NCBI GenBank assembly: GCA_015233395.1 | Contig: JADFXV010000016.1 | Coordinates: 1-47,795 of the forward strand | Direction: 5' to 3' | Length of the DNA: 47,795 nucleotides | Source of the DNA: Desulfovibrionaceae bacterium | Lineage (GTDB): Bacteria; Desulfobacterota; Desulfovibrionia; Desulfovibrionales; Desulfovibrionaceae | Notes under the pieces: model-generated | What the model saw: only the letters and a program-made list of their open reading frames with translations | The model's database searches: none | Told to the model about the DNA's origin: nothing | In this document: positions 1 through 47,795 of the stretch, piece after piece | Layout of the letters: every line of letters begins with the position of its first letter | How positions within the stretch are numbered: position 1 is the stretch's first letter | Translations under genes and position numbers: made by a program

Positions 1-405
1 GAAATCGTTCGCGAGCGATGCAAACGGGTGAAATTGGAACGGATCATGCGAAATTGGATTCCGTTGGGCGCAAAATCCCGTGAGAGACAGGAAAGACAAC
101 AGGTCTCGGAAATTGCGCAGGGGTCTCCATTCAAGTGTGTATTGTCAAGCGGAGAATCAAAAAAAATCCTTGACCAAGAGCCTCTTGCAAAATTCATTTG
201 CCGCGCGGGTGGGGGCGTGGAGTGCGAAGTCCGCAGTTTAGGCGTGGGAAAATGGAGTCAAGTCACAACGAAAGAAATGCTCGGAAGAGATAATAAACGC
301 TTTTTTGGGCACAGCCAGAAATCGATAATGATAAGAACAATACTATTAAAAGATTCTTTGTGTGCATGGCTAACCCCGGTGAGATTTATTAGTTTCCCTT
401 CTTGA
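1..405 (+). CDS. Doubtful open frame at the window edge, 5' end outside the window
   Basis: Frame 1 is open from the first base to a TGA at 403-405 (about 134 codons). A GTG at 28 is the first candidate start inside the window, but no ribosome binding site precedes it. The composition is rich in Arg, Lys and Ser, with no domain, signal peptide or membrane segment I recognise. The 3' end overlaps the convergent gene at 389-1090 by 17 bases. It could be the tail of a gene that starts outside the window, decayed sequence of the AT-rich island, or chance. I see no other gene, RNA or repeat in 1-388. Confidence 0.2.
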   Translation, partial: EIVRERCKRVKLERIMRNWIPLGAKSRERQERQQVSEIAQGSPFKCVLSSGESKKILDQEPLAKFICRAGGGVECEVRSLGVGKWSQVTTKEMLGRDNKRFFGHSQKSIMIRTILLKDSLCAWLTPVRFISFPS

Positions 406-1090
406 TCCATTTATAAATGAGCCAAGACCCAAGTATTAAACATGGTGGTAAAAACATGTTCATTTCATATGATCCTCTATCCCATCTGCGGAAGTCAATG
501 CCAAGAAATTCAAAGTCGTTGGCAGTTCGTATTGTGACATATAAAAACCAAAGGAATACGGAGACAATATAAATGCGTATTGGCCTGGTTAATCTGTCCA
601 TAAATAAAATTGTTTGTTGTGTTGGTTTTGTTTTCCGGCGCAATGGCGTGGAGACTTTTTTGCTTTCGTTAATAATTTGGGCTTCTTTGCACATTTCATA
701 AAGCATCATTCTAATGTTTTTGGGTACTTCGCTCATGCTGTGAAGTTCTCTCCATGGTTTAAGGAAGGTTTTGCAATTAATTAAAAATTTGTTGTCTACT
801 GTATTTTCGCAAGCGACATGAGCTAAAAAGGTTTTTATAGTATTAAATACATATTGTTCTTTTTCTTTTGGTATTGTATTGCCTTCGATATTTAACCATT
901 TTTTAATGGCTTTATTTCTATGTTTGAATTCTGCTGATGCTTTGTCGAGGTTGATATTTAATGTCTCGTTTACAAATATTAATATTGATTCTATTAGGGG
1001 CACTTCAAATCTTGTAAAGGAGAGAGCGTACCTTGGTTCGCCGGTATTGGGGTCTTCAGTAATTACATTGCTAGATTGTGGTTCAGCCAT
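389..1090 (-). CDS. Hypothetical protein with two C-terminal membrane segments, in AT-rich island
   Basis: Unrecognised 233-residue protein. The first 165 or so residues look soluble, charged and helical. Two hydrophobic segments follow, at about residues 173-188 and 211-229, and the protein ends in a basic tail (YKWIKKGN). This suggests a cytoplasmic domain tethered by a C-terminal helical hairpin. The ATG at 1088-1090 has a good ribosome binding site (AGGAGA) about 10 bases upstream, which supports a real gene. Base and codon use are clearly AT-rich, with many Ile, Asn and Lys codons, unlike every other gene here, so recent horizontal acquisition is likely. No homologous family is recognised. 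Membrane-tethered effectors of defence or toxin systems can have this shape, but nothing here shows that function. Confidence 0.7.
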   Translation of the reverse strand: MAEPQSSNVITEDPNTGEPRYALSFTRFEVPLIESILIFVNETLNINLDKASAEFKHRNKAIKKWLNIEGNTIPKEKEQYVFNTIKTFLAHVACENTVDNKFLINCKTFLKPWRELHSMSEVPKNIRMMLYEMCKEAQIINESKKVSTPLRRKTKPTQQTILFMDRLTRPIRIYIVSVFLWFLYVTIRTANDFEFLGIDFRRWDRGSYEMNMFLPPCLILGSWLIYKWIKKGN

Positions 1091-1169
1091 AGCCCATTCT
1101 CCTGGAAAATATAATTAAATTTTTAGTGTCCGCGCCTCAGCTGCAAAGGGTTCCTCCCCTGATTCTCTT

Positions 1170-1646
1170 CTATTCGAACAAATACGCCGACGCGTCGGCC
1201 GTGGCCGAGGTTTTGGACAGGATCGCCTGGGCGGCGTCCTCGACGCCGGTCACGTCCACCACGCCCGAAACCGAGCCCAGGTAGTAGCGCAGCGAGCCGT
1301 CCTTGGCCGAATACAGCCAGCTCAGGCCGTAGACCGAGGCGATTTTTGGCCGGCCGGAGAATTCTTCCTTGGTGGTCAGGGTCAGGACGATTTTTTTCTC
1401 GTCCTTGGTGGTTAGAACGAACAGACTGGAATTATTCACCATTTCTTTGATGACGTAGGCCAGTTTCAAGCCGACCGGGTCGTCGCCCGCGTGCTCCACG
1501 GCGATGGGGACGCGTTTGCCTCCGGCGGATTTGTTGTCGCCGGTTTTTTCCGCCGCCGCCCTGGATTCGGGCGGTTGTTGCGCGGCGGCTTGGGCCGCGG
1601 CGGCGAAAAGGGCCAGGGCGATCAAAAGTGGCGCGAAACGTCGCAT
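1170..1646 (-). CDS. Small exported hypothetical protein
   Basis: 157 residues from the ATG at 1644-1646, which follows a clear GGAGG site; a longer frame to 1715 has no such site. Residues 1-22 form a typical signal peptide (MRR, then an Ala/Leu-rich core, then AQA), so the product is probably periplasmic. After a low-complexity Gln/Lys/Gly linker, the mature domain (about residues 48-157) alternates beta-like and helical stretches and has no cysteines or recognised motif. It is divergent from the ABC binding-protein genes that start at 1787, with about 140 bases between. A role in the same uptake system is possible, but nothing in the sequence shows it. Confidence 0.65.
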   Translation of the reverse strand: MRRFAPLLIALALFAAAAQAAAQQPPESRAAAEKTGDNKSAGGKRVPIAVEHAGDDPVGLKLAYVIKEMVNNSSLFVLTTKDEKKIVLTLTTKEEFSGRPKIASVYGLSWLYSAKDGSLRYYLGSVSGVVDVTGVEDAAQAILSKTSATADASAYLFE

Positions 1647-1786
1647 CGTGTTCCTCCGCGCCGGGCGGTCCCCGGCGAGCCCGGTATTTCGGGCAAACTC
1701 ATTGACCTCGACCATATCAGCAAGTAATCGTCCTGAAAAGAGATCGCGGCGGGCGGGCGCCTGCCGCCCGCGCTGGAGGCGTTTGC

Positions 1787-2926
1787 ATGAAACGTTTTTT
1801 TATTCTTTCGGCCGTTGCGGCGGCGCTGGGTTTTTGCGCTGTCGCCTTGGCCGCCGAACCCATCAGGATCGGCGCGGTGTTGTCCGTGACCGGCCCGGCT
1901 TCGTTTTTGGGCGAGCCGGAAAAGAACAGCATGCTCATGCTGCAAGACGAGATCAACGCCAAGGGCGGCGTCCTCGGCCGCATGATCGAACTTGTGGTCT
2001 ACGACGACGAAACGGACGTGAACAAGGCGGTGCTCGCGACCGAGAAGCTGTTGAAAAAAGACGGCGTGGCCGTCGCCCTGGGCAGCAGCATCACCGGCAA
2101 CACCCTGGCCATGTCCGGCAAATTCGTAAGCGCCGAGACCCCGCTCGTATCCCTGGCGGCGGCCGAAAAGATCGTAAGGCCCGTCAACCCCTGGGTATTT
2201 AAGGTCGCGCAAAGCGACCGCCTGGCCGTGGGCCGCATTCTGGCCCACGCCAAGTCCAGGGGCTATAAAAATATCGCCCTGATCACGGTTTCCGACGGTT
2301 TCGGCCAGGCAGGCCGCGAGGTGCTCAAGGAGATGCTGCCGGCCGAAGGGTTCACCCTCGCGGCCGACGAGGTTTACGGCCCCAAGGATACGGACATGAC
2401 CGCCCAGCTGACCAAGATCAAGTCGGCCGGGGCGGACGCGATCATCTGCTGGGGCACCAATCCCGGCCCGGCGGTGGTCGCGGGCAACCGTATTCATCTG
2501 GGAATGGCCACGCCTCTGTACATGAGCCATGGCGTGGCCTCGAAGAAATTCATCGAACTGGCGGGCGCGGCGGCCAACGGCCTGCTGCTGCCCGCGAGCA
2601 AGCTCATCGTCGCGGACCAGTTGCCGGACAATGATCCGCAAAAAGTCCTTTTGACCGGCTACGCCAAGGATTACCAGGCAAAATTCGGGGCCGCGCCCTC
2701 GCAATTCGGCGGTTACGGCTACGACAGCCTGCTGCTGGCCGTCCGGGCCATCGAGGCGGCCGGTTCGGACAAGCCGGCCGGCATCCGGGCCGCCCTGGAG
2801 AAGCTCACGGACGTAAGCGGCGTCACCGGCGTTTTCAGCATGAGCCCGGGCGATCACAACGGGCTATCGGAATCGGCCTTCGTCATGGTCGAGATCGTGG
2901 ACGGAGACTGGAAGATCATACCTTAG
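1787..2926 (+). CDS. Branched-chain amino acid type ABC transporter substrate-binding protein (copy 1)
   Basis: Periplasmic binding protein of the LivJ/LivK type (Peripla_BP_6 fold), 379 residues, usual for the family. The signal peptide ends near residue 22 (VALAA). The mature N-terminus has the family pattern of beta strand 1 (IRIGAVLSVTGPAS), followed by a QDEINAKGG-type segment and VYDDETD. It should capture a small ligand, either a branched-chain amino acid or another amide or carboxylate, and deliver it to LivHM. The ligand cannot be read from sequence. ATG at 1787 follows a GGAGG site. The gene is first of a five-gene cluster and 58 bases upstream of a close paralogue; the two are near-identical over long stretches, which points to tandem duplication. 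Confidence 0.92.
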   Translation: MKRFFILSAVAAALGFCAVALAAEPIRIGAVLSVTGPASFLGEPEKNSMLMLQDEINAKGGVLGRMIELVVYDDETDVNKAVLATEKLLKKDGVAVALGSSITGNTLAMSGKFVSAETPLVSLAAAEKIVRPVNPWVFKVAQSDRLAVGRILAHAKSRGYKNIALITVSDGFGQAGREVLKEMLPAEGFTLAADEVYGPKDTDMTAQLTKIKSAGADAIICWGTNPGPAVVAGNRIHLGMATPLYMSHGVASKKFIELAGAAANGLLLPASKLIVADQLPDNDPQKVLLTGYAKDYQAKFGAAPSQFGGYGYDSLLLAVRAIEAAGSDKPAGIRAALEKLTDVSGVTGVFSMSPGDHNGLSESAFVMVEIVDGDWKIIP

Positions 2927-2950
2927 CGGCCCACCGGAAACGGGCTGTCG

Positions 2951-2968
2951 CGCGCCGAAGGCGGCGCG
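2951..2968 (+). other. Hairpin between the tandem binding-protein genes
   Basis: Perfect 7-bp stem (CGCGCCG / CGGCGCG) with an AAGG loop, lying between the stop of copy 1 and the ribosome binding site of copy 2. No T-run follows, so it is more likely an mRNA-stability or partial attenuation element than a full terminator. It would let the two binding proteins be made at different levels. Function inferred only. Confidence 0.4.
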
Positions 2969-2984
2969 CCGGCAAGGAGCGGTT

Positions 2985-4124
2985 ATGCGACGCGCAATCT
3001 TGTTTCTCCCCTTGGTCCTGGTTTTTTTGGCCGGCCGCGCCCTGGCCGGAGACACGATCAAGATCGGGGCGGTGCTCTCGGTCACCGGCCCGGCCTCGTT
3101 TCTGGGCGAGCCCGAGAAAAACACCATCTCGATGCTTCAGGAGGCGATCAACGCCCGGGGCGGTCTTTTGGGCAAGAAGCTCGAAGTGGTCTTCTACGAC
3201 GACGAGACCGACGTGAACAAGGCCGTGCTTGCGGCCGAAAAGCTGCTCAAGCGCGACGAAGTCGTAGCCGCCATGGGCGGGACGACCTCGGGGAACACGC
3301 TTGCGATCATGGGCAAGTTCGCGGCGGCCGGGATCCCGCTGGTGTCGCTCGCCTCGGCCGAAAAGATCACCAGTCCGGCCGACCCCTTCGTGTTTAAGGT
3401 CGCGCCCTCGGACCGCCACGCCGTGCAGAAGATTTTGGACCACGCGCGGGCCAAGGGGTACAAGAAGCTGGCCATCGTCACCGTGTCCGACGGTTTCGGC
3501 CAGGCCGGGCGCGAGGCGCTCAAGGAGCTCATCGCGGCGGGCGGGTTCGAACTCGCGGCCGACGAGGTTTACGGGCCCAAAGACACGGACATGACCGCCC
3601 AGCTGACCAAGATCAAGGAACTGCCGCACGACGCGGTGATCTGCTGGGGCACCAATCCCGGCCCGGCGGTGATCGCCCGCAACCGCGTCCAAATCGGCCT
3701 GACCACGCCCATGTATATGAGCCACGGGGTGGCCTCGAAAAAATTCATCGAACTGGCCGGAGAGGCCGCCGAGGGCCTGCTGCTCCCGGCCGGACAGCTC
3801 ATCGTGGCCGGCCAGCTCCCGGACGGCCAGCCGCAAAAAAAACTCCTGCTCGATTACACCAGGCAATACCAGGAGAAATTCGGCGGCCAGGTCTCGACTT
3901 TCGGCGGCCACGGCTACGACAGCCTGTCCTTGATCGCGCGCGCCATCGAAACCGCCGGCTCGGACAAGCCTCAGGCCATCCGGGACGCGCTGGAAAAAAT
4001 CACCGCCTATCCGGGCGTGGGCGGCGTATTCACCATGTCGCCGGCGGACCACAACGGCCTGTCCGCGCGGGATTTCGTCATGGTGGCCATCGAAAAAGGG
4101 GATTGGAAAATCGTCGCCGAATAG
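2985..4124 (+). CDS. Branched-chain amino acid type ABC transporter substrate-binding protein (copy 2)
   Basis: Second LivJ/LivK-type periplasmic binding protein, also 379 residues. The signal peptide ends at about residue 21 (GRALA). It has the same landmarks as copy 1: KIGAVLSVTGPASFLGEPEK, YDDETDVNKAVLA, SDGFGQAGRE, and a C-terminal SPADHNGLS matching SPGDHNGLS in copy 1. ATG at 2985 follows AAGGAG. The copies differ mainly in the central ligand-facing lobe and in surface residues, so they may bind related but distinct ligands while sharing the permease. Possible terminator (GC-rich, then seven T's, ending near 4163) and hairpin (4232-4275) signals follow, so the downstream permease genes may be partly uncoupled. 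Confidence 0.92.
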   Translation: MRRAILFLPLVLVFLAGRALAGDTIKIGAVLSVTGPASFLGEPEKNTISMLQEAINARGGLLGKKLEVVFYDDETDVNKAVLAAEKLLKRDEVVAAMGGTTSGNTLAIMGKFAAAGIPLVSLASAEKITSPADPFVFKVAPSDRHAVQKILDHARAKGYKKLAIVTVSDGFGQAGREALKELIAAGGFELAADEVYGPKDTDMTAQLTKIKELPHDAVICWGTNPGPAVIARNRVQIGLTTPMYMSHGVASKKFIELAGEAAEGLLLPAGQLIVAGQLPDGQPQKKLLLDYTRQYQEKFGGQVSTFGGHGYDSLSLIARAIETAGSDKPQAIRDALEKITAYPGVGGVFTMSPADHNGLSARDFVMVAIEKGDWKIVAE

Positions 4125-4206
4125 GCTAGAAGCCCAGGGGCGGGGCGGCTCCCCCCTTTTTTTGTCTTTGAGTGAATCGGGAGAGCAACCTCCATCTCCT
4201 AAAATT

Positions 4207-4275
4207 ATAAAGTTTTTTAGGGAAGAGGGGTCCGGGGAGAAACCCCTTTTGTTCACAAAAGGGGCTTCTCCCCGG
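4207..4275 (+). repeat. Intergenic palindromic repeat, family A (copy 1)
   Basis: The core is a 20-bp stem, left arm 4232-4251 and right arm 4256-4275, with one mismatch and a TTCA loop. It is preceded by a TAAAGTTTTTTAGGGAAG-type lead. The same lead plus stem recurs in reverse orientation at about 9884-10028, and part of it at 23360-23405. It lies between binding-protein copy 2 and livH, and probably acts as a terminator or mRNA-processing site. The separate run CCCCCCTTTTTTT near 4150-4163 follows GC-rich sequence and is another candidate terminator for the binding-protein genes. Confidence 0.6.
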
Positions 4276-4319
4276 ATTTACTCCTCCCAAACGCATTGAT
4301 CAGGGGCGTTACTTCCACG

Positions 4320-5195
4320 ATGTTCGGCGGCTTGCTGCAATACGTCATTTCCGGTCTGACCGTGGGCAGCGCCTATGGGCTGACCGCGCTCGGTTTCACC
4401 ATGATATTCAACACCACCGGGGTCATCAACTTCGCCCAAGGCGAGTTCGTGATGCTCGGCGGCATGATGAGCGTGATGCTGCACCAGGCCGGACTGAACC
4501 TGCCGGCTGCGGTGATCCTGGCCGTGGCCGCGGCCACGGCCGTGGGCGCGGCCGTCGAGCGCCTGGCCATCCGACCGGTGCGCCGGGCCACGGCCATCAA
4601 TCTGGTGATCGTGACCATCGGCGTGTCCATCTGCCTGCGCGGCCTGGCCATGCTGGCCTGGGGCAAGGATACGCTGCGGCTGCCGAATTTTTCCGGGGCC
4701 GCGCCGCTGCCGGTGTTCGGGGCGTCGCTGATGCCCCAGAGCCTGTGGGTGCTCGGGGTCACGCTTCTGATTCTGCTCGGGCTTAGGCTGTTCTTTAGCC
4801 GCTCCATCCACGGCAAGGGCATGCTGGCCTGCGCCTACCAGCGCAAGGCCGCCTATCTGGTCGGCATCAGCGTCGAGCGCATGGCCATGCTGTCGTTCGC
4901 CCTGTCGGCGGCGACCGGGGCCGTGGGCGGGGCGATTCTCGCGCCCCTGACCATGACCTCCTACGACGTGGGCGTCATGCTCGGGCTCAAGGGTTTTGCC
5001 GCGGCCGTTCTGGGCGGCCTGGGCAATCCCTTCGGGGCGGCGGCCGGGGGGCTGATCCTGGGCGTGCTCGAATCCCTCGGCGCGGGCTACGTCTCTTCGG
5101 CCTACAAGGACGCGCTGGCCTTCATCATCCTGCTGGTCCTGCTCTTCGTCAAACCGTCGGGCCTGTTCGGCCGCAAAAGCGCCGAGAGGGTCTGA
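4320..5195 (+). CDS. livH: Branched-chain amino acid ABC transporter permease LivH
   Basis: Inner-membrane permease subunit, about 291 residues and strongly hydrophobic, with roughly eight membrane segments. Family landmarks are SGLTVGSAYGLTALG near the N-terminus, GVINFAQGEFVMLG in the first transmembrane region, and a C-terminal FVKPSGLFGRK. I chose the ATG at 4320, which gives MFGGLLQYVISGL and follows AGGGGC. An in-frame TTG at 4296 would add eight unlikely residues. The stop overlaps the livM start (TGATG), indicating translational coupling. LivH pairs with LivM to form the channel through which the ligand from the binding proteins passes. Confidence 0.93.
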   Translation: MFGGLLQYVISGLTVGSAYGLTALGFTMIFNTTGVINFAQGEFVMLGGMMSVMLHQAGLNLPAAVILAVAAATAVGAAVERLAIRPVRRATAINLVIVTIGVSICLRGLAMLAWGKDTLRLPNFSGAAPLPVFGASLMPQSLWVLGVTLLILLGLRLFFSRSIHGKGMLACAYQRKAAYLVGISVERMAMLSFALSAATGAVGGAILAPLTMTSYDVGVMLGLKGFAAAVLGGLGNPFGAAAGGLILGVLESLGAGYVSSAYKDALAFIILLVLLFVKPSGLFGRKSAERV

Positions 5196-6166
5196 TGCGG
5201 CGCGCCTTGCCCGGGGCCCTTTCGCCGGTCCTTTTTTTCGCCGCGGCCATGGCCGCGCCGTTTGTGCTCTCCAATCAGTACTACGTAAGCGTCATGACCC
5301 TGTGCGCGATCAACGCCTTGATCGTGCTCGGCCTGAATCTGCTGCTCGGCTTTGCCGGACAGATTTCGCTCGGCCACGCCGCCTTTTTCGGCATCGGGGC
5401 GTACGCGAGCGCCATCCTGACCACGACGTACGCCTGGCCCATCTGGGCCGGCATGCTGGCCGGGGTGTGCCTGGCCGCCGCCGTCGCCTGGCTGATCGGC
5501 GTGCCCGCGCTCAAGCTCCACGGCCATTACCTGGCCATGGCCACGCTCGGCTTCGGGGTCATCGTGCAGATCGCGCTCAACGAGACCACCTGGCTGACGG
5601 GCGGCCCGTCGGGCTTCGTCGGCGTGCCCAGGCTCACTCTTTTCGGCTACACGTTCGCCTCCGACCGGTCCTATTACTTTTTGTGCGCCGGGACGCTCGC
5701 GCTGGCCGTGGCGCTCTCGCGCAACCTGATCGCCTCGCGCACCGGCCGGGCGCTGCGGGCGATCCACACCAGCGAGGGCGCGGCCACGGCCATGGGCGTG
5801 CACACCTCGCGCTACAAGCTTTTCGTCTTCATCCTCTCGGCGGTGTACGCGGCCGTGGCCGGGGTGCTCTACGCCCATTACCTGGGGTTCGTCGCCCCGG
5901 CTTCGTTCGGCTTTCATTTTTCCGTGCAGCTGATCACCATGGTGGTGCTCGGCGGCATGGCCAGCATCTGGGGGGCGGTGGCCGGGGCGGCGTTTCTGAC
6001 CTCGCTGCCGGAATTTTTGCGCGCGCTCGAAAATATCGACATCCTGGTCTACGGCCTGGTGCTCGTCTTGTGCATGATCTATCTGCCCGGAGGCCTGGCC
6101 GGGGGCGCGGCCAAGCTGGCGAAAATCCTGTCAAACCGGATCGCGGGCCATGCCGGACGCGCCTGA
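5195..6166 (+). CDS. livM: Branched-chain amino acid ABC transporter permease LivM
   Basis: Second permease subunit, 323 residues, about eight to ten membrane segments. Landmarks are the N-terminal ALIVLGLNLLLGFAGQISLG, followed by HAAFFGIGAYASA, both typical of LivM. The central GGPSGFVGVPR loop and the RTGRALRAIHTSEGAA cytoplasmic EAA-type loop (contact to the ATPase) are intact. The ATG shares a base with the livH stop. The 3' end overlaps livG by 17 bases, so livHMG is one translationally coupled unit. Confidence 0.93.
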   Translation: MRRALPGALSPVLFFAAAMAAPFVLSNQYYVSVMTLCAINALIVLGLNLLLGFAGQISLGHAAFFGIGAYASAILTTTYAWPIWAGMLAGVCLAAAVAWLIGVPALKLHGHYLAMATLGFGVIVQIALNETTWLTGGPSGFVGVPRLTLFGYTFASDRSYYFLCAGTLALAVALSRNLIASRTGRALRAIHTSEGAATAMGVHTSRYKLFVFILSAVYAAVAGVLYAHYLGFVAPASFGFHFSVQLITMVVLGGMASIWGAVAGAAFLTSLPEFLRALENIDILVYGLVLVLCMIYLPGGLAGGAAKLAKILSNRIAGHAGRA

Positions 6167-6923
6167 GGCCCTTTTGGCCATCTCCGGGCTGACCGTGGCC
6201 TTTGGCGGGGTTTTGGCTTTGTGCGAGGCGGACCTGACCGTGGCGCGGGGTTCGGTCACGGCCATCATCGGCCCCAACGGCGCGGGCAAGACCACCCTGA
6301 TCAACGCCATCACCGGCATGGTCGCGCCCAGCGCGGGGAAAATCCTGCTCAACGGCCGGGAGATCACGCGCCTGCCGGCCTGGAAGCGCCCCCGGGCCGG
6401 AGTGGCCAGGACGTTTCAGAACCTGGAAATTTGCAGCAACATGACCGTCCTGGAGAACGTGCTGACCGGCGCGCACCGGCTGATCGGCTATTCGGCGCTC
6501 GACAGCCTGCTGCGCACCCCGCGCTTTTTGCGCGGCGAGGCGCAGGCCAGAAGCATGGCCCTGGGCGATCTCGCCTTCGTGGGCCTGGCCGAGGCGGCGG
6601 ACCTGCCGGCCGGGCAGTTGCCTTACGGCAGCCAAAGGCTTCTCGAACTGGCGCGGGCGCTGGCTCTCAAGCCGGACCTGCTTCTTTTGGACGAGCCGGC
6701 GGCGGGCATGAACATCCGCGAGACCCGCCTGCTTGGCGCGCTCATCCGCCGGATCAGGGACGAACGCGGCGTGACCGTGGCCCTGATCGAGCACGACATG
6801 GACCTGGTGATGGACCTAAGCGACCAGATCGCGGTGCTCAATTTCGGCGCGGTCATCGCCACCGGCACGCCTTCGGAAATTCAGAAAAACCCCCAGGTCG
6901 TGACCGCGTATCTGGGGGAATGA
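6150..6923 (+). CDS. livG: Branched-chain amino acid ABC transporter ATP-binding protein LivG
   Basis: Cytoplasmic ATPase that drives transport through LivHM, 257 residues, the usual LivG length. Walker A is GPNGAGKTT at residues 41-49. The Q-loop region is ARTFQNLEI. The signature region is LPYGSQRLLELARA near 155-168, a variant of the usual LSYGQQR. Walker B is LLLLDEPAAGMN near 176-187 and the H-loop is IEHDMDLV near 212. It ends in YLGE, as LivG proteins do. The usual partner ATPase gene livF does not follow: the next 294 bases hold no gene, then an unrelated one starts. LivG might work as a homodimer or borrow a LivF encoded elsewhere. Confidence 0.93.
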   Translation: MPDAPEALLAISGLTVAFGGVLALCEADLTVARGSVTAIIGPNGAGKTTLINAITGMVAPSAGKILLNGREITRLPAWKRPRAGVARTFQNLEICSNMTVLENVLTGAHRLIGYSALDSLLRTPRFLRGEAQARSMALGDLAFVGLAEAADLPAGQLPYGSQRLLELARALALKPDLLLLDEPAAGMNIRETRLLGALIRRIRDERGVTVALIEHDMDLVMDLSDQIAVLNFGAVIATGTPSEIQKNPQVVTAYLGE

Positions 6924-7217
6924 GCCCACTGACGCCGCACGTCTCTGCTTTCACATCATTTTCCCGCGGATTCCCGGATTGGGGCGGCATTGACCGGTCT
7001 CTCCCGTTCCCAACGCTCTTGCGCCACCTCGGGGCGGAACGAAAATCCGACGAAAAGAGGAGGTAAAAAAAAATTTCCTTGCCAGGGCGGGATTTCAGGC
7101 TCATAAATTACGGTCTTGGCGCGATCCGGCCGCTGCGCGAAGGCGATCGCCGCCCGATCCGCACGACGGCGGGCAAAAGAAACTCTGTTTCGCGTGTCGA
7201 TATCGCAAGGGCTTTTA
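6924..7217. other. Intergenic stretch after livG, no gene seen
   Basis: 294 bases without a supported gene. It holds a strong ribosome-binding-like run (GAGGAGG near 7058-7064) followed by a nine-A tract, but no good start codon lies at the right spacing. A TTG at 7079 opens a frame that later runs across the cysteine-cluster gene in another frame and does not look like protein. No trace of livF was recognised. Confidence 0.5.
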
Positions 7218-7556
7218 ATGGTTACACGAAAACACTCCGCCGGCATCCTGTTCGGAAAAATCAGGCGGTTTTTCAGCGTGCATTGCCGCAAGGCCCGCCT
7301 GGACCGGCAACTGCGCGCGCGCCAGGGCGACTGCCACCAATGCGGAACCTGCTGCAATTTTTCGATCGCCTGTCCGATGCTGACCAAGGACAAGCTGTGC
7401 CGCGTGTACGGCAGCTTCCGCCCTAAAGCCTGCCGGGTCTTCCCCATCGACCAGAAGGACATCGACGACGTGGCCGCCTGCGGCGGCGCGTGCGGCTACC
7501 GCTTCGGCGAAAAGGCAGGCCGGACGGCGCTGCCGGCCCCTGGCCGCCCGGGGTGA
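7218..7556 (+). CDS. YkgJ-type cysteine-cluster (CxxCxxCC) protein
   Basis: 112-residue basic protein whose centre holds CHQCGTCC, then further cysteines in CPML, CRVYGSFRPKACRVFP and CGGACG. This is the pattern of the YkgJ family, small cytoplasmic proteins thought to bind zinc or an iron-sulfur cluster. No reaction is established for the family. ATG at 7218 (MVTRKHSAG) was preferred because the residues upstream in the longer frame are not conserved-looking, although its ribosome site (AAGGGC) is only fair. It stands alone between livG and a tiny membrane-protein gene, in the same direction as both. Confidence 0.75.
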   Translation: MVTRKHSAGILFGKIRRFFSVHCRKARLDRQLRARQGDCHQCGTCCNFSIACPMLTKDKLCRVYGSFRPKACRVFPIDQKDIDDVAACGGACGYRFGEKAGRTALPAPGRPG

Positions 7557-7696
7557 CCCGGATCGATACGGCTTGGCCGGCTTAGCGCGGACTTAGCCGA
7601 ACCCGCCCGGATTGCCGGGACCGCCGAAAATTCTTGGCCGCGACACGGATTCGCCACATCGCCAGGGCATGAGCCTTGAAAATACGGAGGCGAATC

Positions 7697-7792
7697 ATGC
7701 TCAACAAGATACTGCACACGACCGGCGGCTCGATGACCGGCTGGCTCATGCTCGGCCTTCTGGCCATGCTCGCGCGGCTGTGCGTGGAATAA
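7697..7792 (+). CDS. 31-residue putative small membrane protein
   Basis: Short frame from ATG 7697 to TAA 7790-7792. It is preceded at seven bases by a near-consensus ribosome binding site (ACGGAGG, 7684-7690). The product is MLNKILHTTGG followed by a hydrophobic stretch of about 18 residues rich in Leu, Met and Ala, ending in RLCVE. One membrane helix with a short polar tail fits a small regulatory or accessory membrane peptide. Support is the strong ribosome site, the coherent amphipathic/hydrophobic design and its position in an otherwise empty 290-base gap. No homologue is recognised. It could still be a chance frame. Confidence 0.5.
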   Translation: MLNKILHTTGGSMTGWLMLGLLAMLARLCVE

Positions 7793-7849
7793 GCAGCCCG
7801 CGCGCCCCCCAGACTCCCGGCCTTCACACCGATTTGCGCGCCCGCCCGG

Positions 7850-9256
7850 CTAAGCGTCCGGACCAACCATCCCGGCCGGGTCGACGAGCCGGTCAAACTC
7901 TTCCTCGCTCACGTATCCCAGGGCCAAGGCCGCTTCTTTCAGGGTCGTGTTCTCGCGCTCGGCCTTGTAGGCCACCGCGGCGGCGCGATCGTAGCCGATC
8001 CGGGGTGAAAGCGCCGTGACCAGCATAAGCGAGCGCCCGAGCAAGTCCCGAATGCGCTCCTGATCGGGCCGCAGGCCTTCGACGCAATAGCGCCTGAAAC
8101 TGTCGCAGGCGCCGGCCAGAAGTTCAATCGAAGTCAGCACGTTGTATGCGATCAACGGCTTGTACACGTTGAGTTCCAGATACCCGCCCGCCCCGGCGAA
8201 GGACACCGCCGCGTCCAGGCCCATGACCTGGACTGCGGCCATGGCCAGGGCCTCGCACTGGGTTGGATTGACTTTGCCGGGCATGATCGAGGAGCCGGGC
8301 TCGTTGGCCGGCAGGGTCAATTCCCCGAAACCGCACCGGGGGCCGGAGGCGAGCAGCCGGATGTCATTGGCGATTTTGTAGAGCGACACGGCCAGGGTTT
8401 TCAGCATGGCGCTGACCGCCACCAGGGCGTCGTGCGCCCCCTGGGCGGCGAAGCGGTTGGGAACGCGGACGAAAGGCAGACCGGTCAGACGCGCGATCAT
8501 CGCCACCGCCGCCTCGGCGAATCCCGTGGGTGCGCTTAAGCCGGTGCCCACGGCCGTGCCGCCGATGGGCAGCTCGAAAAGCCCGGGCGCAACCAGTTGC
8601 AGACGCACGATCGCCTCGCCGAGCATGGCCTCGTAACCGGAAAATTCCTGCCCCAGGGTGAGCGGCACGGCGTCCATCAGATGGGTGCGGCCGGTCTTGA
8701 CGATCCCGGCCCAGGCTTCGGCCTTGGCGCCAAGCGCCTGCCGCAGACCGGAGAGCGCCGGGATCAGCCGGCCGGTGACGCCTCCGGCCGCGGCCAGGTG
8801 CATGGCCGTGGGAAAAAGGTCGTTGGTGGACTGGGACAGGTTGACGTGGTCGTTGGGGTGGACCGGGCTCTTGGAGCCCAGGACCCCGCCGGCCAGCTCA
8901 ATGGCGCGGTTGGCGACGACCTCGTTGACGTTCATGTTGGCCGGAGTCCCGGCCCCGGCCATCCAGACGCCGAGCGGAAAATGGGCGTCGAGAGCGCCCG
9001 AGGCGACTTCCTCGGCGGCCCGCGCGATCAGCTCGGCCCTGTCCCGGTCCAGGACGCCAAGCTCCAGGTTGACCAGGGCCGCGACTTTCTTGAGCAGCCC
9101 CAGGGCATGGATCAATTCCAAGGGCAGGCGCTCGCGGCCGATGGCGAACAGGGTCAGCGCGCGCGCCGTCTGCGCCCCGTAGTACCGGCCAGCCGGAACC
9201 TCCACTTCCCCCAGGCTGTCGCGCTCCAGGCGCGTCGCGGGTTTGTCTTCCGGCAT
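7850..9256 (-). CDS. fumC: Class II fumarate hydratase (FumC type)
   Basis: 468 residues, the usual length for class II fumarase. It should interconvert fumarate and malate in the cytoplasm without an iron-sulfur cluster. Conserved pieces are [31 protein letters not shown] (catalytic His), the superfamily loop [21 protein letters not shown], and the C-terminal [15 protein letters not shown] and [13 protein letters not shown], which separate it from aspartase. Oddly, the first substrate loop reads [15 protein letters not shown] where fumarases have GSGTQ(S/T)NMN: the Ser is Ala and the Gln is Pro. Substrate handling may therefore differ. It lies 13 bases downstream of a flavin reductase gene on the same strand, probably co-transcribed. 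Confidence 0.88.
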
Positions 9257-9269
9257 GGCGCGCTCCGGG

Positions 9270-9851
9270 CTACTGTTTTTTCGCGGCGTAGCAGCGGCCC
9301 ACGGAAAAGGCCGGGCCGATGGACGTGGTCAAGCCGTGGTACGTCCGCGCGGACGGCGCGAACGCGACCGGCCGCAGCTTGCCCACGTCCAGCCCGCCGC
9401 CCTCGGCCAATACCGCCTCGTCGGCCTTGATGTCCTTGATCTCGCCAACGAACTGCGTGTGCAGGCCAAGCTCGACCACCTGCAGCACGACGCACTCGAC
9501 CACCAGGGGAAATTCGGCGATGTACGGCGCGTCCACGAGCTCGCTTTTGACCGCCGTCAGCCCGGTCGCAGCGAACTTGTCCACGTCGCGGCCGCTGACG
9601 ATCCCGAAATAATCCGCTTGCGCGATCAACTCCTCGGACGGGATGTTCACCGTGAACGCCCGCCGGGCCATGATGTTGCCGTGGGTCATGGTCGCGGCGC
9701 GCAGCGAGATGGCCACGCAGGGCGGCTTGGAGCAACAGATGCCGCCCCAGGCGATGACGGCGGCGTTGGCCCGGCCGGAGGCGTCGTAGGCGCCGACCAG
9801 CCAGACCGGCGTGGGCGCGAGAAGCGTCGCGGTTCCGAGAGACTTTTTCAT
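9270..9851 (-). CDS. Flavin reductase-like FMN-binding protein (flavoredoxin type), copy 1
   Basis: 193 residues from the ATG at 9849-9851 ([13 protein letters not shown]), which is preceded by GGAGCC. The longer frame upstream runs into a repeat element and is not used. It has the flavin reductase-like split-barrel pattern: N-terminal PVWLVGAYD, then [31 protein letters not shown] and C-terminal [15 protein letters not shown]. Proteins of this class (flavoredoxin of sulfate reducers) bind FMN and pass electrons between low-potential donors and acceptors. The Cys pair in [10 protein letters not shown] is distinctive. A homologous gene lies upstream and fumC directly downstream. Confidence 0.82.
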
Positions 9852-9883
9852 GATGGGCTCCTTTGGGGGATAGCGGGAGAGAA

Positions 9884-10028
9884 CCGGGGGGAACCCCCCT
9901 TTTGTGCACTTCGAGAGCACTGCGTGCTCTCTCGTTCGTCAGGGAGAGCACGAAAATGAGGACATTTTCTGCTCTCCCTAGAAACAAAAGGGGTTTTCCC
10001 CCGGACCCCCCTTTCCTCAAAACTTTGT
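9884..10028 (-). repeat. Family A repeat (copy 2) carrying a nested double hairpin
   Basis: Read on the minus strand, the outer part matches the repeat at 4207-4275: AAGTTTTGAGGAAAGG lead, then GGGGTCCGGGGGAAAACCCC. In place of the short loop there is an insert of about 80 bases (9906-9983) with two hairpins. One is an 8-bp stem 9913-9920/9924-9931. The other is a 10-bp stem 9941-9950/9970-9979 extended by a 7-bp stem 9952-9958/9963-9969 after a single bulged C. The whole can fold like a three-way junction. It lies between the two flavin reductase genes and may end or process the mRNA. Confidence 0.6.
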
Positions 10029-10059
10029 TACGGGATTGGGGTCATCGCTTTCGCGCCGT

Positions 10060-10626
10060 TTATTTCTTCTTCATGGATTTGCCGATGTTCCAGCATTGGG
10101 CGACGGGCGGGCCAAGGGCGTAGTATTTCACGCTGGCCATGTCGAAAAGCAGCGGCTTGACCTTGGTCACGTCGACCTTGCCGCCGGTAAGCATCTCCTC
10201 GTCGGCGTAGGTCTGCACGATCTCGCCCACGAACACCTCGTGGGTCGGGAAATCCACGATGCGCTCCAGGCGGCATTCCATGTTCACCGGGCAGGCCTTG
10301 ATCATGGGCGCGGCGGGGAGTTCGCCGTAAAAAAGCTCGAACACCGTGGACTTGTCCACGTTTTTGCCCGAGACGATGCCCACGTAATCGGTTTCGGCCA
10401 CCAGGGACTCAGGCGGCAGGTTGACGCTGAACTCGCCGTTTTCCTTGATGCCCCGGTTGGAATAATGGGACTTGCCCAGGCCCATGGAGATGTACTGGGG
10501 CGAGCCGTGGTTCATGATGCCCACATGGGCCACGGCGATGAAGTTGGGCCGGCCCTCCACCAGTGCGCCGACGATCACGGTCAGCGAGGGATACAGCGCA
10601 TTGACGCCGCCGAGCTTGGTTTTCAT
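10060..10626 (-). CDS. Flavin reductase-like FMN-binding protein (flavoredoxin type), copy 2
   Basis: 188 residues, cytoplasmic, flavin reductase-like split barrel. Landmarks: PSLTVIVGALVEGRPNFIAVAHVG, broken here as PSLTVIVGALVEG then NFIAVAHVG; GIKENGEFSVNLP; ETDYVGIVSGKNVDKS; MECRLERIVDFPTHEVFVGE in the barrel; and a basic C-terminal KSMKKK. It shares the DYxGIVSGxxVDK segment with the neighbouring copy 1. ATG at 10624-10626 follows AGGCGG. Likely an FMN electron carrier of the flavoredoxin group. It is first of a minus-strand series, followed after a structured repeat by copy 1 and fumC. Confidence 0.85.
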   Translation of the reverse strand: MKTKLGGVNALYPSLTVIVGALVEGRPNFIAVAHVGIMNHGSPQYISMGLGKSHYSNRGIKENGEFSVNLPPESLVAETDYVGIVSGKNVDKSTVFELFYGELPAAPMIKACPVNMECRLERIVDFPTHEVFVGEIVQTYADEEMLTGGKVDVTKVKPLLFDMASVKYYALGPPVAQCWNIGKSMKKK

Positions 10627-10752
10627 GGCCGCCTCCTTCAGACAACTAGCGGATATATACCGATCCCGCCGCCGCAGCGCAAGGCCGGGAGGGCATACGC
10701 CGGCGTATCGCCCAAGTCATTGCCGAGGGGGTCCGGGGGAAAGCCCGGGTTT

Positions 10753-12216
10753 CTAGACCCTGGCCGTTTCGGCCAGGTCCACGGGCGTGTTGTCGCGCGG
10801 CAGGATGAAGTAGAAATTGTTGCCGATCGGAGTGGGTTCGTAGCCGGCCACGCCGCCGTGCATCTTGACCACTTCACCGATGAAATACAGGCCGTGGCCG
10901 GTGCCGTATTCGCCCTTGGCGTTGGAGCCCCGGTAGCCTTCGGTAAAGAGTTTGGCCGCCTCGTCCGGGGGAATCCGCTGGCCGGTGTTGAAGACGTTGA
11001 ACTTCAGGCCGTCGCGTCCCGGGCCGAAATATTCGTGCAGCACTTCCCAGCCGTAGGACAAAAACTTGCGCGGCCGGCCCTGGCCGTCGACCGCCTGCTG
11101 GGCGTATTTCACGGCGTTGGAGAAAAGGTTGGCGTAAACCTGGCTGATCAGCCCGATGTCGGCCACGGCCTCGATTTCCCGGTCCGGCACCCCGCCGAGC
11201 GTGGTGTCGATTTCAATGCCGCGCTCCTCGAAACGGGGCCGGAAACGCTGCACCTGCGGATCGATGATCTGGCTTTTGAAATTGCACGGCTTTTTTTCCA
11301 GGACATACCTTCCGGCCTCGAAATGGGAACGCCGCAGCAGCGTCTCCAGGAACAAAGAGGTGTTCAGGTAGTGGTTTTCGATTTCCTTGTACTGCTCCAT
11401 CAGGGCGTTGAAGATGTAGGACGTTTCCTTGAGTATGCGCTCCAGAGCCGGGATGGCCTCGTCGCATACCCCCCGGGAGGCTTCGATCTGGCCGGTGATT
11501 TCCGTCTGCACGCCCCCGAGCAGCTTGATCCGGGCTTCGAGACGGCGGTAGAAAAGCTTGAAATACATGTTGGGCACGATGACGTTGTGCCCGATGTCGC
11601 TGACAAGAGACTGGATGAAGGCGATATGCTCCAGGTTTTTGTGGGCGATGAAGCGGTTGTGGAGCTGAAAACCGATGCGGTTGGCGTAGCGCGAGAAAAA
11701 AAGCTTGTCGTGGTCGGTGAGCCCCTCGGCCGGGAAGATCTCCAGGATGCCGATGGCGCCGCCCGGAGGAGAAAAAGGCAACTGCGAAATCAGTTCGCTG
11801 TTTCCCTTGATGGGCAGGAAGTAGCGGCCCTCGTGGTGGACCGGATCCAGGGGAAAAAAAACGTCCTTGGCGGCGACGATCGAAGTCGGCATGCAGGAAG
11901 ACGAGCGGCGAAGCAGTTCGCCCTCGGCGCCGTGCAAAACGTGGAGATTGCAGTCGAGCCCGAACAGGGTCTTGGGGATCAGGACGCACACGGCGTAAAA
12001 ATCCTCGACGTCGGTGAATTCCTGGGCCAGGTCGAAGAAGATGTTTAAGGCGTAACTCTGTTCCGTGGTGAAATTGTAGACTTGATAGTCGCCGAGCTTC
12101 TTGAGCAGACGCTGCTGGATACCGGCCAGACGGGGCAGATCCGGCGGCGGACAGGGCGTTTCGCCCCCGGCCAGGGGTTCAAGGGGCGAGGGACCGGCGG
12201 CGTCATCGTGGGACAT
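10753..12216 (-). CDS. Sensor histidine kinase with atypical H-box, cytoplasmic
   Basis: 487 residues, no membrane segment. The N-terminal half (about residues 50-190) looks like a GAF-type sensing domain. A helical segment follows with SDIGHNVIVPN; His210 sits where the phosphoacceptor should be, with Pro five residues on, but the usual acidic neighbour is Asn. A long dimerisation helix region follows. The C-terminal ATPase domain has an N-box (NLFSNAVKYA, near 360) and a G2 box (GTGHGLYFIGEVVKMHGG, near 440). No response regulator is adjacent, so the partner is unknown. ATG at 12214-12216 follows GGAGCC. It is 71 bases downstream of pgpA on the same strand. Confidence 0.82.
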   Translation of the reverse strand: MSHDDAAGPSPLEPLAGGETPCPPPDLPRLAGIQQRLLKKLGDYQVYNFTTEQSYALNIFFDLAQEFTDVEDFYAVCVLIPKTLFGLDCNLHVLHGAEGELLRRSSSCMPTSIVAAKDVFFPLDPVHHEGRYFLPIKGNSELISQLPFSPPGGAIGILEIFPAEGLTDHDKLFFSRYANRIGFQLHNRFIAHKNLEHIAFIQSLVSDIGHNVIVPNMYFKLFYRRLEARIKLLGGVQTEITGQIEASRGVCDEAIPALERILKETSYIFNALMEQYKEIENHYLNTSLFLETLLRRSHFEAGRYVLEKKPCNFKSQIIDPQVQRFRPRFEERGIEIDTTLGGVPDREIEAVADIGLISQVYANLFSNAVKYAQQAVDGQGRPRKFLSYGWEVLHEYFGPGRDGLKFNVFNTGQRIPPDEAAKLFTEGYRGSNAKGEYGTGHGLYFIGEVVKMHGGVAGYEPTPIGNNFYFILPRDNTPVDLAETARV

Positions 12217-12287
12217 GATGGGCTCCTTGATTGCCCTCTAACACACTCTTTCGCATCGGGAAAGCATTCCTTCCCGCAAAAGAGGCA

Positions 12288-12791
12288 TCACCCGGAAAGC
12301 GGCGAAACCATGCGCCACAGCCATAGACCGGCCATGGCGTAAACGGCGGCCAAACCGTCGTCGATCATGACCCCGTAGCCGCCGGACAGCCAGTTCTCGG
12401 ACGCCCGGACCGGCGGCGGCTTGAAGATGTCGAAGACGCGAAACAAAATAAAGCCGGCCAAAAGGTCGGCAACCGGCAACGAGGCGAAGGGAAGAAAGGT
12501 CAGCCACTGGCCGAAAAGCTCGTCCACGACCACCCGGCCAGGATCCTTTTCACCCAAAACGATCTCGGCCCGGCCGCTGGCCCGGCTGCCGAGAAAAAAC
12601 AAAACGGCCAGCAGAATCAGCCGGGTGACGAGCGGGAGCGGTTCGAAAAGAAACGGCGCGGACACGGCCGCCGCCAGGGAACACCAAGTGCCCGGCGCGC
12701 TGGGCAAATTGCCGAGCGGACCCACCGTGGCCACGTCCAGCCACCACCTGTCGGCGGGATTCTCTGGACCGCCGGTAGATTGCGCGCTCAT
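12288..12791 (-). CDS. pgpA: Phosphatidylglycerophosphatase A
   Basis: 167 residues, inner membrane. It removes the phosphate of phosphatidylglycerol-phosphate in phosphatidylglycerol synthesis. Family signs: GNLPSAPGTW near the N-terminus, the acidic cluster EKDPGRVVVDELFGQWLTF, the membrane-border FILFRVFDIFKPPPV, and C-terminal GGYGVMIDDGLAAVYA. Asp and Glu in these motifs are the expected Mg-binding residues. Several hydrophobic helices surround them. Length is normal. It lies between alaS and a histidine kinase gene, all on the minus strand. Confidence 0.92.
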   Translation of the reverse strand: MSAQSTGGPENPADRWWLDVATVGPLGNLPSAPGTWCSLAAAVSAPFLFEPLPLVTRLILLAVLFFLGSRASGRAEIVLGEKDPGRVVVDELFGQWLTFLPFASLPVADLLAGFILFRVFDIFKPPPVRASENWLSGGYGVMIDDGLAAVYAMAGLWLWRMVSPLSG

Positions 12792-12855
12792 ATGCCGGCT
12801 AACCTACCCGGTTCGCCCTGCCCTGTCATCTGGAAAGAGGAGCCGGAAAGAGGAA

Positions 12856-13009
12856 CCGGGGCTCCGCCCCGGGCCCCGCCGGGGGGCATGATGCCCCCCG
12901 GACCCCCGCGACAGGGGGCGCGGCCATGTCCCCTGACGCGGGGGTCCGGGGGCGATCATCGCCCCCGGCGGAGGAGTCCAGAGGAGGCGGAGCCTCCTCT
13001 GGTCCCTGG
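12856..13009. repeat. Intergenic GC-rich palindromic repeat, family E (copy 1)
   Basis: About 150 bases made of stacked perfect or near-perfect palindromes. These include GGGGGGCATGATGCCCCCC near 12882-12899 and GGGGGCGATCATCGCCCCC near 12948-12966. An 11-bp stem with GGA loop at 12978-13002 begins just past the alaS stop. The same arrangement recurs at 20741-20893. It lies between the end of alaS and the start of pgpA. The 11-bp hairpin may end or protect the alaS mRNA; no T-run follows on the minus strand. Confidence 0.65.
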
Positions 13010-13012
13010 ACT

Positions 13013-15655
13013 TCATTTCGAGACGAGTTCGCGCAGGCGGGCGAAGGCGGCTCCGACGCCGTCCGGGTTGTCGCCGCCGGCTTGGGCCAGGTCGGGCCGG
13101 CCGCCGCCGCTGCCGCCGATGCGGGCGGCCACGTCTTTGATCAGCGCCGGGGCGGTGAAGCGGGCGTGCAGGTCTTTGGACACGGCGATAATCAGCGAGA
13201 CTTTGCCGTCTGCGGCGGTTGCGGCCAGGCAGATCACGCCGGAGGGAATTTTCGAGCGCAGGTCGTCGACGGCTTCGCGCAGCGCCTTGGCGTCGGCGCC
13301 GTCGATGTGGGCGGCGAGCAGTTTGGTTGCGCCGATGTCGGCCAGGTTGTCGAGCAGGCTTTTGCCGCCGCCGGAGGCCAGTTTGGCGCGCAGGGCGTCT
13401 TGTTCTTTGGCCGCGGCCTTGATCTGGGTCAGCAGTCCGGCGATTTTTTCGGCCAGTCCGCCGGGCGCGGCCTTGAGCATGTCCTGGGCTTCGCGCAGTT
13501 CGCCGCGTTGTTCCTGAGCGCGGCGGATCGCGTTGAAGCCGGTTGCGGCTTCGATGCGCCGGACTCCGGCGGCCACGCCGGTTTCGGCTTCGATCAGGAA
13601 GCTGCCGGCCTGGCCGGTGGCGGTCAGGTGGGTGCCGCCGCACAGTTCCATGGACACGCCCGGCACTTCGACGACGCGCACGGTGTCTCCGTATTTTTCG
13701 CCGAACAGGGCCATGGCGCCTTGGGCGATGGCCTGGTCCTGGGACATGGTTTTGGCGATCACGGGAGAATCGTCCAGGATGGCCCGGTTGACTTCTTCCT
13801 CGACGTCTTTGATTTCGCCCGGCGAAAGCGCGGCGATGTGGGTGAAGTCGAAGCGCAGCCTGCCTGGGCCGACGAGCGAGCCCGACTGTTTGACGTGTTC
13901 GCCCAGGACCCGGCGCAGGGCGGCCTGGAGCAGGTGGGTGCAGGTGTGGTTTCTCGCGGTGGCGGCGCGCGTCTCCCGGTCCACTTCCAGGATGACTTCC
14001 TGGCCGGGCAGCAGCTCGCCCTCGTTTACGAAGAGGCGGTGCAGGGTCAGTTCCGGCCCGGGTTTGCTGGTCGCCAGCACGTCGGCGTTGCCGGTCATGG
14101 TTTCGGCGCTGCCGCTGTCTCCGGCCTGGCCGCCGGATTCGCCGTAGAACGGGGTGGACTCGAACACGGCGTAGCCGCCTTCGCCCTGGACGAGCCGGTC
14201 GCGCGGCGCGGCGTCCTCGCCCAGCAGAAGCGCCACCCGGCTTTGGGCGCTGGTTGCGTCGTAGCCCACGAACTTCGAGCGCAGGCCGGTTTCCAGGACG
14301 CGGGCGAACAGTCCCGCCGGATCGATTTCGCCCGAGCCTTTCCAGGCTTTCTTGGCGCGCTCTTTCTGCTGCTTCATGCAGGCGCGAAAGCCCGGCTCGT
14401 CCACGGCGTAGCCCTGTTTGCCGGCCACGTCGTCGATGATGTCCAGGGGGAATCCGTAAGTGTCGTACAGTTTGAAGGCGAACTCGCCGCCGATGGTCTT
14501 GCCGCCGGACGCTCCCAGGCGGGCGATTTCCTCTTCGAGAATTTCCAGGCCCTTGCCGAGCGTGACGCCGAAGCGTTCCTCCTCCTCGCGCACCGCCCGG
14601 ACCATGAAGTCGCGTCCGGAGACGATTTCCGGGAAGGCCTGCCCCATGACGTCGACCACCTTGCCGGTGGTGCGGCACAAAAACGGATCGGTCAGCCCGA
14701 TCAGGCGGCCGAAGCGGAAGGCGCGCCGGATCAGCCGGCGCAGGACGTAGCCCCGGCCCTCGTTGCCGGGCAGGATTCCGTCGGCGATGAGAAAGACCGC
14801 GGCCCGGGAATGGTCGGCGATGACCCGAAGCGCGGTGTCGGCGTCGTGGCCCGCGTGGTAGGCGACCCCGGCCAGGCCGGCGGCGTGGGAGATGATCTCC
14901 TGGAAGAGGTCGATGTCGAAATTGGAGTGCACGCCCTGGCACACGGCGGTGATGCGCTCCAGGCCCATGCCGGTGTCGATGCTCGGGCGCGGCAGGGGAA
15001 CGCGCGAGCCCGGCGCGATCTGGTCGTATTGCATGAAGACCAGGTTCCAGACTTCGAGATAGCGGTCGCAGTCGCATTTGCCTATGCCGCAGTCCGGTCC
15101 GCAGGACATTTCCTCGCCCTGGTCGACTAAAATCTCGGAGCACGGCCCGCAGGGGCCGGTGTCGCCCATGGACCAGAAATTGTCCTTGTCGCCCAGGCGG
15201 TAGATGCGCTCCTCGGGCAGGCCGGCGACCTTTTTCCACAGCGCGTGGGCGTCGTCGTCGTCGCGGTAGACCGTGGCGTAGAGCCTGTCCTTGGGCAGGT
15301 TCAGGCGCACGGTCAGAAATTCCCAGGCCATGCGGATGGCTTCTTCCTTGAAATAGTCGCCAAAGGAGAAGTTGCCGAGCATCTCGAAGAAGGTGTGGTG
15401 GCGCGCCGTACGGCCGACGTTTTCCAGGTCGTTGTGCTTGCCGCCGACGCGCAGGCATTTCTGGGAAGTGGCGGCCCGTTTGTACGGCCGCTGCTCCTGG
15501 CCGAGAAACACCTTCTTGAACTGGACCATGCCGGCGTTGGTGAACAAAAGGCTCGGGTCCCCCTGCGGGACGAGCGGGGAGCTTTTTTCCACGAAATGGC
15601 CGTTGGCGGCGAAAAATTCCAAAAACATTCGCCGGATGTCGCTGGCGGTCAACAC
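13013..15655 (-). CDS. alaS: Alanyl-tRNA synthetase
   Basis: 880 residues, the normal length. It attaches alanine to tRNA-Ala and edits mischarged Ser/Gly. The class II catalytic core lies at the N-terminus ([37 protein letters not shown] in parts). The editing domain has the zinc ligands in NHTCTHLLQ near residue 566 and [10 protein letters not shown] near 669. The C-terminal oligomerisation/C-Ala domain includes the glycine-rich [16 protein letters not shown] chose the GTG at 15653-15655 ([15 protein letters not shown]), which follows AAGGAG. The longer frame would cross an intergenic repeat. Downstream of recA on the same strand, as is common. Confidence 0.96.
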
Positions 15656-15697
15656 GCTAAACTCCTTGATGCCTGAAGGGGACGCCCGTGGCGCAAG

Positions 15698-15740
15698 AAG
15701 CCTCCGGCGGCCAAAGGGGGTTACCCCCTTTGGAATCCCA
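15698..15740 (-). repeat. Family D repeat fragment between recA and alaS
   Basis: Contains the core of the family D repeat in the orientation GCCTCCGGCGGCCAAAGG, then a CAAAGGGGG/CCCCCTTTG hairpin and GGAATCCC. Longer copies are at 23205-23331, 25669-25799 and 39601-39665. Here it lies upstream of alaS and downstream of the recA stop, where it may terminate or attenuate recA read-through into alaS. Confidence 0.6.
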
Positions 15741-15802
15741 TACAAATTGGCCGGTTATATTGTCTTGGCGTCCCGTGTCGCCGCGTGGGCGGCAATCACG
15801 GG

Positions 15803-16840
15803 CTACGACGCGACTTCCACCATGGGGTTGGTGAGACCCAGGTGCTCAAGCAGCTTGGCCTCGATCTGCTCGCGCATGGCGGTGTTTTCGCGCAAAAAGT
15901 CGCGCACGTTTTCCCGGCCCTGGCCCAGGCGTTCGCTCCCGAACGAGAACCAGGCGCCGCTTTTGTCCACGATGCCCGCCTCGCTGCCCAGGTCGAGCAG
16001 CTCGCCCTCGCGGGAGATGCCGGTGCCGTACAGGATGTCGAATTGGGCCTCGCGGAAGGGCGGGGCGACCTTGTTCTTGACCACCTTGACCCGGGTGCGG
16101 CTGCCGTAAACCTCTTCCTTGTCCTTGAGCGTCTGGATCTTGCGGATGTCCAGGCGCACCGAAGCGTAGAACTTGAGCGCATGGCCGCCGGTGGTGGTCT
16201 CCGGGTTGCCGTAGCCGGTCATGCCGATCTTCATGCGGATCTGGTTGATGAAGATGACCGAGGTGTGGGATTTGTGGATCGTGCCGGTGAGCTTGCGCAG
16301 GGCGTGGGACATGAGCCTGGCCTGGCCGCCGACCTGGGTTTCGCCCATCTCGCCTTCGAGTTCGGCCTGGGGGATGAGCGCGGCCACCGAGTCGATGACC
16401 ACCACGTCCACGGCGCCGGAGCGCACCAAAAGATCGGCGATGTCGAGCGCCTGCTCGCCGAAATCCGGTTGGGAGATGAGCAGTTCCTCGGTGTTGACGC
16501 CAAGGCGCCTGGCGTACTGGATGTCGAGGGCGTGCTCGGCGTCGATGAAAGCGGCCGTGCCGCCGCGTTTTTGCGCCTCGGCGATGATGTGCAGGGCGAG
16601 CGTGGTCTTGCCCGAGGATTCCGGGCCGTAGATCTCGGTCACCCGCCCGCGCGGAATGCCGCCCACGCCAAGGGCCAGGTTGAGCCCGATCGAGCCGGTG
16701 GGGATGATCGGGATGGCCGCGTGCGCGTCCTGGTCCATGCGCATGACCGAACCGGCGCCGTATTTGCGTTCGATGGTGGACAAGGCGGTGGACAAGGCCT
16801 CGCCGCGCACGTCGACCGGGTTTGCCGTTTTCTTCGCCAT
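15803..16840 (-). CDS. recA: Recombinase RecA
   Basis: 345 residues, normal length. DNA strand-exchange ATPase for homologous recombination and co-protease for SOS repressor cleavage. Start at ATG 16838-16840 ([13 protein letters not shown]), preceded by GGGAGAT; the 18 extra upstream residues in the longer frame are not RecA-like. Walker A is GPESSGKTT at 72-80. Other family segments are [25 protein letters not shown], the L2-loop region [15 protein letters not shown] and the C-terminal LEHLGL. It is followed on the same strand by alaS, with repeat D1 between. Confidence 0.97.
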
Positions 16841-17219
16841 AAAATCTCCCTGGACGCGGCGTTTGCGCGCTCGCCGTCCTGCCGGATGTTGCAAAGCACT
16901 TGGTGTGATTCGGGCCGTCTCCCGGGACCGCCCGGACTGGCCGCCGCCACGAGAAATATCACGAACCGCAAGGCTTCATAGCAAAAGCGCCCTGAACGGG
17001 CAACTTCACACCAGCCTGGAATGTTGGACGATTTTGCCGTCCGGGAACTTTTTTGCGAGGCGAGACGAAAATGTCGCCTCGCCTCGTGGACACGGCCGCC
17101 GGGACGTGCTACGCGAGGAGCAATACGGAAAATCCCCTTGCCCGGGGAATGACCGGCGAGGGCCGGCGCCTCGCCGCTTGCGACCGGCAAAACCATCAAG
17201 ACGCCAAGGAGCGCGGGAC
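16841..17219. other. Divergent control region of recA and the glycogen-binding-type gene
   Basis: 379 bases with no supported gene. Two hairpins are clear: a 9-bp stem at 17055-17063/17074-17082 (GCGAGGCGA / TCGCCTCGC), and an 8-bp stem at 17154-17161/17169-17176 (CGGCGAGG / CCTCGCCG). Neither is followed by a T-run in either direction. They could be mRNA leader structures of the gene at 17220. I could not assign an SOS box or promoter with confidence. Confidence 0.45.
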
Positions 17220-17528
17220 ATGGCCATCACCAAGAAATACCTGAAAAGCAAACCCGAGGTCTGCCGAGTCCGCTTTGAATTTGACGGCGAGGAAGTCGCC
17301 TGCGCCGGCCGCGTGTGCGTGGCCGGGGACTTCAACGGCTGGGACGCCTGCGCCGCGCCCATGACCAAGAAGAAAAATTGTTTCACCTACACCGTGGACC
17401 TGCCCGCCGGCCAGCAATACCGGTTCCGCTACGTCGTGGACGGCCAGACCTGGCATAACGACGCCCAGGCCGACCTTTTCGAAAACAGCGGCCTGGGCGA
17501 CAGCCTCAATTCGGTCATCGCGGTCTAG
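17220..17528 (+). CDS. Stand-alone glycogen-binding-type (CBM48 / early-set) protein
   Basis: 102 residues, cytoplasmic. It begins MAITKKYLKSKPEVCRV and carries the signature VAGDFNGWD followed by an aromatic-rich beta sandwich (YTVDLPAGQQYRFRYVVDG, then TWHND). This is the E-set domain found at the front of glycogen-branching and debranching enzymes and in the beta subunit of AMP kinase, where it binds alpha-glucans. No catalytic domain is attached. It may act as a glycogen-binding adaptor or carry a partner; this is inference. ATG at 17220 follows AAGGAG. No glycogen-metabolism genes are nearby. It converges on the copper ATPase gene. Confidence 0.82.
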   Translation: MAITKKYLKSKPEVCRVRFEFDGEEVACAGRVCVAGDFNGWDACAAPMTKKKNCFTYTVDLPAGQQYRFRYVVDGQTWHNDAQADLFENSGLGDSLNSVIAV

Positions 17529-17542
17529 CCGCGGGAAGAAAA

Positions 17543-17622
17543 GACCAGGGGCGCCTTTTTTGAAAAAAGTTGCCCCCGGACCCCTTCAAAAATTGGGGAG
17601 AAAGGGGGTTTTCCCTCCGGTC
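17543..17622. repeat. Intergenic repeat, family B (copy 1), overlapping the copA 3' end
   Basis: Starts GACCAGGGG, then an inverted repeat around CTTTTTTGAAAAAAG, then CCCCGGACCCCTTCAAAAA, and a GGGG-rich tail. The first 50 or so bases match the start of the element at 26372-26525. It sits between convergent genes, and its right part encodes the last 13 or so residues of the copper ATPase. T-runs on both strands next to the stem suit a bidirectional terminator. Confidence 0.6.
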
Positions 17623-19895
17623 TCCTCTTCCCGCTCCCCGAAAAAGCGCAGTCTCAAGGCGTTGCCCACCACGCTCGCGGAGCTTGCGGCCATGGCCGCG
17701 CCGGCGATCATGGGGTTGAGCGTCGGGCCGCCGAAAAGATGCAGCGCCCCGGCCGCGACCGGGATGAGAATCACGTTGTAGCCAAACGCCCAGAAGAGAT
17801 TTTGCTTGATGTTGCGCACCGTGGCCCGGCTTAAGCTGAGCGCGGTCAGGACGCCGCCGATGCCGCCGCGCAAAAGCACGATGTCGCCGGACTCCATGGC
17901 CACGCCCGAGGCGCCGCCCATGGCCAGGCCGACGTCGGCCAGAGCCAGGGCCGGGGCGTCGTTGATCCCGTCGCCGGCCATGGCCGTGCGCAGTCCCTTG
18001 GCCTGGAAATCCTTGATGATCGCGGCCTTGTCCTCGGGTTTGATCCCGGCGTGGAACTCGGCGATGCCGACGCGCCGCGCCACGGCCCGCGCGGTCGCCG
18101 GATTGTCGCCGGTGAGCATGACCACGCGCAGTCCCAGGGCGGCAAGTTCGGCCACCACCCGGGCCGAGTCCTCGCGCACGGCGTCGGCCACGCCGAGCAC
18201 GGCCCGGGGCGCGCCGTCCACGGCCAGGCACAGCGGGCTTTTGCCGTCTTCGGCCAGACCGGCGACGATGCGCGCGGCCGCCTCCTCGGCGAAACCGGAC
18301 ACGCCCTGGGCGAGCATGTACGCGGGGTTGCCGATCGCCACCCGGCGGCCGTCGACCAGCGCCGCGACCCCGCCGCCCGCTTCGGCCATGAAATCCAGGG
18401 GCGCGGCCGGGGCCAAGCCCTTGTCCTTGGCGGCCCGGGCCACGGCTTCGGCCAGCGGATGCTCCGAGGCCGATTCGGCGCCGGCGGCCAGGCGCAGCAG
18501 TTCGTCTTCGGGGGGGCCGGCGTTCGCGAGCAGGATAAAGTCGGTCAGTTCCGGCTTGCCCTTGGTGAGCGTGCCGGTCTTGTCAAAGCAGATCACCTGC
18601 ACGCCGCACGCGGCCTGCAACGCCGCCCCGTTGCGGAAAAGCACCCCAAGGCGCGCCCCGCGCCCCATGCCGACCATCAGCGAGGCCGGGGTGGCCAGGC
18701 CCATGGCGCAGGGGCAGGCGATGACCATGACCGAGACGAAGATGCGCAGCGAAAAGGCGAAGTCCGCGCCCAGGGCGAGCCACCAGAGAAGCGCCGCGGC
18801 CGTGGCCAGGGCCATGACCGCGGGCACGAACCAGGCGCTGACCGCGTCGGCCAGGTTCGCGATCGGCGCTTTGGAGCCCTGGGCCTCGCTCACCAGGCGC
18901 ACGATCCGGGCCAGGGTGGCGCCTTTGCCCACGCGCAGCGCCCGGATGACCAGCGAACCTTGTCCGTTGAGCGTCCCGGCGGCCAGCTCGTCGCCCGGCC
19001 CCTTGGCCACGGGCATGGACTCCCCGGTGAGCATGGATTCGTCCAGATGCGACGCGCCTTCCACGACCAGCCCGTCCACGGGGACGCGCCCGCCGGGCTT
19101 GACGCGCACCAGATCCCCGATCGAAAGTTCGGCGGCCTTGACCTCGACCTGCTCGCCGCCGCGCACGAGCGTGGCCGTGTCCGGGGCCAGCTCCATGAGC
19201 TCGCGGATGGCCTGGGAGGCGCGCGCCTTGGAGCGGGCCTCGAAGTATTTGCCGAGCGAAATCAGCGCCACGATCACGGCCGCGCTCTCGAAATACAGAT
19301 CGTGGACCATGGCCTCGGGGTCGCGGCCGGTGACGATGAGCGCCGTGCGCCACAGGCTCTGGACAAAGGCCGCGCCCGTGCCCACGGCGATCAGCGAATC
19401 CATGTTCGGCGAAAGCCGCGCCAGCATCGCAAAGCCGCCGGTGTAGAAGCGCCGGCCGATCCACAACACAGGCAGGACGAGGGCCAGTTGGACGAGCGCG
19501 AAGGCCGCCGGGTCGAGCGCCGGATCGATGGCGCCGGGCAGCGGCAGCCCCAGCATGCGGCCCATGGACACAAGGAGCAACAGCCCGGCCAGAACGATTT
19601 GGGGGAAAAGCGAGCGCCTGGTCTTGGCCAGGGCGTCCCGGGCCTGCCGGGCGCGTTCCTCGAAGGCGGCGAAATCGTCGCCCTCGAGAAGCTCGGCCGC
19701 GAAACCGAGGCCGGCGATGGTTTTTTCGATGGCCGCCCAGGTCGTCCGGGCCGGATCGAAGGCGAAACGCCCGGTCTCGTCGGCCAGGTTGACCCGGGCT
19801 TCGCCGACGCCGGGCAGGCCTCCGACCACGCGCTCGATGCGGCCGGAACAGGCGGCGCAATGCATGCCCTTGATGGCGGCCTGGACTTTTTCCAT
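17586..19895 (-). CDS. copA: Copper-exporting P-type ATPase CopA
   Basis: 769 residues, inner membrane. It pumps Cu(I) out of the cytoplasm with ATP. There is one N-terminal heavy-metal domain with GMHCAACSG (Cys13, Cys16). The actuator domain has MLTGES. The intramembrane metal site is ACPCAMGLATPA near residue 393. Phosphorylation motif DKTGTLT is near 437, the nucleotide-binding His motif is SEHPLAEAV, then LTGDNPATA and GDGINDAPALALADVG near 643. Eight membrane segments are expected. The final residues (EEETGGKTPFLPNF) are encoded inside an intergenic repeat, so the ancestral C-terminus was probably shorter. It is third in a minus-strand set behind two small genes, 22 bases after the last. 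Confidence 0.95.
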   Translation of the reverse strand: MEKVQAAIKGMHCAACSGRIERVVGGLPGVGEARVNLADETGRFAFDPARTTWAAIEKTIAGLGFAAELLEGDDFAAFEERARQARDALAKTRRSLFPQIVLAGLLLLVSMGRMLGLPLPGAIDPALDPAAFALVQLALVLPVLWIGRRFYTGGFAMLARLSPNMDSLIAVGTGAAFVQSLWRTALIVTGRDPEAMVHDLYFESAAVIVALISLGKYFEARSKARASQAIRELMELAPDTATLVRGGEQVEVKAAELSIGDLVRVKPGGRVPVDGLVVEGASHLDESMLTGESMPVAKGPGDELAAGTLNGQGSLVIRALRVGKGATLARIVRLVSEAQGSKAPIANLADAVSAWFVPAVMALATAAALLWWLALGADFAFSLRIFVSVMVIACPCAMGLATPASLMVGMGRGARLGVLFRNGAALQAACGVQVICFDKTGTLTKGKPELTDFILLANAGPPEDELLRLAAGAESASEHPLAEAVARAAKDKGLAPAAPLDFMAEAGGGVAALVDGRRVAIGNPAYMLAQGVSGFAEEAAARIVAGLAEDGKSPLCLAVDGAPRAVLGVADAVREDSARVVAELAALGLRVVMLTGDNPATARAVARRVGIAEFHAGIKPEDKAAIIKDFQAKGLRTAMAGDGINDAPALALADVGLAMGGASGVAMESGDIVLLRGGIGGVLTALSLSRATVRNIKQNLFWAFGYNVILIPVAAGALHLFGGPTLNPMIAGAAMAASSASVVGNALRLRFFGEREEETGGKTPFLPNF

Positions 19896-19917
19896 GGCGG
19901 TTTCCGGGGCGGCGGCG

Positions 19918-20235
19918 CTAGATGACCAAATTGAGCCCGCCGCGCTCGTCCTTCAAGTCCACCTCGCCCAGATCGCGCAACACGATCTCGGGTTCAAGGC
20001 TTATGATGCGGAAGGTCAGGAAACTGCCCACCGGCGCTTCGATGGAGGCCTCGGCCAGAAGCTCGCGCCCGTCGATCTCCACCCAACACCGCCTGGGCGG
20101 CTCGTACCGCAAAACCCGGCCGCGAACCGTGTCGCCGACCTCGTGCGTCCGGCGAAAGTTCCCGGCGCGGTCCTGCCCGCGCTCCCGGCTGTCGCCAAAA
20201 TCGCCGCCCCGGGCGGAATCGCCGCGTATCTTCAT
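19918..20235 (-). CDS. Small hypothetical protein upstream of copA
   Basis: 105 residues. The first 30 are polar and disordered-looking (many Arg, Gly, Asp, Ser). The rest forms a compact beta-rich domain: HEVGDTVRGRVLRYEPPRR, WVEIDGRELLAEA, GSFLTFRIISLEPEIVL, ending in LNLVI. The DTVRGRVL start with a WVEI strand resembles the opening of OB-fold or S1-like nucleic acid-binding domains, but this is a weak resemblance. It lies 10 bases after the preceding gene and 22 before copA, all on the minus strand, so the three are likely co-transcribed. No role in copper handling can be shown. Confidence 0.6.
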   Translation of the reverse strand: MKIRGDSARGGDFGDSRERGQDRAGNFRRTHEVGDTVRGRVLRYEPPRRCWVEIDGRELLAEASIEAPVGSFLTFRIISLEPEIVLRDLGEVDLKDERGGLNLVI

Positions 20236-20245
20236 GGCGTCAAGA

Positions 20246-20665
20246 CTAGTCCTCGGGACGCTCGAGGATCAATTCCACTTCGTCGATGGTCAGGCCGGCG
20301 GATTTGGCCAATTCCTCGATGGATTTGCCCGAGTTGCGGCCCTGAATGATGATGTGACGCAAAAAACGCGGGGAACGGCAATACTCCTCGGCCAGGGAAA
20401 TGATCTTCTGCAACTCGCGCTTGCGCATCTCCAAACGCTCGTCAAGCAGAGCCAACTCCTTCTGGCGCTTCTCGAAAGAAGCCACGATCTCCTGCTCGAG
20501 CTCGGCGTTGAAATGCAGCTTGTTGAGCAAGGCGCCCTGGTTCTGCTGCAATTGGTCGAGCAAGGCCTCGGATTTGCGCAGCCGCCAGAAAAAAGCGATC
20601 AAAAGACCCAAAAGGGCGAGCTCGGGAAGCGAAACAATGACCAACATCCATTCAAACGGCGTCAT
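20246..20665 (-). CDS. Membrane-anchored coiled-coil protein, hypothetical
   Basis: 139 residues. A single N-terminal membrane helix (residues 5-28, WMLVIVSLPELALLGLL) is followed by a heptad-like helical stretch from about 30 to 95, probably a coiled coil on the cytoplasmic face. The C-terminal 30 residues (SGKSIEELAKSAGLTIDEVE) read like a small helix-turn-helix module. That combination suggests a membrane-tethered scaffold or regulator; no family name is recognised. It is first of a three-gene minus-strand set ending in copA. Its start lies about 240 bases from the divergent transglycosylase gene, with repeat E2 between. Confidence 0.65.
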   Translation of the reverse strand: MTPFEWMLVIVSLPELALLGLLIAFFWRLRKSEALLDQLQQNQGALLNKLHFNAELEQEIVASFEKRQKELALLDERLEMRKRELQKIISLAEEYCRSPRFLRHIIIQGRNSGKSIEELAKSAGLTIDEVELILERPED

Positions 20666-20740
20666 GCCACCCTCTGTGCACCAACCACGCAGACTTGTCC
20701 AGCCCGCCCCGGCCTGCTACCAGTGCGCCGGGACACACCC

Positions 20741-20893
20741 TCCGGGGGGCCAAGGGGCGCTGCCCCTTGGATCCCCGCCGGGGGGCATGATGCCCTCCGG
20801 CCCCCCGCGTCAGGGGGCGCGGCTGAGCCCCCCGTCGTGGGGGACCGGGGGCGATCATCGCCCCCGGCGGGGTCCAGGGGCAGCGCCCCTGGG
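20741..20893. repeat. Intergenic GC-rich palindromic repeat, family E (copy 2)
   Basis: Matches the copy at 12856-13009: CCGCCGGGGGGCATGATGCC, CCCCCGCGTCAGGGGGCGCGG, and GGGGGCGATCATCGCCCCC in the same order. It ends in an 8-bp hairpin at 20874-20881/20885-20892 (CCAGGGGC / GCCCCTGG) that abuts the ribosome binding site of the gene at 20907. It occupies the divergent region between two genes, so it would be transcribed in the leader of at least one. Confidence 0.65.
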
Positions 20894-20906
20894 TTGGAAG
20901 GATCGC

Positions 20907-23177
20907 ATGGACAGGATCGCGTTGCTCATCGTCGTGTGCGCGCTGCTTGCGCCGGGTTCGGGTTGGGCGCAGCAGGGAAGGGCCGAGCCCGGTTTGCCGC
21001 GCACGGCGGGTCTGGTCGTTACGGACGCGGCCGCGAGGGCGGCGGCTTTGGCGGGCCGCGAGGCCGGGGCCGCGGGGCCGGTTTTGGGCCGTATCCGCCT
21101 GGGCCAGGGCGTGCTAGGCTATCTCGCCGGAGACTATGGCCACGCCGCCGGGCAGCTTGAGGAAGCGGCCGGGCTCGCTGCGGAAATCGCCGGGTGCGCC
21201 GCGTATTACCGGGGGCTTTGCCTGTACAAGCTGGGCATGGCCGTGGAGGCGCTCGGGATTTTCCAGGGCGTCGCCGGCCAGACCGGCCAGACCGGCCAGA
21301 CCGGTTCGGCCCGGTCGCCGATCGCCGCGGCGGCGCTCTACATGGCGACGCTGTGTCAGGAGAAAACCGGCGTCCCGGAGCAGGCGCTCGCCGGCCTGCG
21401 CGATTTTCTGGAGCGTCCCGAGCCGGGCGTTCTGCCGTACGCCTTGTGGCGCGCGGCCAAGATTGCGGCCGATCTGGGCCAGTTCGACAAGGTCGGGCAG
21501 TATCTGTCGCGGCTGTATCTCGAATTGCCGGGCAGCCCTCTGGACGGCCAGGCCGCCGCCTTGGCCGAGAGCCTGGCCGTCGGGGGCAGGCTGGATTGGC
21601 GGCCCTATTCGGTCGCCTCGCTGTCGAGCCGGGCGGCTGTCCTGGTCAGGCGCGCCCAGAACGAAAAAGCCCTGGTCGAGATCGATCGCGCCCTGGTGGA
21701 AGCCCAAGGCGAGCAGGCCGCCTGGCTGAGCTACCTGAAGGGCAAGGCGCTGTTCGCCCTGCGCCGCACCCAGGCCGCGCGCGAGCAGTTCGAGACGCTG
21801 TTGCGCGTCGATCCCGGCTCGAAACTGACCCCTTTCGCCAGGCTTCAGCAGGCCAGGGCGTATTGGCGGGCGGGCGCGGCCGAGGACCAGGCCAGGATGG
21901 AGGCGATTTTGCTGGACGCCCTGGGCCGGTTTCCGGACTCGGAGGCCGCGCCGCTCTTGCGGCGGTTTCTGTTGCTTGAGCGCCTGGAGAGCGGCCGGTT
22001 CGAGGCCGCCCTGGAAGTCGCGCGCGACCAGATCGCCCCGGGTCCGGGCGGCCGTTTTTCCCCGGAAGCGCTGCGGTTCGCCGGGGACCAGGTCAAGGGC
22101 GAGTCCGTGGACGAATTCGTCGAACAGGCCCGGTATCTCGAAGGGCTCATTCTCTACGCCCTGGGCCGTTTCGACGAGGCGGCGGCGAAACTTGAGGCGT
22201 TCATCCGGGATTGGCCGGGTTCCCAGGAGGTCTCCGGGGCCGGGTACTGGCTCGGCCAGGCCAGCCTGCGCCTGGCCGACGCCCCCCGGGCGGCCGCGGC
22301 CTTCGGACGCGAGGCGGCGCTGCGGCCCAACAGCTATTACGGCTACAAAAGCCTTGAGGCCATGGCCGCCTCGGGCCTGCCCGTGTCCCTGGCCGCGACC
22401 GCGCCGGATGGTCCGCCGGTCCCGCCCGTCTGTCCGAACGAGGCGCCAAGCGAAGGAATGGCGGTCAATCCGGACGCCCGGATCGCCATCGAGCGCGCTT
22501 ACGCCCTGGAAGAGGCGCTGCTGCCGGAGTTGGCGGAAATCGAGATCGCGCCCGTTGCCCAGGCCGATCCGGCCAATCCGGTCCTGGCCCTGGAAGCGGC
22601 CCGCATCGCCACCGTCAACGGCCGCCATCAGGCCGCTTCGGCGTTTATTTTCCGGGCCTTCTCCGCCTGCTTGAGCCGTGGCGGGGCGGACCAGCTCGCC
22701 CCCATCCGCGACATGCTCTATCCGCTCAAATACGCGGACCTGGTGCGCGCCGGGCTGGAGGGGGCGGGCATCGAAGCGCAGTTCGTCTTTTCGCTCATCC
22801 GCCAGGAGAGTTTCTTCGATCCGGCGGCCGTGTCCGGCGCGGGCGCCGTGGGGCTGATGCAGGTTTTGCCGGAGACGGCCAAAGGCCTGGCCGCCAAGCT
22901 CGGAGAACCGGCCCCGCCTCGCGAGCGCCTGTTCGATCCGGCGGTGAACATCCGCTACGGCACGGCGTACCTGGCGCGCAAATACGCAAGCCTCGGCAGT
23001 CCGGTCTATCTTTTATGCGACTACAACGCCGGACCGGCCAAGCTCAATTTCTGGCGCGCCAACCTGGGCAATCTCGACCCGGATCTGTTCGTCGAATTCA
23101 TTCCCTACACCGAGACGCGCGATTACGTGCGCCGCATCCTGGCCAACATGGTCATGTACAAGCTGCTGTACAAGTGA
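20907..23177 (+). CDS. Soluble lytic murein transglycosylase with TPR-like helical region
   Basis: 756 residues, periplasmic. Signal peptide residues 1-22 (MDRIALLIVVCALLAPGSGW, then AQ). A long superhelical region of repeated helix pairs (about 30-580) resembles the U-shaped domain of Slt70. It is followed by a GH23/SLT catalytic domain at about 620-756 with FSLIRQESFFDPAAV (catalytic Glu634), GAVGLMQVLPETA and YNAGPAK. It cleaves peptidoglycan glycan strands, leaving 1,6-anhydro ends. ATG at 20907 follows GGAAGG; the longer upstream frame crosses repeat E2. A 9-bp unit is tandemly repeated three times (21276-21302), giving GQTGQTGQTG between two helices. Confidence 0.9.
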   Translation: MDRIALLIVVCALLAPGSGWAQQGRAEPGLPRTAGLVVTDAAARAAALAGREAGAAGPVLGRIRLGQGVLGYLAGDYGHAAGQLEEAAGLAAEIAGCAAYYRGLCLYKLGMAVEALGIFQGVAGQTGQTGQTGSARSPIAAAALYMATLCQEKTGVPEQALAGLRDFLERPEPGVLPYALWRAAKIAADLGQFDKVGQYLSRLYLELPGSPLDGQAAALAESLAVGGRLDWRPYSVASLSSRAAVLVRRAQNEKALVEIDRALVEAQGEQAAWLSYLKGKALFALRRTQAAREQFETLLRVDPGSKLTPFARLQQARAYWRAGAAEDQARMEAILLDALGRFPDSEAAPLLRRFLLLERLESGRFEAALEVARDQIAPGPGGRFSPEALRFAGDQVKGESVDEFVEQARYLEGLILYALGRFDEAAAKLEAFIRDWPGSQEVSGAGYWLGQASLRLADAPRAAAAFGREAALRPNSYYGYKSLEAMAASGLPVSLAATAPDGPPVPPVCPNEAPSEGMAVNPDARIAIERAYALEEALLPELAEIEIAPVAQADPANPVLALEAARIATVNGRHQAASAFIFRAFSACLSRGGADQLAPIRDMLYPLKYADLVRAGLEGAGIEAQFVFSLIRQESFFDPAAVSGAGAVGLMQVLPETAKGLAAKLGEPAPPRERLFDPAVNIRYGTAYLARKYASLGSPVYLLCDYNAGPAKLNFWRANLGNLDPDLFVEFIPYTETRDYVRRILANMVMYKLLYK

Positions 23178-23204
23178 GCGCGGGGAAGGCGGAAATTTTT
23201 CACC

Positions 23205-23331
23205 GAAGAGGGACGCGCGGGAAAAGTGGTTTTGTAACGCCTCCGGCGGCCAAAGGGCGGCGCCCTTTGGAATCCCGAACCGTTTTCATGGGGAGTTCGG
23301 CCGTGGCGCGAGGGCGATTCACGAATCGTCC
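23205..23331 (-). repeat. Family D palindromic repeat (copy 2)
   Basis: About 127 bases that match 25669-25799 in reverse orientation nearly end to end: GGGACGCGC..., AAGTGGTTTT, GCCTCCGGCGGCC, a 9-bp hairpin 23250-23258/23262-23270, GGAATCCC, and a GCGATTCACGAATCG palindrome. It lies at the convergent ends of the transglycosylase and TPR lipoprotein genes and is probably used as a terminator in both directions. With the copy at 25669 it brackets the TPR-lipoprotein and selD genes. Confidence 0.7.
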
Positions 23332-23359
23332 TTTTTGCTTAAACTGCCTTGGCCAGGAC

Positions 23360-23405
23360 ATCGCCAAAGTTTTTTGAGGAAAGGGGTTTTCCCCCCGATT
23401 CTCCC
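23360..23405 (+). repeat. Family A repeat fragment (copy 3)
   Basis: CAAAGTTTTTTGAGGAAAGG followed by GGTTTTCCCCCCGATTCTCC. This is the lead and a shortened stem of the family A element seen at 4207 and 9884. It lies just past the stop of the TPR lipoprotein gene (minus strand); on that strand GGGGGGAAAACCCC is followed by TTTCC and could end its transcript. Confidence 0.5.
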
Positions 23406-23422
23406 CTGCTTCTCCGCTTCTC

Positions 23423-24376
23423 TCACTTTCCTTTCTTCCCGTTGCCCAGGGCGGCCTGGGAGCGGGCGAGGTCGGCTTGGGTTTCCTTGTCGGAGGGGTC
23501 GATTTCCAGGGCTTTGGCGAAGTCCGCCACGGCCTGTTTGTGGTTGCCGAGGCTGGCGTGGACGCGGCCGCGCTGGCGCAGCGCCTCGGCGAAGACCGGT
23601 TCGGCGGCTGCGGCCTTGGTGAAGTCCTCGATCGCCTTGGCGTTTTGCTTGTGTTTGGCGAACAGCAGGCCGCGTTGGTAGTAAGCCTCGGCGTAGCGCT
23701 GCTCGCGCGCCAGGGCCTTGGTGAAGTCGTCGATGGCCTGGTCGTCGCGGCCGAGTTGCGCGTTGGCCAGGCCGTGGACAAAGCGGGCCGGGGCGAAGGC
23801 CGGGTCGATTTCCATGGCCCGGTCGCAATCGGCGAGCGCTCCGGGGGCGTCGCCCGACTCCAGGCGTTGCACGGCCCGGCCGAAATAGGCGTCGGCCAGG
23901 CGCGGCGCATATTGGATGGCCCGGTCGTAGTCGGCCAGGGCTTCTCCGCGCAGTCCCCTGGCCCCGTAAATCTGGGCGCGGTTGAAATAGGCCACGGCGT
24001 AATCCGGCCGCAGGCTCACCGCCCGGTCGAAATCGCACATCGCCTCGTCGAGCTTGCCCGCTTCCATGGGCGCCGAGCCCCGGTTATTGAAGGCCGCCGC
24101 ATCGGCGGGATTTTCGCTTGCGGCTTGTCCGAATTCGCGCGCCGCGCCCTCGGTGTCGCCGGTTTCCGCCAGGCGCATGCCCCTGGACATGCTGGCGGCG
24201 TTGTCCGTCGCGCCCGAACCCGCCGCGCCCGGCATGCCGGAAGGGCCGGGGGGGCAGGTCGCGCCAATCCCGCCAGCCGCGCCAGTCCCGCCGCCCGCGC
24301 CCGTGCCCGCGCGGCAGGACAAGAGGACCGGGAGCGTGAGGACCAGCGCCAGACAAACAATTATTTTTCTATGCAT
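23423..24376 (-). CDS. TPR-repeat lipoprotein
   Basis: 317 residues from the ATG at 24374-24376 (MHRKIIVCLALVLTLPVLLSC). This start gives a clean lipoprotein signal with lipid-attachment Cys21. The longer frame adds 24 residues that spoil the signal. A low-complexity Gly/Ala/Pro linker (about 22-60) joins the anchor to about seven or eight tetratricopeptide repeats, with the typical A-x-x-x-F/Y-N-R-A and DFDRAV/DYDRAI units. Such proteins are envelope scaffolds for protein-protein contacts. It is divergent from selD (173 bases) and bracketed with it by inverted family D repeats. Partner unknown. Confidence 0.8.
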   Translation of the reverse strand: MHRKIIVCLALVLTLPVLLSCRAGTGAGGGTGAAGGIGATCPPGPSGMPGAAGSGATDNAASMSRGMRLAETGDTEGAAREFGQAASENPADAAAFNNRGSAPMEAGKLDEAMCDFDRAVSLRPDYAVAYFNRAQIYGARGLRGEALADYDRAIQYAPRLADAYFGRAVQRLESGDAPGALADCDRAMEIDPAFAPARFVHGLANAQLGRDDQAIDDFTKALAREQRYAEAYYQRGLLFAKHKQNAKAIEDFTKAAAAEPVFAEALRQRGRVHASLGNHKQAVADFAKALEIDPSDKETQADLARSQAALGNGKKGK

Positions 24377-24549
24377 AAGGCACCATCCAATAGGAAAACA
24401 TAATGTAACCCGCCGGCATTGCCACACCCGCGCGGCCCTGGTACTCATGACTTTTCAACCCGCCGGGGCGCTATCGGATTCTAGCACAACCCCGGCCGAA
24501 GGCAACCCGCGAAAGGGGAGGAACTCCCCGGCGGACGCCGCGAGGGATT

Positions 24550-25650
24550 ATGGGCGGATTTTTTCGATTGTTTGATTATTGGCCCCGGGGACGCGGCAAG
24601 GTCGAACTGGTCAGGACGGTCAAAGCGGCCGGCTGAGCCGCCAAGATCACTCCGGGGGACCTGGAGGAAGTTTTGAGCGGGCTCGACTGGCCGCAAGACG
24701 AGCGCCTGCTGACCGGTCTTCGCGACAGCGAAGACGCCGCCGTGGTGCGTTTTCCGGCCGGCAAGGCCCTGGTCCAGACGCTCGATTTTTTCACCCCCAT
24801 CGTCAACGACCCCTACCGCTTCGGGCAGATCGCCGCCGCCAATTCGCTCTCCGACGTCTACGCCATGGGCGGCGAACCCTACACGGCCATGAACATCATC
24901 TGCTTTCCGGCCAGGAAGCTGCCCAAAACCGCGCTCACGGAGATCCTGCGCGGAGGCCTGTCCAAGGTCGTCGAGGCCGGCGCGGTCATGGCCGGCGGCC
25001 ACAGCGTCGAGGACAATGAGGTCAAGTACGGCCTGTCCGTGACCGGCGTCGTCGACCCCGGCCGCTTCGCCTCCAACCGGGGGCTGGCCCCGGGAGACGC
25101 GCTGATCCTGACCAAGGCGCTCGGCACGGGCGTGCTGGCCACGGCCATCAAGACCGGCGCGGGCGATCCGGCCGCGCTGGAGGAATTGCTCTGGGCGAGC
25201 GCCTCGCGTTTGAGCCGCGCCGGCGGCCGGGCGATCGCGGACCTTTCCCTGCGCGGCGCCACGGACGTGACCGGCTTCGGCCTGGCCGGACACGTTCTGG
25301 AAATGGCCCGGGCCTCGGGCATGGCGGTGGATTTGGATTTGGCCGGGCTCCCGGCGCTGGGACCGGCGCTGGACTTGATCCGTAGCGGCAAGGTGCCGGT
25401 CGTGGGCAAAAACAACCGCAATTTCTGCTCGAACGCGGTCGCAATCGCGAGAGACGCCGATCCGGCGCGCGTCGATCTGGCTTTTGATCCCCAAACCTCG
25501 GGCGGCTTGGTGCTGGCCGCGCCGCAAGACAAGATCGAGGCCGTCCGCGCCATGCTGACCCAGGCCGGAGACTTGGCCGCGATCGTCGGCCGCGTGACCG
25601 GGCCGCACGAAGGCGGCCGGGGACACGGGACGGTGAGGCTGCTGGCGTAA
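24550..25650 (+). CDS. selD: Selenide, water dikinase SelD, selenocysteine-containing
   Basis: 366 residues if the in-frame TGA at 24634-24636 is read as selenocysteine (residue 29). It makes selenophosphate from selenide and ATP for Sec-tRNA synthesis. Upstream of the TGA the frame reads VELVRTVKAAG, and after it AAKITPGDLEEVLSGL. Together this is the family active-site segment AAG(C/U)AAK, with Lys32 as the conserved lysine. Further on, DAAVVRF, DFFTPIVNDPY, IAAANSLSDVYAMGG and AGGHSVEDNEVKYG bind ATP and metal. ATG at 24550 follows GAGGG. A conventional call would start at the TTG at 24673 and lose the active site. A SECIS-like hairpin lies at 24650-24666. Confidence 0.93.
24650..24666 (+). 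promoter_or_regulatory. Candidate bacterial SECIS element in selD
   Basis: CTCCGGG-GGA-CCTGGAG can form a 7-bp stem (one G-U pair) with a G-rich apical loop. The loop is centred about 24 bases after the UGA, within the distance used by bacterial SECIS elements that bind SelB. Recognition of this loop by SelB is inferred; no selB gene is in the window. Confidence 0.6.
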
Positions 25651-25668
25651 AGAGGGCCGGAGCGCGAA

Positions 25669-25799
25669 GAGGGCGATTCGTGAATCGCCTCCGCAACACG
25701 GCGGAGCAACTCCGTACAATCATGAGGGATTCCAAAGGGCGCAGCCCTTTGGCCGCCGGAGGCGTCACAAAAACCACTTTTTTTGCGCGTCCCTCTCCG
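25669..25799 (+). repeat. Family D palindromic repeat (copy 3)
   Basis: About 131 bases, the inverted counterpart of 23205-23331. It starts with the GCGATTCGTGAATCGC palindrome, then GGGATTCCAAAGGGC, a CCAAAGGGC/GCCCTTTGG hairpin, GCCGCCGGAGGCG, and ACCACTTTTTTTGCGCGTCC. It lies at the convergent ends of selD and the 188-residue hypothetical gene, and supplies the last ten or so codons of the latter. Confidence 0.7.
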
Positions 25800-26331
25800 G
25801 TTTTCCCCCACGCAGGCGCGGGCAACTCCCGGCCAAAAGACACACTTCGCAACCGCCCCGGTAGGGCATGGGCGTCAGCGCCGCCAGGGCGCGCGACAAA
25901 CCGCCCGGTTCGAGCCAATCCACGCCGAGCGACGACATGGCTTCGCGAACTGGCGGCGATGGCGCGAGAAACGGCGCGCAGCCGAGCGCGGCCAGTTCCG
26001 GCATGAGTTGCGCGGCGGCCCGGGTCAATACTTGCGCGGCCAACGTCTGGGCCAGATAGCCGCGCGAGGGCGAACGGGCGAAGGTCTCGGAAAACTCCGC
26101 TTCGATCCCGGCGGCGACGGCGAGCAATAAAAAACCGTCCGGTCCATTTGGGCCGCCCGCGCGGGCGGGGTCCGCAATCCGCCAGGCCTCAAGTCCCGAA
26201 GCCAACGCATCCGCGCAGGTCGCGGCGAAAGCGAGCGTTTCCCCGCCCGGGTCCGCAAAACCGGCGGCCGCGCACAAGGCGGCCGGGTCGAATTCCAGGA
26301 CGAGCGCAATTTTTTCAGGCGACGCGGCCAT
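25765..26331 (-). CDS. Hypothetical protein with C-terminal cysteine cluster
   Basis: 188 residues, soluble, Ala-rich and mostly helical. The C-terminal part holds GGCEVCLLAGSCPRL, a CxxCx5C cluster that could bind a metal or an iron-sulfur cluster. The central segment (LLLAVAAGIEAEFSETFARS, then GYLAQTLAAQVLTRAA) faintly resembles the activation domain of B12-dependent methionine synthase, but this is not firm. The last residues (about RDAQKKWFL) are encoded by a family D repeat, so the natural end may once have been near the cluster. ATG at 26329-26331 follows GGAG. It is downstream of the efflux operon on the same strand, separated by strong hairpins. Confidence 0.6.
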   Translation of the reverse strand: MAASPEKIALVLEFDPAALCAAAGFADPGGETLAFAATCADALASGLEAWRIADPARAGGPNGPDGFLLLAVAAGIEAEFSETFARSPSRGYLAQTLAAQVLTRAAAQLMPELAALGCAPFLAPSPPVREAMSSLGVDWLEPGGLSRALAALTPMPYRGGCEVCLLAGSCPRLRGGKPERDAQKKWFL

Positions 26332-26371
26332 GAGGACTCCAACAATCCCGCTTTCCCGGCTCGCCCGGAGC

Positions 26372-26525
26372 GGAAGACCAGGGGGAACTTTTTTTTAAAA
26401 AAGTTCCCCCTGGACCCCTTCAAAAAATTTTTATCCGGCGTTGCCGGCCCGGCGCGTAGCGCCGGGCCGGCAACGCCGGGAAACATTTTATCGAGGGGGC
26501 CGAGGGGGGAAGCCCCTGGTCCTAA
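26372..26525. repeat. Composite palindromic element (family B copy 2 with inserted 21-bp hairpin)
   Basis: Two perfect stems lie side by side. The first is 17 bp, 26378-26394/26397-26413, centred on eight T's and six A's. The second is 21 bp, 26435-26455/26459-26479, with only a GTA loop. The first stem and the following GACCCCTTCAAAAA match the element at 17543-17622. The second is absent there, so it looks inserted. The element ends in GAGGGGGAAGCCCCTGGTCC at the stop of the RND pump gene. It should terminate the efflux operon in either direction. Confidence 0.7.
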
Positions 26526-29500
26526 TGCGCATCGCCGGGGGCGGCGGCGGGCTTGGGTTTGCCGGGGAAGTATTTTTCCGAGAAGTTCTGCACCACCACA
26601 TAGAACACCGGCACGACCAGGACGGCGAGCACGGTGGAGGCGATCATGCCGCCGAAGACCGCCGTGCCGACGGCGCGCTGGCTGGCACCGCCGGCGCCGT
26701 TGGCGGTGAGCAGCGGCACCACGCCCAGGATGAAGGCGAAGCTGGTCATGAGAATCGGCCGGAAGCGCAGCCGGGCGGCGTCCACGGCCGCCTCGGCGAC
26801 GCCCATGCCCTTGGCCCGGAATTCCCGGGCGAATTCCACGATCAGGATGGCGTTTTTGCTCGCCAGGGCGATCAGCAGCACCACGCCGATCTGGGTGTAG
26901 AGGTTGTTGTCCATTCCTCTGGCCCAGACGGCGCACATCGTGCCGAAAAGCGCCAGCGGCACGACCAGGATGACCGCCGCCGGGGTGAACCAGCTTTCGT
27001 ACTGGGCGCACAGGACCAGGTAGACCAGCAGCACGGCCAGGGCGAAGATCAGGTAGGCCTCGTTGCCCACCCGTTTTTCCTGGTAGCTCATGTTGGTCCA
27101 GTCCGTGCCCATGGAGGAGGGCAGCTTGTCCTTGGCCATTTCCTCCATGAGCGTGAGCGCCTGCCCCGAGCTGAACCCTTCGGCGGCCGAACCGTAGAGC
27201 GAGGCGGCGGTGTAGAGATTGTACCGGGTCATGACGGTCGGGCCGACGATGTCTTTGACCGCCGTGACCGCGCCGAGCGGCACCATGTCGCCGCTTGCGT
27301 TTTTCACTTCCAGGACCCTGATGTCGTCGCTCGTCAGCCGAAAGCCCGACTGGGCCTGGACGCGAACCTGGTAGACCCGGCCGAATTTATTGAAATCGTT
27401 GACATAGGCCGAGCCGAGATAGGTCGACAGCGTGCTGAAGATGTCGTTGAGATTGACGCCCTTGACCATGGCCTGGAGGCGGTTGATGTCGGCGAAGACC
27501 TGGGGCGTGGAGGCGGAAAAGGTGTAATTCAAGTGTTGCAGGCCGGTCTGGGCGCGCCCGGCGGCGCTCATTTCGGCCAGGGCCTTTTCCAGGGCGGCCG
27601 GTCCCAGGTTGCCCTTGTCCTGGACGACCATTTCGAAGCCGCCGGCCGAGCCGAGCCCCTGGATGGCCGGCGGGACCATGACGAAGATCAGGGCGTCCTT
27701 GATCGCCAGCAGATGTCCTTGGACGTACCGCAGGATGGACTCCTGGTCGACGCCCTTGGGCCGTTTGTCCCAATCCTCGTAGGTGATGAACACGGCCGCC
27801 GAGTTGGGCTGGTTGACCGAATCCAGGATGGACATGCCGCCGAAGGTGATCCAGGAGTCCACGCCCGGGGCGTGTTCGAGCACGGCGTCGATCTGCTTGA
27901 GCACCTCTTTGGTGCGCGTCAACGAAGCGGCCGGGGGCAGTTGCACCGAGATGATGGCGTAGCCCTGGTCTTCCTCGGGCAGAAAGCCCGTGGGCAGCGA
28001 GGAAAAGCCGATGAACGTGACCACGATCAGGCCCAGATAGGCCAGCATGGCCATTGTGCAGTGCCCGACCATCCAGGCGACCATCCTGGTGTAGACGCGT
28101 TCGCAGCGCTCGTAGACGGCGTTGAAGCCCCGGAAAAAGGCGTTTTTTTGGCCGGTGGCCGGTTTCATCCACAGGGCGCACTGGGTGGGTTTGAGCGTGG
28201 CCGCGTTGATGGCGCTGATGACCGCCGTGGAGGCGATGACCAGGGCGAACTGGCGGTAGAGCTGGCCGGTGATGCCGGGCAGGAAGGCCACCGGCAAAAA
28301 AACGGAGATCAGCACCATGGTGATGCCGATGACCGGTCCGATGAGTTCGTCCATGGCCTTGATGGCGGCGTCGTGGGGGCTCATGCCGTGTTCCATGTGG
28401 TGGGCCGTGCCCTCGACGATGACGATGGCGTCGTCGACCACGATGCCGATGGCCAGGATGATGCCGAACAGGGTGATCAGGTTGACCGAGAAGCCGAGCA
28501 TGGCCATGGCGATGAACGCGCCCAGGATGGTGACCGGCACGGTCGTGGCCGGCACGAGCATGGCCCGGAAATCCTGCAAAAAGAGCATGATGACCACGAG
28601 CACCAGGACGCCGGCCTCGATCAGGGTGTGGTAGACGTCGGAAATGGCGCGCTTGACGAAGATCGTGGTGTCGAAGGGGATCGAGTAGGAAAGCCCGGGC
28701 GGGAAATCGGCCGCGAGCTTTTTCATGGCGTCCTGGACGCGGGTGGCCACGTCGAGCGCGTTGGCGCCGGGCAAGAGATAAATGGTGAGCAGGCTCGACG
28801 GCTTGCCCCGGTGCTGGCCGAGCAGGTCGTAGGTCTTGGCGCCGAGTTCGACCGTGGCCACGTCCTTGACCCGCAGCACCCGGCCGGTCGGGTCGCTGGA
28901 TTGAAACGAAGACTTGATGACGATGTTTTCGAACTGGGCGACGTCTTCGAGCCGTCCCTGGGTCTGGATCACCATCTGGAAATTCTGCGCGCCCGGGGCC
29001 GGCTGCTGGCCGAGCTGGCCGGCGGCCACCTGGACGTTCTGCTGGGAGACGGCGTTGACCACGTCCTGGGCGGTCAGGCCGTAGGACTTGACCTTGTTCG
29101 GGTCAAGCCAGATGCGCATGCCGTATTCGTCCGCGCCGTTGACGTTGCAGGCGCCGACGCCGGGAATGCGGCTGATCTCGTCGCGCACGCGCAGGTAGGC
29201 GTAGTTGGAGATGAACAGGTCGTCGAAAGTCCCGTCCGGCGACTCCATGGCGATGCCCATGAGGATGGCCGTGGATTTCTTTTGCACCGTGACGCCCTGG
29301 CGCTGCACTTCCGGGGGCAGGCGGGGCAGGGCCTGGTTGACCCGGTTCTGGACCAGGACGGTGGCGATGTCCAGATCGGCGCCGACCTCGAACGTCACGG
29401 TCAGGCTGTAGGAGCCGTCGCTTGAGCTCTTCGAGGACATGTAGAGCATTTTTTCGGCGCCGTTGACTTGCTGCTCGATGGGCGCGGCCACGGTTTCGGC

Positions 29501-29674
29501 GATGACCTCGGGGCTGCCGCCGGGGTAGAAGGTGCTGACCACGACCGTGGGCGGGGTGATTTCCGGATATTGGGCCACCGGCAGGCGCGCGAGCGCCACG
29601 ATCCCGAGCAGCATGGTCAGGATGGCGATGACGTTGGCCAGGACCGGGCGTTCGATGAAGAATTTGGAGAACAT
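26522..29674 (-). CDS. RND multidrug efflux pump, inner-membrane subunit (HAE1/AcrB type)
   Basis: 1050 residues, the normal length. It exports lipophilic compounds using the proton gradient. It begins MFSKFFIERPVLANVIAI, as this family does, and has twelve membrane segments with two large periplasmic loops. TM4 holds the proton-relay pair in GIVVDDAIVIVE (near 411-412), and TM10 holds the Lys in ALASKNAILIVEFA (near 941). PGGSPEVIAETVAAPIEQQV and VQNRVNQALPRLP are porter-domain landmarks. It starts four bases after the adaptor gene, third in the operon outer-membrane lipoprotein, adaptor, pump. Substrates cannot be predicted; no local regulator is encoded. Confidence 0.95.
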   Translation of the reverse strand: MFSKFFIERPVLANVIAILTMLLGIVALARLPVAQYPEITPPTVVVSTFYPGGSPEVIAETVAAPIEQQVNGAEKMLYMSSKSSSDGSYSLTVTFEVGADLDIATVLVQNRVNQALPRLPPEVQRQGVTVQKKSTAILMGIAMESPDGTFDDLFISNYAYLRVRDEISRIPGVGACNVNGADEYGMRIWLDPNKVKSYGLTAQDVVNAVSQQNVQVAAGQLGQQPAPGAQNFQMVIQTQGRLEDVAQFENIVIKSSFQSSDPTGRVLRVKDVATVELGAKTYDLLGQHRGKPSSLLTIYLLPGANALDVATRVQDAMKKLAADFPPGLSYSIPFDTTIFVKRAISDVYHTLIEAGVLVLVVIMLFLQDFRAMLVPATTVPVTILGAFIAMAMLGFSVNLITLFGIILAIGIVVDDAIVIVEGTAHHMEHGMSPHDAAIKAMDELIGPVIGITMVLISVFLPVAFLPGITGQLYRQFALVIASTAVISAINAATLKPTQCALWMKPATGQKNAFFRGFNAVYERCERVYTRMVAWMVGHCTMAMLAYLGLIVVTFIGFSSLPTGFLPEEDQGYAIISVQLPPAASLTRTKEVLKQIDAVLEHAPGVDSWITFGGMSILDSVNQPNSAAVFITYEDWDKRPKGVDQESILRYVQGHLLAIKDALIFVMVPPAIQGLGSAGGFEMVVQDKGNLGPAALEKALAEMSAAGRAQTGLQHLNYTFSASTPQVFADINRLQAMVKGVNLNDIFSTLSTYLGSAYVNDFNKFGRVYQVRVQAQSGFRLTSDDIRVLEVKNASGDMVPLGAVTAVKDIVGPTVMTRYNLYTAASLYGSAAEGFSSGQALTLMEEMAKDKLPSSMGTDWTNMSYQEKRVGNEAYLIFALAVLLVYLVLCAQYESWFTPAAVILVVPLALFGTMCAVWARGMDNNLYTQIGVVLLIALASKNAILIVEFAREFRAKGMGVAEAAVDAARLRFRPILMTSFAFILGVVPLLTANGAGGASQRAVGTAVFGGMIASTVLAVLVVPVFYVVVQNFSEKYFPGKPKPAAAPGDAH

Positions 29675-29678
29675 GGGC

Positions 29679-30866
29679 TTATTGCCCCGCGCCGTCGGTT
29701 TTGGGCGCGCCGTCTTTGGCCGCGGGCGCTTGGGGCTTGGCCTCCTCGGCCTTGGCCGCCGAGCCCGGGCGAACCCGTTGCAGGCCGCTGACGATGATCC
29801 GCTCCTCGCCGGTCAGGCCTTTTTCCACCACCAGCAGGCCGTCGTATTTCGAACCCACGGTCACCGGGCGCTGCTCCACGATGTTCTTGTCGTTGAGCAG
29901 CAGCAGGTAGTGGCCGGTCTGGTCCAGGCCCACGGCGGTTTCGGGCGCGAGCAGGGCTTTTTTGCTTTTGCCCGGGATGCGCACCCGGGCGAAAAGTCCG
30001 GCCGGGATGCGGCCGTCCGGGTTGGGAAACACGCCGCGCATCAGGACCGTGCCGGTTTTGGGATTCACGCCCAGGTCGTAATAGTCCATCGTCCCGTGGT
30101 AGGGGTATTCGTTGTTGTCGCCCAGACCCATCTCCAGCTTGACCCGCTCCTCGGGGTCGGCCTTTTCCTTGGTTTGATCCGCGTTGCGGCGCATGATCGA
30201 AAGCAGGTCGCGTTCGTTCAGGTTGAAGTAGACGTAGACCGGATCGTCGCTGATGATGGTGGCCAGCAGGGTGTTTTCGCCGCCGCTGCCGACCAAGTTG
30301 CCCACGTCCACCTGGCGCCGGCTCACCCGGCCGTCGAACGGCGCGAGCACCCGGGTGTAGCCCAGGTCGATCTTGGCCAGGTCGAGTTGGGCCTTGGCCC
30401 CTTCCACGGCCGCCTTGGTGGAGTCGCGCTGGCTTTCCCATTTGACCACGTCGGTCTCTGGCCCGGCCTTTTCGGCGAAGAGTTTTTTCGCCCGCACGGC
30501 CTCGGTCTCGGCGCGCGACAGTTCGGCCTGTTGGCTGGCGAGCGTGCTCTGGGCGGAGCGCGCCTTGGCCTCGTACTGGTCGGGCTCGATCAGGAAGAGC
30601 AGTTGCCCTTTTTTGACCTCGGCGCCGTCCTGGTAGGCGACCTTGCGCAGAAATCCCTGCACCCGGGCGCGCAGGTCCACGGTGTCCACGGCCTGGGTGT
30701 TGCCGGTGAATTCGAAGTATTCGGTCACCTCGCGCGAAACCGGCTTGCCGACCTCGACCGTGGGCGCGGGCGGCGGGACGTAGTCGTTCTTGCCGCAGGC
30801 GGCGGCGAGAGCGAGCAGAGCCAGGGTGAAGGCGGCGGCGGTTCGGAGGGCGCGGTGCTTGGGCAT
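29679..30866 (-). CDS. RND efflux periplasmic adaptor (membrane fusion protein), lipoprotein
   Basis: 395 residues from ATG 30864-30866 (MPKHRALRTAAAF). The N-terminus ends in LAAAC at Cys24, giving a lipid-anchored adaptor like AcrA. The order is typical: beta-barrel strand (PTVEVGKPVSREVTEYFEFT), lipoyl half (LRARVQGFLRKVAYQDGAEV), helical hairpin with LASQQAELSRAETEA, second lipoyl half (TRVLAPFDGRVSRRQVDVG), then barrel and membrane-proximal domains. The longer frame upstream has no ribosome site and no signal. It links the pump to the outer-membrane channel. Four bases separate its stop from the pump start. Confidence 0.93.
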   Translation of the reverse strand: MPKHRALRTAAAFTLALLALAAACGKNDYVPPPAPTVEVGKPVSREVTEYFEFTGNTQAVDTVDLRARVQGFLRKVAYQDGAEVKKGQLLFLIEPDQYEAKARSAQSTLASQQAELSRAETEAVRAKKLFAEKAGPETDVVKWESQRDSTKAAVEGAKAQLDLAKIDLGYTRVLAPFDGRVSRRQVDVGNLVGSGGENTLLATIISDDPVYVYFNLNERDLLSIMRRNADQTKEKADPEERVKLEMGLGDNNEYPYHGTMDYYDLGVNPKTGTVLMRGVFPNPDGRIPAGLFARVRIPGKSKKALLAPETAVGLDQTGHYLLLLNDKNIVEQRPVTVGSKYDGLLVVEKGLTGEERIIVSGLQRVRPGSAAKAEEAKPQAPAAKDGAPKTDGAGQ

Positions 30867-30964
30867 GGTCCTGTCCGTTTCGGTTGCCGGTTGGCGCGGA
30901 ACATACCCCGCGCGGCGAAGAGCCTTGCTTGCGATCGCGGGCGGCGCGACCATATTCTTGGCCG

Positions 30965-32575
30965 TTAATAATCCGGAAGGCCGATCCCCGGGCCGCCCGG
31001 CTTCTTGTTTTCGAGCTTTTTCGGATCCTCGGACAGTTCGCCGCCCCACCAGGTCCGTTTGGCCATGGTTTCGCGGATGTCGGCCGGCACGAAGGGTTTG
31101 CCTTCGCGGATCTCCCAGCCGCCGCCGAGAGCCCGGTAGAGCTTGACGAAGGAGGTGGCCACGTCGCCTTTGGCCTGGGCCAGGCCGTCTTCCTGGGAGA
31201 GCTGGTTTTGTTCGGCCACCAGGACCGTGGTGAAGTCGGTCTGGCCTTCGCGGTACTGGATGAAGGCCAGCTGCGCCGAACGCCCGGCCGCGACCGCCGC
31301 CTTGGCCAAAAACGCGGCCTTTTCCCGGCCGCGCAGGAAGCCGGATAAGGCGTCCTCGGCCTGGCCGACTGCGGTCAGCGCCGCCTGGGCGTAGTTTTCA
31401 AGAGACTGCTGGAAGCGGGCGTCCTCTACGCGCACGGCGTTTTGCAGGCGGCCGTAGTTGAGCACGTTCCAGACGAAGCCCGGGCCGGCCTGGGCGGTGA
31501 AGGTCCGGGGCAAAAAGATGTCGCCCAGGCGGAACGCGCCCATGTCGCTGGCCAGAAAGCCGATGCCGCCGGACAGGGTGAAGGAGGGAAACAGGTCGGC
31601 CTTGGCCACGCCGATGCGGGCGCACTGCGCCCAGGCGGTCATCTCGGCCTTGCGCATGTCGGGACGGCGGCGCAACAGGTCCGCCGGAACGCCCACGGCG
31701 ATTGCGGCGGGCGCGTCCGGGATGGCCGAGTCCGCGCCCAGATAGGCGCTTAAATCCCCCGGGGCCTGGCCGAGCAGGATGGCCAGGGCGTGCTTGGCCT
31801 GGGCCAGTTGGTCGGTCAGGGCGGGAATGGTGGCCGAAGTGGATTCGAGCAGGGTTTTGGCCTGGGCCACGTCGCGTTCGCTGGTCTGGCCGAGGCGGAA
31901 CCGGGCCTGCGCGATGCGCAGGCCTTCGAGCTGGAGCTCCAGGTTGTGCCTGGCGATGCGCAGGCGTTCCTCGATGGTGCGGACGGCGACGTAGGTCTGG
32001 GCGGTGTCGGCGGCCAGGATGACCAGGGCGTCGTCGTAGTCGGCGACGCTGGCGGCCATGCTCGCCTGGGCCGATTCCACGGAGCGGCGGAACTTGCCCC
32101 AGAAGTCGAGCTCCCAAGCAGCCGACAGGCCGAAGGAGTTCTGCCAATAGGCCCATTGGACGCCCGCCTGCTGGCCGGGCTGGGGCGAGGCCGGCGCTTC
32201 CTTGCTCGCCTGATAGGCGGTGTACGCCCCCTGGGCCTGCTGGGACTGGGGATAGAGATTGCCCACGGCTATGCCGAGCTGGGCCCTGGCTTCCAGGACG
32301 CGCAGCCCGGCCGTCTTCAGGGGAATGTTGCCCTCGACGGCTTTGGCCACCAGGGCGGTGAGCGCCGGATCGTCGAACAGCGTCCACCACTGCGCCGGCG
32401 GCGGGGAATCCGGCCTGGTCGCGGCGACGTCCGCCTCGGTCCAGCCCGCCGGCAGGGACACGCCGGGCGTGGTGAAATCCGGCCCAAGACGCATGCAGGC
32501 GCACGGCGCGAGCATGATGAGCGCGGCGAATAGGGCCGGGAGGATCGGGAGGATCGGGAGGCGGTCGGCGCTCAT
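30965..32575 (-). CDS. Outer-membrane efflux lipoprotein (NodT/OprM type)
   Basis: 536 residues from ATG 32573-32575 (MSADRLPILPILPALF). The signal peptide ends at Cys25 or Cys27 (LAPCAC), an outer-membrane lipoprotein. It has the two-fold repeated TolC-like structure: GPDFTTPGVSLPAGW near the start, WWTLFDDPALTALVAKA, a helical TLDAL-type region, then GVPADLLRRRPDMRKAEM, the NodT/OprM hallmark. It forms the exit duct for the adaptor and pump encoded downstream. The signal peptide contains in-frame 9-bp tandem repeats (32532-32558). First gene of the operon; about 98 bases separate it from the adaptor gene. Confidence 0.93.
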   Translation of the reverse strand: MSADRLPILPILPALFAALIMLAPCACMRLGPDFTTPGVSLPAGWTEADVAATRPDSPPPAQWWTLFDDPALTALVAKAVEGNIPLKTAGLRVLEARAQLGIAVGNLYPQSQQAQGAYTAYQASKEAPASPQPGQQAGVQWAYWQNSFGLSAAWELDFWGKFRRSVESAQASMAASVADYDDALVILAADTAQTYVAVRTIEERLRIARHNLELQLEGLRIAQARFRLGQTSERDVAQAKTLLESTSATIPALTDQLAQAKHALAILLGQAPGDLSAYLGADSAIPDAPAAIAVGVPADLLRRRPDMRKAEMTAWAQCARIGVAKADLFPSFTLSGGIGFLASDMGAFRLGDIFLPRTFTAQAGPGFVWNVLNYGRLQNAVRVEDARFQQSLENYAQAALTAVGQAEDALSGFLRGREKAAFLAKAAVAAGRSAQLAFIQYREGQTDFTTVLVAEQNQLSQEDGLAQAKGDVATSFVKLYRALGGGWEIREGKPFVPADIRETMAKRTWWGGELSEDPKKLENKKPGGPGIGLPDY

Positions 32576-32852
32576 GAAACGGCCTTTCGTTGCGCGGCCA
32601 GGGCGGCTGCCCGGGATGCCCCCCCTGGACGGCGTTGGGCCACGCGAGGCGCGGGCCAACGGGGGGGTCGCCTGAACGCAAACTTACGACGTGAAAACGC
32701 CCGGGGGGGCGTTCGTCCGCATGAGACAAGACCTGCGCGGACAATGGCATCCATTGATGGATGGGCTCGTACCATGAAGCCCGCGCCTGCGCAAGAACCG
32801 GCGGAGTACGCCGGGCGTCGCAAAAAAATCGCAAAAAAAATCATCCCGGGGG
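32576..32852. other. Divergent control region between the efflux operon and groESL
   Basis: No gene seen. There is a hairpin at 32696-32702/32707-32713 (AACGCCC / GGGCGTT) which, on the minus strand, is followed by TTTTC, about 120 bases ahead of the efflux operon: a weak attenuator-like signal. There is a separate short perfect palindrome at 32748-32763, listed on its own. Two A-rich runs near 32822-32840 precede the groES promoter. Confidence 0.4.
32748..32763. promoter_or_regulatory. Candidate operator palindrome upstream of the efflux operon
   Basis: CATCCAT-TG-ATGGATG, a perfect 7-bp inverted repeat with a 2-bp centre. It is 173 bases before the outer-membrane lipoprotein start and 90 before the groES -35 box. 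Size and symmetry suit a dimeric repressor such as TetR-type efflux regulators. No such regulator is encoded in the window, so the link is inferred. Confidence 0.4.
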
Positions 32853-32880
32853 TTGCCAAAGATGAATATGCGATTATATT
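32853..32880 (+). promoter_or_regulatory. Sigma-70 type promoter of groES-groEL
   Basis: -35 TTGCCA (32853-32858) and -10 TATATT (32875-32880), 16 bases apart. Expected start site near 32887, so the CIRCE element falls at the start of the mRNA, where HrcA would block it. Confidence 0.65.
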
Positions 32881-32904
32881 GGAACCCGTCCCTGCGCTTT
32901 TTTG

Positions 32905-32931
32905 TTAGCACTCTCCTTGGGCGAGTGCCAA
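32905..32931 (+). promoter_or_regulatory. CIRCE element (HrcA operator) of groES-groEL
   Basis: TTAGCACTC-N9-GAGTGCCAA, the CIRCE inverted repeat with one mismatch in the right arm (consensus GAGTGCTAA). It lies between the promoter and the groES start. It implies HrcA repression released by heat stress. hrcA is not in the window. Confidence 0.9.
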
Positions 32932-32968
32932 CAATCGACAGCAACCACACCAAGCCATGGAGGATAAC

Positions 32969-33259
32969 ATGAAGCTCAAACCGCTGAACGATCGTGTTTT
33001 GGTCAAGCGCCTCGAAGAAGAGGAAGTGACCAAGGGCGGGATCATCATCCCGGATTCGGCCAAGGAAAAGCCCATGCGCGGCCAGATCGTCGCCGCCGGT
33101 CCGGGCAAGCTCGCCGAGGACGGCAAGCGCGCCAAGATGAGCGTCGAAAAGGGCGACACCGTGCTCTTCAACAAGTACGCCGGCACCGAGATCAAGCTCG
33201 ACGGCGAAGAGTACCTGATCATGCGCGAGGACGACATCCTGGGCGTCATCCACGACTAG
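32969..33259 (+). CDS. groS: Co-chaperonin GroES
   Basis: 96 residues, the usual length. It forms the heptameric lid of the GroEL chamber. It starts [19 protein letters not shown]; the mobile loop is [16 protein letters not shown], and the end is [20 protein letters not shown] 32969 is right because GGAGG lies just upstream at 32958-32962. An ATG at 32957 in the same frame sits before that site and would add only MEDN. First gene of the groES-groEL operon under a CIRCE element; 41 bases separate the two genes. Confidence 0.97.
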
Positions 33260-33300
33260 TTAAACGGTCCCACCCCTAACACCGAAGGAGAAAATGCAAT

Positions 33301-34938
33301 ATGTCCGCTAAAGAAATCCTGTACGACGCCCGGGGCCGCGAGCGCCTCAAACGCGGCGTGGACAAGCTGGCCAACGCCGTCAAAGTCACCCTCGGACCCA
33401 AGGGCCGCAACGTCCTGATCGAAAAGAGCTTCGGCTCGCCGGTCATCACCAAGGACGGCGTGACCGTGGCCAAGGAAGTCGAACTCGAAGACAAGTTCGA
33501 AAACATGGGCGCCCAGATGGTCAAGGAAGTCGCTTCCAAAACCTCCGACGTCGCCGGCGACGGCACCACCACCGCCACCATCCTGGCCCAGTCGATCTTT
33601 TCCGAGGGCGTCAAGCTCGTGGCCGCCGGCCGCAACCCCATGGCCATCAAGCGCGGCGTCGACAAGGCCGTGGAAGCCATCGTCAAGGAGCTTGAAGTTC
33701 TGGCCAAGCCCACCCGCGACCAGAAGGAAATCGCCCAGGTCGGCACCATTTCCGCCAACTCCGACTCGACCATCGGCAACATCATCGCCGAGGCCATGAA
33801 CAAGGTCGGCAAAGAGGGCGTCATCACGGTCGAAGAGGCCAAGGGCCTGGAGACCACCCTGGAAGTCGTGGAAGGCATGCAGTTCGACCGCGGCTACCTC
33901 TCCCCCTATTTCATCACCGATCCGGAAAAGATGGTCGTCGAACTCGACGAGCCGGTCATCCTGATCAACGAAAAGAAAATCACCAGCATGAAGGACCTTT
34001 TGCCCGTGCTCGAGCAGGTCGCCAAGATGGGCAAGCCGCTTCTGATCGTGGCCGAAGACGTCGAAGGCGAGGCCCTGGCCACGCTGGTCGTCAACAAGCT
34101 GCGCGGCACCCTGCAAGTCTGCGCCGTCAAGGCCCCGGGCTTCGGCGATCGCCGCAAGGCCATGCTCCAGGACATCGCCTGCCTGACCGGCGGCCAGGCC
34201 GTCAGCGAAGACCTGGGCATCAAACTTGAGAACATCGGACTGACCGACCTCGGCCGGGCCAAGCGCGTGATCATCGACAAGGAAAACACCACCATCATCG
34301 ACGGCTCGGGCAAGGCCGAAGACATCAAGGCCCGGGTCAAGCAGATCCGCGCCCAGATCGAAGAGACCACCTCCAGCTACGACAAGGAAAAGCTCCAGGA
34401 GCGCCTGGCCAAGATCGTCGGCGGCGTGGCCGTCATCAACGTCGGCGCGGCCACCGAGACCGAGATGAAAGAGAAGAAAGCCCGCGTCGAAGACGCGCTC
34501 AACGCCACCCGCGCGGCCGTCGAGGAAGGCATCGTTCCCGGCGGCGGCGTGGCCTTCGTGCGCTGCTTAAAGACTCTGGAGAAGATCAAGCCCGCCGACG
34601 ACGACGAAACCGCCGGCATCGAGATCGTGCGCCGCGCCATCGAAGAGCCGCTGCGCCAGATCGCCGGCAACGCCGGCTTCGAGGGCTCCATCGTGGTCGC
34701 CAAGGTCAAAGAAGGCAAGGACAGCTTCGGCTTCAACGCCGCCACCGGCGAATACGAAGATCTGGTCAAGGCCGGCGTCATCGACCCCAAAAAGGTCACC
34801 CGCATCGCCCTGCAGAACGCCGCCTCGGTGGCTTCCCTGCTCCTCACCACGGAATGCTCCATCGCCGAAAAACCCAAGCCCGAAAGCGCTGCCCCGGCCA
34901 TGCCCGGCGGCGGCATGGGCGGCATGGGCGGCATGTAA
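33301..34938 (+). CDS. groL: Chaperonin GroEL
   Basis: 545 residues, normal length. ATP-driven double-ring folding chamber in the cytoplasm. It begins [37 protein letters not shown] and [10 protein letters not shown] are equatorial-domain ATP contacts; [15 protein letters not shown] and the C-terminal GGMGGMGGM tail are typical. ATG at 33301 follows AAGGAG. A 7-bp hairpin (34937-34943/34949-34955) directly after the stop may mark the transcript end, although it lacks a T-run. It converges with the next gene. Confidence 0.97.
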
Positions 34939-34955
34939 GGCGCGCCCGGCGCCTT
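34937..34955. terminator. Candidate hairpin terminator after groEL
   Basis: AAGGCGC / GCGCCTT stem of 7 bp with a 5-base loop, starting inside the groEL stop codon and lying between two convergent genes. No T-run follows on the plus strand, so termination efficiency is uncertain. Confidence 0.4.
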
Positions 34956-34972
34956 CCCAATGCGGGCCGGGC

Positions 34973-35833
34973 TTACAGGCTCTTGGCCCGCACGCGCAAG
35001 AGCGCGACCGCCTGGCCTTCGTCCTTAGGCAGGTTGCCGATCTTGACCGGGATCTCCGGGGCGACCACGAATTCGATGCCCTTGCGGTCGCGGGCGAACT
35101 GCTTGACGGCCGTGAGCAGCGCGGCCATATCCGGCGCGCCGCGTTGTTCGTACTTGGCGATCTGGCCGTCTAGCGTCGCGCCGTAGTCCGCGGCGACGGC
35201 CTCCTCGGCGGCGCCGGTCCTGAGCGCCTCGGCGGCCAGGACGTATTGCAGGAAATTCCTGTCGCTATAGCTGACCCGCGCCTGGCCGATCCGGGCGTCG
35301 CCCAGTTCCAGAAAAAAGCGCAGCATGTTGCCGCCCGAGGCGGCGCTCGGCGGATCGAGGATCGTGGCCTTCACGTCCAGTTCGAAATAATTGTCCACGA
35401 ATACCCGGAAATCGCGCACCTCGGCCAGGTTGGCCTTGGGGTCGTAAGCGAAGTCCAGGCGCAGGTCGGCCTTGGCCGGGCCGGGAAACGGTCCGGTTCC
35501 CGCCGGCGCGTTTTTTTGGCCGGACAGGTCGATGCCCTGGGCGGCGAAATTGCAGGTGTTGTCGAAATCCGCAAGCCCGTAGACCGTGACGCTGTCCACG
35601 GCGGTCACGCCCTCGCCCGTGCGCACGGAAACGCTTGACAGGACGGCGCTTCTGGCCAAAACATCCACGGCGAGCTTGTCGTAGGCGATGTCGACGCCGT
35701 TATTGGCTTTGAGTTCCGCCAGGCGGGCGTCGAGCTGGCCCTTGAACCGTTTTTCGAAATAGCCCGTCAGGCCAAAATACAAGGCGGCGAGCAGAACCAG
35801 GGCGGCCAGGCCGAACGCGGCGGCTTTCTTCAT
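34973..35833 (-). CDS. Membrane-anchored periplasmic hypothetical protein (DUF945/AsmA-like look)
   Basis: 286 residues. One N-terminal membrane helix (about 4-25) is followed by a short amphipathic region (YFEKRFKGQLDARLAELKA), then a long beta-rich part with repeated strands such as VLSSVSVRTGEGV, DSVTVYGLADFD, ADLRLDFAYDPKANLAEV and YFELDVKATI. It ends with a helical stretch and IPVKIGNLPKDEGQ. The pattern resembles the repeated beta strands of YdgA (DUF945) and AsmA-like envelope proteins, but the match is by style only. It should face the periplasm. ATG at 35831-35833. Convergent with groEL and divergent from the MFS gene. Confidence 0.65.
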   Translation of the reverse strand: MKKAAAFGLAALVLLAALYFGLTGYFEKRFKGQLDARLAELKANNGVDIAYDKLAVDVLARSAVLSSVSVRTGEGVTAVDSVTVYGLADFDNTCNFAAQGIDLSGQKNAPAGTGPFPGPAKADLRLDFAYDPKANLAEVRDFRVFVDNYFELDVKATILDPPSAASGGNMLRFFLELGDARIGQARVSYSDRNFLQYVLAAEALRTGAAEEAVAADYGATLDGQIAKYEQRGAPDMAALLTAVKQFARDRKGIEFVVAPEIPVKIGNLPKDEGQAVALLRVRAKSL

Positions 35834-35988
35834 GATGCGAACCTTTGGCGAAAGAGTTTCCGGGGCGCGGCGAAGCTAGACGCCTTCGGAGAAAAACACA
35901 ACCGGCCTCACTTGGCCGCAATCGGGCGCTCCGGCCTCTGAAATCGCCGCCGAAAGCGGGTTTGCCCGCTCATAAGCGCACCGCCTCC

Positions 35989-37377
35989 ATGACGCACGAT
36001 CCCAAAATATCTCCCAAGGCCGTCCTGCTTTCGGTGAGCCTGGGCCAGTTCATGGTGCCGATCATGTTCACCTCGGTCGGGGTGGCCCTGCCCTCGATGG
36101 GCCGCGAACTGGCCGCCTCGGCCCCGCAGCTGGCCCTGGTCGAGCAGCTCTACGCCTTGTCCCTGGCCATGAGCATCCTCACCTTCGGCAGGCTCGGCGA
36201 CGTGATCGGCCGGGGCCGGGTTTACGTCGCGGGCCTGGTCGTGTTCACGGTGATGACCGCTTCGCTGGGATTCGCCCGCGGCATCGAGTCGCTCATCGTC
36301 CAGCGCTTCGTCCAGGGGCTCGGGGCGGCCATGCTGCTCTCGGGCAGCATGGCGCTGGTTTCGGACGTCTTTCCGGCCGGGGTGCGCGGCCGGATGATCG
36401 GCATCGTCTCGGCCGTGACCTACGCCGGCCTGACGCTCGGTCCGATTCTGGGCGGAGCAGTCACCAGCCGGTTCGGCTGGCGCTACGTCTTTTGGCTGGC
36501 GGCGCCGCTTGGGATCACGGCCCTGACGGTCTGCCTGGCCCGCATGCGCGGGGAACCGAGCCCGGGCTCCAAGGAGCCCATGGATTGGCGCGGCAGCCTG
36601 GTCTACGCCTCGGGCGTGGCCGCCTTCATGCTCGGAGCGGCCCACGCCGGCGAGGGCTGGCGAAGCGCGGCCCTGATCGCCGCCGGACTGGCCCTGCTGG
36701 CCCTGTTCGTGGTCCTGGAAAAACGCCTGGCCGCGCCCTTGCTGGACATCGGGCTTTTGACCCGCAACCGCTTCTTCTCGCTGTCCTGCCTGGCGGCCAT
36801 GGGCATGTACGCCGCCGCGTACGGCGTGACCTTCTTCATGAGCCTGTACCTGCAATTCGCGCGCGGGCTGTCGCCGCGCGAGGCGGGACTGGTCCTGCTC
36901 ATCCAGCCCTTGCTGCAGTTTTTGGTCTCGCCCGCCGCCGGCCGGCTCTCCGACAAACGCTCGCCCGGCGGGCTGGCCAACGCCGGCATGCTCCTGTGCA
37001 CCGCCGGGCTGATCGGCTGCGCCGTCTCGGTCGCGCCGGACGCGCCCCTGCTCACGACCGCGTGCGAGCTGGCCCTGGTGGGCCTGGGCTCCGGGCTGTT
37101 TGTCACCCCGAACGTGGTGGCCATCATGGGCAGCGTCGAGCCAAGGCGTTACGGCGTGGCCTCTGGCATGATCGGCACCATGCGCACGCTCGGGCTGGTG
37201 CTCAGCATGACCACGGCCACGCTGGTCTTTTCGCTGGTCATGGGCGGGGAGGCGGTGACCGCGCGGACTCTGCCGGGTTTTCTGACCAGCATGCGCGCCT
37301 GCCTGATCGCCTACTCGCTTTTCGCCGGCTGCGGCCTGCTCTTCTCCATGGGCCGGGGCAAGGCCGCCGGACCCTAG
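35989..37377 (+). CDS. MFS drug exporter, DHA2 (14-TM) type
   Basis: 462 residues, inner membrane, with about fourteen hydrophobic segments. Early segments: VLLSVSLGQFMVPIMFTSVG, ALPSMGRELAASAP and the loop motif FGRLGDVIGRGRVYVAG (motif A type). TM5 region AVTYAGLTLGPILGG matches motif C of proton-linked exporters. It should exchange protons for drugs or metabolites. I chose ATG 35989 (MTHDPKISPKA). The frame runs 48 codons further upstream, but these residues are basic and not membrane-like, and no ribosome site precedes them. No regulator lies nearby. Confidence 0.85.
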   Translation: MTHDPKISPKAVLLSVSLGQFMVPIMFTSVGVALPSMGRELAASAPQLALVEQLYALSLAMSILTFGRLGDVIGRGRVYVAGLVVFTVMTASLGFARGIESLIVQRFVQGLGAAMLLSGSMALVSDVFPAGVRGRMIGIVSAVTYAGLTLGPILGGAVTSRFGWRYVFWLAAPLGITALTVCLARMRGEPSPGSKEPMDWRGSLVYASGVAAFMLGAAHAGEGWRSAALIAAGLALLALFVVLEKRLAAPLLDIGLLTRNRFFSLSCLAAMGMYAAAYGVTFFMSLYLQFARGLSPREAGLVLLIQPLLQFLVSPAAGRLSDKRSPGGLANAGMLLCTAGLIGCAVSVAPDAPLLTTACELALVGLGSGLFVTPNVVAIMGSVEPRRYGVASGMIGTMRTLGLVLSMTTATLVFSLVMGGEAVTARTLPGFLTSMRACLIAYSLFAGCGLLFSMGRGKAAGP

Positions 37378-37389
37378 CGCCTCACGGCC

Positions 37390-38112
37390 TCAGCAATCGC
37401 ACTGCGTCTTGTCCTGCCCCTCCAGGGCGACGGGCTTGCCCGCCTCAAGCAGGAGCAGTTCGGCGCCCGCCCCAAGATCTTCCAGGTGTCCGGCAAAGGA
37501 GTCGGCGTTTTGCTCCAGCGCCGCGAACGAGCCGTAGTGCATGGGCGCGACCTTCCTGCAATGGAGCAGGGTGCAGGCCACGGCCGCCTGGCGCGCGCAC
37601 ATGGTGAACACGCCGCCGATGGGCAACAGCGCCAGATCAATGGAATACAGCCGGCCAAGCAGCTCCATCCCGGCGAAAAGCCCGGTGTCGCCCGCATGGT
37701 AGATGGTGTAGCCGTCGGCCAGGCGCAGGACGTAGCCTGCCGCGACGCCGGACTCGCTGCTGTGGACAGCCTGGGTCATGGTCACCCGGACGTCGCCCAG
37801 GCGCACCGTGCCGCCGATGTTAAAGCCGATGCCGTTGAGCGCCTGCTCCTTGGGCAGGCCCAAAGAGGCGAGCTTCGTCACCGTCTCCACGACCGCCCCG
37901 AGCATGGCTCCGGTGGCCCGGCAGATGGACAGGGCCTGGCCCACGTGGTCGGCGTGGTCGTGGGTGACCAGCACGAGATCGGCCTTGGCCACCGAGGCGG
38001 ACGTCTTGACCGCGCCGGGGTTGCCGTCGAAAAAGGGGTCGATCAGCACGGTCGCGCTTCCGGTGGCGAGTTCGAAAGCGGCGTGGCCGTGCCAGGTCAG
38101 TTCGTGTCGCAT
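37390..38112 (-). CDS. Metal-dependent hydrolase, metallo-beta-lactamase fold (UPF0173 type)
   Basis: 240 residues, cytoplasmic. The metal motif is THDHADH (residues 50-56), preceded by [13 protein letters not shown]. Further ligand segments are [15 protein letters not shown] and APMHYGSF. This set marks the UPF0173 (YtkL-like) group, binuclear zinc hydrolases of unknown substrate. The final TQCDC adds two cysteines. Start at ATG 38110-38112 ([13 protein letters not shown]), preceded by a GGGGG run; a longer open frame overlaps the divergent gene. A promoter for it is seen at 38137-38164. Confidence 0.88.
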
Positions 38113-38136
38113 GCGTGTCCCCCGTGTTTTTCGGCC

Positions 38137-38164
38137 AGTATAGCGCATTGCGCCCCTTTGACAA
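38137..38164 (-). promoter_or_regulatory. Sigma-70 type promoter for the metallo-hydrolase gene
   Basis: On the minus strand: -35 TTGTCA (38159-38164), 16-base spacer, -10 TATACT (38137-38142). The start site is expected near 38130, about 20 bases before the ATG. Confidence 0.55.
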
Positions 38165-38263
38165 GACGCCTGATTCAGGGCAACCAGAAAGGGTGAAAAA
38201 TGGCCCGCGCGCGGCCGCCGCCTCGCCGGTCGCGCGTACGCTCCCATCCCCCCGGAGGTTCGT

Positions 38264-38935
38264 ATGACCAAGAAAATCGCCCTGCCTCGCGCAACCCGGC
38301 CGGCCGCCGCTCTGGCCGCCTTCGCCATGGCCTGTTTTGCCGGTTTTGCCGGTTTCGCCGGTTCGGCCCAGGCCGCGAGCGTGCTCGACGAATGGGACAA
38401 AATCGCCCTGCCCGCCAAGCCGCAAGCCGTGCCGGTCGCCGTGGACAAAACCTCGACCGCCCTGCTCGTGCTCGACATGCAGCCCCAGACCTGCAACGAG
38501 CAGCGCCGGCCGCGCTGCCTGCCGACCAAGGCCGCCGTGGCCGCGCTGGTCAAAAAGGCCCGGGCCGCCGGCGCGCCCGTGGTCTACAGCCTGATCCGCA
38601 ACAGCTCCCCGGCCGACATCTTTCCCGAACTCGGCTACAAGGAAGGCGACCCGTACGTCGCCGCAAGCGTGGACAAGTTCCTGGGAACCGATCTGGCCGC
38701 GATCCTCGCCGCCAAGGGAATCAAAACCGTGATCGTGACCGGCACGGCCGCCCACGGCGCGGTGCTCCACACGGCCACCGGCGCGGCCCAGCGCGGCCTG
38801 TCGATCATCGTGCCGGCGGACGCGATCTCGGCCGAGGACGCCTTCACCGAGGCGGCCGTCCTGTGGTGCCTGACCACCGGCCCGGCCAGCAAAGACAAGG
38901 TGACGGTGAGCAGCGCCGGCAAAATCGGTTTTTGA
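38264..38935 (+). CDS. Exported isochorismatase-fold protein lacking the catalytic cysteine
   Basis: 223 residues. The signal peptide ends near residue 37 (GSAQA), so it is periplasmic, unusual for this fold. The isochorismatase-like domain shows [10 protein letters not shown] (Asp71), [10 protein letters not shown] (Lys138) and [16 protein letters not shown]. In the last, the position of the nucleophilic Cys of cysteine hydrolases is Gly165, as in true isochorismatases. It may thus be a vinyl-ether hydrolase, a non-catalytic binder, or have another mechanism. The hydrophobic core of the signal has three 9-bp tandem units (38335-38361, FAGFAGFAG). ATG at 38264 follows GGAGG. A creA-like gene follows after about 100 bases. 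Confidence 0.82.
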
Positions 38936-39032
38936 CCCGCGCGGCGCGCAATTGCGCGCCCTCACTCGCCAAGATGGCGCGCAAAGCCGCGTCGTAACCC
39001 ACAAAGGCGCGGGAGCGCGCCAGGGAGGCCGC

Positions 39033-39506
39033 ATGCGAATCGCCGTTCATATCGTCCGATTTTTTTTCCTCCCGGCGGCGCTGGCCGCGCTGGCGGCGAC
39101 GGCCGGGGCGGCCCCGGGCGAGGAGGTCGGCTGCGTGACCACGGAATGGAAACTCGTCGGGGCCAACCACAAGGTCTGCGTCTACGGCTTCACCGACCCG
39201 GACCTGCCGAACGTGGTCTGCTACCTGAGCCAGGCGCGCACCGGCGGCCTGGCCGGCTCGGTCGGGGTGGCCGAAGACCTCTCCGAATTCTCGCTCGACT
39301 GCAAAGCCGTGGGACCGGTGAGCCTGCCGGAAAAATTCCCGGACAATAAAAAAGTCTTTGCCGAAGGCACCTCCGTGCTGTTCAAAAACACCGAAATCAC
39401 CCGCATGCTCGACGCCAAACGCTCGACCCTGGTCTACCTGGCCGTCAGCCGCAAAATCATCTCCGGTTCGCCCAAAAACTCGGTCTCGGCCGTGCCGGTG
39501 CGATGA
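39033..39506 (+). CDS. CreA family periplasmic protein
   Basis: 157 residues. Signal peptide to about residue 27 (ATAGAAPG). The mature part has VGCVTTEWKLVGANHKVCVY, FTDPDLPNVVCYLSQARTGG, SEFSLDCKAVGPV and the C-terminal TRMLDAKRSTLVYLAVSRK, which is the CreA pattern. The family is widespread and periplasmic, and its function is not established. Cysteines in the first two segments may form disulfides. ATG at 39033 follows AGGGAGG; the longer frame upstream lacks a site. Probably co-transcribed with the isochorismatase-fold gene. Confidence 0.85.
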   Translation: MRIAVHIVRFFFLPAALAALAATAGAAPGEEVGCVTTEWKLVGANHKVCVYGFTDPDLPNVVCYLSQARTGGLAGSVGVAEDLSEFSLDCKAVGPVSLPEKFPDNKKVFAEGTSVLFKNTEITRMLDAKRSTLVYLAVSRKIISGSPKNSVSAVPVR

Positions 39507-39507
39507 G

Positions 39508-39600
39508 GGAAGGGGAAGAGAATCGGGGAGGGAACCCCACCCTTCCCCGAAAAACTTTCATGGGGAAAATTTCAAAGGGTTGGCCTTGTCTCTGAGCCTA
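39508..39600. repeat. Degenerate family A-like sequence after creA
   Basis: GGGAAGGGGAAGAGAATCGG, then a GGGG/CCCC rich stretch and CCCCGAAAAACTTTCATGGG. This echoes the family A element, with a broken stem. It lies just upstream of a family D copy in the gap between convergent genes. Confidence 0.4.
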
Positions 39601-39665
39601 CCATGATGCGGGATTCCAAAGGGCGCAGCCCTTTGGCCGCCGGAGGCGTTACAAAACCACTATTT
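39601..39665 (+). repeat. Family D palindromic repeat (copy 4, short)
   Basis: GGGATTCCAAAGGGCGCAGC, CCTTTGGCCGCCGGAGGCG, TTACAAAACCACT: the same orientation and core as 25725-25780. It lies between the convergent creA and EamA-transporter genes and is a likely two-way terminator. Confidence 0.6.
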
Positions 39666-39697
39666 CCGCAACTCCCGCCCCCGGCTCCCTTTTCTCC

Positions 39698-40573
39698 TCA
39701 TTTGCCCACTCTGTACCGGTTGGTCAGCCAGACGCCGCCGAGCACGAGCGCGGCCCCGGCGAGAAGCGACGGGTCGGTTTTTTCGCCGAGGATCAGGCCG
39801 CCCATGAACACGGCCGAGACCGGAACAAGGTTGAGGAACACTCCGGAGCGGGCCGGGCCGATGGCGGCGATGCCCTGATAGTACCAGATAAAGCCGAGCG
39901 TCGTGCCGCAGGCGCCGAGATAGGCCAGGGCCAGCCACTGGCGCGCGGCGAACCCGGGCAGCAGGCCGGGCATCCCCTCGCCAAGCGCCGGGGGCAGCAA
40001 AAAGGCCGCGCCGAACGCGCAGCCGAGCGTCACGGCGGCCAGCGGCGACATCGATTCCATGGCCCGCTTGCCGATCAGGGTGTAGCTGGTCCAGCAGGCC
40101 ACGCAGCCGAAGATGGCCGCTTCGCCCGGTCCGATCGCCCCGGCCAGCAACGCGCGTACGTCCCCCCGGGAGACGACCACGGCCGCCCCGGCCAGGCAGG
40201 CGGCCACCCCGGCCAGGGCCGCCGGGCGCAGGCGTTCGCCGAAGATCATGGCCGAAAACACGGTGATGGCCACGGGGTTGCAGGCCACGATCAGGGCGGC
40301 GCGCCCGGCGTCCACGGTTTTGAGTCCCCAGAAGAAGAAGGCGTTGTAGCCGAAGACTCCGGTGGCCCCGAGCAGGGCCGCGAGCGCAAAACTCGCGGCG
40401 TCCTTGGGGCACAGATCGCGCCGGCGGGCGAGGATGGGCGCGAGCGCGAGCAGGGCGAAGCCGAAACGCCCGAAAGCGGCGGTGAACGGCGGGGTGTCCT
40501 TGGCCAGGATGCGCCCGGCGATGAAGGTGCCGCCCCAAAGCAGGGCGGTCAGGGTGAGCTTGAGGTAGATCAT
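39698..40573 (-). CDS. EamA/DMT family transporter
   Basis: 291 residues, about ten hydrophobic helices arranged as two five-helix repeats. Landmarks: MIYLKLTLTALLWGGTFIAG at the start, GATGVFGYNAFFFWGLKTVD in the first repeat, ACGTTLGFIWYYQGIAAIG in the second, and VFMGGLILGEKTDPSLLAGA near the end. These mark the EamA group of drug/metabolite transporters, often exporters of amino acids or small metabolites; the substrate is unknown. ATG at 40571-40573 is preferred; the longer frame extends into the divergent gene. It is separated by 176 bases from the polysaccharide genes, which read away from it. Confidence 0.88.
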   Translation of the reverse strand: MIYLKLTLTALLWGGTFIAGRILAKDTPPFTAAFGRFGFALLALAPILARRRDLCPKDAASFALAALLGATGVFGYNAFFFWGLKTVDAGRAALIVACNPVAITVFSAMIFGERLRPAALAGVAACLAGAAVVVSRGDVRALLAGAIGPGEAAIFGCVACWTSYTLIGKRAMESMSPLAAVTLGCAFGAAFLLPPALGEGMPGLLPGFAARQWLALAYLGACGTTLGFIWYYQGIAAIGPARSGVFLNLVPVSAVFMGGLILGEKTDPSLLAGAALVLGGVWLTNRYRVGK

Positions 40574-40749
40574 GGTGCAGCGGCCTTGCGCCAGCGGTTG
40601 TGCCCGGTTTCGCCCGGCGGGGCAAGTCCCGGCCCCCGGGGCCGGGGTTGCACAATTTCCCCGCCCGGACTATGCCGGGGGCCTTCCGGCGGGCCTGCCG
40701 CCGGACCGCGAGGGAAACCAACGCCGGTTCGGCCGGTGCGGGCAATATC

Positions 40750-41952
40750 ATGGAACGCGACATCGAATTTTTCTGCCAGACCTTTTATCCGGACACGATC
40801 TCGACCAGCCAGCTCTTCACCGGTCTGCTCACGCGTCTGGCCGAGGCCGGGCGGGGCGTCACCGTGTATTGCGGCTATCCGGCCAAAGGCGCGGAAAACC
40901 TGCCCAGGCGCGAGGTTTACCGGGGCGTGCGCATCCGGCGGCTGGGGCTGAACGTGGCCTTGAAAAAAAGCCTGTTCCACCGGCTCGCCTCCTATCTCTC
41001 CTATCTCGGCGGCTCGTTTGCGGCCATGATGCGCCTGAAAAAGGACGCCCTGGTCTTTGGCGTGACCAACCCGCCGTTCATGCTCAATCTGCTTTGGCTG
41101 GCCTCGCTGCTGCGCGGCTTCAAATACCAGTACATGCTGCTCGACATCTATCCCGAGGGCCTGGCCAAGGTGGGCCTGCTCTCCGAAAAATCCCTCGCCT
41201 TTAGCCTCTGGTCGCGGCTGAACGCCTGGGGCTACGACCGGGCGGACAAGCTCGTCGTGCTCGGCCGGGACATGACCCCGCTTCTGACCGATGCCTACCG
41301 CCAGCCGCCGGAGAAAATCGTCTACATCCCCCACTGGAGCCCGCACGCAGGGGAAGAGCCGCCGCGGTTCGAGGACAACCCCATGGCCGAGGAACTGGGC
41401 CTTCGGGATTTTTTCGTGGTGCAGTATTCGGGCAACATGGGTCTGTGGCACGACATCGACGGCCTGGTGGAGACGGCCCGGCTGCTGCGCGGCGAGGAAT
41501 CGATCCGCTTTTTGTTCATCGGCGACGGCAGGCGCCGGGCCAAGGCCATGGAACTGGCCGCGCGCCACGGCTTGACCAACATCGTCTGGCTCGATTACCT
41601 GCCGCTTGAGCGGCTGGGCGTGTCGCTGCCGTGTTGCCACGCGGCCCTGATTTCGCTTCGAGACGGCTGCGAGGGCGTGGCCGTGCCCTGCAAGCTTTAC
41701 GGCGTCATGGCCAGCGGCCGGGCGATCCTGGCCCAGGTCCCGGCGGCCTCCGAGGTGGCCCTGGCGGTGACCGAATCCGGCTGCGGCCTGGTTACGCCGC
41801 CGGGCGATCCGGCCGCGCTGGCCGAGGCGGTGCTCACCCTGGCCCGGGACCGCTCCGGCGCGCGCGAGATGGGCCTGCGCGCCTCCCGGGAATACGCCCG
41901 GAAATACACCATCGAACAGGCGGTTCTCCATTTTTCGCGGCTTTTCGCCTAG
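40750..41952 (+). CDS. Family 4 glycosyltransferase (WcaI/WbuB-like)
   Basis: 400 residues, GT-B fold. The N-terminal acceptor domain has CQTFYPDTISTSQLFTGLLT. The C-terminal donor domain has VVQYSGNMGLWHDIDG, VRFLFIGDG-type FLFIGDGRRRAKAME, and GCEGVAVPCKLYGVMASGR, the nucleotide-sugar site as in WcaI-type enzymes. It should transfer a sugar from a nucleotide donor during lipid-linked polysaccharide assembly at the inner membrane. ATG 40750 (MERDIEFFCQTF) was chosen; the frame upstream is rich in Arg and Pro and not enzyme-like. It is followed by an epimerase gene in the same direction. Confidence 0.88.
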   Translation: MERDIEFFCQTFYPDTISTSQLFTGLLTRLAEAGRGVTVYCGYPAKGAENLPRREVYRGVRIRRLGLNVALKKSLFHRLASYLSYLGGSFAAMMRLKKDALVFGVTNPPFMLNLLWLASLLRGFKYQYMLLDIYPEGLAKVGLLSEKSLAFSLWSRLNAWGYDRADKLVVLGRDMTPLLTDAYRQPPEKIVYIPHWSPHAGEEPPRFEDNPMAEELGLRDFFVVQYSGNMGLWHDIDGLVETARLLRGEESIRFLFIGDGRRRAKAMELAARHGLTNIVWLDYLPLERLGVSLPCCHAALISLRDGCEGVAVPCKLYGVMASGRAILAQVPAASEVALAVTESGCGLVTPPGDPAALAEAVLTLARDRSGAREMGLRASREYARKYTIEQAVLHFSRLFA

Positions 41953-42003
41953 CAGCCGGTCAATGGGCCGCGACGGCGTCAAATCCTCTAACGGGAGGCG
42001 GAC

Positions 42004-42969
42004 ATGAAATACGCGCTGGTTTGCGGCGCCGGTGGCTTCATCGGTCACCATCTGGTCAACAGGCTCAAGACGGAAGGCTTTTTCGTGCGCGGCGTCGACC
42101 TGAAATATCCCGAGTTCGAAGCGACCCGGGCCGACGACTTCATGGTGGGCGACCTGCGCGATCCCCTGATCTGCCGCGAGGCGGTGGACCGCCGGTTCGA
42201 CGAGGTCTACCAGCTGGCCGCCGACATGGGCGGGGCGGGGTTCGTCTTCGTGGGCGTCAACGATGCGGCCATCATGCACAATTCGGCCCTGGTCAATCTG
42301 AACGTGCTCGAGGCCTGCCGCAAACGCAACGCCGGGCGCGTGTTCTACTCCTCCTCGGCCTGCGTCTATCCGGAATACAACCAGAAAGACCCCGACAACC
42401 CCAATTGCGCCGAGGACAGCACCTATCCCGCCGCCCCGGACAGCGACTACGGCTGGGAAAAACTGTTCAGCGAGCGGCTCTATCTGGCCTACCACCGCAA
42501 CCACGGCATGCAGACCAGGGTGGCCCGCTACCACAACATCTTCGGCCCGCTCGGCGCCTGGACCGGCGGCCGGGAAAAATCGCCCGCGGCCTTGTGCCGC
42601 AAAGTGGCCGAAACCAAGGACGGCGGCGAAATCGAAATCTGGGGCGACGGCAAGCAGACCCGTTCCTTCCTGTACGTCGACGAATGCCTGGAAGGCTCGA
42701 TCCGGCTCACCCGCTCGGACTTCACCGGCCCGGTCAACATCGGTTCCGAGGAAATGGTGACCATCAACCAGCTGGCGGGCTTGGCCATGGACATCGCCGG
42801 CAAGAAACTCTCGATCAAGCATATCCCCGGGCCGCTCGGCGTGCGCGGCCGCAATTCCGACAACCGGCTGATTCAGGACAAGCTCGGTTGGAAGCCCTCC
42901 TGGCCTCTGCGCCGCGGCCTGGAGAAGACCTACGCCTGGATCGAGGAGCAGTTGCGCGCCTCGCGATAA
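42004..42969 (+). CDS. NAD-dependent epimerase, GDP-mannose 3,5-epimerase-like
   Basis: 321 residues. Rossmann motif GAGGFIGHH at 8-16, catalytic YGWEK (Tyr149, Lys153), and a cysteine in SSACVYPEY (Cys120) matching the acid/base Cys of GDP-mannose 3,5-epimerase. Further strong likeness to the plant enzyme: LAADMGGAGF, YHNIFGPLGAWTGGREKSPA, IWGDGKQTRSFLYVDECLEG, NIGSEEMVTINQLA and PGPLGVRGRNSDN. It probably makes GDP-L-galactose or GDP-L-gulose for surface sugars. ATG 42004 follows GGGAGG. It lies 51 bases after the glycosyltransferase gene. A strong terminator follows. Confidence 0.88.
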   Translation: MKYALVCGAGGFIGHHLVNRLKTEGFFVRGVDLKYPEFEATRADDFMVGDLRDPLICREAVDRRFDEVYQLAADMGGAGFVFVGVNDAAIMHNSALVNLNVLEACRKRNAGRVFYSSSACVYPEYNQKDPDNPNCAEDSTYPAAPDSDYGWEKLFSERLYLAYHRNHGMQTRVARYHNIFGPLGAWTGGREKSPAALCRKVAETKDGGEIEIWGDGKQTRSFLYVDECLEGSIRLTRSDFTGPVNIGSEEMVTINQLAGLAMDIAGKKLSIKHIPGPLGVRGRNSDNRLIQDKLGWKPSWPLRRGLEKTYAWIEEQLRASR

Positions 42970-42994
42970 AATAGTTGAGGAATAACATCCTCCC

Positions 42995-43030
42995 GGGGGG
43001 CGCGCCTCGCGGCGCGCCCCCCCTTTTTTT
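42995..43030 (+). terminator. Rho-independent terminator after the polysaccharide gene pair
   Basis: A 12-bp perfect stem, GGGGGGCGCGCC / GGCGCGCCCCCC, with a TCGC loop, followed by seven T's (43024-43030). It ends the glycosyltransferase-epimerase transcript and separates it from the signalling operon. Confidence 0.92.
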
Positions 43031-43054
43031 CGCGCCTGCCCGGCGCGCAAGGCC

Positions 43055-43082
43055 TTGACGGACTGGCGAAACACGTTATATT
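43055..43082 (+). promoter_or_regulatory. Sigma-70 type promoter of the sensor kinase operon
   Basis: -35 TTGACG (43055-43060) and -10 TATATT (43077-43082), 16 bases apart. The start is expected near 43089, giving a leader of about 55 bases to the ATG at 43145. Confidence 0.65.
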
Positions 43083-43144
43083 GTGAAATAAATAACAAAC
43101 AAAAGCCGCTTTCGTTTCAGTATCTTTCCGGATAAGGAACAGGC

Positions 43145-46100
43145 ATGTCACAACGATGCGGCCATCCTCATCGACCTTGCCGCCTCGTGGGAGCCGGGCG
43201 CATCGCGGCGCTCGCTTGCCTGACGCTGGCCGCCGCCTGGCTGCTCACTGCCGGGCGCGCCCTGGCGGCCGAGTTCAAGATCGGCGCCCTGGCCAATCGC
43301 GACGACGCCATTTGCCGGGAGCAATGGGGGCCGACCGTCGACTACTTGCGAACCGCCCTGCCGGGCCATTCCTTCAGCCTCGTCCCCCTGCCCTTCGACC
43401 GGATCATCGCCGCCGTGGCCGCCTCGGAAGTCGATTTCATCATCCTCAACCCCTCGTTCTACATCGAGCTTGAAACGCGCTTCGGAACCACCCGCCTGGC
43501 CTCCTCGCGCAACAACATTCTGGGCAAGGAAACCTCCTCGTACGGCGGGGTCGTTTTTTTCAAGGCCGGCCGCAGCGACATCCAGCAACTTACGGACCTG
43601 CGCGGCAAACGGTTCGTGGCCGCCGACGCATATTCGCTCGGCGGCTGGCACGCCGCCTGGCTGGAGCTTCAGAAGGCCGGAATCAATCCGTTCAAGGATT
43701 TCGCCTCCATGCGTTTCAGCGGCAGCCACGACGCGGCGGTCCGGGCCGTGCTGGACGGCTTGGCCGACGCCGGCACGGTGCGCACGGACACGCTCGAGCG
43801 CATGCAGGCCGAAGGCAAAATCGACCTGAGCCTGCTGCGGACCCTGCCCTGTCCGGAGGCGGAGCCCGCGTGCGGCGTCTTCCCGTTCCTGCTGAGCACG
43901 CGCCTGTATCCGGAATGGCCCCTGGCCAAGCTCGCCCACGTCCCGGACGACGCGGCCAGGGAAGTGGCCGCCGCCCTGCTGACCATGCCCTTGCATCCGG
44001 CGCGGGAGGCCGGGGAGACCACCCGCGCCTGGAACGTTCCCGCGGGCTACGAACCGGTCCGCGACCTGCTGCGGGCGCTTCGCCTGCCGCCTTTTCAGGA
44101 CTACGGCAGGATCACCGTCGCCGACGTCTTCAGGAACTACTGGCCGATCATCGTCCTGATCGCGGTCAGCGGCGCCGGCGGCCTGCTCACGCTGATCGTG
44201 GTCAGCGTCTTAAACGTCAAGCTCAAGAAATCGCGCCAGGAGCTGCAGCGCGAACTCGACGCCCGGGCGGCGGCGGAAAAACGCATCCGCGAACGCGAGG
44301 CGCGTATCCGCTCCCTGCTCAACGCCACCACGGACTCGGTTTTTCTGCTCGACCGCGCGGGCGTGATCCTGGATTTGAACGAGGTCGCGGCCAAGCGGCG
44401 CAACCTCTCGCCGGCCGAACTCGCCGGCAAGATCCTTTACGACACCCTGCCCCCGCAAGCGGCGGACGCGCGGCGGGCGGCGGTCGAGGCCGTCCTGCGC
44501 ACCGGCGAAGCCGCCTTCGGCGAAGAGGAGCGCCATGGCCGGTTCTACAACCTGCGCATCTGGCCGATCTTCGACGACCACGGCGAGGTGGCCCAACTGG
44601 CCAGCTATTCGCGCGACGTGACCGACTACAAGCTGTCGGAGCAAAGCGCCCGGGAAAACGAGGAGAAATACCGCACCGTCGCCGATTTCACCTACGACTG
44701 GGAATACTGGCTCGGCCCCGACGGGCGTTACCGGTTCGTGTCCCCGGCCTGCAAGGAGATCACCGGGCACGAGGCGGCCGAATTTTTTGAGGACCCCGAG
44801 CTGTTGCACCGGCTGCTCCATCCCGAGGACCGGGGCAAGATGCTCGATCACCTCAAGCAGGCCATCGCCGGCGCGGGCCAGGAATGCGAGATGGACTTCC
44901 GCATCGTGAGGCCAGACGGCGAAATCCGCTGGATCGCCCACAAATGCCGCCCCATCCGCCGCGACGACGGCACCTTTCTCGGCCAGCGCGGCAGCAACCG
45001 CGACATCACCGCCCGCAAGCAGATCGAAGCGGAAGTCGCCGACCTCAAGAATCTGATGCAAAACATCTTCGACTCCATGCCCTCGATCCTGGTCGGAGTG
45101 GACGGCCAAGGACGGGTGACGCACTGGAACAGCCCGGCGGCCGCAGCCGCGGGCATGCCCTTTTCCCAGGCCAAAGACCGGCCCGTCGGCGACGTCCTGC
45201 CCTTGATCCGGGACGAATGCGTCAATATCGACGCGGCCATCCGGGACCTGCGCGTTTACAAAGTGACCAAGAGGATCATGAACGAGGGGAGCGAAGCGGC
45301 GCACCAGGAGATCACCATCTACCCCCTGGCCGGCGGCGGCGCCTCGGGCGCGGTCATCCGCATCGACGACGTCACCGAGCGCGCCCGGCTGGAAGAGATG
45401 ATGATCCAGAGCGAAAAGATGATGTCCATCGGCGGGCTGGCCGCGGGCATGGCCCACGAAATCAACAACCCGCTCGGCATCATCCTCCAGGCCGCCCAGA
45501 ACGCCATGCGCCGCATCTCGCCCGCGCTCGTCTCCAACCTGCAGACCGCAAGCGATTTGGGCGTCGACTTCGCCCATGTCACCGCCTATCTGGAGCGGCG
45601 CAAGATCACGGAGTACCTCGCCGACATCAACGAGGCCGGGCTTCGGGCCTCCAAGATCGTGCAGAGCATGCTCAATTTCAGCCGCCGCAGCCAGTCGCGG
45701 CGGGCGCTGCACGGCCTGGCCGCGCTTCTGGACAAGACCGTGGAGCTGGCCAGAAGCGACTACGACCTGAAAAAGAACTACGACATCAAAAAAATCAAGA
45801 TCGTCACCGACTACGATCCCGGCGACCCGAAAGGCTACTTCGTGGAAACCGAAATCGAGCAGGTCTTTTTGAACATCATCAAGAACGCGGCCCAGGCCAT
45901 GGCGGCCAAGACCTATCCGCCCCCCGAGGAGCCGACCGTGACCCTGCGCACGCGGCGCGACGGCGAACGCGTCCTGATCGACGTCGAAGACAACGGCCCG
46001 GGCATGGACGAGGCCACCGGCAAGCGCGTGCTGGAGCCATTCTTCACCACCAAGGCCACCGGCCGGGGCACGGGGCTCGGGCTCTCGGTGACCTATTTCA

Positions 46101-46207
46101 TCGTCACCAACAACTACGGCGGGGAAATCCATATCGCCTCCGAGCCCGGCCGCGGCGCCCGCTTCAGAGTCGTTTTGCCCCTCGGGAAGGCCGGCGATGC
46201 AATCTGA
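43145..46207 (+). CDS. Hybrid-input sensor histidine kinase: PhnD-like periplasmic domain, TM, three PAS domains
   Basis: 1020 residues. A signal/anchor segment (about 17-42) leads to a periplasmic phosphonate-binding-like domain (about 44-310; EFKIGALANRDD, VDFIILNPSFYIE, GKRFVAADAYSLGGW). TtrS-type sensors use this fold to bind small ligands. A membrane helix at about 333-356 follows, then a coiled linker and three PAS domains starting near 385, 500 and 635. The HisKA motif MAHEINNPLG places the phosphoacceptor at His771. The ATPase has NIIKNAAQAM (near 910), DNGPGMDEA and GTGLGLSV (near 976). It overlaps the next gene by 11 bases, so it is coupled to its receiver. The ligand is unknown. 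Confidence 0.9.
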   Translation: MSQRCGHPHRPCRLVGAGRIAALACLTLAAAWLLTAGRALAAEFKIGALANRDDAICREQWGPTVDYLRTALPGHSFSLVPLPFDRIIAAVAASEVDFIILNPSFYIELETRFGTTRLASSRNNILGKETSSYGGVVFFKAGRSDIQQLTDLRGKRFVAADAYSLGGWHAAWLELQKAGINPFKDFASMRFSGSHDAAVRAVLDGLADAGTVRTDTLERMQAEGKIDLSLLRTLPCPEAEPACGVFPFLLSTRLYPEWPLAKLAHVPDDAAREVAAALLTMPLHPAREAGETTRAWNVPAGYEPVRDLLRALRLPPFQDYGRITVADVFRNYWPIIVLIAVSGAGGLLTLIVVSVLNVKLKKSRQELQRELDARAAAEKRIREREARIRSLLNATTDSVFLLDRAGVILDLNEVAAKRRNLSPAELAGKILYDTLPPQAADARRAAVEAVLRTGEAAFGEEERHGRFYNLRIWPIFDDHGEVAQLASYSRDVTDYKLSEQSARENEEKYRTVADFTYDWEYWLGPDGRYRFVSPACKEITGHEAAEFFEDPELLHRLLHPEDRGKMLDHLKQAIAGAGQECEMDFRIVRPDGEIRWIAHKCRPIRRDDGTFLGQRGSNRDITARKQIEAEVADLKNLMQNIFDSMPSILVGVDGQGRVTHWNSPAAAAAGMPFSQAKDRPVGDVLPLIRDECVNIDAAIRDLRVYKVTKRIMNEGSEAAHQEITIYPLAGGGASGAVIRIDDVTERARLEEMMIQSEKMMSIGGLAAGMAHEINNPLGIILQAAQNAMRRISPALVSNLQTASDLGVDFAHVTAYLERRKITEYLADINEAGLRASKIVQSMLNFSRRSQSRRALHGLAALLDKTVELARSDYDLKKNYDIKKIKIVTDYDPGDPKGYFVETEIEQVFLNIIKNAAQAMAAKTYPPPEEPTVTLRTRRDGERVLIDVEDNGPGMDEATGKRVLEPFFTTKATGRGTGLGLSVTYFIVTNNYGGEIHIASEPGRGARFRVVLPLGKAGDAI

Positions 46208-46586
46208 CCGGCCCGTCATCCTGATCGTCGACGACGAGGAAAGAATCCGCGCCGGCCTGGCGGATTATTTCGAGGACGAGGGCTTTGCCGCGCTCACCGC
46301 CGGCAGCGCCGAAGAGGGCCTTTACGCCCTGGCCGGAAACCGCGTCGCGCTGTGCACCGTGGACATCCGCCTGCCCGGGGAATCGGGCAACCAGTTCATC
46401 GCGCGCGCGCACGCCGTAAACCCCGCCTTAAAATTCTTGATCTACACCGGCTCGGCCGATTACGAACTTCCGGAGGCGTTGCGGGCGATTTCCATGACCG
46501 ACGCCGACGTCTTTATCAAGCCGGTCGAAGACCTCGGCTTGCTCCTGGCGGCCGCAAACCGGCTGCTTGGCCGGGAAAAACCCTAA
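46197..46586 (+). CDS. Receiver-only response regulator
   Basis: 129 residues, a single receiver domain with no output domain. Acidic pocket in LIVDDEE, phosphoacceptor Asp56 in VDIRLPG, Thr84 in IYTGS and Lys108 in FIKP, so all key residues are present. It would act as a phosphate shuttle or sink, or through protein contacts. The ATG overlaps the kinase stop region by 11 bases, so the kinase is its probable phosphodonor. A second receiver protein follows after 39 bases. Confidence 0.92.
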   Translation: MQSDRPVILIVDDEERIRAGLADYFEDEGFAALTAGSAEEGLYALAGNRVALCTVDIRLPGESGNQFIARAHAVNPALKFLIYTGSADYELPEALRAISMTDADVFIKPVEDLGLLLAAANRLLGREKP

Positions 46587-46625
46587 GACCGGTCCGCGAG
46601 GCGGACTTTTTCACGGCATGAGACC

Positions 46626-47699
46626 ATGACGAACAAAACCATCCTGATCATCGACGACGAGCCGAAATTCAGGGCCAATCTGGCTGATTGGCTCGAAGAC
46701 ATGGGCTACGAAACCCTCCAGGCCGAGGGCGGCGAGGCGGGCTTGGAGCTTTTCCGGCAAAAACAACCGGACATGGTGCTCGCCGACCTCAACATGCCCG
46801 GGCTCGACGGCTTCGGCGTGGTCGAGGAGCTGACCCGCACATCCCCGGAAACGCCGATCCTGGTGATCTCCGGGGTGGGCGTGCTGGAGGAGGCCATCCG
46901 GGCCATCCGCCTGGGCGCCTGGGATTTTTTGACCAAGCCCCTCAAGGATTTGGAACTGCTCGAACACACCCTCGGGCGGGCCTTCGAGCGCTCCATGCTG
47001 CTTGGCATCGACCGGCTCTACCGCGAACATCTCGAAGAGGAAGTGGCCAAGCGCACGGACAAACTGCGCCAGTTGAACGACGCGCTGCATGCGCTCAACA
47101 CCGAAATCAGCGACACGCAGCGCGAACTGCTCTACACGCTCGGCGACGTGGTCGAAACCCGCTCCCACGAAACCGCCAACCACGTGCGCCGGGTGGCGAA
47201 GCTGTCGCATTTTCTGGCCGAACGCGTCGGCCTTGAGCCCGAGGAGGCCAAGCTCTTGCAACTGGCCTCGCCGATGCACGACGTGGGCAAGATCGGCATC
47301 CCGGACTCGATCCTGAACAAACCCTCCACGCTCACTCCGGAGGAATGCGAGATCATCAAGTCGCACACGGTCATCGGCCACGAGATCCTCAAGCACTCCG
47401 AACGCCCGCTCATGAAGACCGCGGCCATCGTGGCCAGGCAGCACCACGAGTTCTGGAACGGCGCGGGCTACCCGGACGGGCTTTCCCACGGCGACATCCA
47501 CATCTACGGCCGCATCACCAGCGTGGCCGACGTCTTCGACGCCCTGACCCACCCGCGCGTCTACCGCAAGGCCTGGGGACACGAACGGGCGGTGGAATAC
47601 CTGCAAAATCAGGCCGGAAAAATGTTCGATCCGGAACTGATCCGCATCTTCTTCGCCGACCTGCGCCAGGTCGAAGCCCTGATGGCTTCGCTGGGATAG
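46626..47699 (+). CDS. Response regulator with HD-GYP domain (c-di-GMP phosphodiesterase type)
   Basis: 357 residues. Receiver domain at 1-120 with phosphoacceptor Asp54 (LADLNMPG), Ser82 and Lys104 (FLTKPL). A helical linker (about 120-170) joins an HD-GYP domain with MHDVGKIGIPDSI (His218-Asp219), QHHEFWNGAGYPDGLS (HHE at 273-275, GYP at 281-283) and RITSVADVFDALTHPRVYRK. This is the RpfG layout: phosphorylation should control breakdown of cyclic di-GMP. The usual HHExxDG reads HHEFWNG, a mild variation. It is third in the kinase operon, which thus probably links an external ligand to cyclic di-GMP. Confidence 0.9.
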   Translation: MTNKTILIIDDEPKFRANLADWLEDMGYETLQAEGGEAGLELFRQKQPDMVLADLNMPGLDGFGVVEELTRTSPETPILVISGVGVLEEAIRAIRLGAWDFLTKPLKDLELLEHTLGRAFERSMLLGIDRLYREHLEEEVAKRTDKLRQLNDALHALNTEISDTQRELLYTLGDVVETRSHETANHVRRVAKLSHFLAERVGLEPEEAKLLQLASPMHDVGKIGIPDSILNKPSTLTPEECEIIKSHTVIGHEILKHSERPLMKTAAIVARQHHEFWNGAGYPDGLSHGDIHIYGRITSVADVFDALTHPRVYRKAWGHERAVEYLQNQAGKMFDPELIRIFFADLRQVEALMASLG

Positions 47700-47717
47700 C
47701 GATTGTCGCTGCGGGCC

Positions 47718-47795
47718 ATGGCCAGAATCTTCGCACTGCTGCTGGCGTCATGTTTCGCGCTGAGCCCCGCCCAAGCGCGCGCCGCGGGGGAGCCC
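47718..47795 (+). CDS. Exported protein, N-terminus only (runs off the window)
   Basis: Frame open to the window end from ATG 47718 (an in-frame TTG at 47703 is an alternative). The visible 26 residues are MARIFALLLASCFALSPAQA followed by RAAGEP: a signal peptide with likely cleavage after AQA. LLLASC could instead be read as a lipobox. It starts 18 bases after the HD-GYP gene in the same direction and may belong to the signalling operon. Function cannot be told. Confidence 0.6.
   Translation, partial: MARIFALLLASCFALSPAQARAAGEP

Follow-up and report, generated by a model that had tools for sequence, protein, structure and literature searches.

A selD gene with an in-frame UGA that very probably encodes selenocysteine in a Desulfovibrionaceae bacterium

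Our results indicate that the stop-like UGA within the selD gene of this Desulfovibrionaceae bacterium very probably encodes selenocysteine (Sec), as judged from the sequence and its relatives. The reading frame, the conservation of both the UGA and the hairpin behind it, and the presence in the same genome of SelA, SelB, tRNA-Sec and another gene that has a UGA in frame are directly established. Taken as a whole, we consider it almost certain that the gene specifies a Sec-type SelD, that its UGA would be decoded by means of SelB and the hairpin, and that the product would feed its own synthesis.

The window, i.e. the whole stretch of 47,795 nucleotides that was analysed, holds selD on its plus strand (Table 1). 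As originally noted, the frame that opens at ATG 24550 runs through TGA 24634-24636, its single interruption, and ends with TAA 25648-25650. The peptide context at the UGA is KAAG-U-AAK. With U treated as C by the profile and search programs, the read-through protein reached 327.6 bits with TIGR00476, a SelD model with a cut-off of 125, and 279.4 with PRK00943, a narrower SelD model, which is under that model's own cut-off of 299. Its best relatives of solved structure are SelD proteins, namely 2yye/2zod and 3u0o from E. coli. The match to the SelD active site that had been claimed around the UGA is borne out by the alignment with 3u0o, where residue 29 (UGA) falls on Cys17 and Lys32 on Lys20. 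Both the Cys/Sec and the Lys of the N-terminal loop are present in the window SelD (U29, K32), and we take these two positions to be catalytic residues. It had also been expected that standard gene calling would truncate the gene; this holds for the mechanical ORF list (table 11), in which the ORF begins at TTG 24673 and its 325 amino acids come without the catalytic segment. No ATG other than 24550 lies in this frame in the interval from the last upstream stop to the UGA. Since TTG 24568 is an alternative start candidate, and since the SelD matches of most relatives begin only at about residue 13-20 of the window protein, the exact N-terminus should be regarded as a prediction. No sigma-70-like promoter was found on the plus strand between 24380 and 25800, a result that weighs little.

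Table 1. Features of the selD region, with positions numbered from the first letter of the window
Feature	Position	Strand	Basis or detail
selD, selenide water dikinase, 366 aa, one UGA read through	24550..25650	+	TIGR00476, Pfam AIRS and AIRS_C, translation
In-frame UGA, predicted selenocysteine 29	24634..24636	+	Alignment with Cys17 of E. coli SelD (3u0o), conservation
Standard-code ORF, 325 aa, TTG start	24673..25650	+	Table 11 ORF list
Core of predicted bacterial SECIS hairpin	24650..24666	+	Stem 24650-24656 / 24660-24666, loop GGA 24657-24659
Longer predicted fold with lower stem adjoining the UGA	24635..24684	+	Folding of window sequence

Elsewhere in the window, a RecA gene (15803-16894, minus strand) is followed by an ORF with a glycogen-binding-type domain (16656-17528, plus strand), and this in turn by a P-type ATPase with a heavy-metal domain (17586-19895, minus strand). 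A single ORF at 43145-46207 encodes a histidine kinase that combines PAS domains with a periplasmic binding domain of the phosphonate type at its N-terminus. Between 389 and 7462, eight ORFs of 168-446 aa on the minus strand had no Pfam match at E <= 1e-5.

A 7-bp hairpin with a G-containing loop had been placed about 24 bases past the UGA. Our analysis recovers it, with a 7-bp stem, a 3-nt loop (GGA) separated from the UGA by 20 nt, and a loop centre that lies 24 nt past the UGA's first base. For the 52 nt of 24634-24685 the predicted folding energy is -27.6 kcal/mol (z -4.14), and none of 200 dinucleotide shuffles folded equally well; the lower part of the longer fold (24635-24684) differs among relatives. 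The 21-nt hairpin region has an energy of -10.8 kcal/mol; 5 of 500 synonymous recodings reached this value, as did 12 of 2000 when the test was repeated. Published bSECIS limits, taken from the legend to figure 2 of PMC13188914, are a loop of 3-9 nt and a stem of 4-16 bp, a G in the first two loop positions, a UGA-to-loop distance of 16-37 nt and an energy of at most -7.5 kcal/mol. In the bSECIS-type folding check that had been proposed, the window hairpin (GGA, 20 nt, -10.8 kcal/mol) lies inside all four limits taken from this source. Rfam searched at gathering scores gave no match within the window.

Relatives were searched in 59 genomes of the order, the window's own included. Among the 52 that yielded the relevant part of the gene (again with the window), 51 have UGA at this codon of selD, and G007 alone has TGC; one of the UGA-type genes (G016) was matched as two pieces. 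A SelD match was absent from four of the 59 genomes (G005, G009, G029 and G050), G034 gave weak SelD matches only, and G013 and G053 have SelD fragments without the N-terminus, and hence stand outside the 52 counted. A wider search of the order covered 247 genomes at least 90% complete, of which 217 matched; of the 150 matches listed, 147 hold a TGA somewhere inside, and the stop-free SelD genes among them are those of G007, G116 and G109. In named public genomes we found 49 SelD loci: 16 with UGA (L048-L063), 32 with Cys (L064-L096 without L084) and one unassigned (L084). Comparison with homologues, which had been suggested as a way to challenge the original prediction, found the same UGA in relatives, conserved codons just before it, and an adjacent upstream segment continuous with its homologues. 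A maximum-likelihood tree built from 100 SelD proteins places the window protein amid UGA-type genes from its family and order; in the same tree two Mailhella sequences (Desulfovibrionaceae) are placed among genomes of the window's family, which points to a host in or near Desulfovibrionaceae.

Some matches held more than one stop codon. Two TGAs in G006, and also two in the G177 match of the wider search, raised the possibility of a double-Sec SelD. It was rejected for G006, where a single UGA occurs in the 330 codons that start with the Sec codon and the other lies upstream. Another match (L105, G057:C205:3785-4792) contains one TGA and one TAA, and may represent a broken gene, an assembly error, or a TAA outside the coding part.

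Because the hairpin lies in a coding stretch, synonymous recodings were used as control. The 21-nt region of each gene was compared with 500 recodings drawn from that gene's own codon use, and the control was counted as passed when at most 25 of the 500 folded equally well; L084 was left out, its motif not being found. Sixty-five of 67 UGA-type genes passed (mean z -3.34) and two failed. Of the 33 Cys-type genes (mean z 0.06), that of G007 alone passed. The comparison should be read with some caution insofar as the Cys-type controls are mostly from Burkholderiales and of other descent than the order's UGA-type genes. The hairpin accompanies the UGA in nearly all genes tested, and the synonymous-codon control rules out that it is a mere by-product of a conserved protein motif. 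Covariation was assessed in the 51 of the 67 UGA-type sequences that belong to the order, in a gapless alignment. Standard pairs make up 96.1% of the stem pair cells; four of the seven stem pairs change on both sides, two are invariant and one varies on one side only. For each of five covariation measures, 0 of 500 shuffles reached the observed value. When the stem partner was slid by 1-3 columns, pairing fell to 18.8-59.7%. Three pairs changing on both sides were nevertheless obtained at slides of -1 and -2, so that this measure separates weakly. Since the sequences are related, the hairpin and covariation counts are not independent and should not be taken as probabilities.

The Cys-type genes of the order add a further aspect. 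In a tree of 22 rows G007, G116 and G109 form one group (100/99), which adjoins a UGA-type gene (88/89). The TGC-type SelD of G007 (L104, G007:C1:1158075-1159388) is nested among UGA-type genes and retains an intact SECIS-like hairpin (6 of 2000 synonymous recodings equally good), whereas the hairpin is gone in the TGC-type genes of G116 (L133, 871 of 2000) and G109 (L134, 628 of 2000). The simplest reading is that Cys replaced Sec once and that the hairpin outlived this change on one branch. The G007 genome gave no match to SelA and none to MnmH; the top-scoring hit of the tRNA-Sec model there (47.9 bits, cut-off 47) is a tRNA-Ser according to ARAGORN, and YqeB lies about 16 kb from selD. The G007 SelD has the look of an orphan that retains a SECIS remnant, and fits the orphan-SelD pattern described in PMC2276186.

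SelA, SelB and tRNA-Sec are all encoded in the window's genome, a draft of 3.37 Mb spread over 158 contigs and 98.9% complete. It contains one SelA (612 bits, cut-off 267.9), one SelB over the cut-off of 242.25 (340.5 bits, with Pfam SelB-wing_2 and SelB-wing_3) and one tRNA-Sec (85.7 bits, cut-off 47; anticodon TCA), the latter on a different contig from the window. The tRNA-Sec cut-off was also reached or exceeded at two further sites, both of them tRNA-Ser genes; within the window ARAGORN detected no tRNA. The Sec-decoding trait is complete, with selA, selB and selC (the tRNA-Sec reading UCA) in one genome, just as had been predicted from the selD gene. Moreover, the genome encodes formate dehydrogenase alpha subunits at two loci (L119, G000:C65:31079-34090, and L120, G000:C119:849-3863), one with and one without an in-frame TGA; the TGA stands in the context ARI-U-HSAT and is followed by a hairpin with the loop GGC. 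At E <= 0.001 the genome gave no match to the selenouridine marker MnmH/YbbB (TIGR03167), nor to YqeB (TIGR03309), the marker for selenium-dependent molybdenum hydroxylases. Consequently, the Sec route is the only selenophosphate consumer with a marker found in this genome.

Across the order set, SelA was detected in 50 of 59 genomes. Five genomes have a UGA-type SelD without a SelA match (G011, G021, G026, G045 and G049); four of these are 67-84% complete, and G045 is 94% complete. SelA is present and a SelD match absent in G009 (99% complete), G029 (64%) and G050 (97%). Gaps in the drafts probably account for these misfits. In G009, SelA and a tRNA-Sec with anticodon TCA occur without a SelD match, which would point to an assembly gap or an unusual SelD.

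Knowledge of the pathway leads us to infer Sec insertion and enzyme activity as follows. SelB, bound to the predicted SECIS behind the UGA, would deliver Sec-tRNA(Sec) to the ribosome, and the UGA would be translated as selenocysteine 29 within the selenium-binding loop of SelD. The finished enzyme would convert selenide and ATP to selenophosphate, which SelA would use to form Sec-tRNA(Sec); this, in turn, would be required for SelD itself and for at least one UGA-type formate dehydrogenase. A second SelD able to prime the loop was sought in the same genome, and the SelD search gave one match only. Given a single match in a genome 98.9% complete, SelD probably depends on its own product, and the self-dependence that had been claimed stands at that strength.

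Two explanations would do away with recoding altogether. The TGA could be a sequencing error or a disabling mutation, i.e. the mark of a pseudogene, a concern that a draft assembly of 158 contigs invites. However, UGA stands at this codon in 51 of the 52 genomes of the order that yielded this part of selD, this one included, and the remaining frame is open and conserved; conservation in practice refutes this explanation, and we give it practically no credence. Alternatively, the UGA might be a true stop, with a shorter SelD made from TTG 24673 and the upstream segment serving as a leader. The shorter ORF does by itself reach 302.6 bits against the SelD model, but it would be devoid of the segment carrying the catalytic residue, and conservation extends to the codons that precede the UGA as well as to the hairpin after it. 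In addition, where the UGA is absent from a listed match of the order, as it is in three genes, the codon is TGC, and hence Cys. Termination at the UGA is accordingly an extremely improbable account of the gene, and selenocysteine remains our interpretation.

A further proposal would add to Sec insertion rather than replace it. Misreading of UGA, and the use of sulfur instead of selenium, are known elsewhere. Some other tRNA might sometimes read the UGA, such that a partly active SelD primes the loop and Sec is inserted when selenium is present. The finding of a single SelD does raise the question of how the loop starts, but SelD inherited at cell division would presumably suffice, and we regard priming by another tRNA as quite improbable. 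Because the only SelD found is very probably a selenoprotein, and a marker was found for no selenophosphate consumer other than the Sec route, one could also imagine that the SelD loop acts as an all-or-none selenium switch, which we think unlikely. If it were true, cells in which SelD had been diluted out would make no selenoproteins until readthrough by another tRNA restarted the loop. The wider interest of the Sec-type selD described here is limited to these matters, i.e. the start-up and regulation of a SelD that needs its own product.

In conclusion, correct reading of this selD requires UGA recoding, and the order offers a clear comparative case of a known mechanism. The window selD is a correct annotation of a known arrangement, common to most of the relatives examined, and its implied novelty is small, since Sec-containing SelD of Desulfovibrio has been in print since 2006 (PMC1794560). 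Table 3 of that paper counts SelD as a selenoprotein in both Desulfovibrio vulgaris and D. desulfuricans, in keeping with the existence of Sec-SelD as originally stated; the likeness to the window SelD lies in this listing, and no difference is known. The same paper reports that Sec has changed to Cys in SelD, and that an FdhA and a HesB-like protein, both of Cys type, have kept remnant SECIS-like hairpins (PMC1794560). A survey of SelD in 8263 prokaryote genomes states that Sec was encoded by 19% of the SelD genes found in a reference set of 223, always at the same position, and that the bacterial SECIS of Sec-SelD was recovered computationally (PMC4561486). Compared with the bSECIS model of PMC13188914, the window hairpin presents no difference, its loop being at the short end of the range. 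The SelD proteins of 2yye/2zod and of E. coli (3u0o) belong to the same family as the window SelD. The E. coli gene, however, has a Cys codon where the window selD has UGA, and its protein has a second cysteine, Cys19, at the position occupied by Ala31 in the window SelD.
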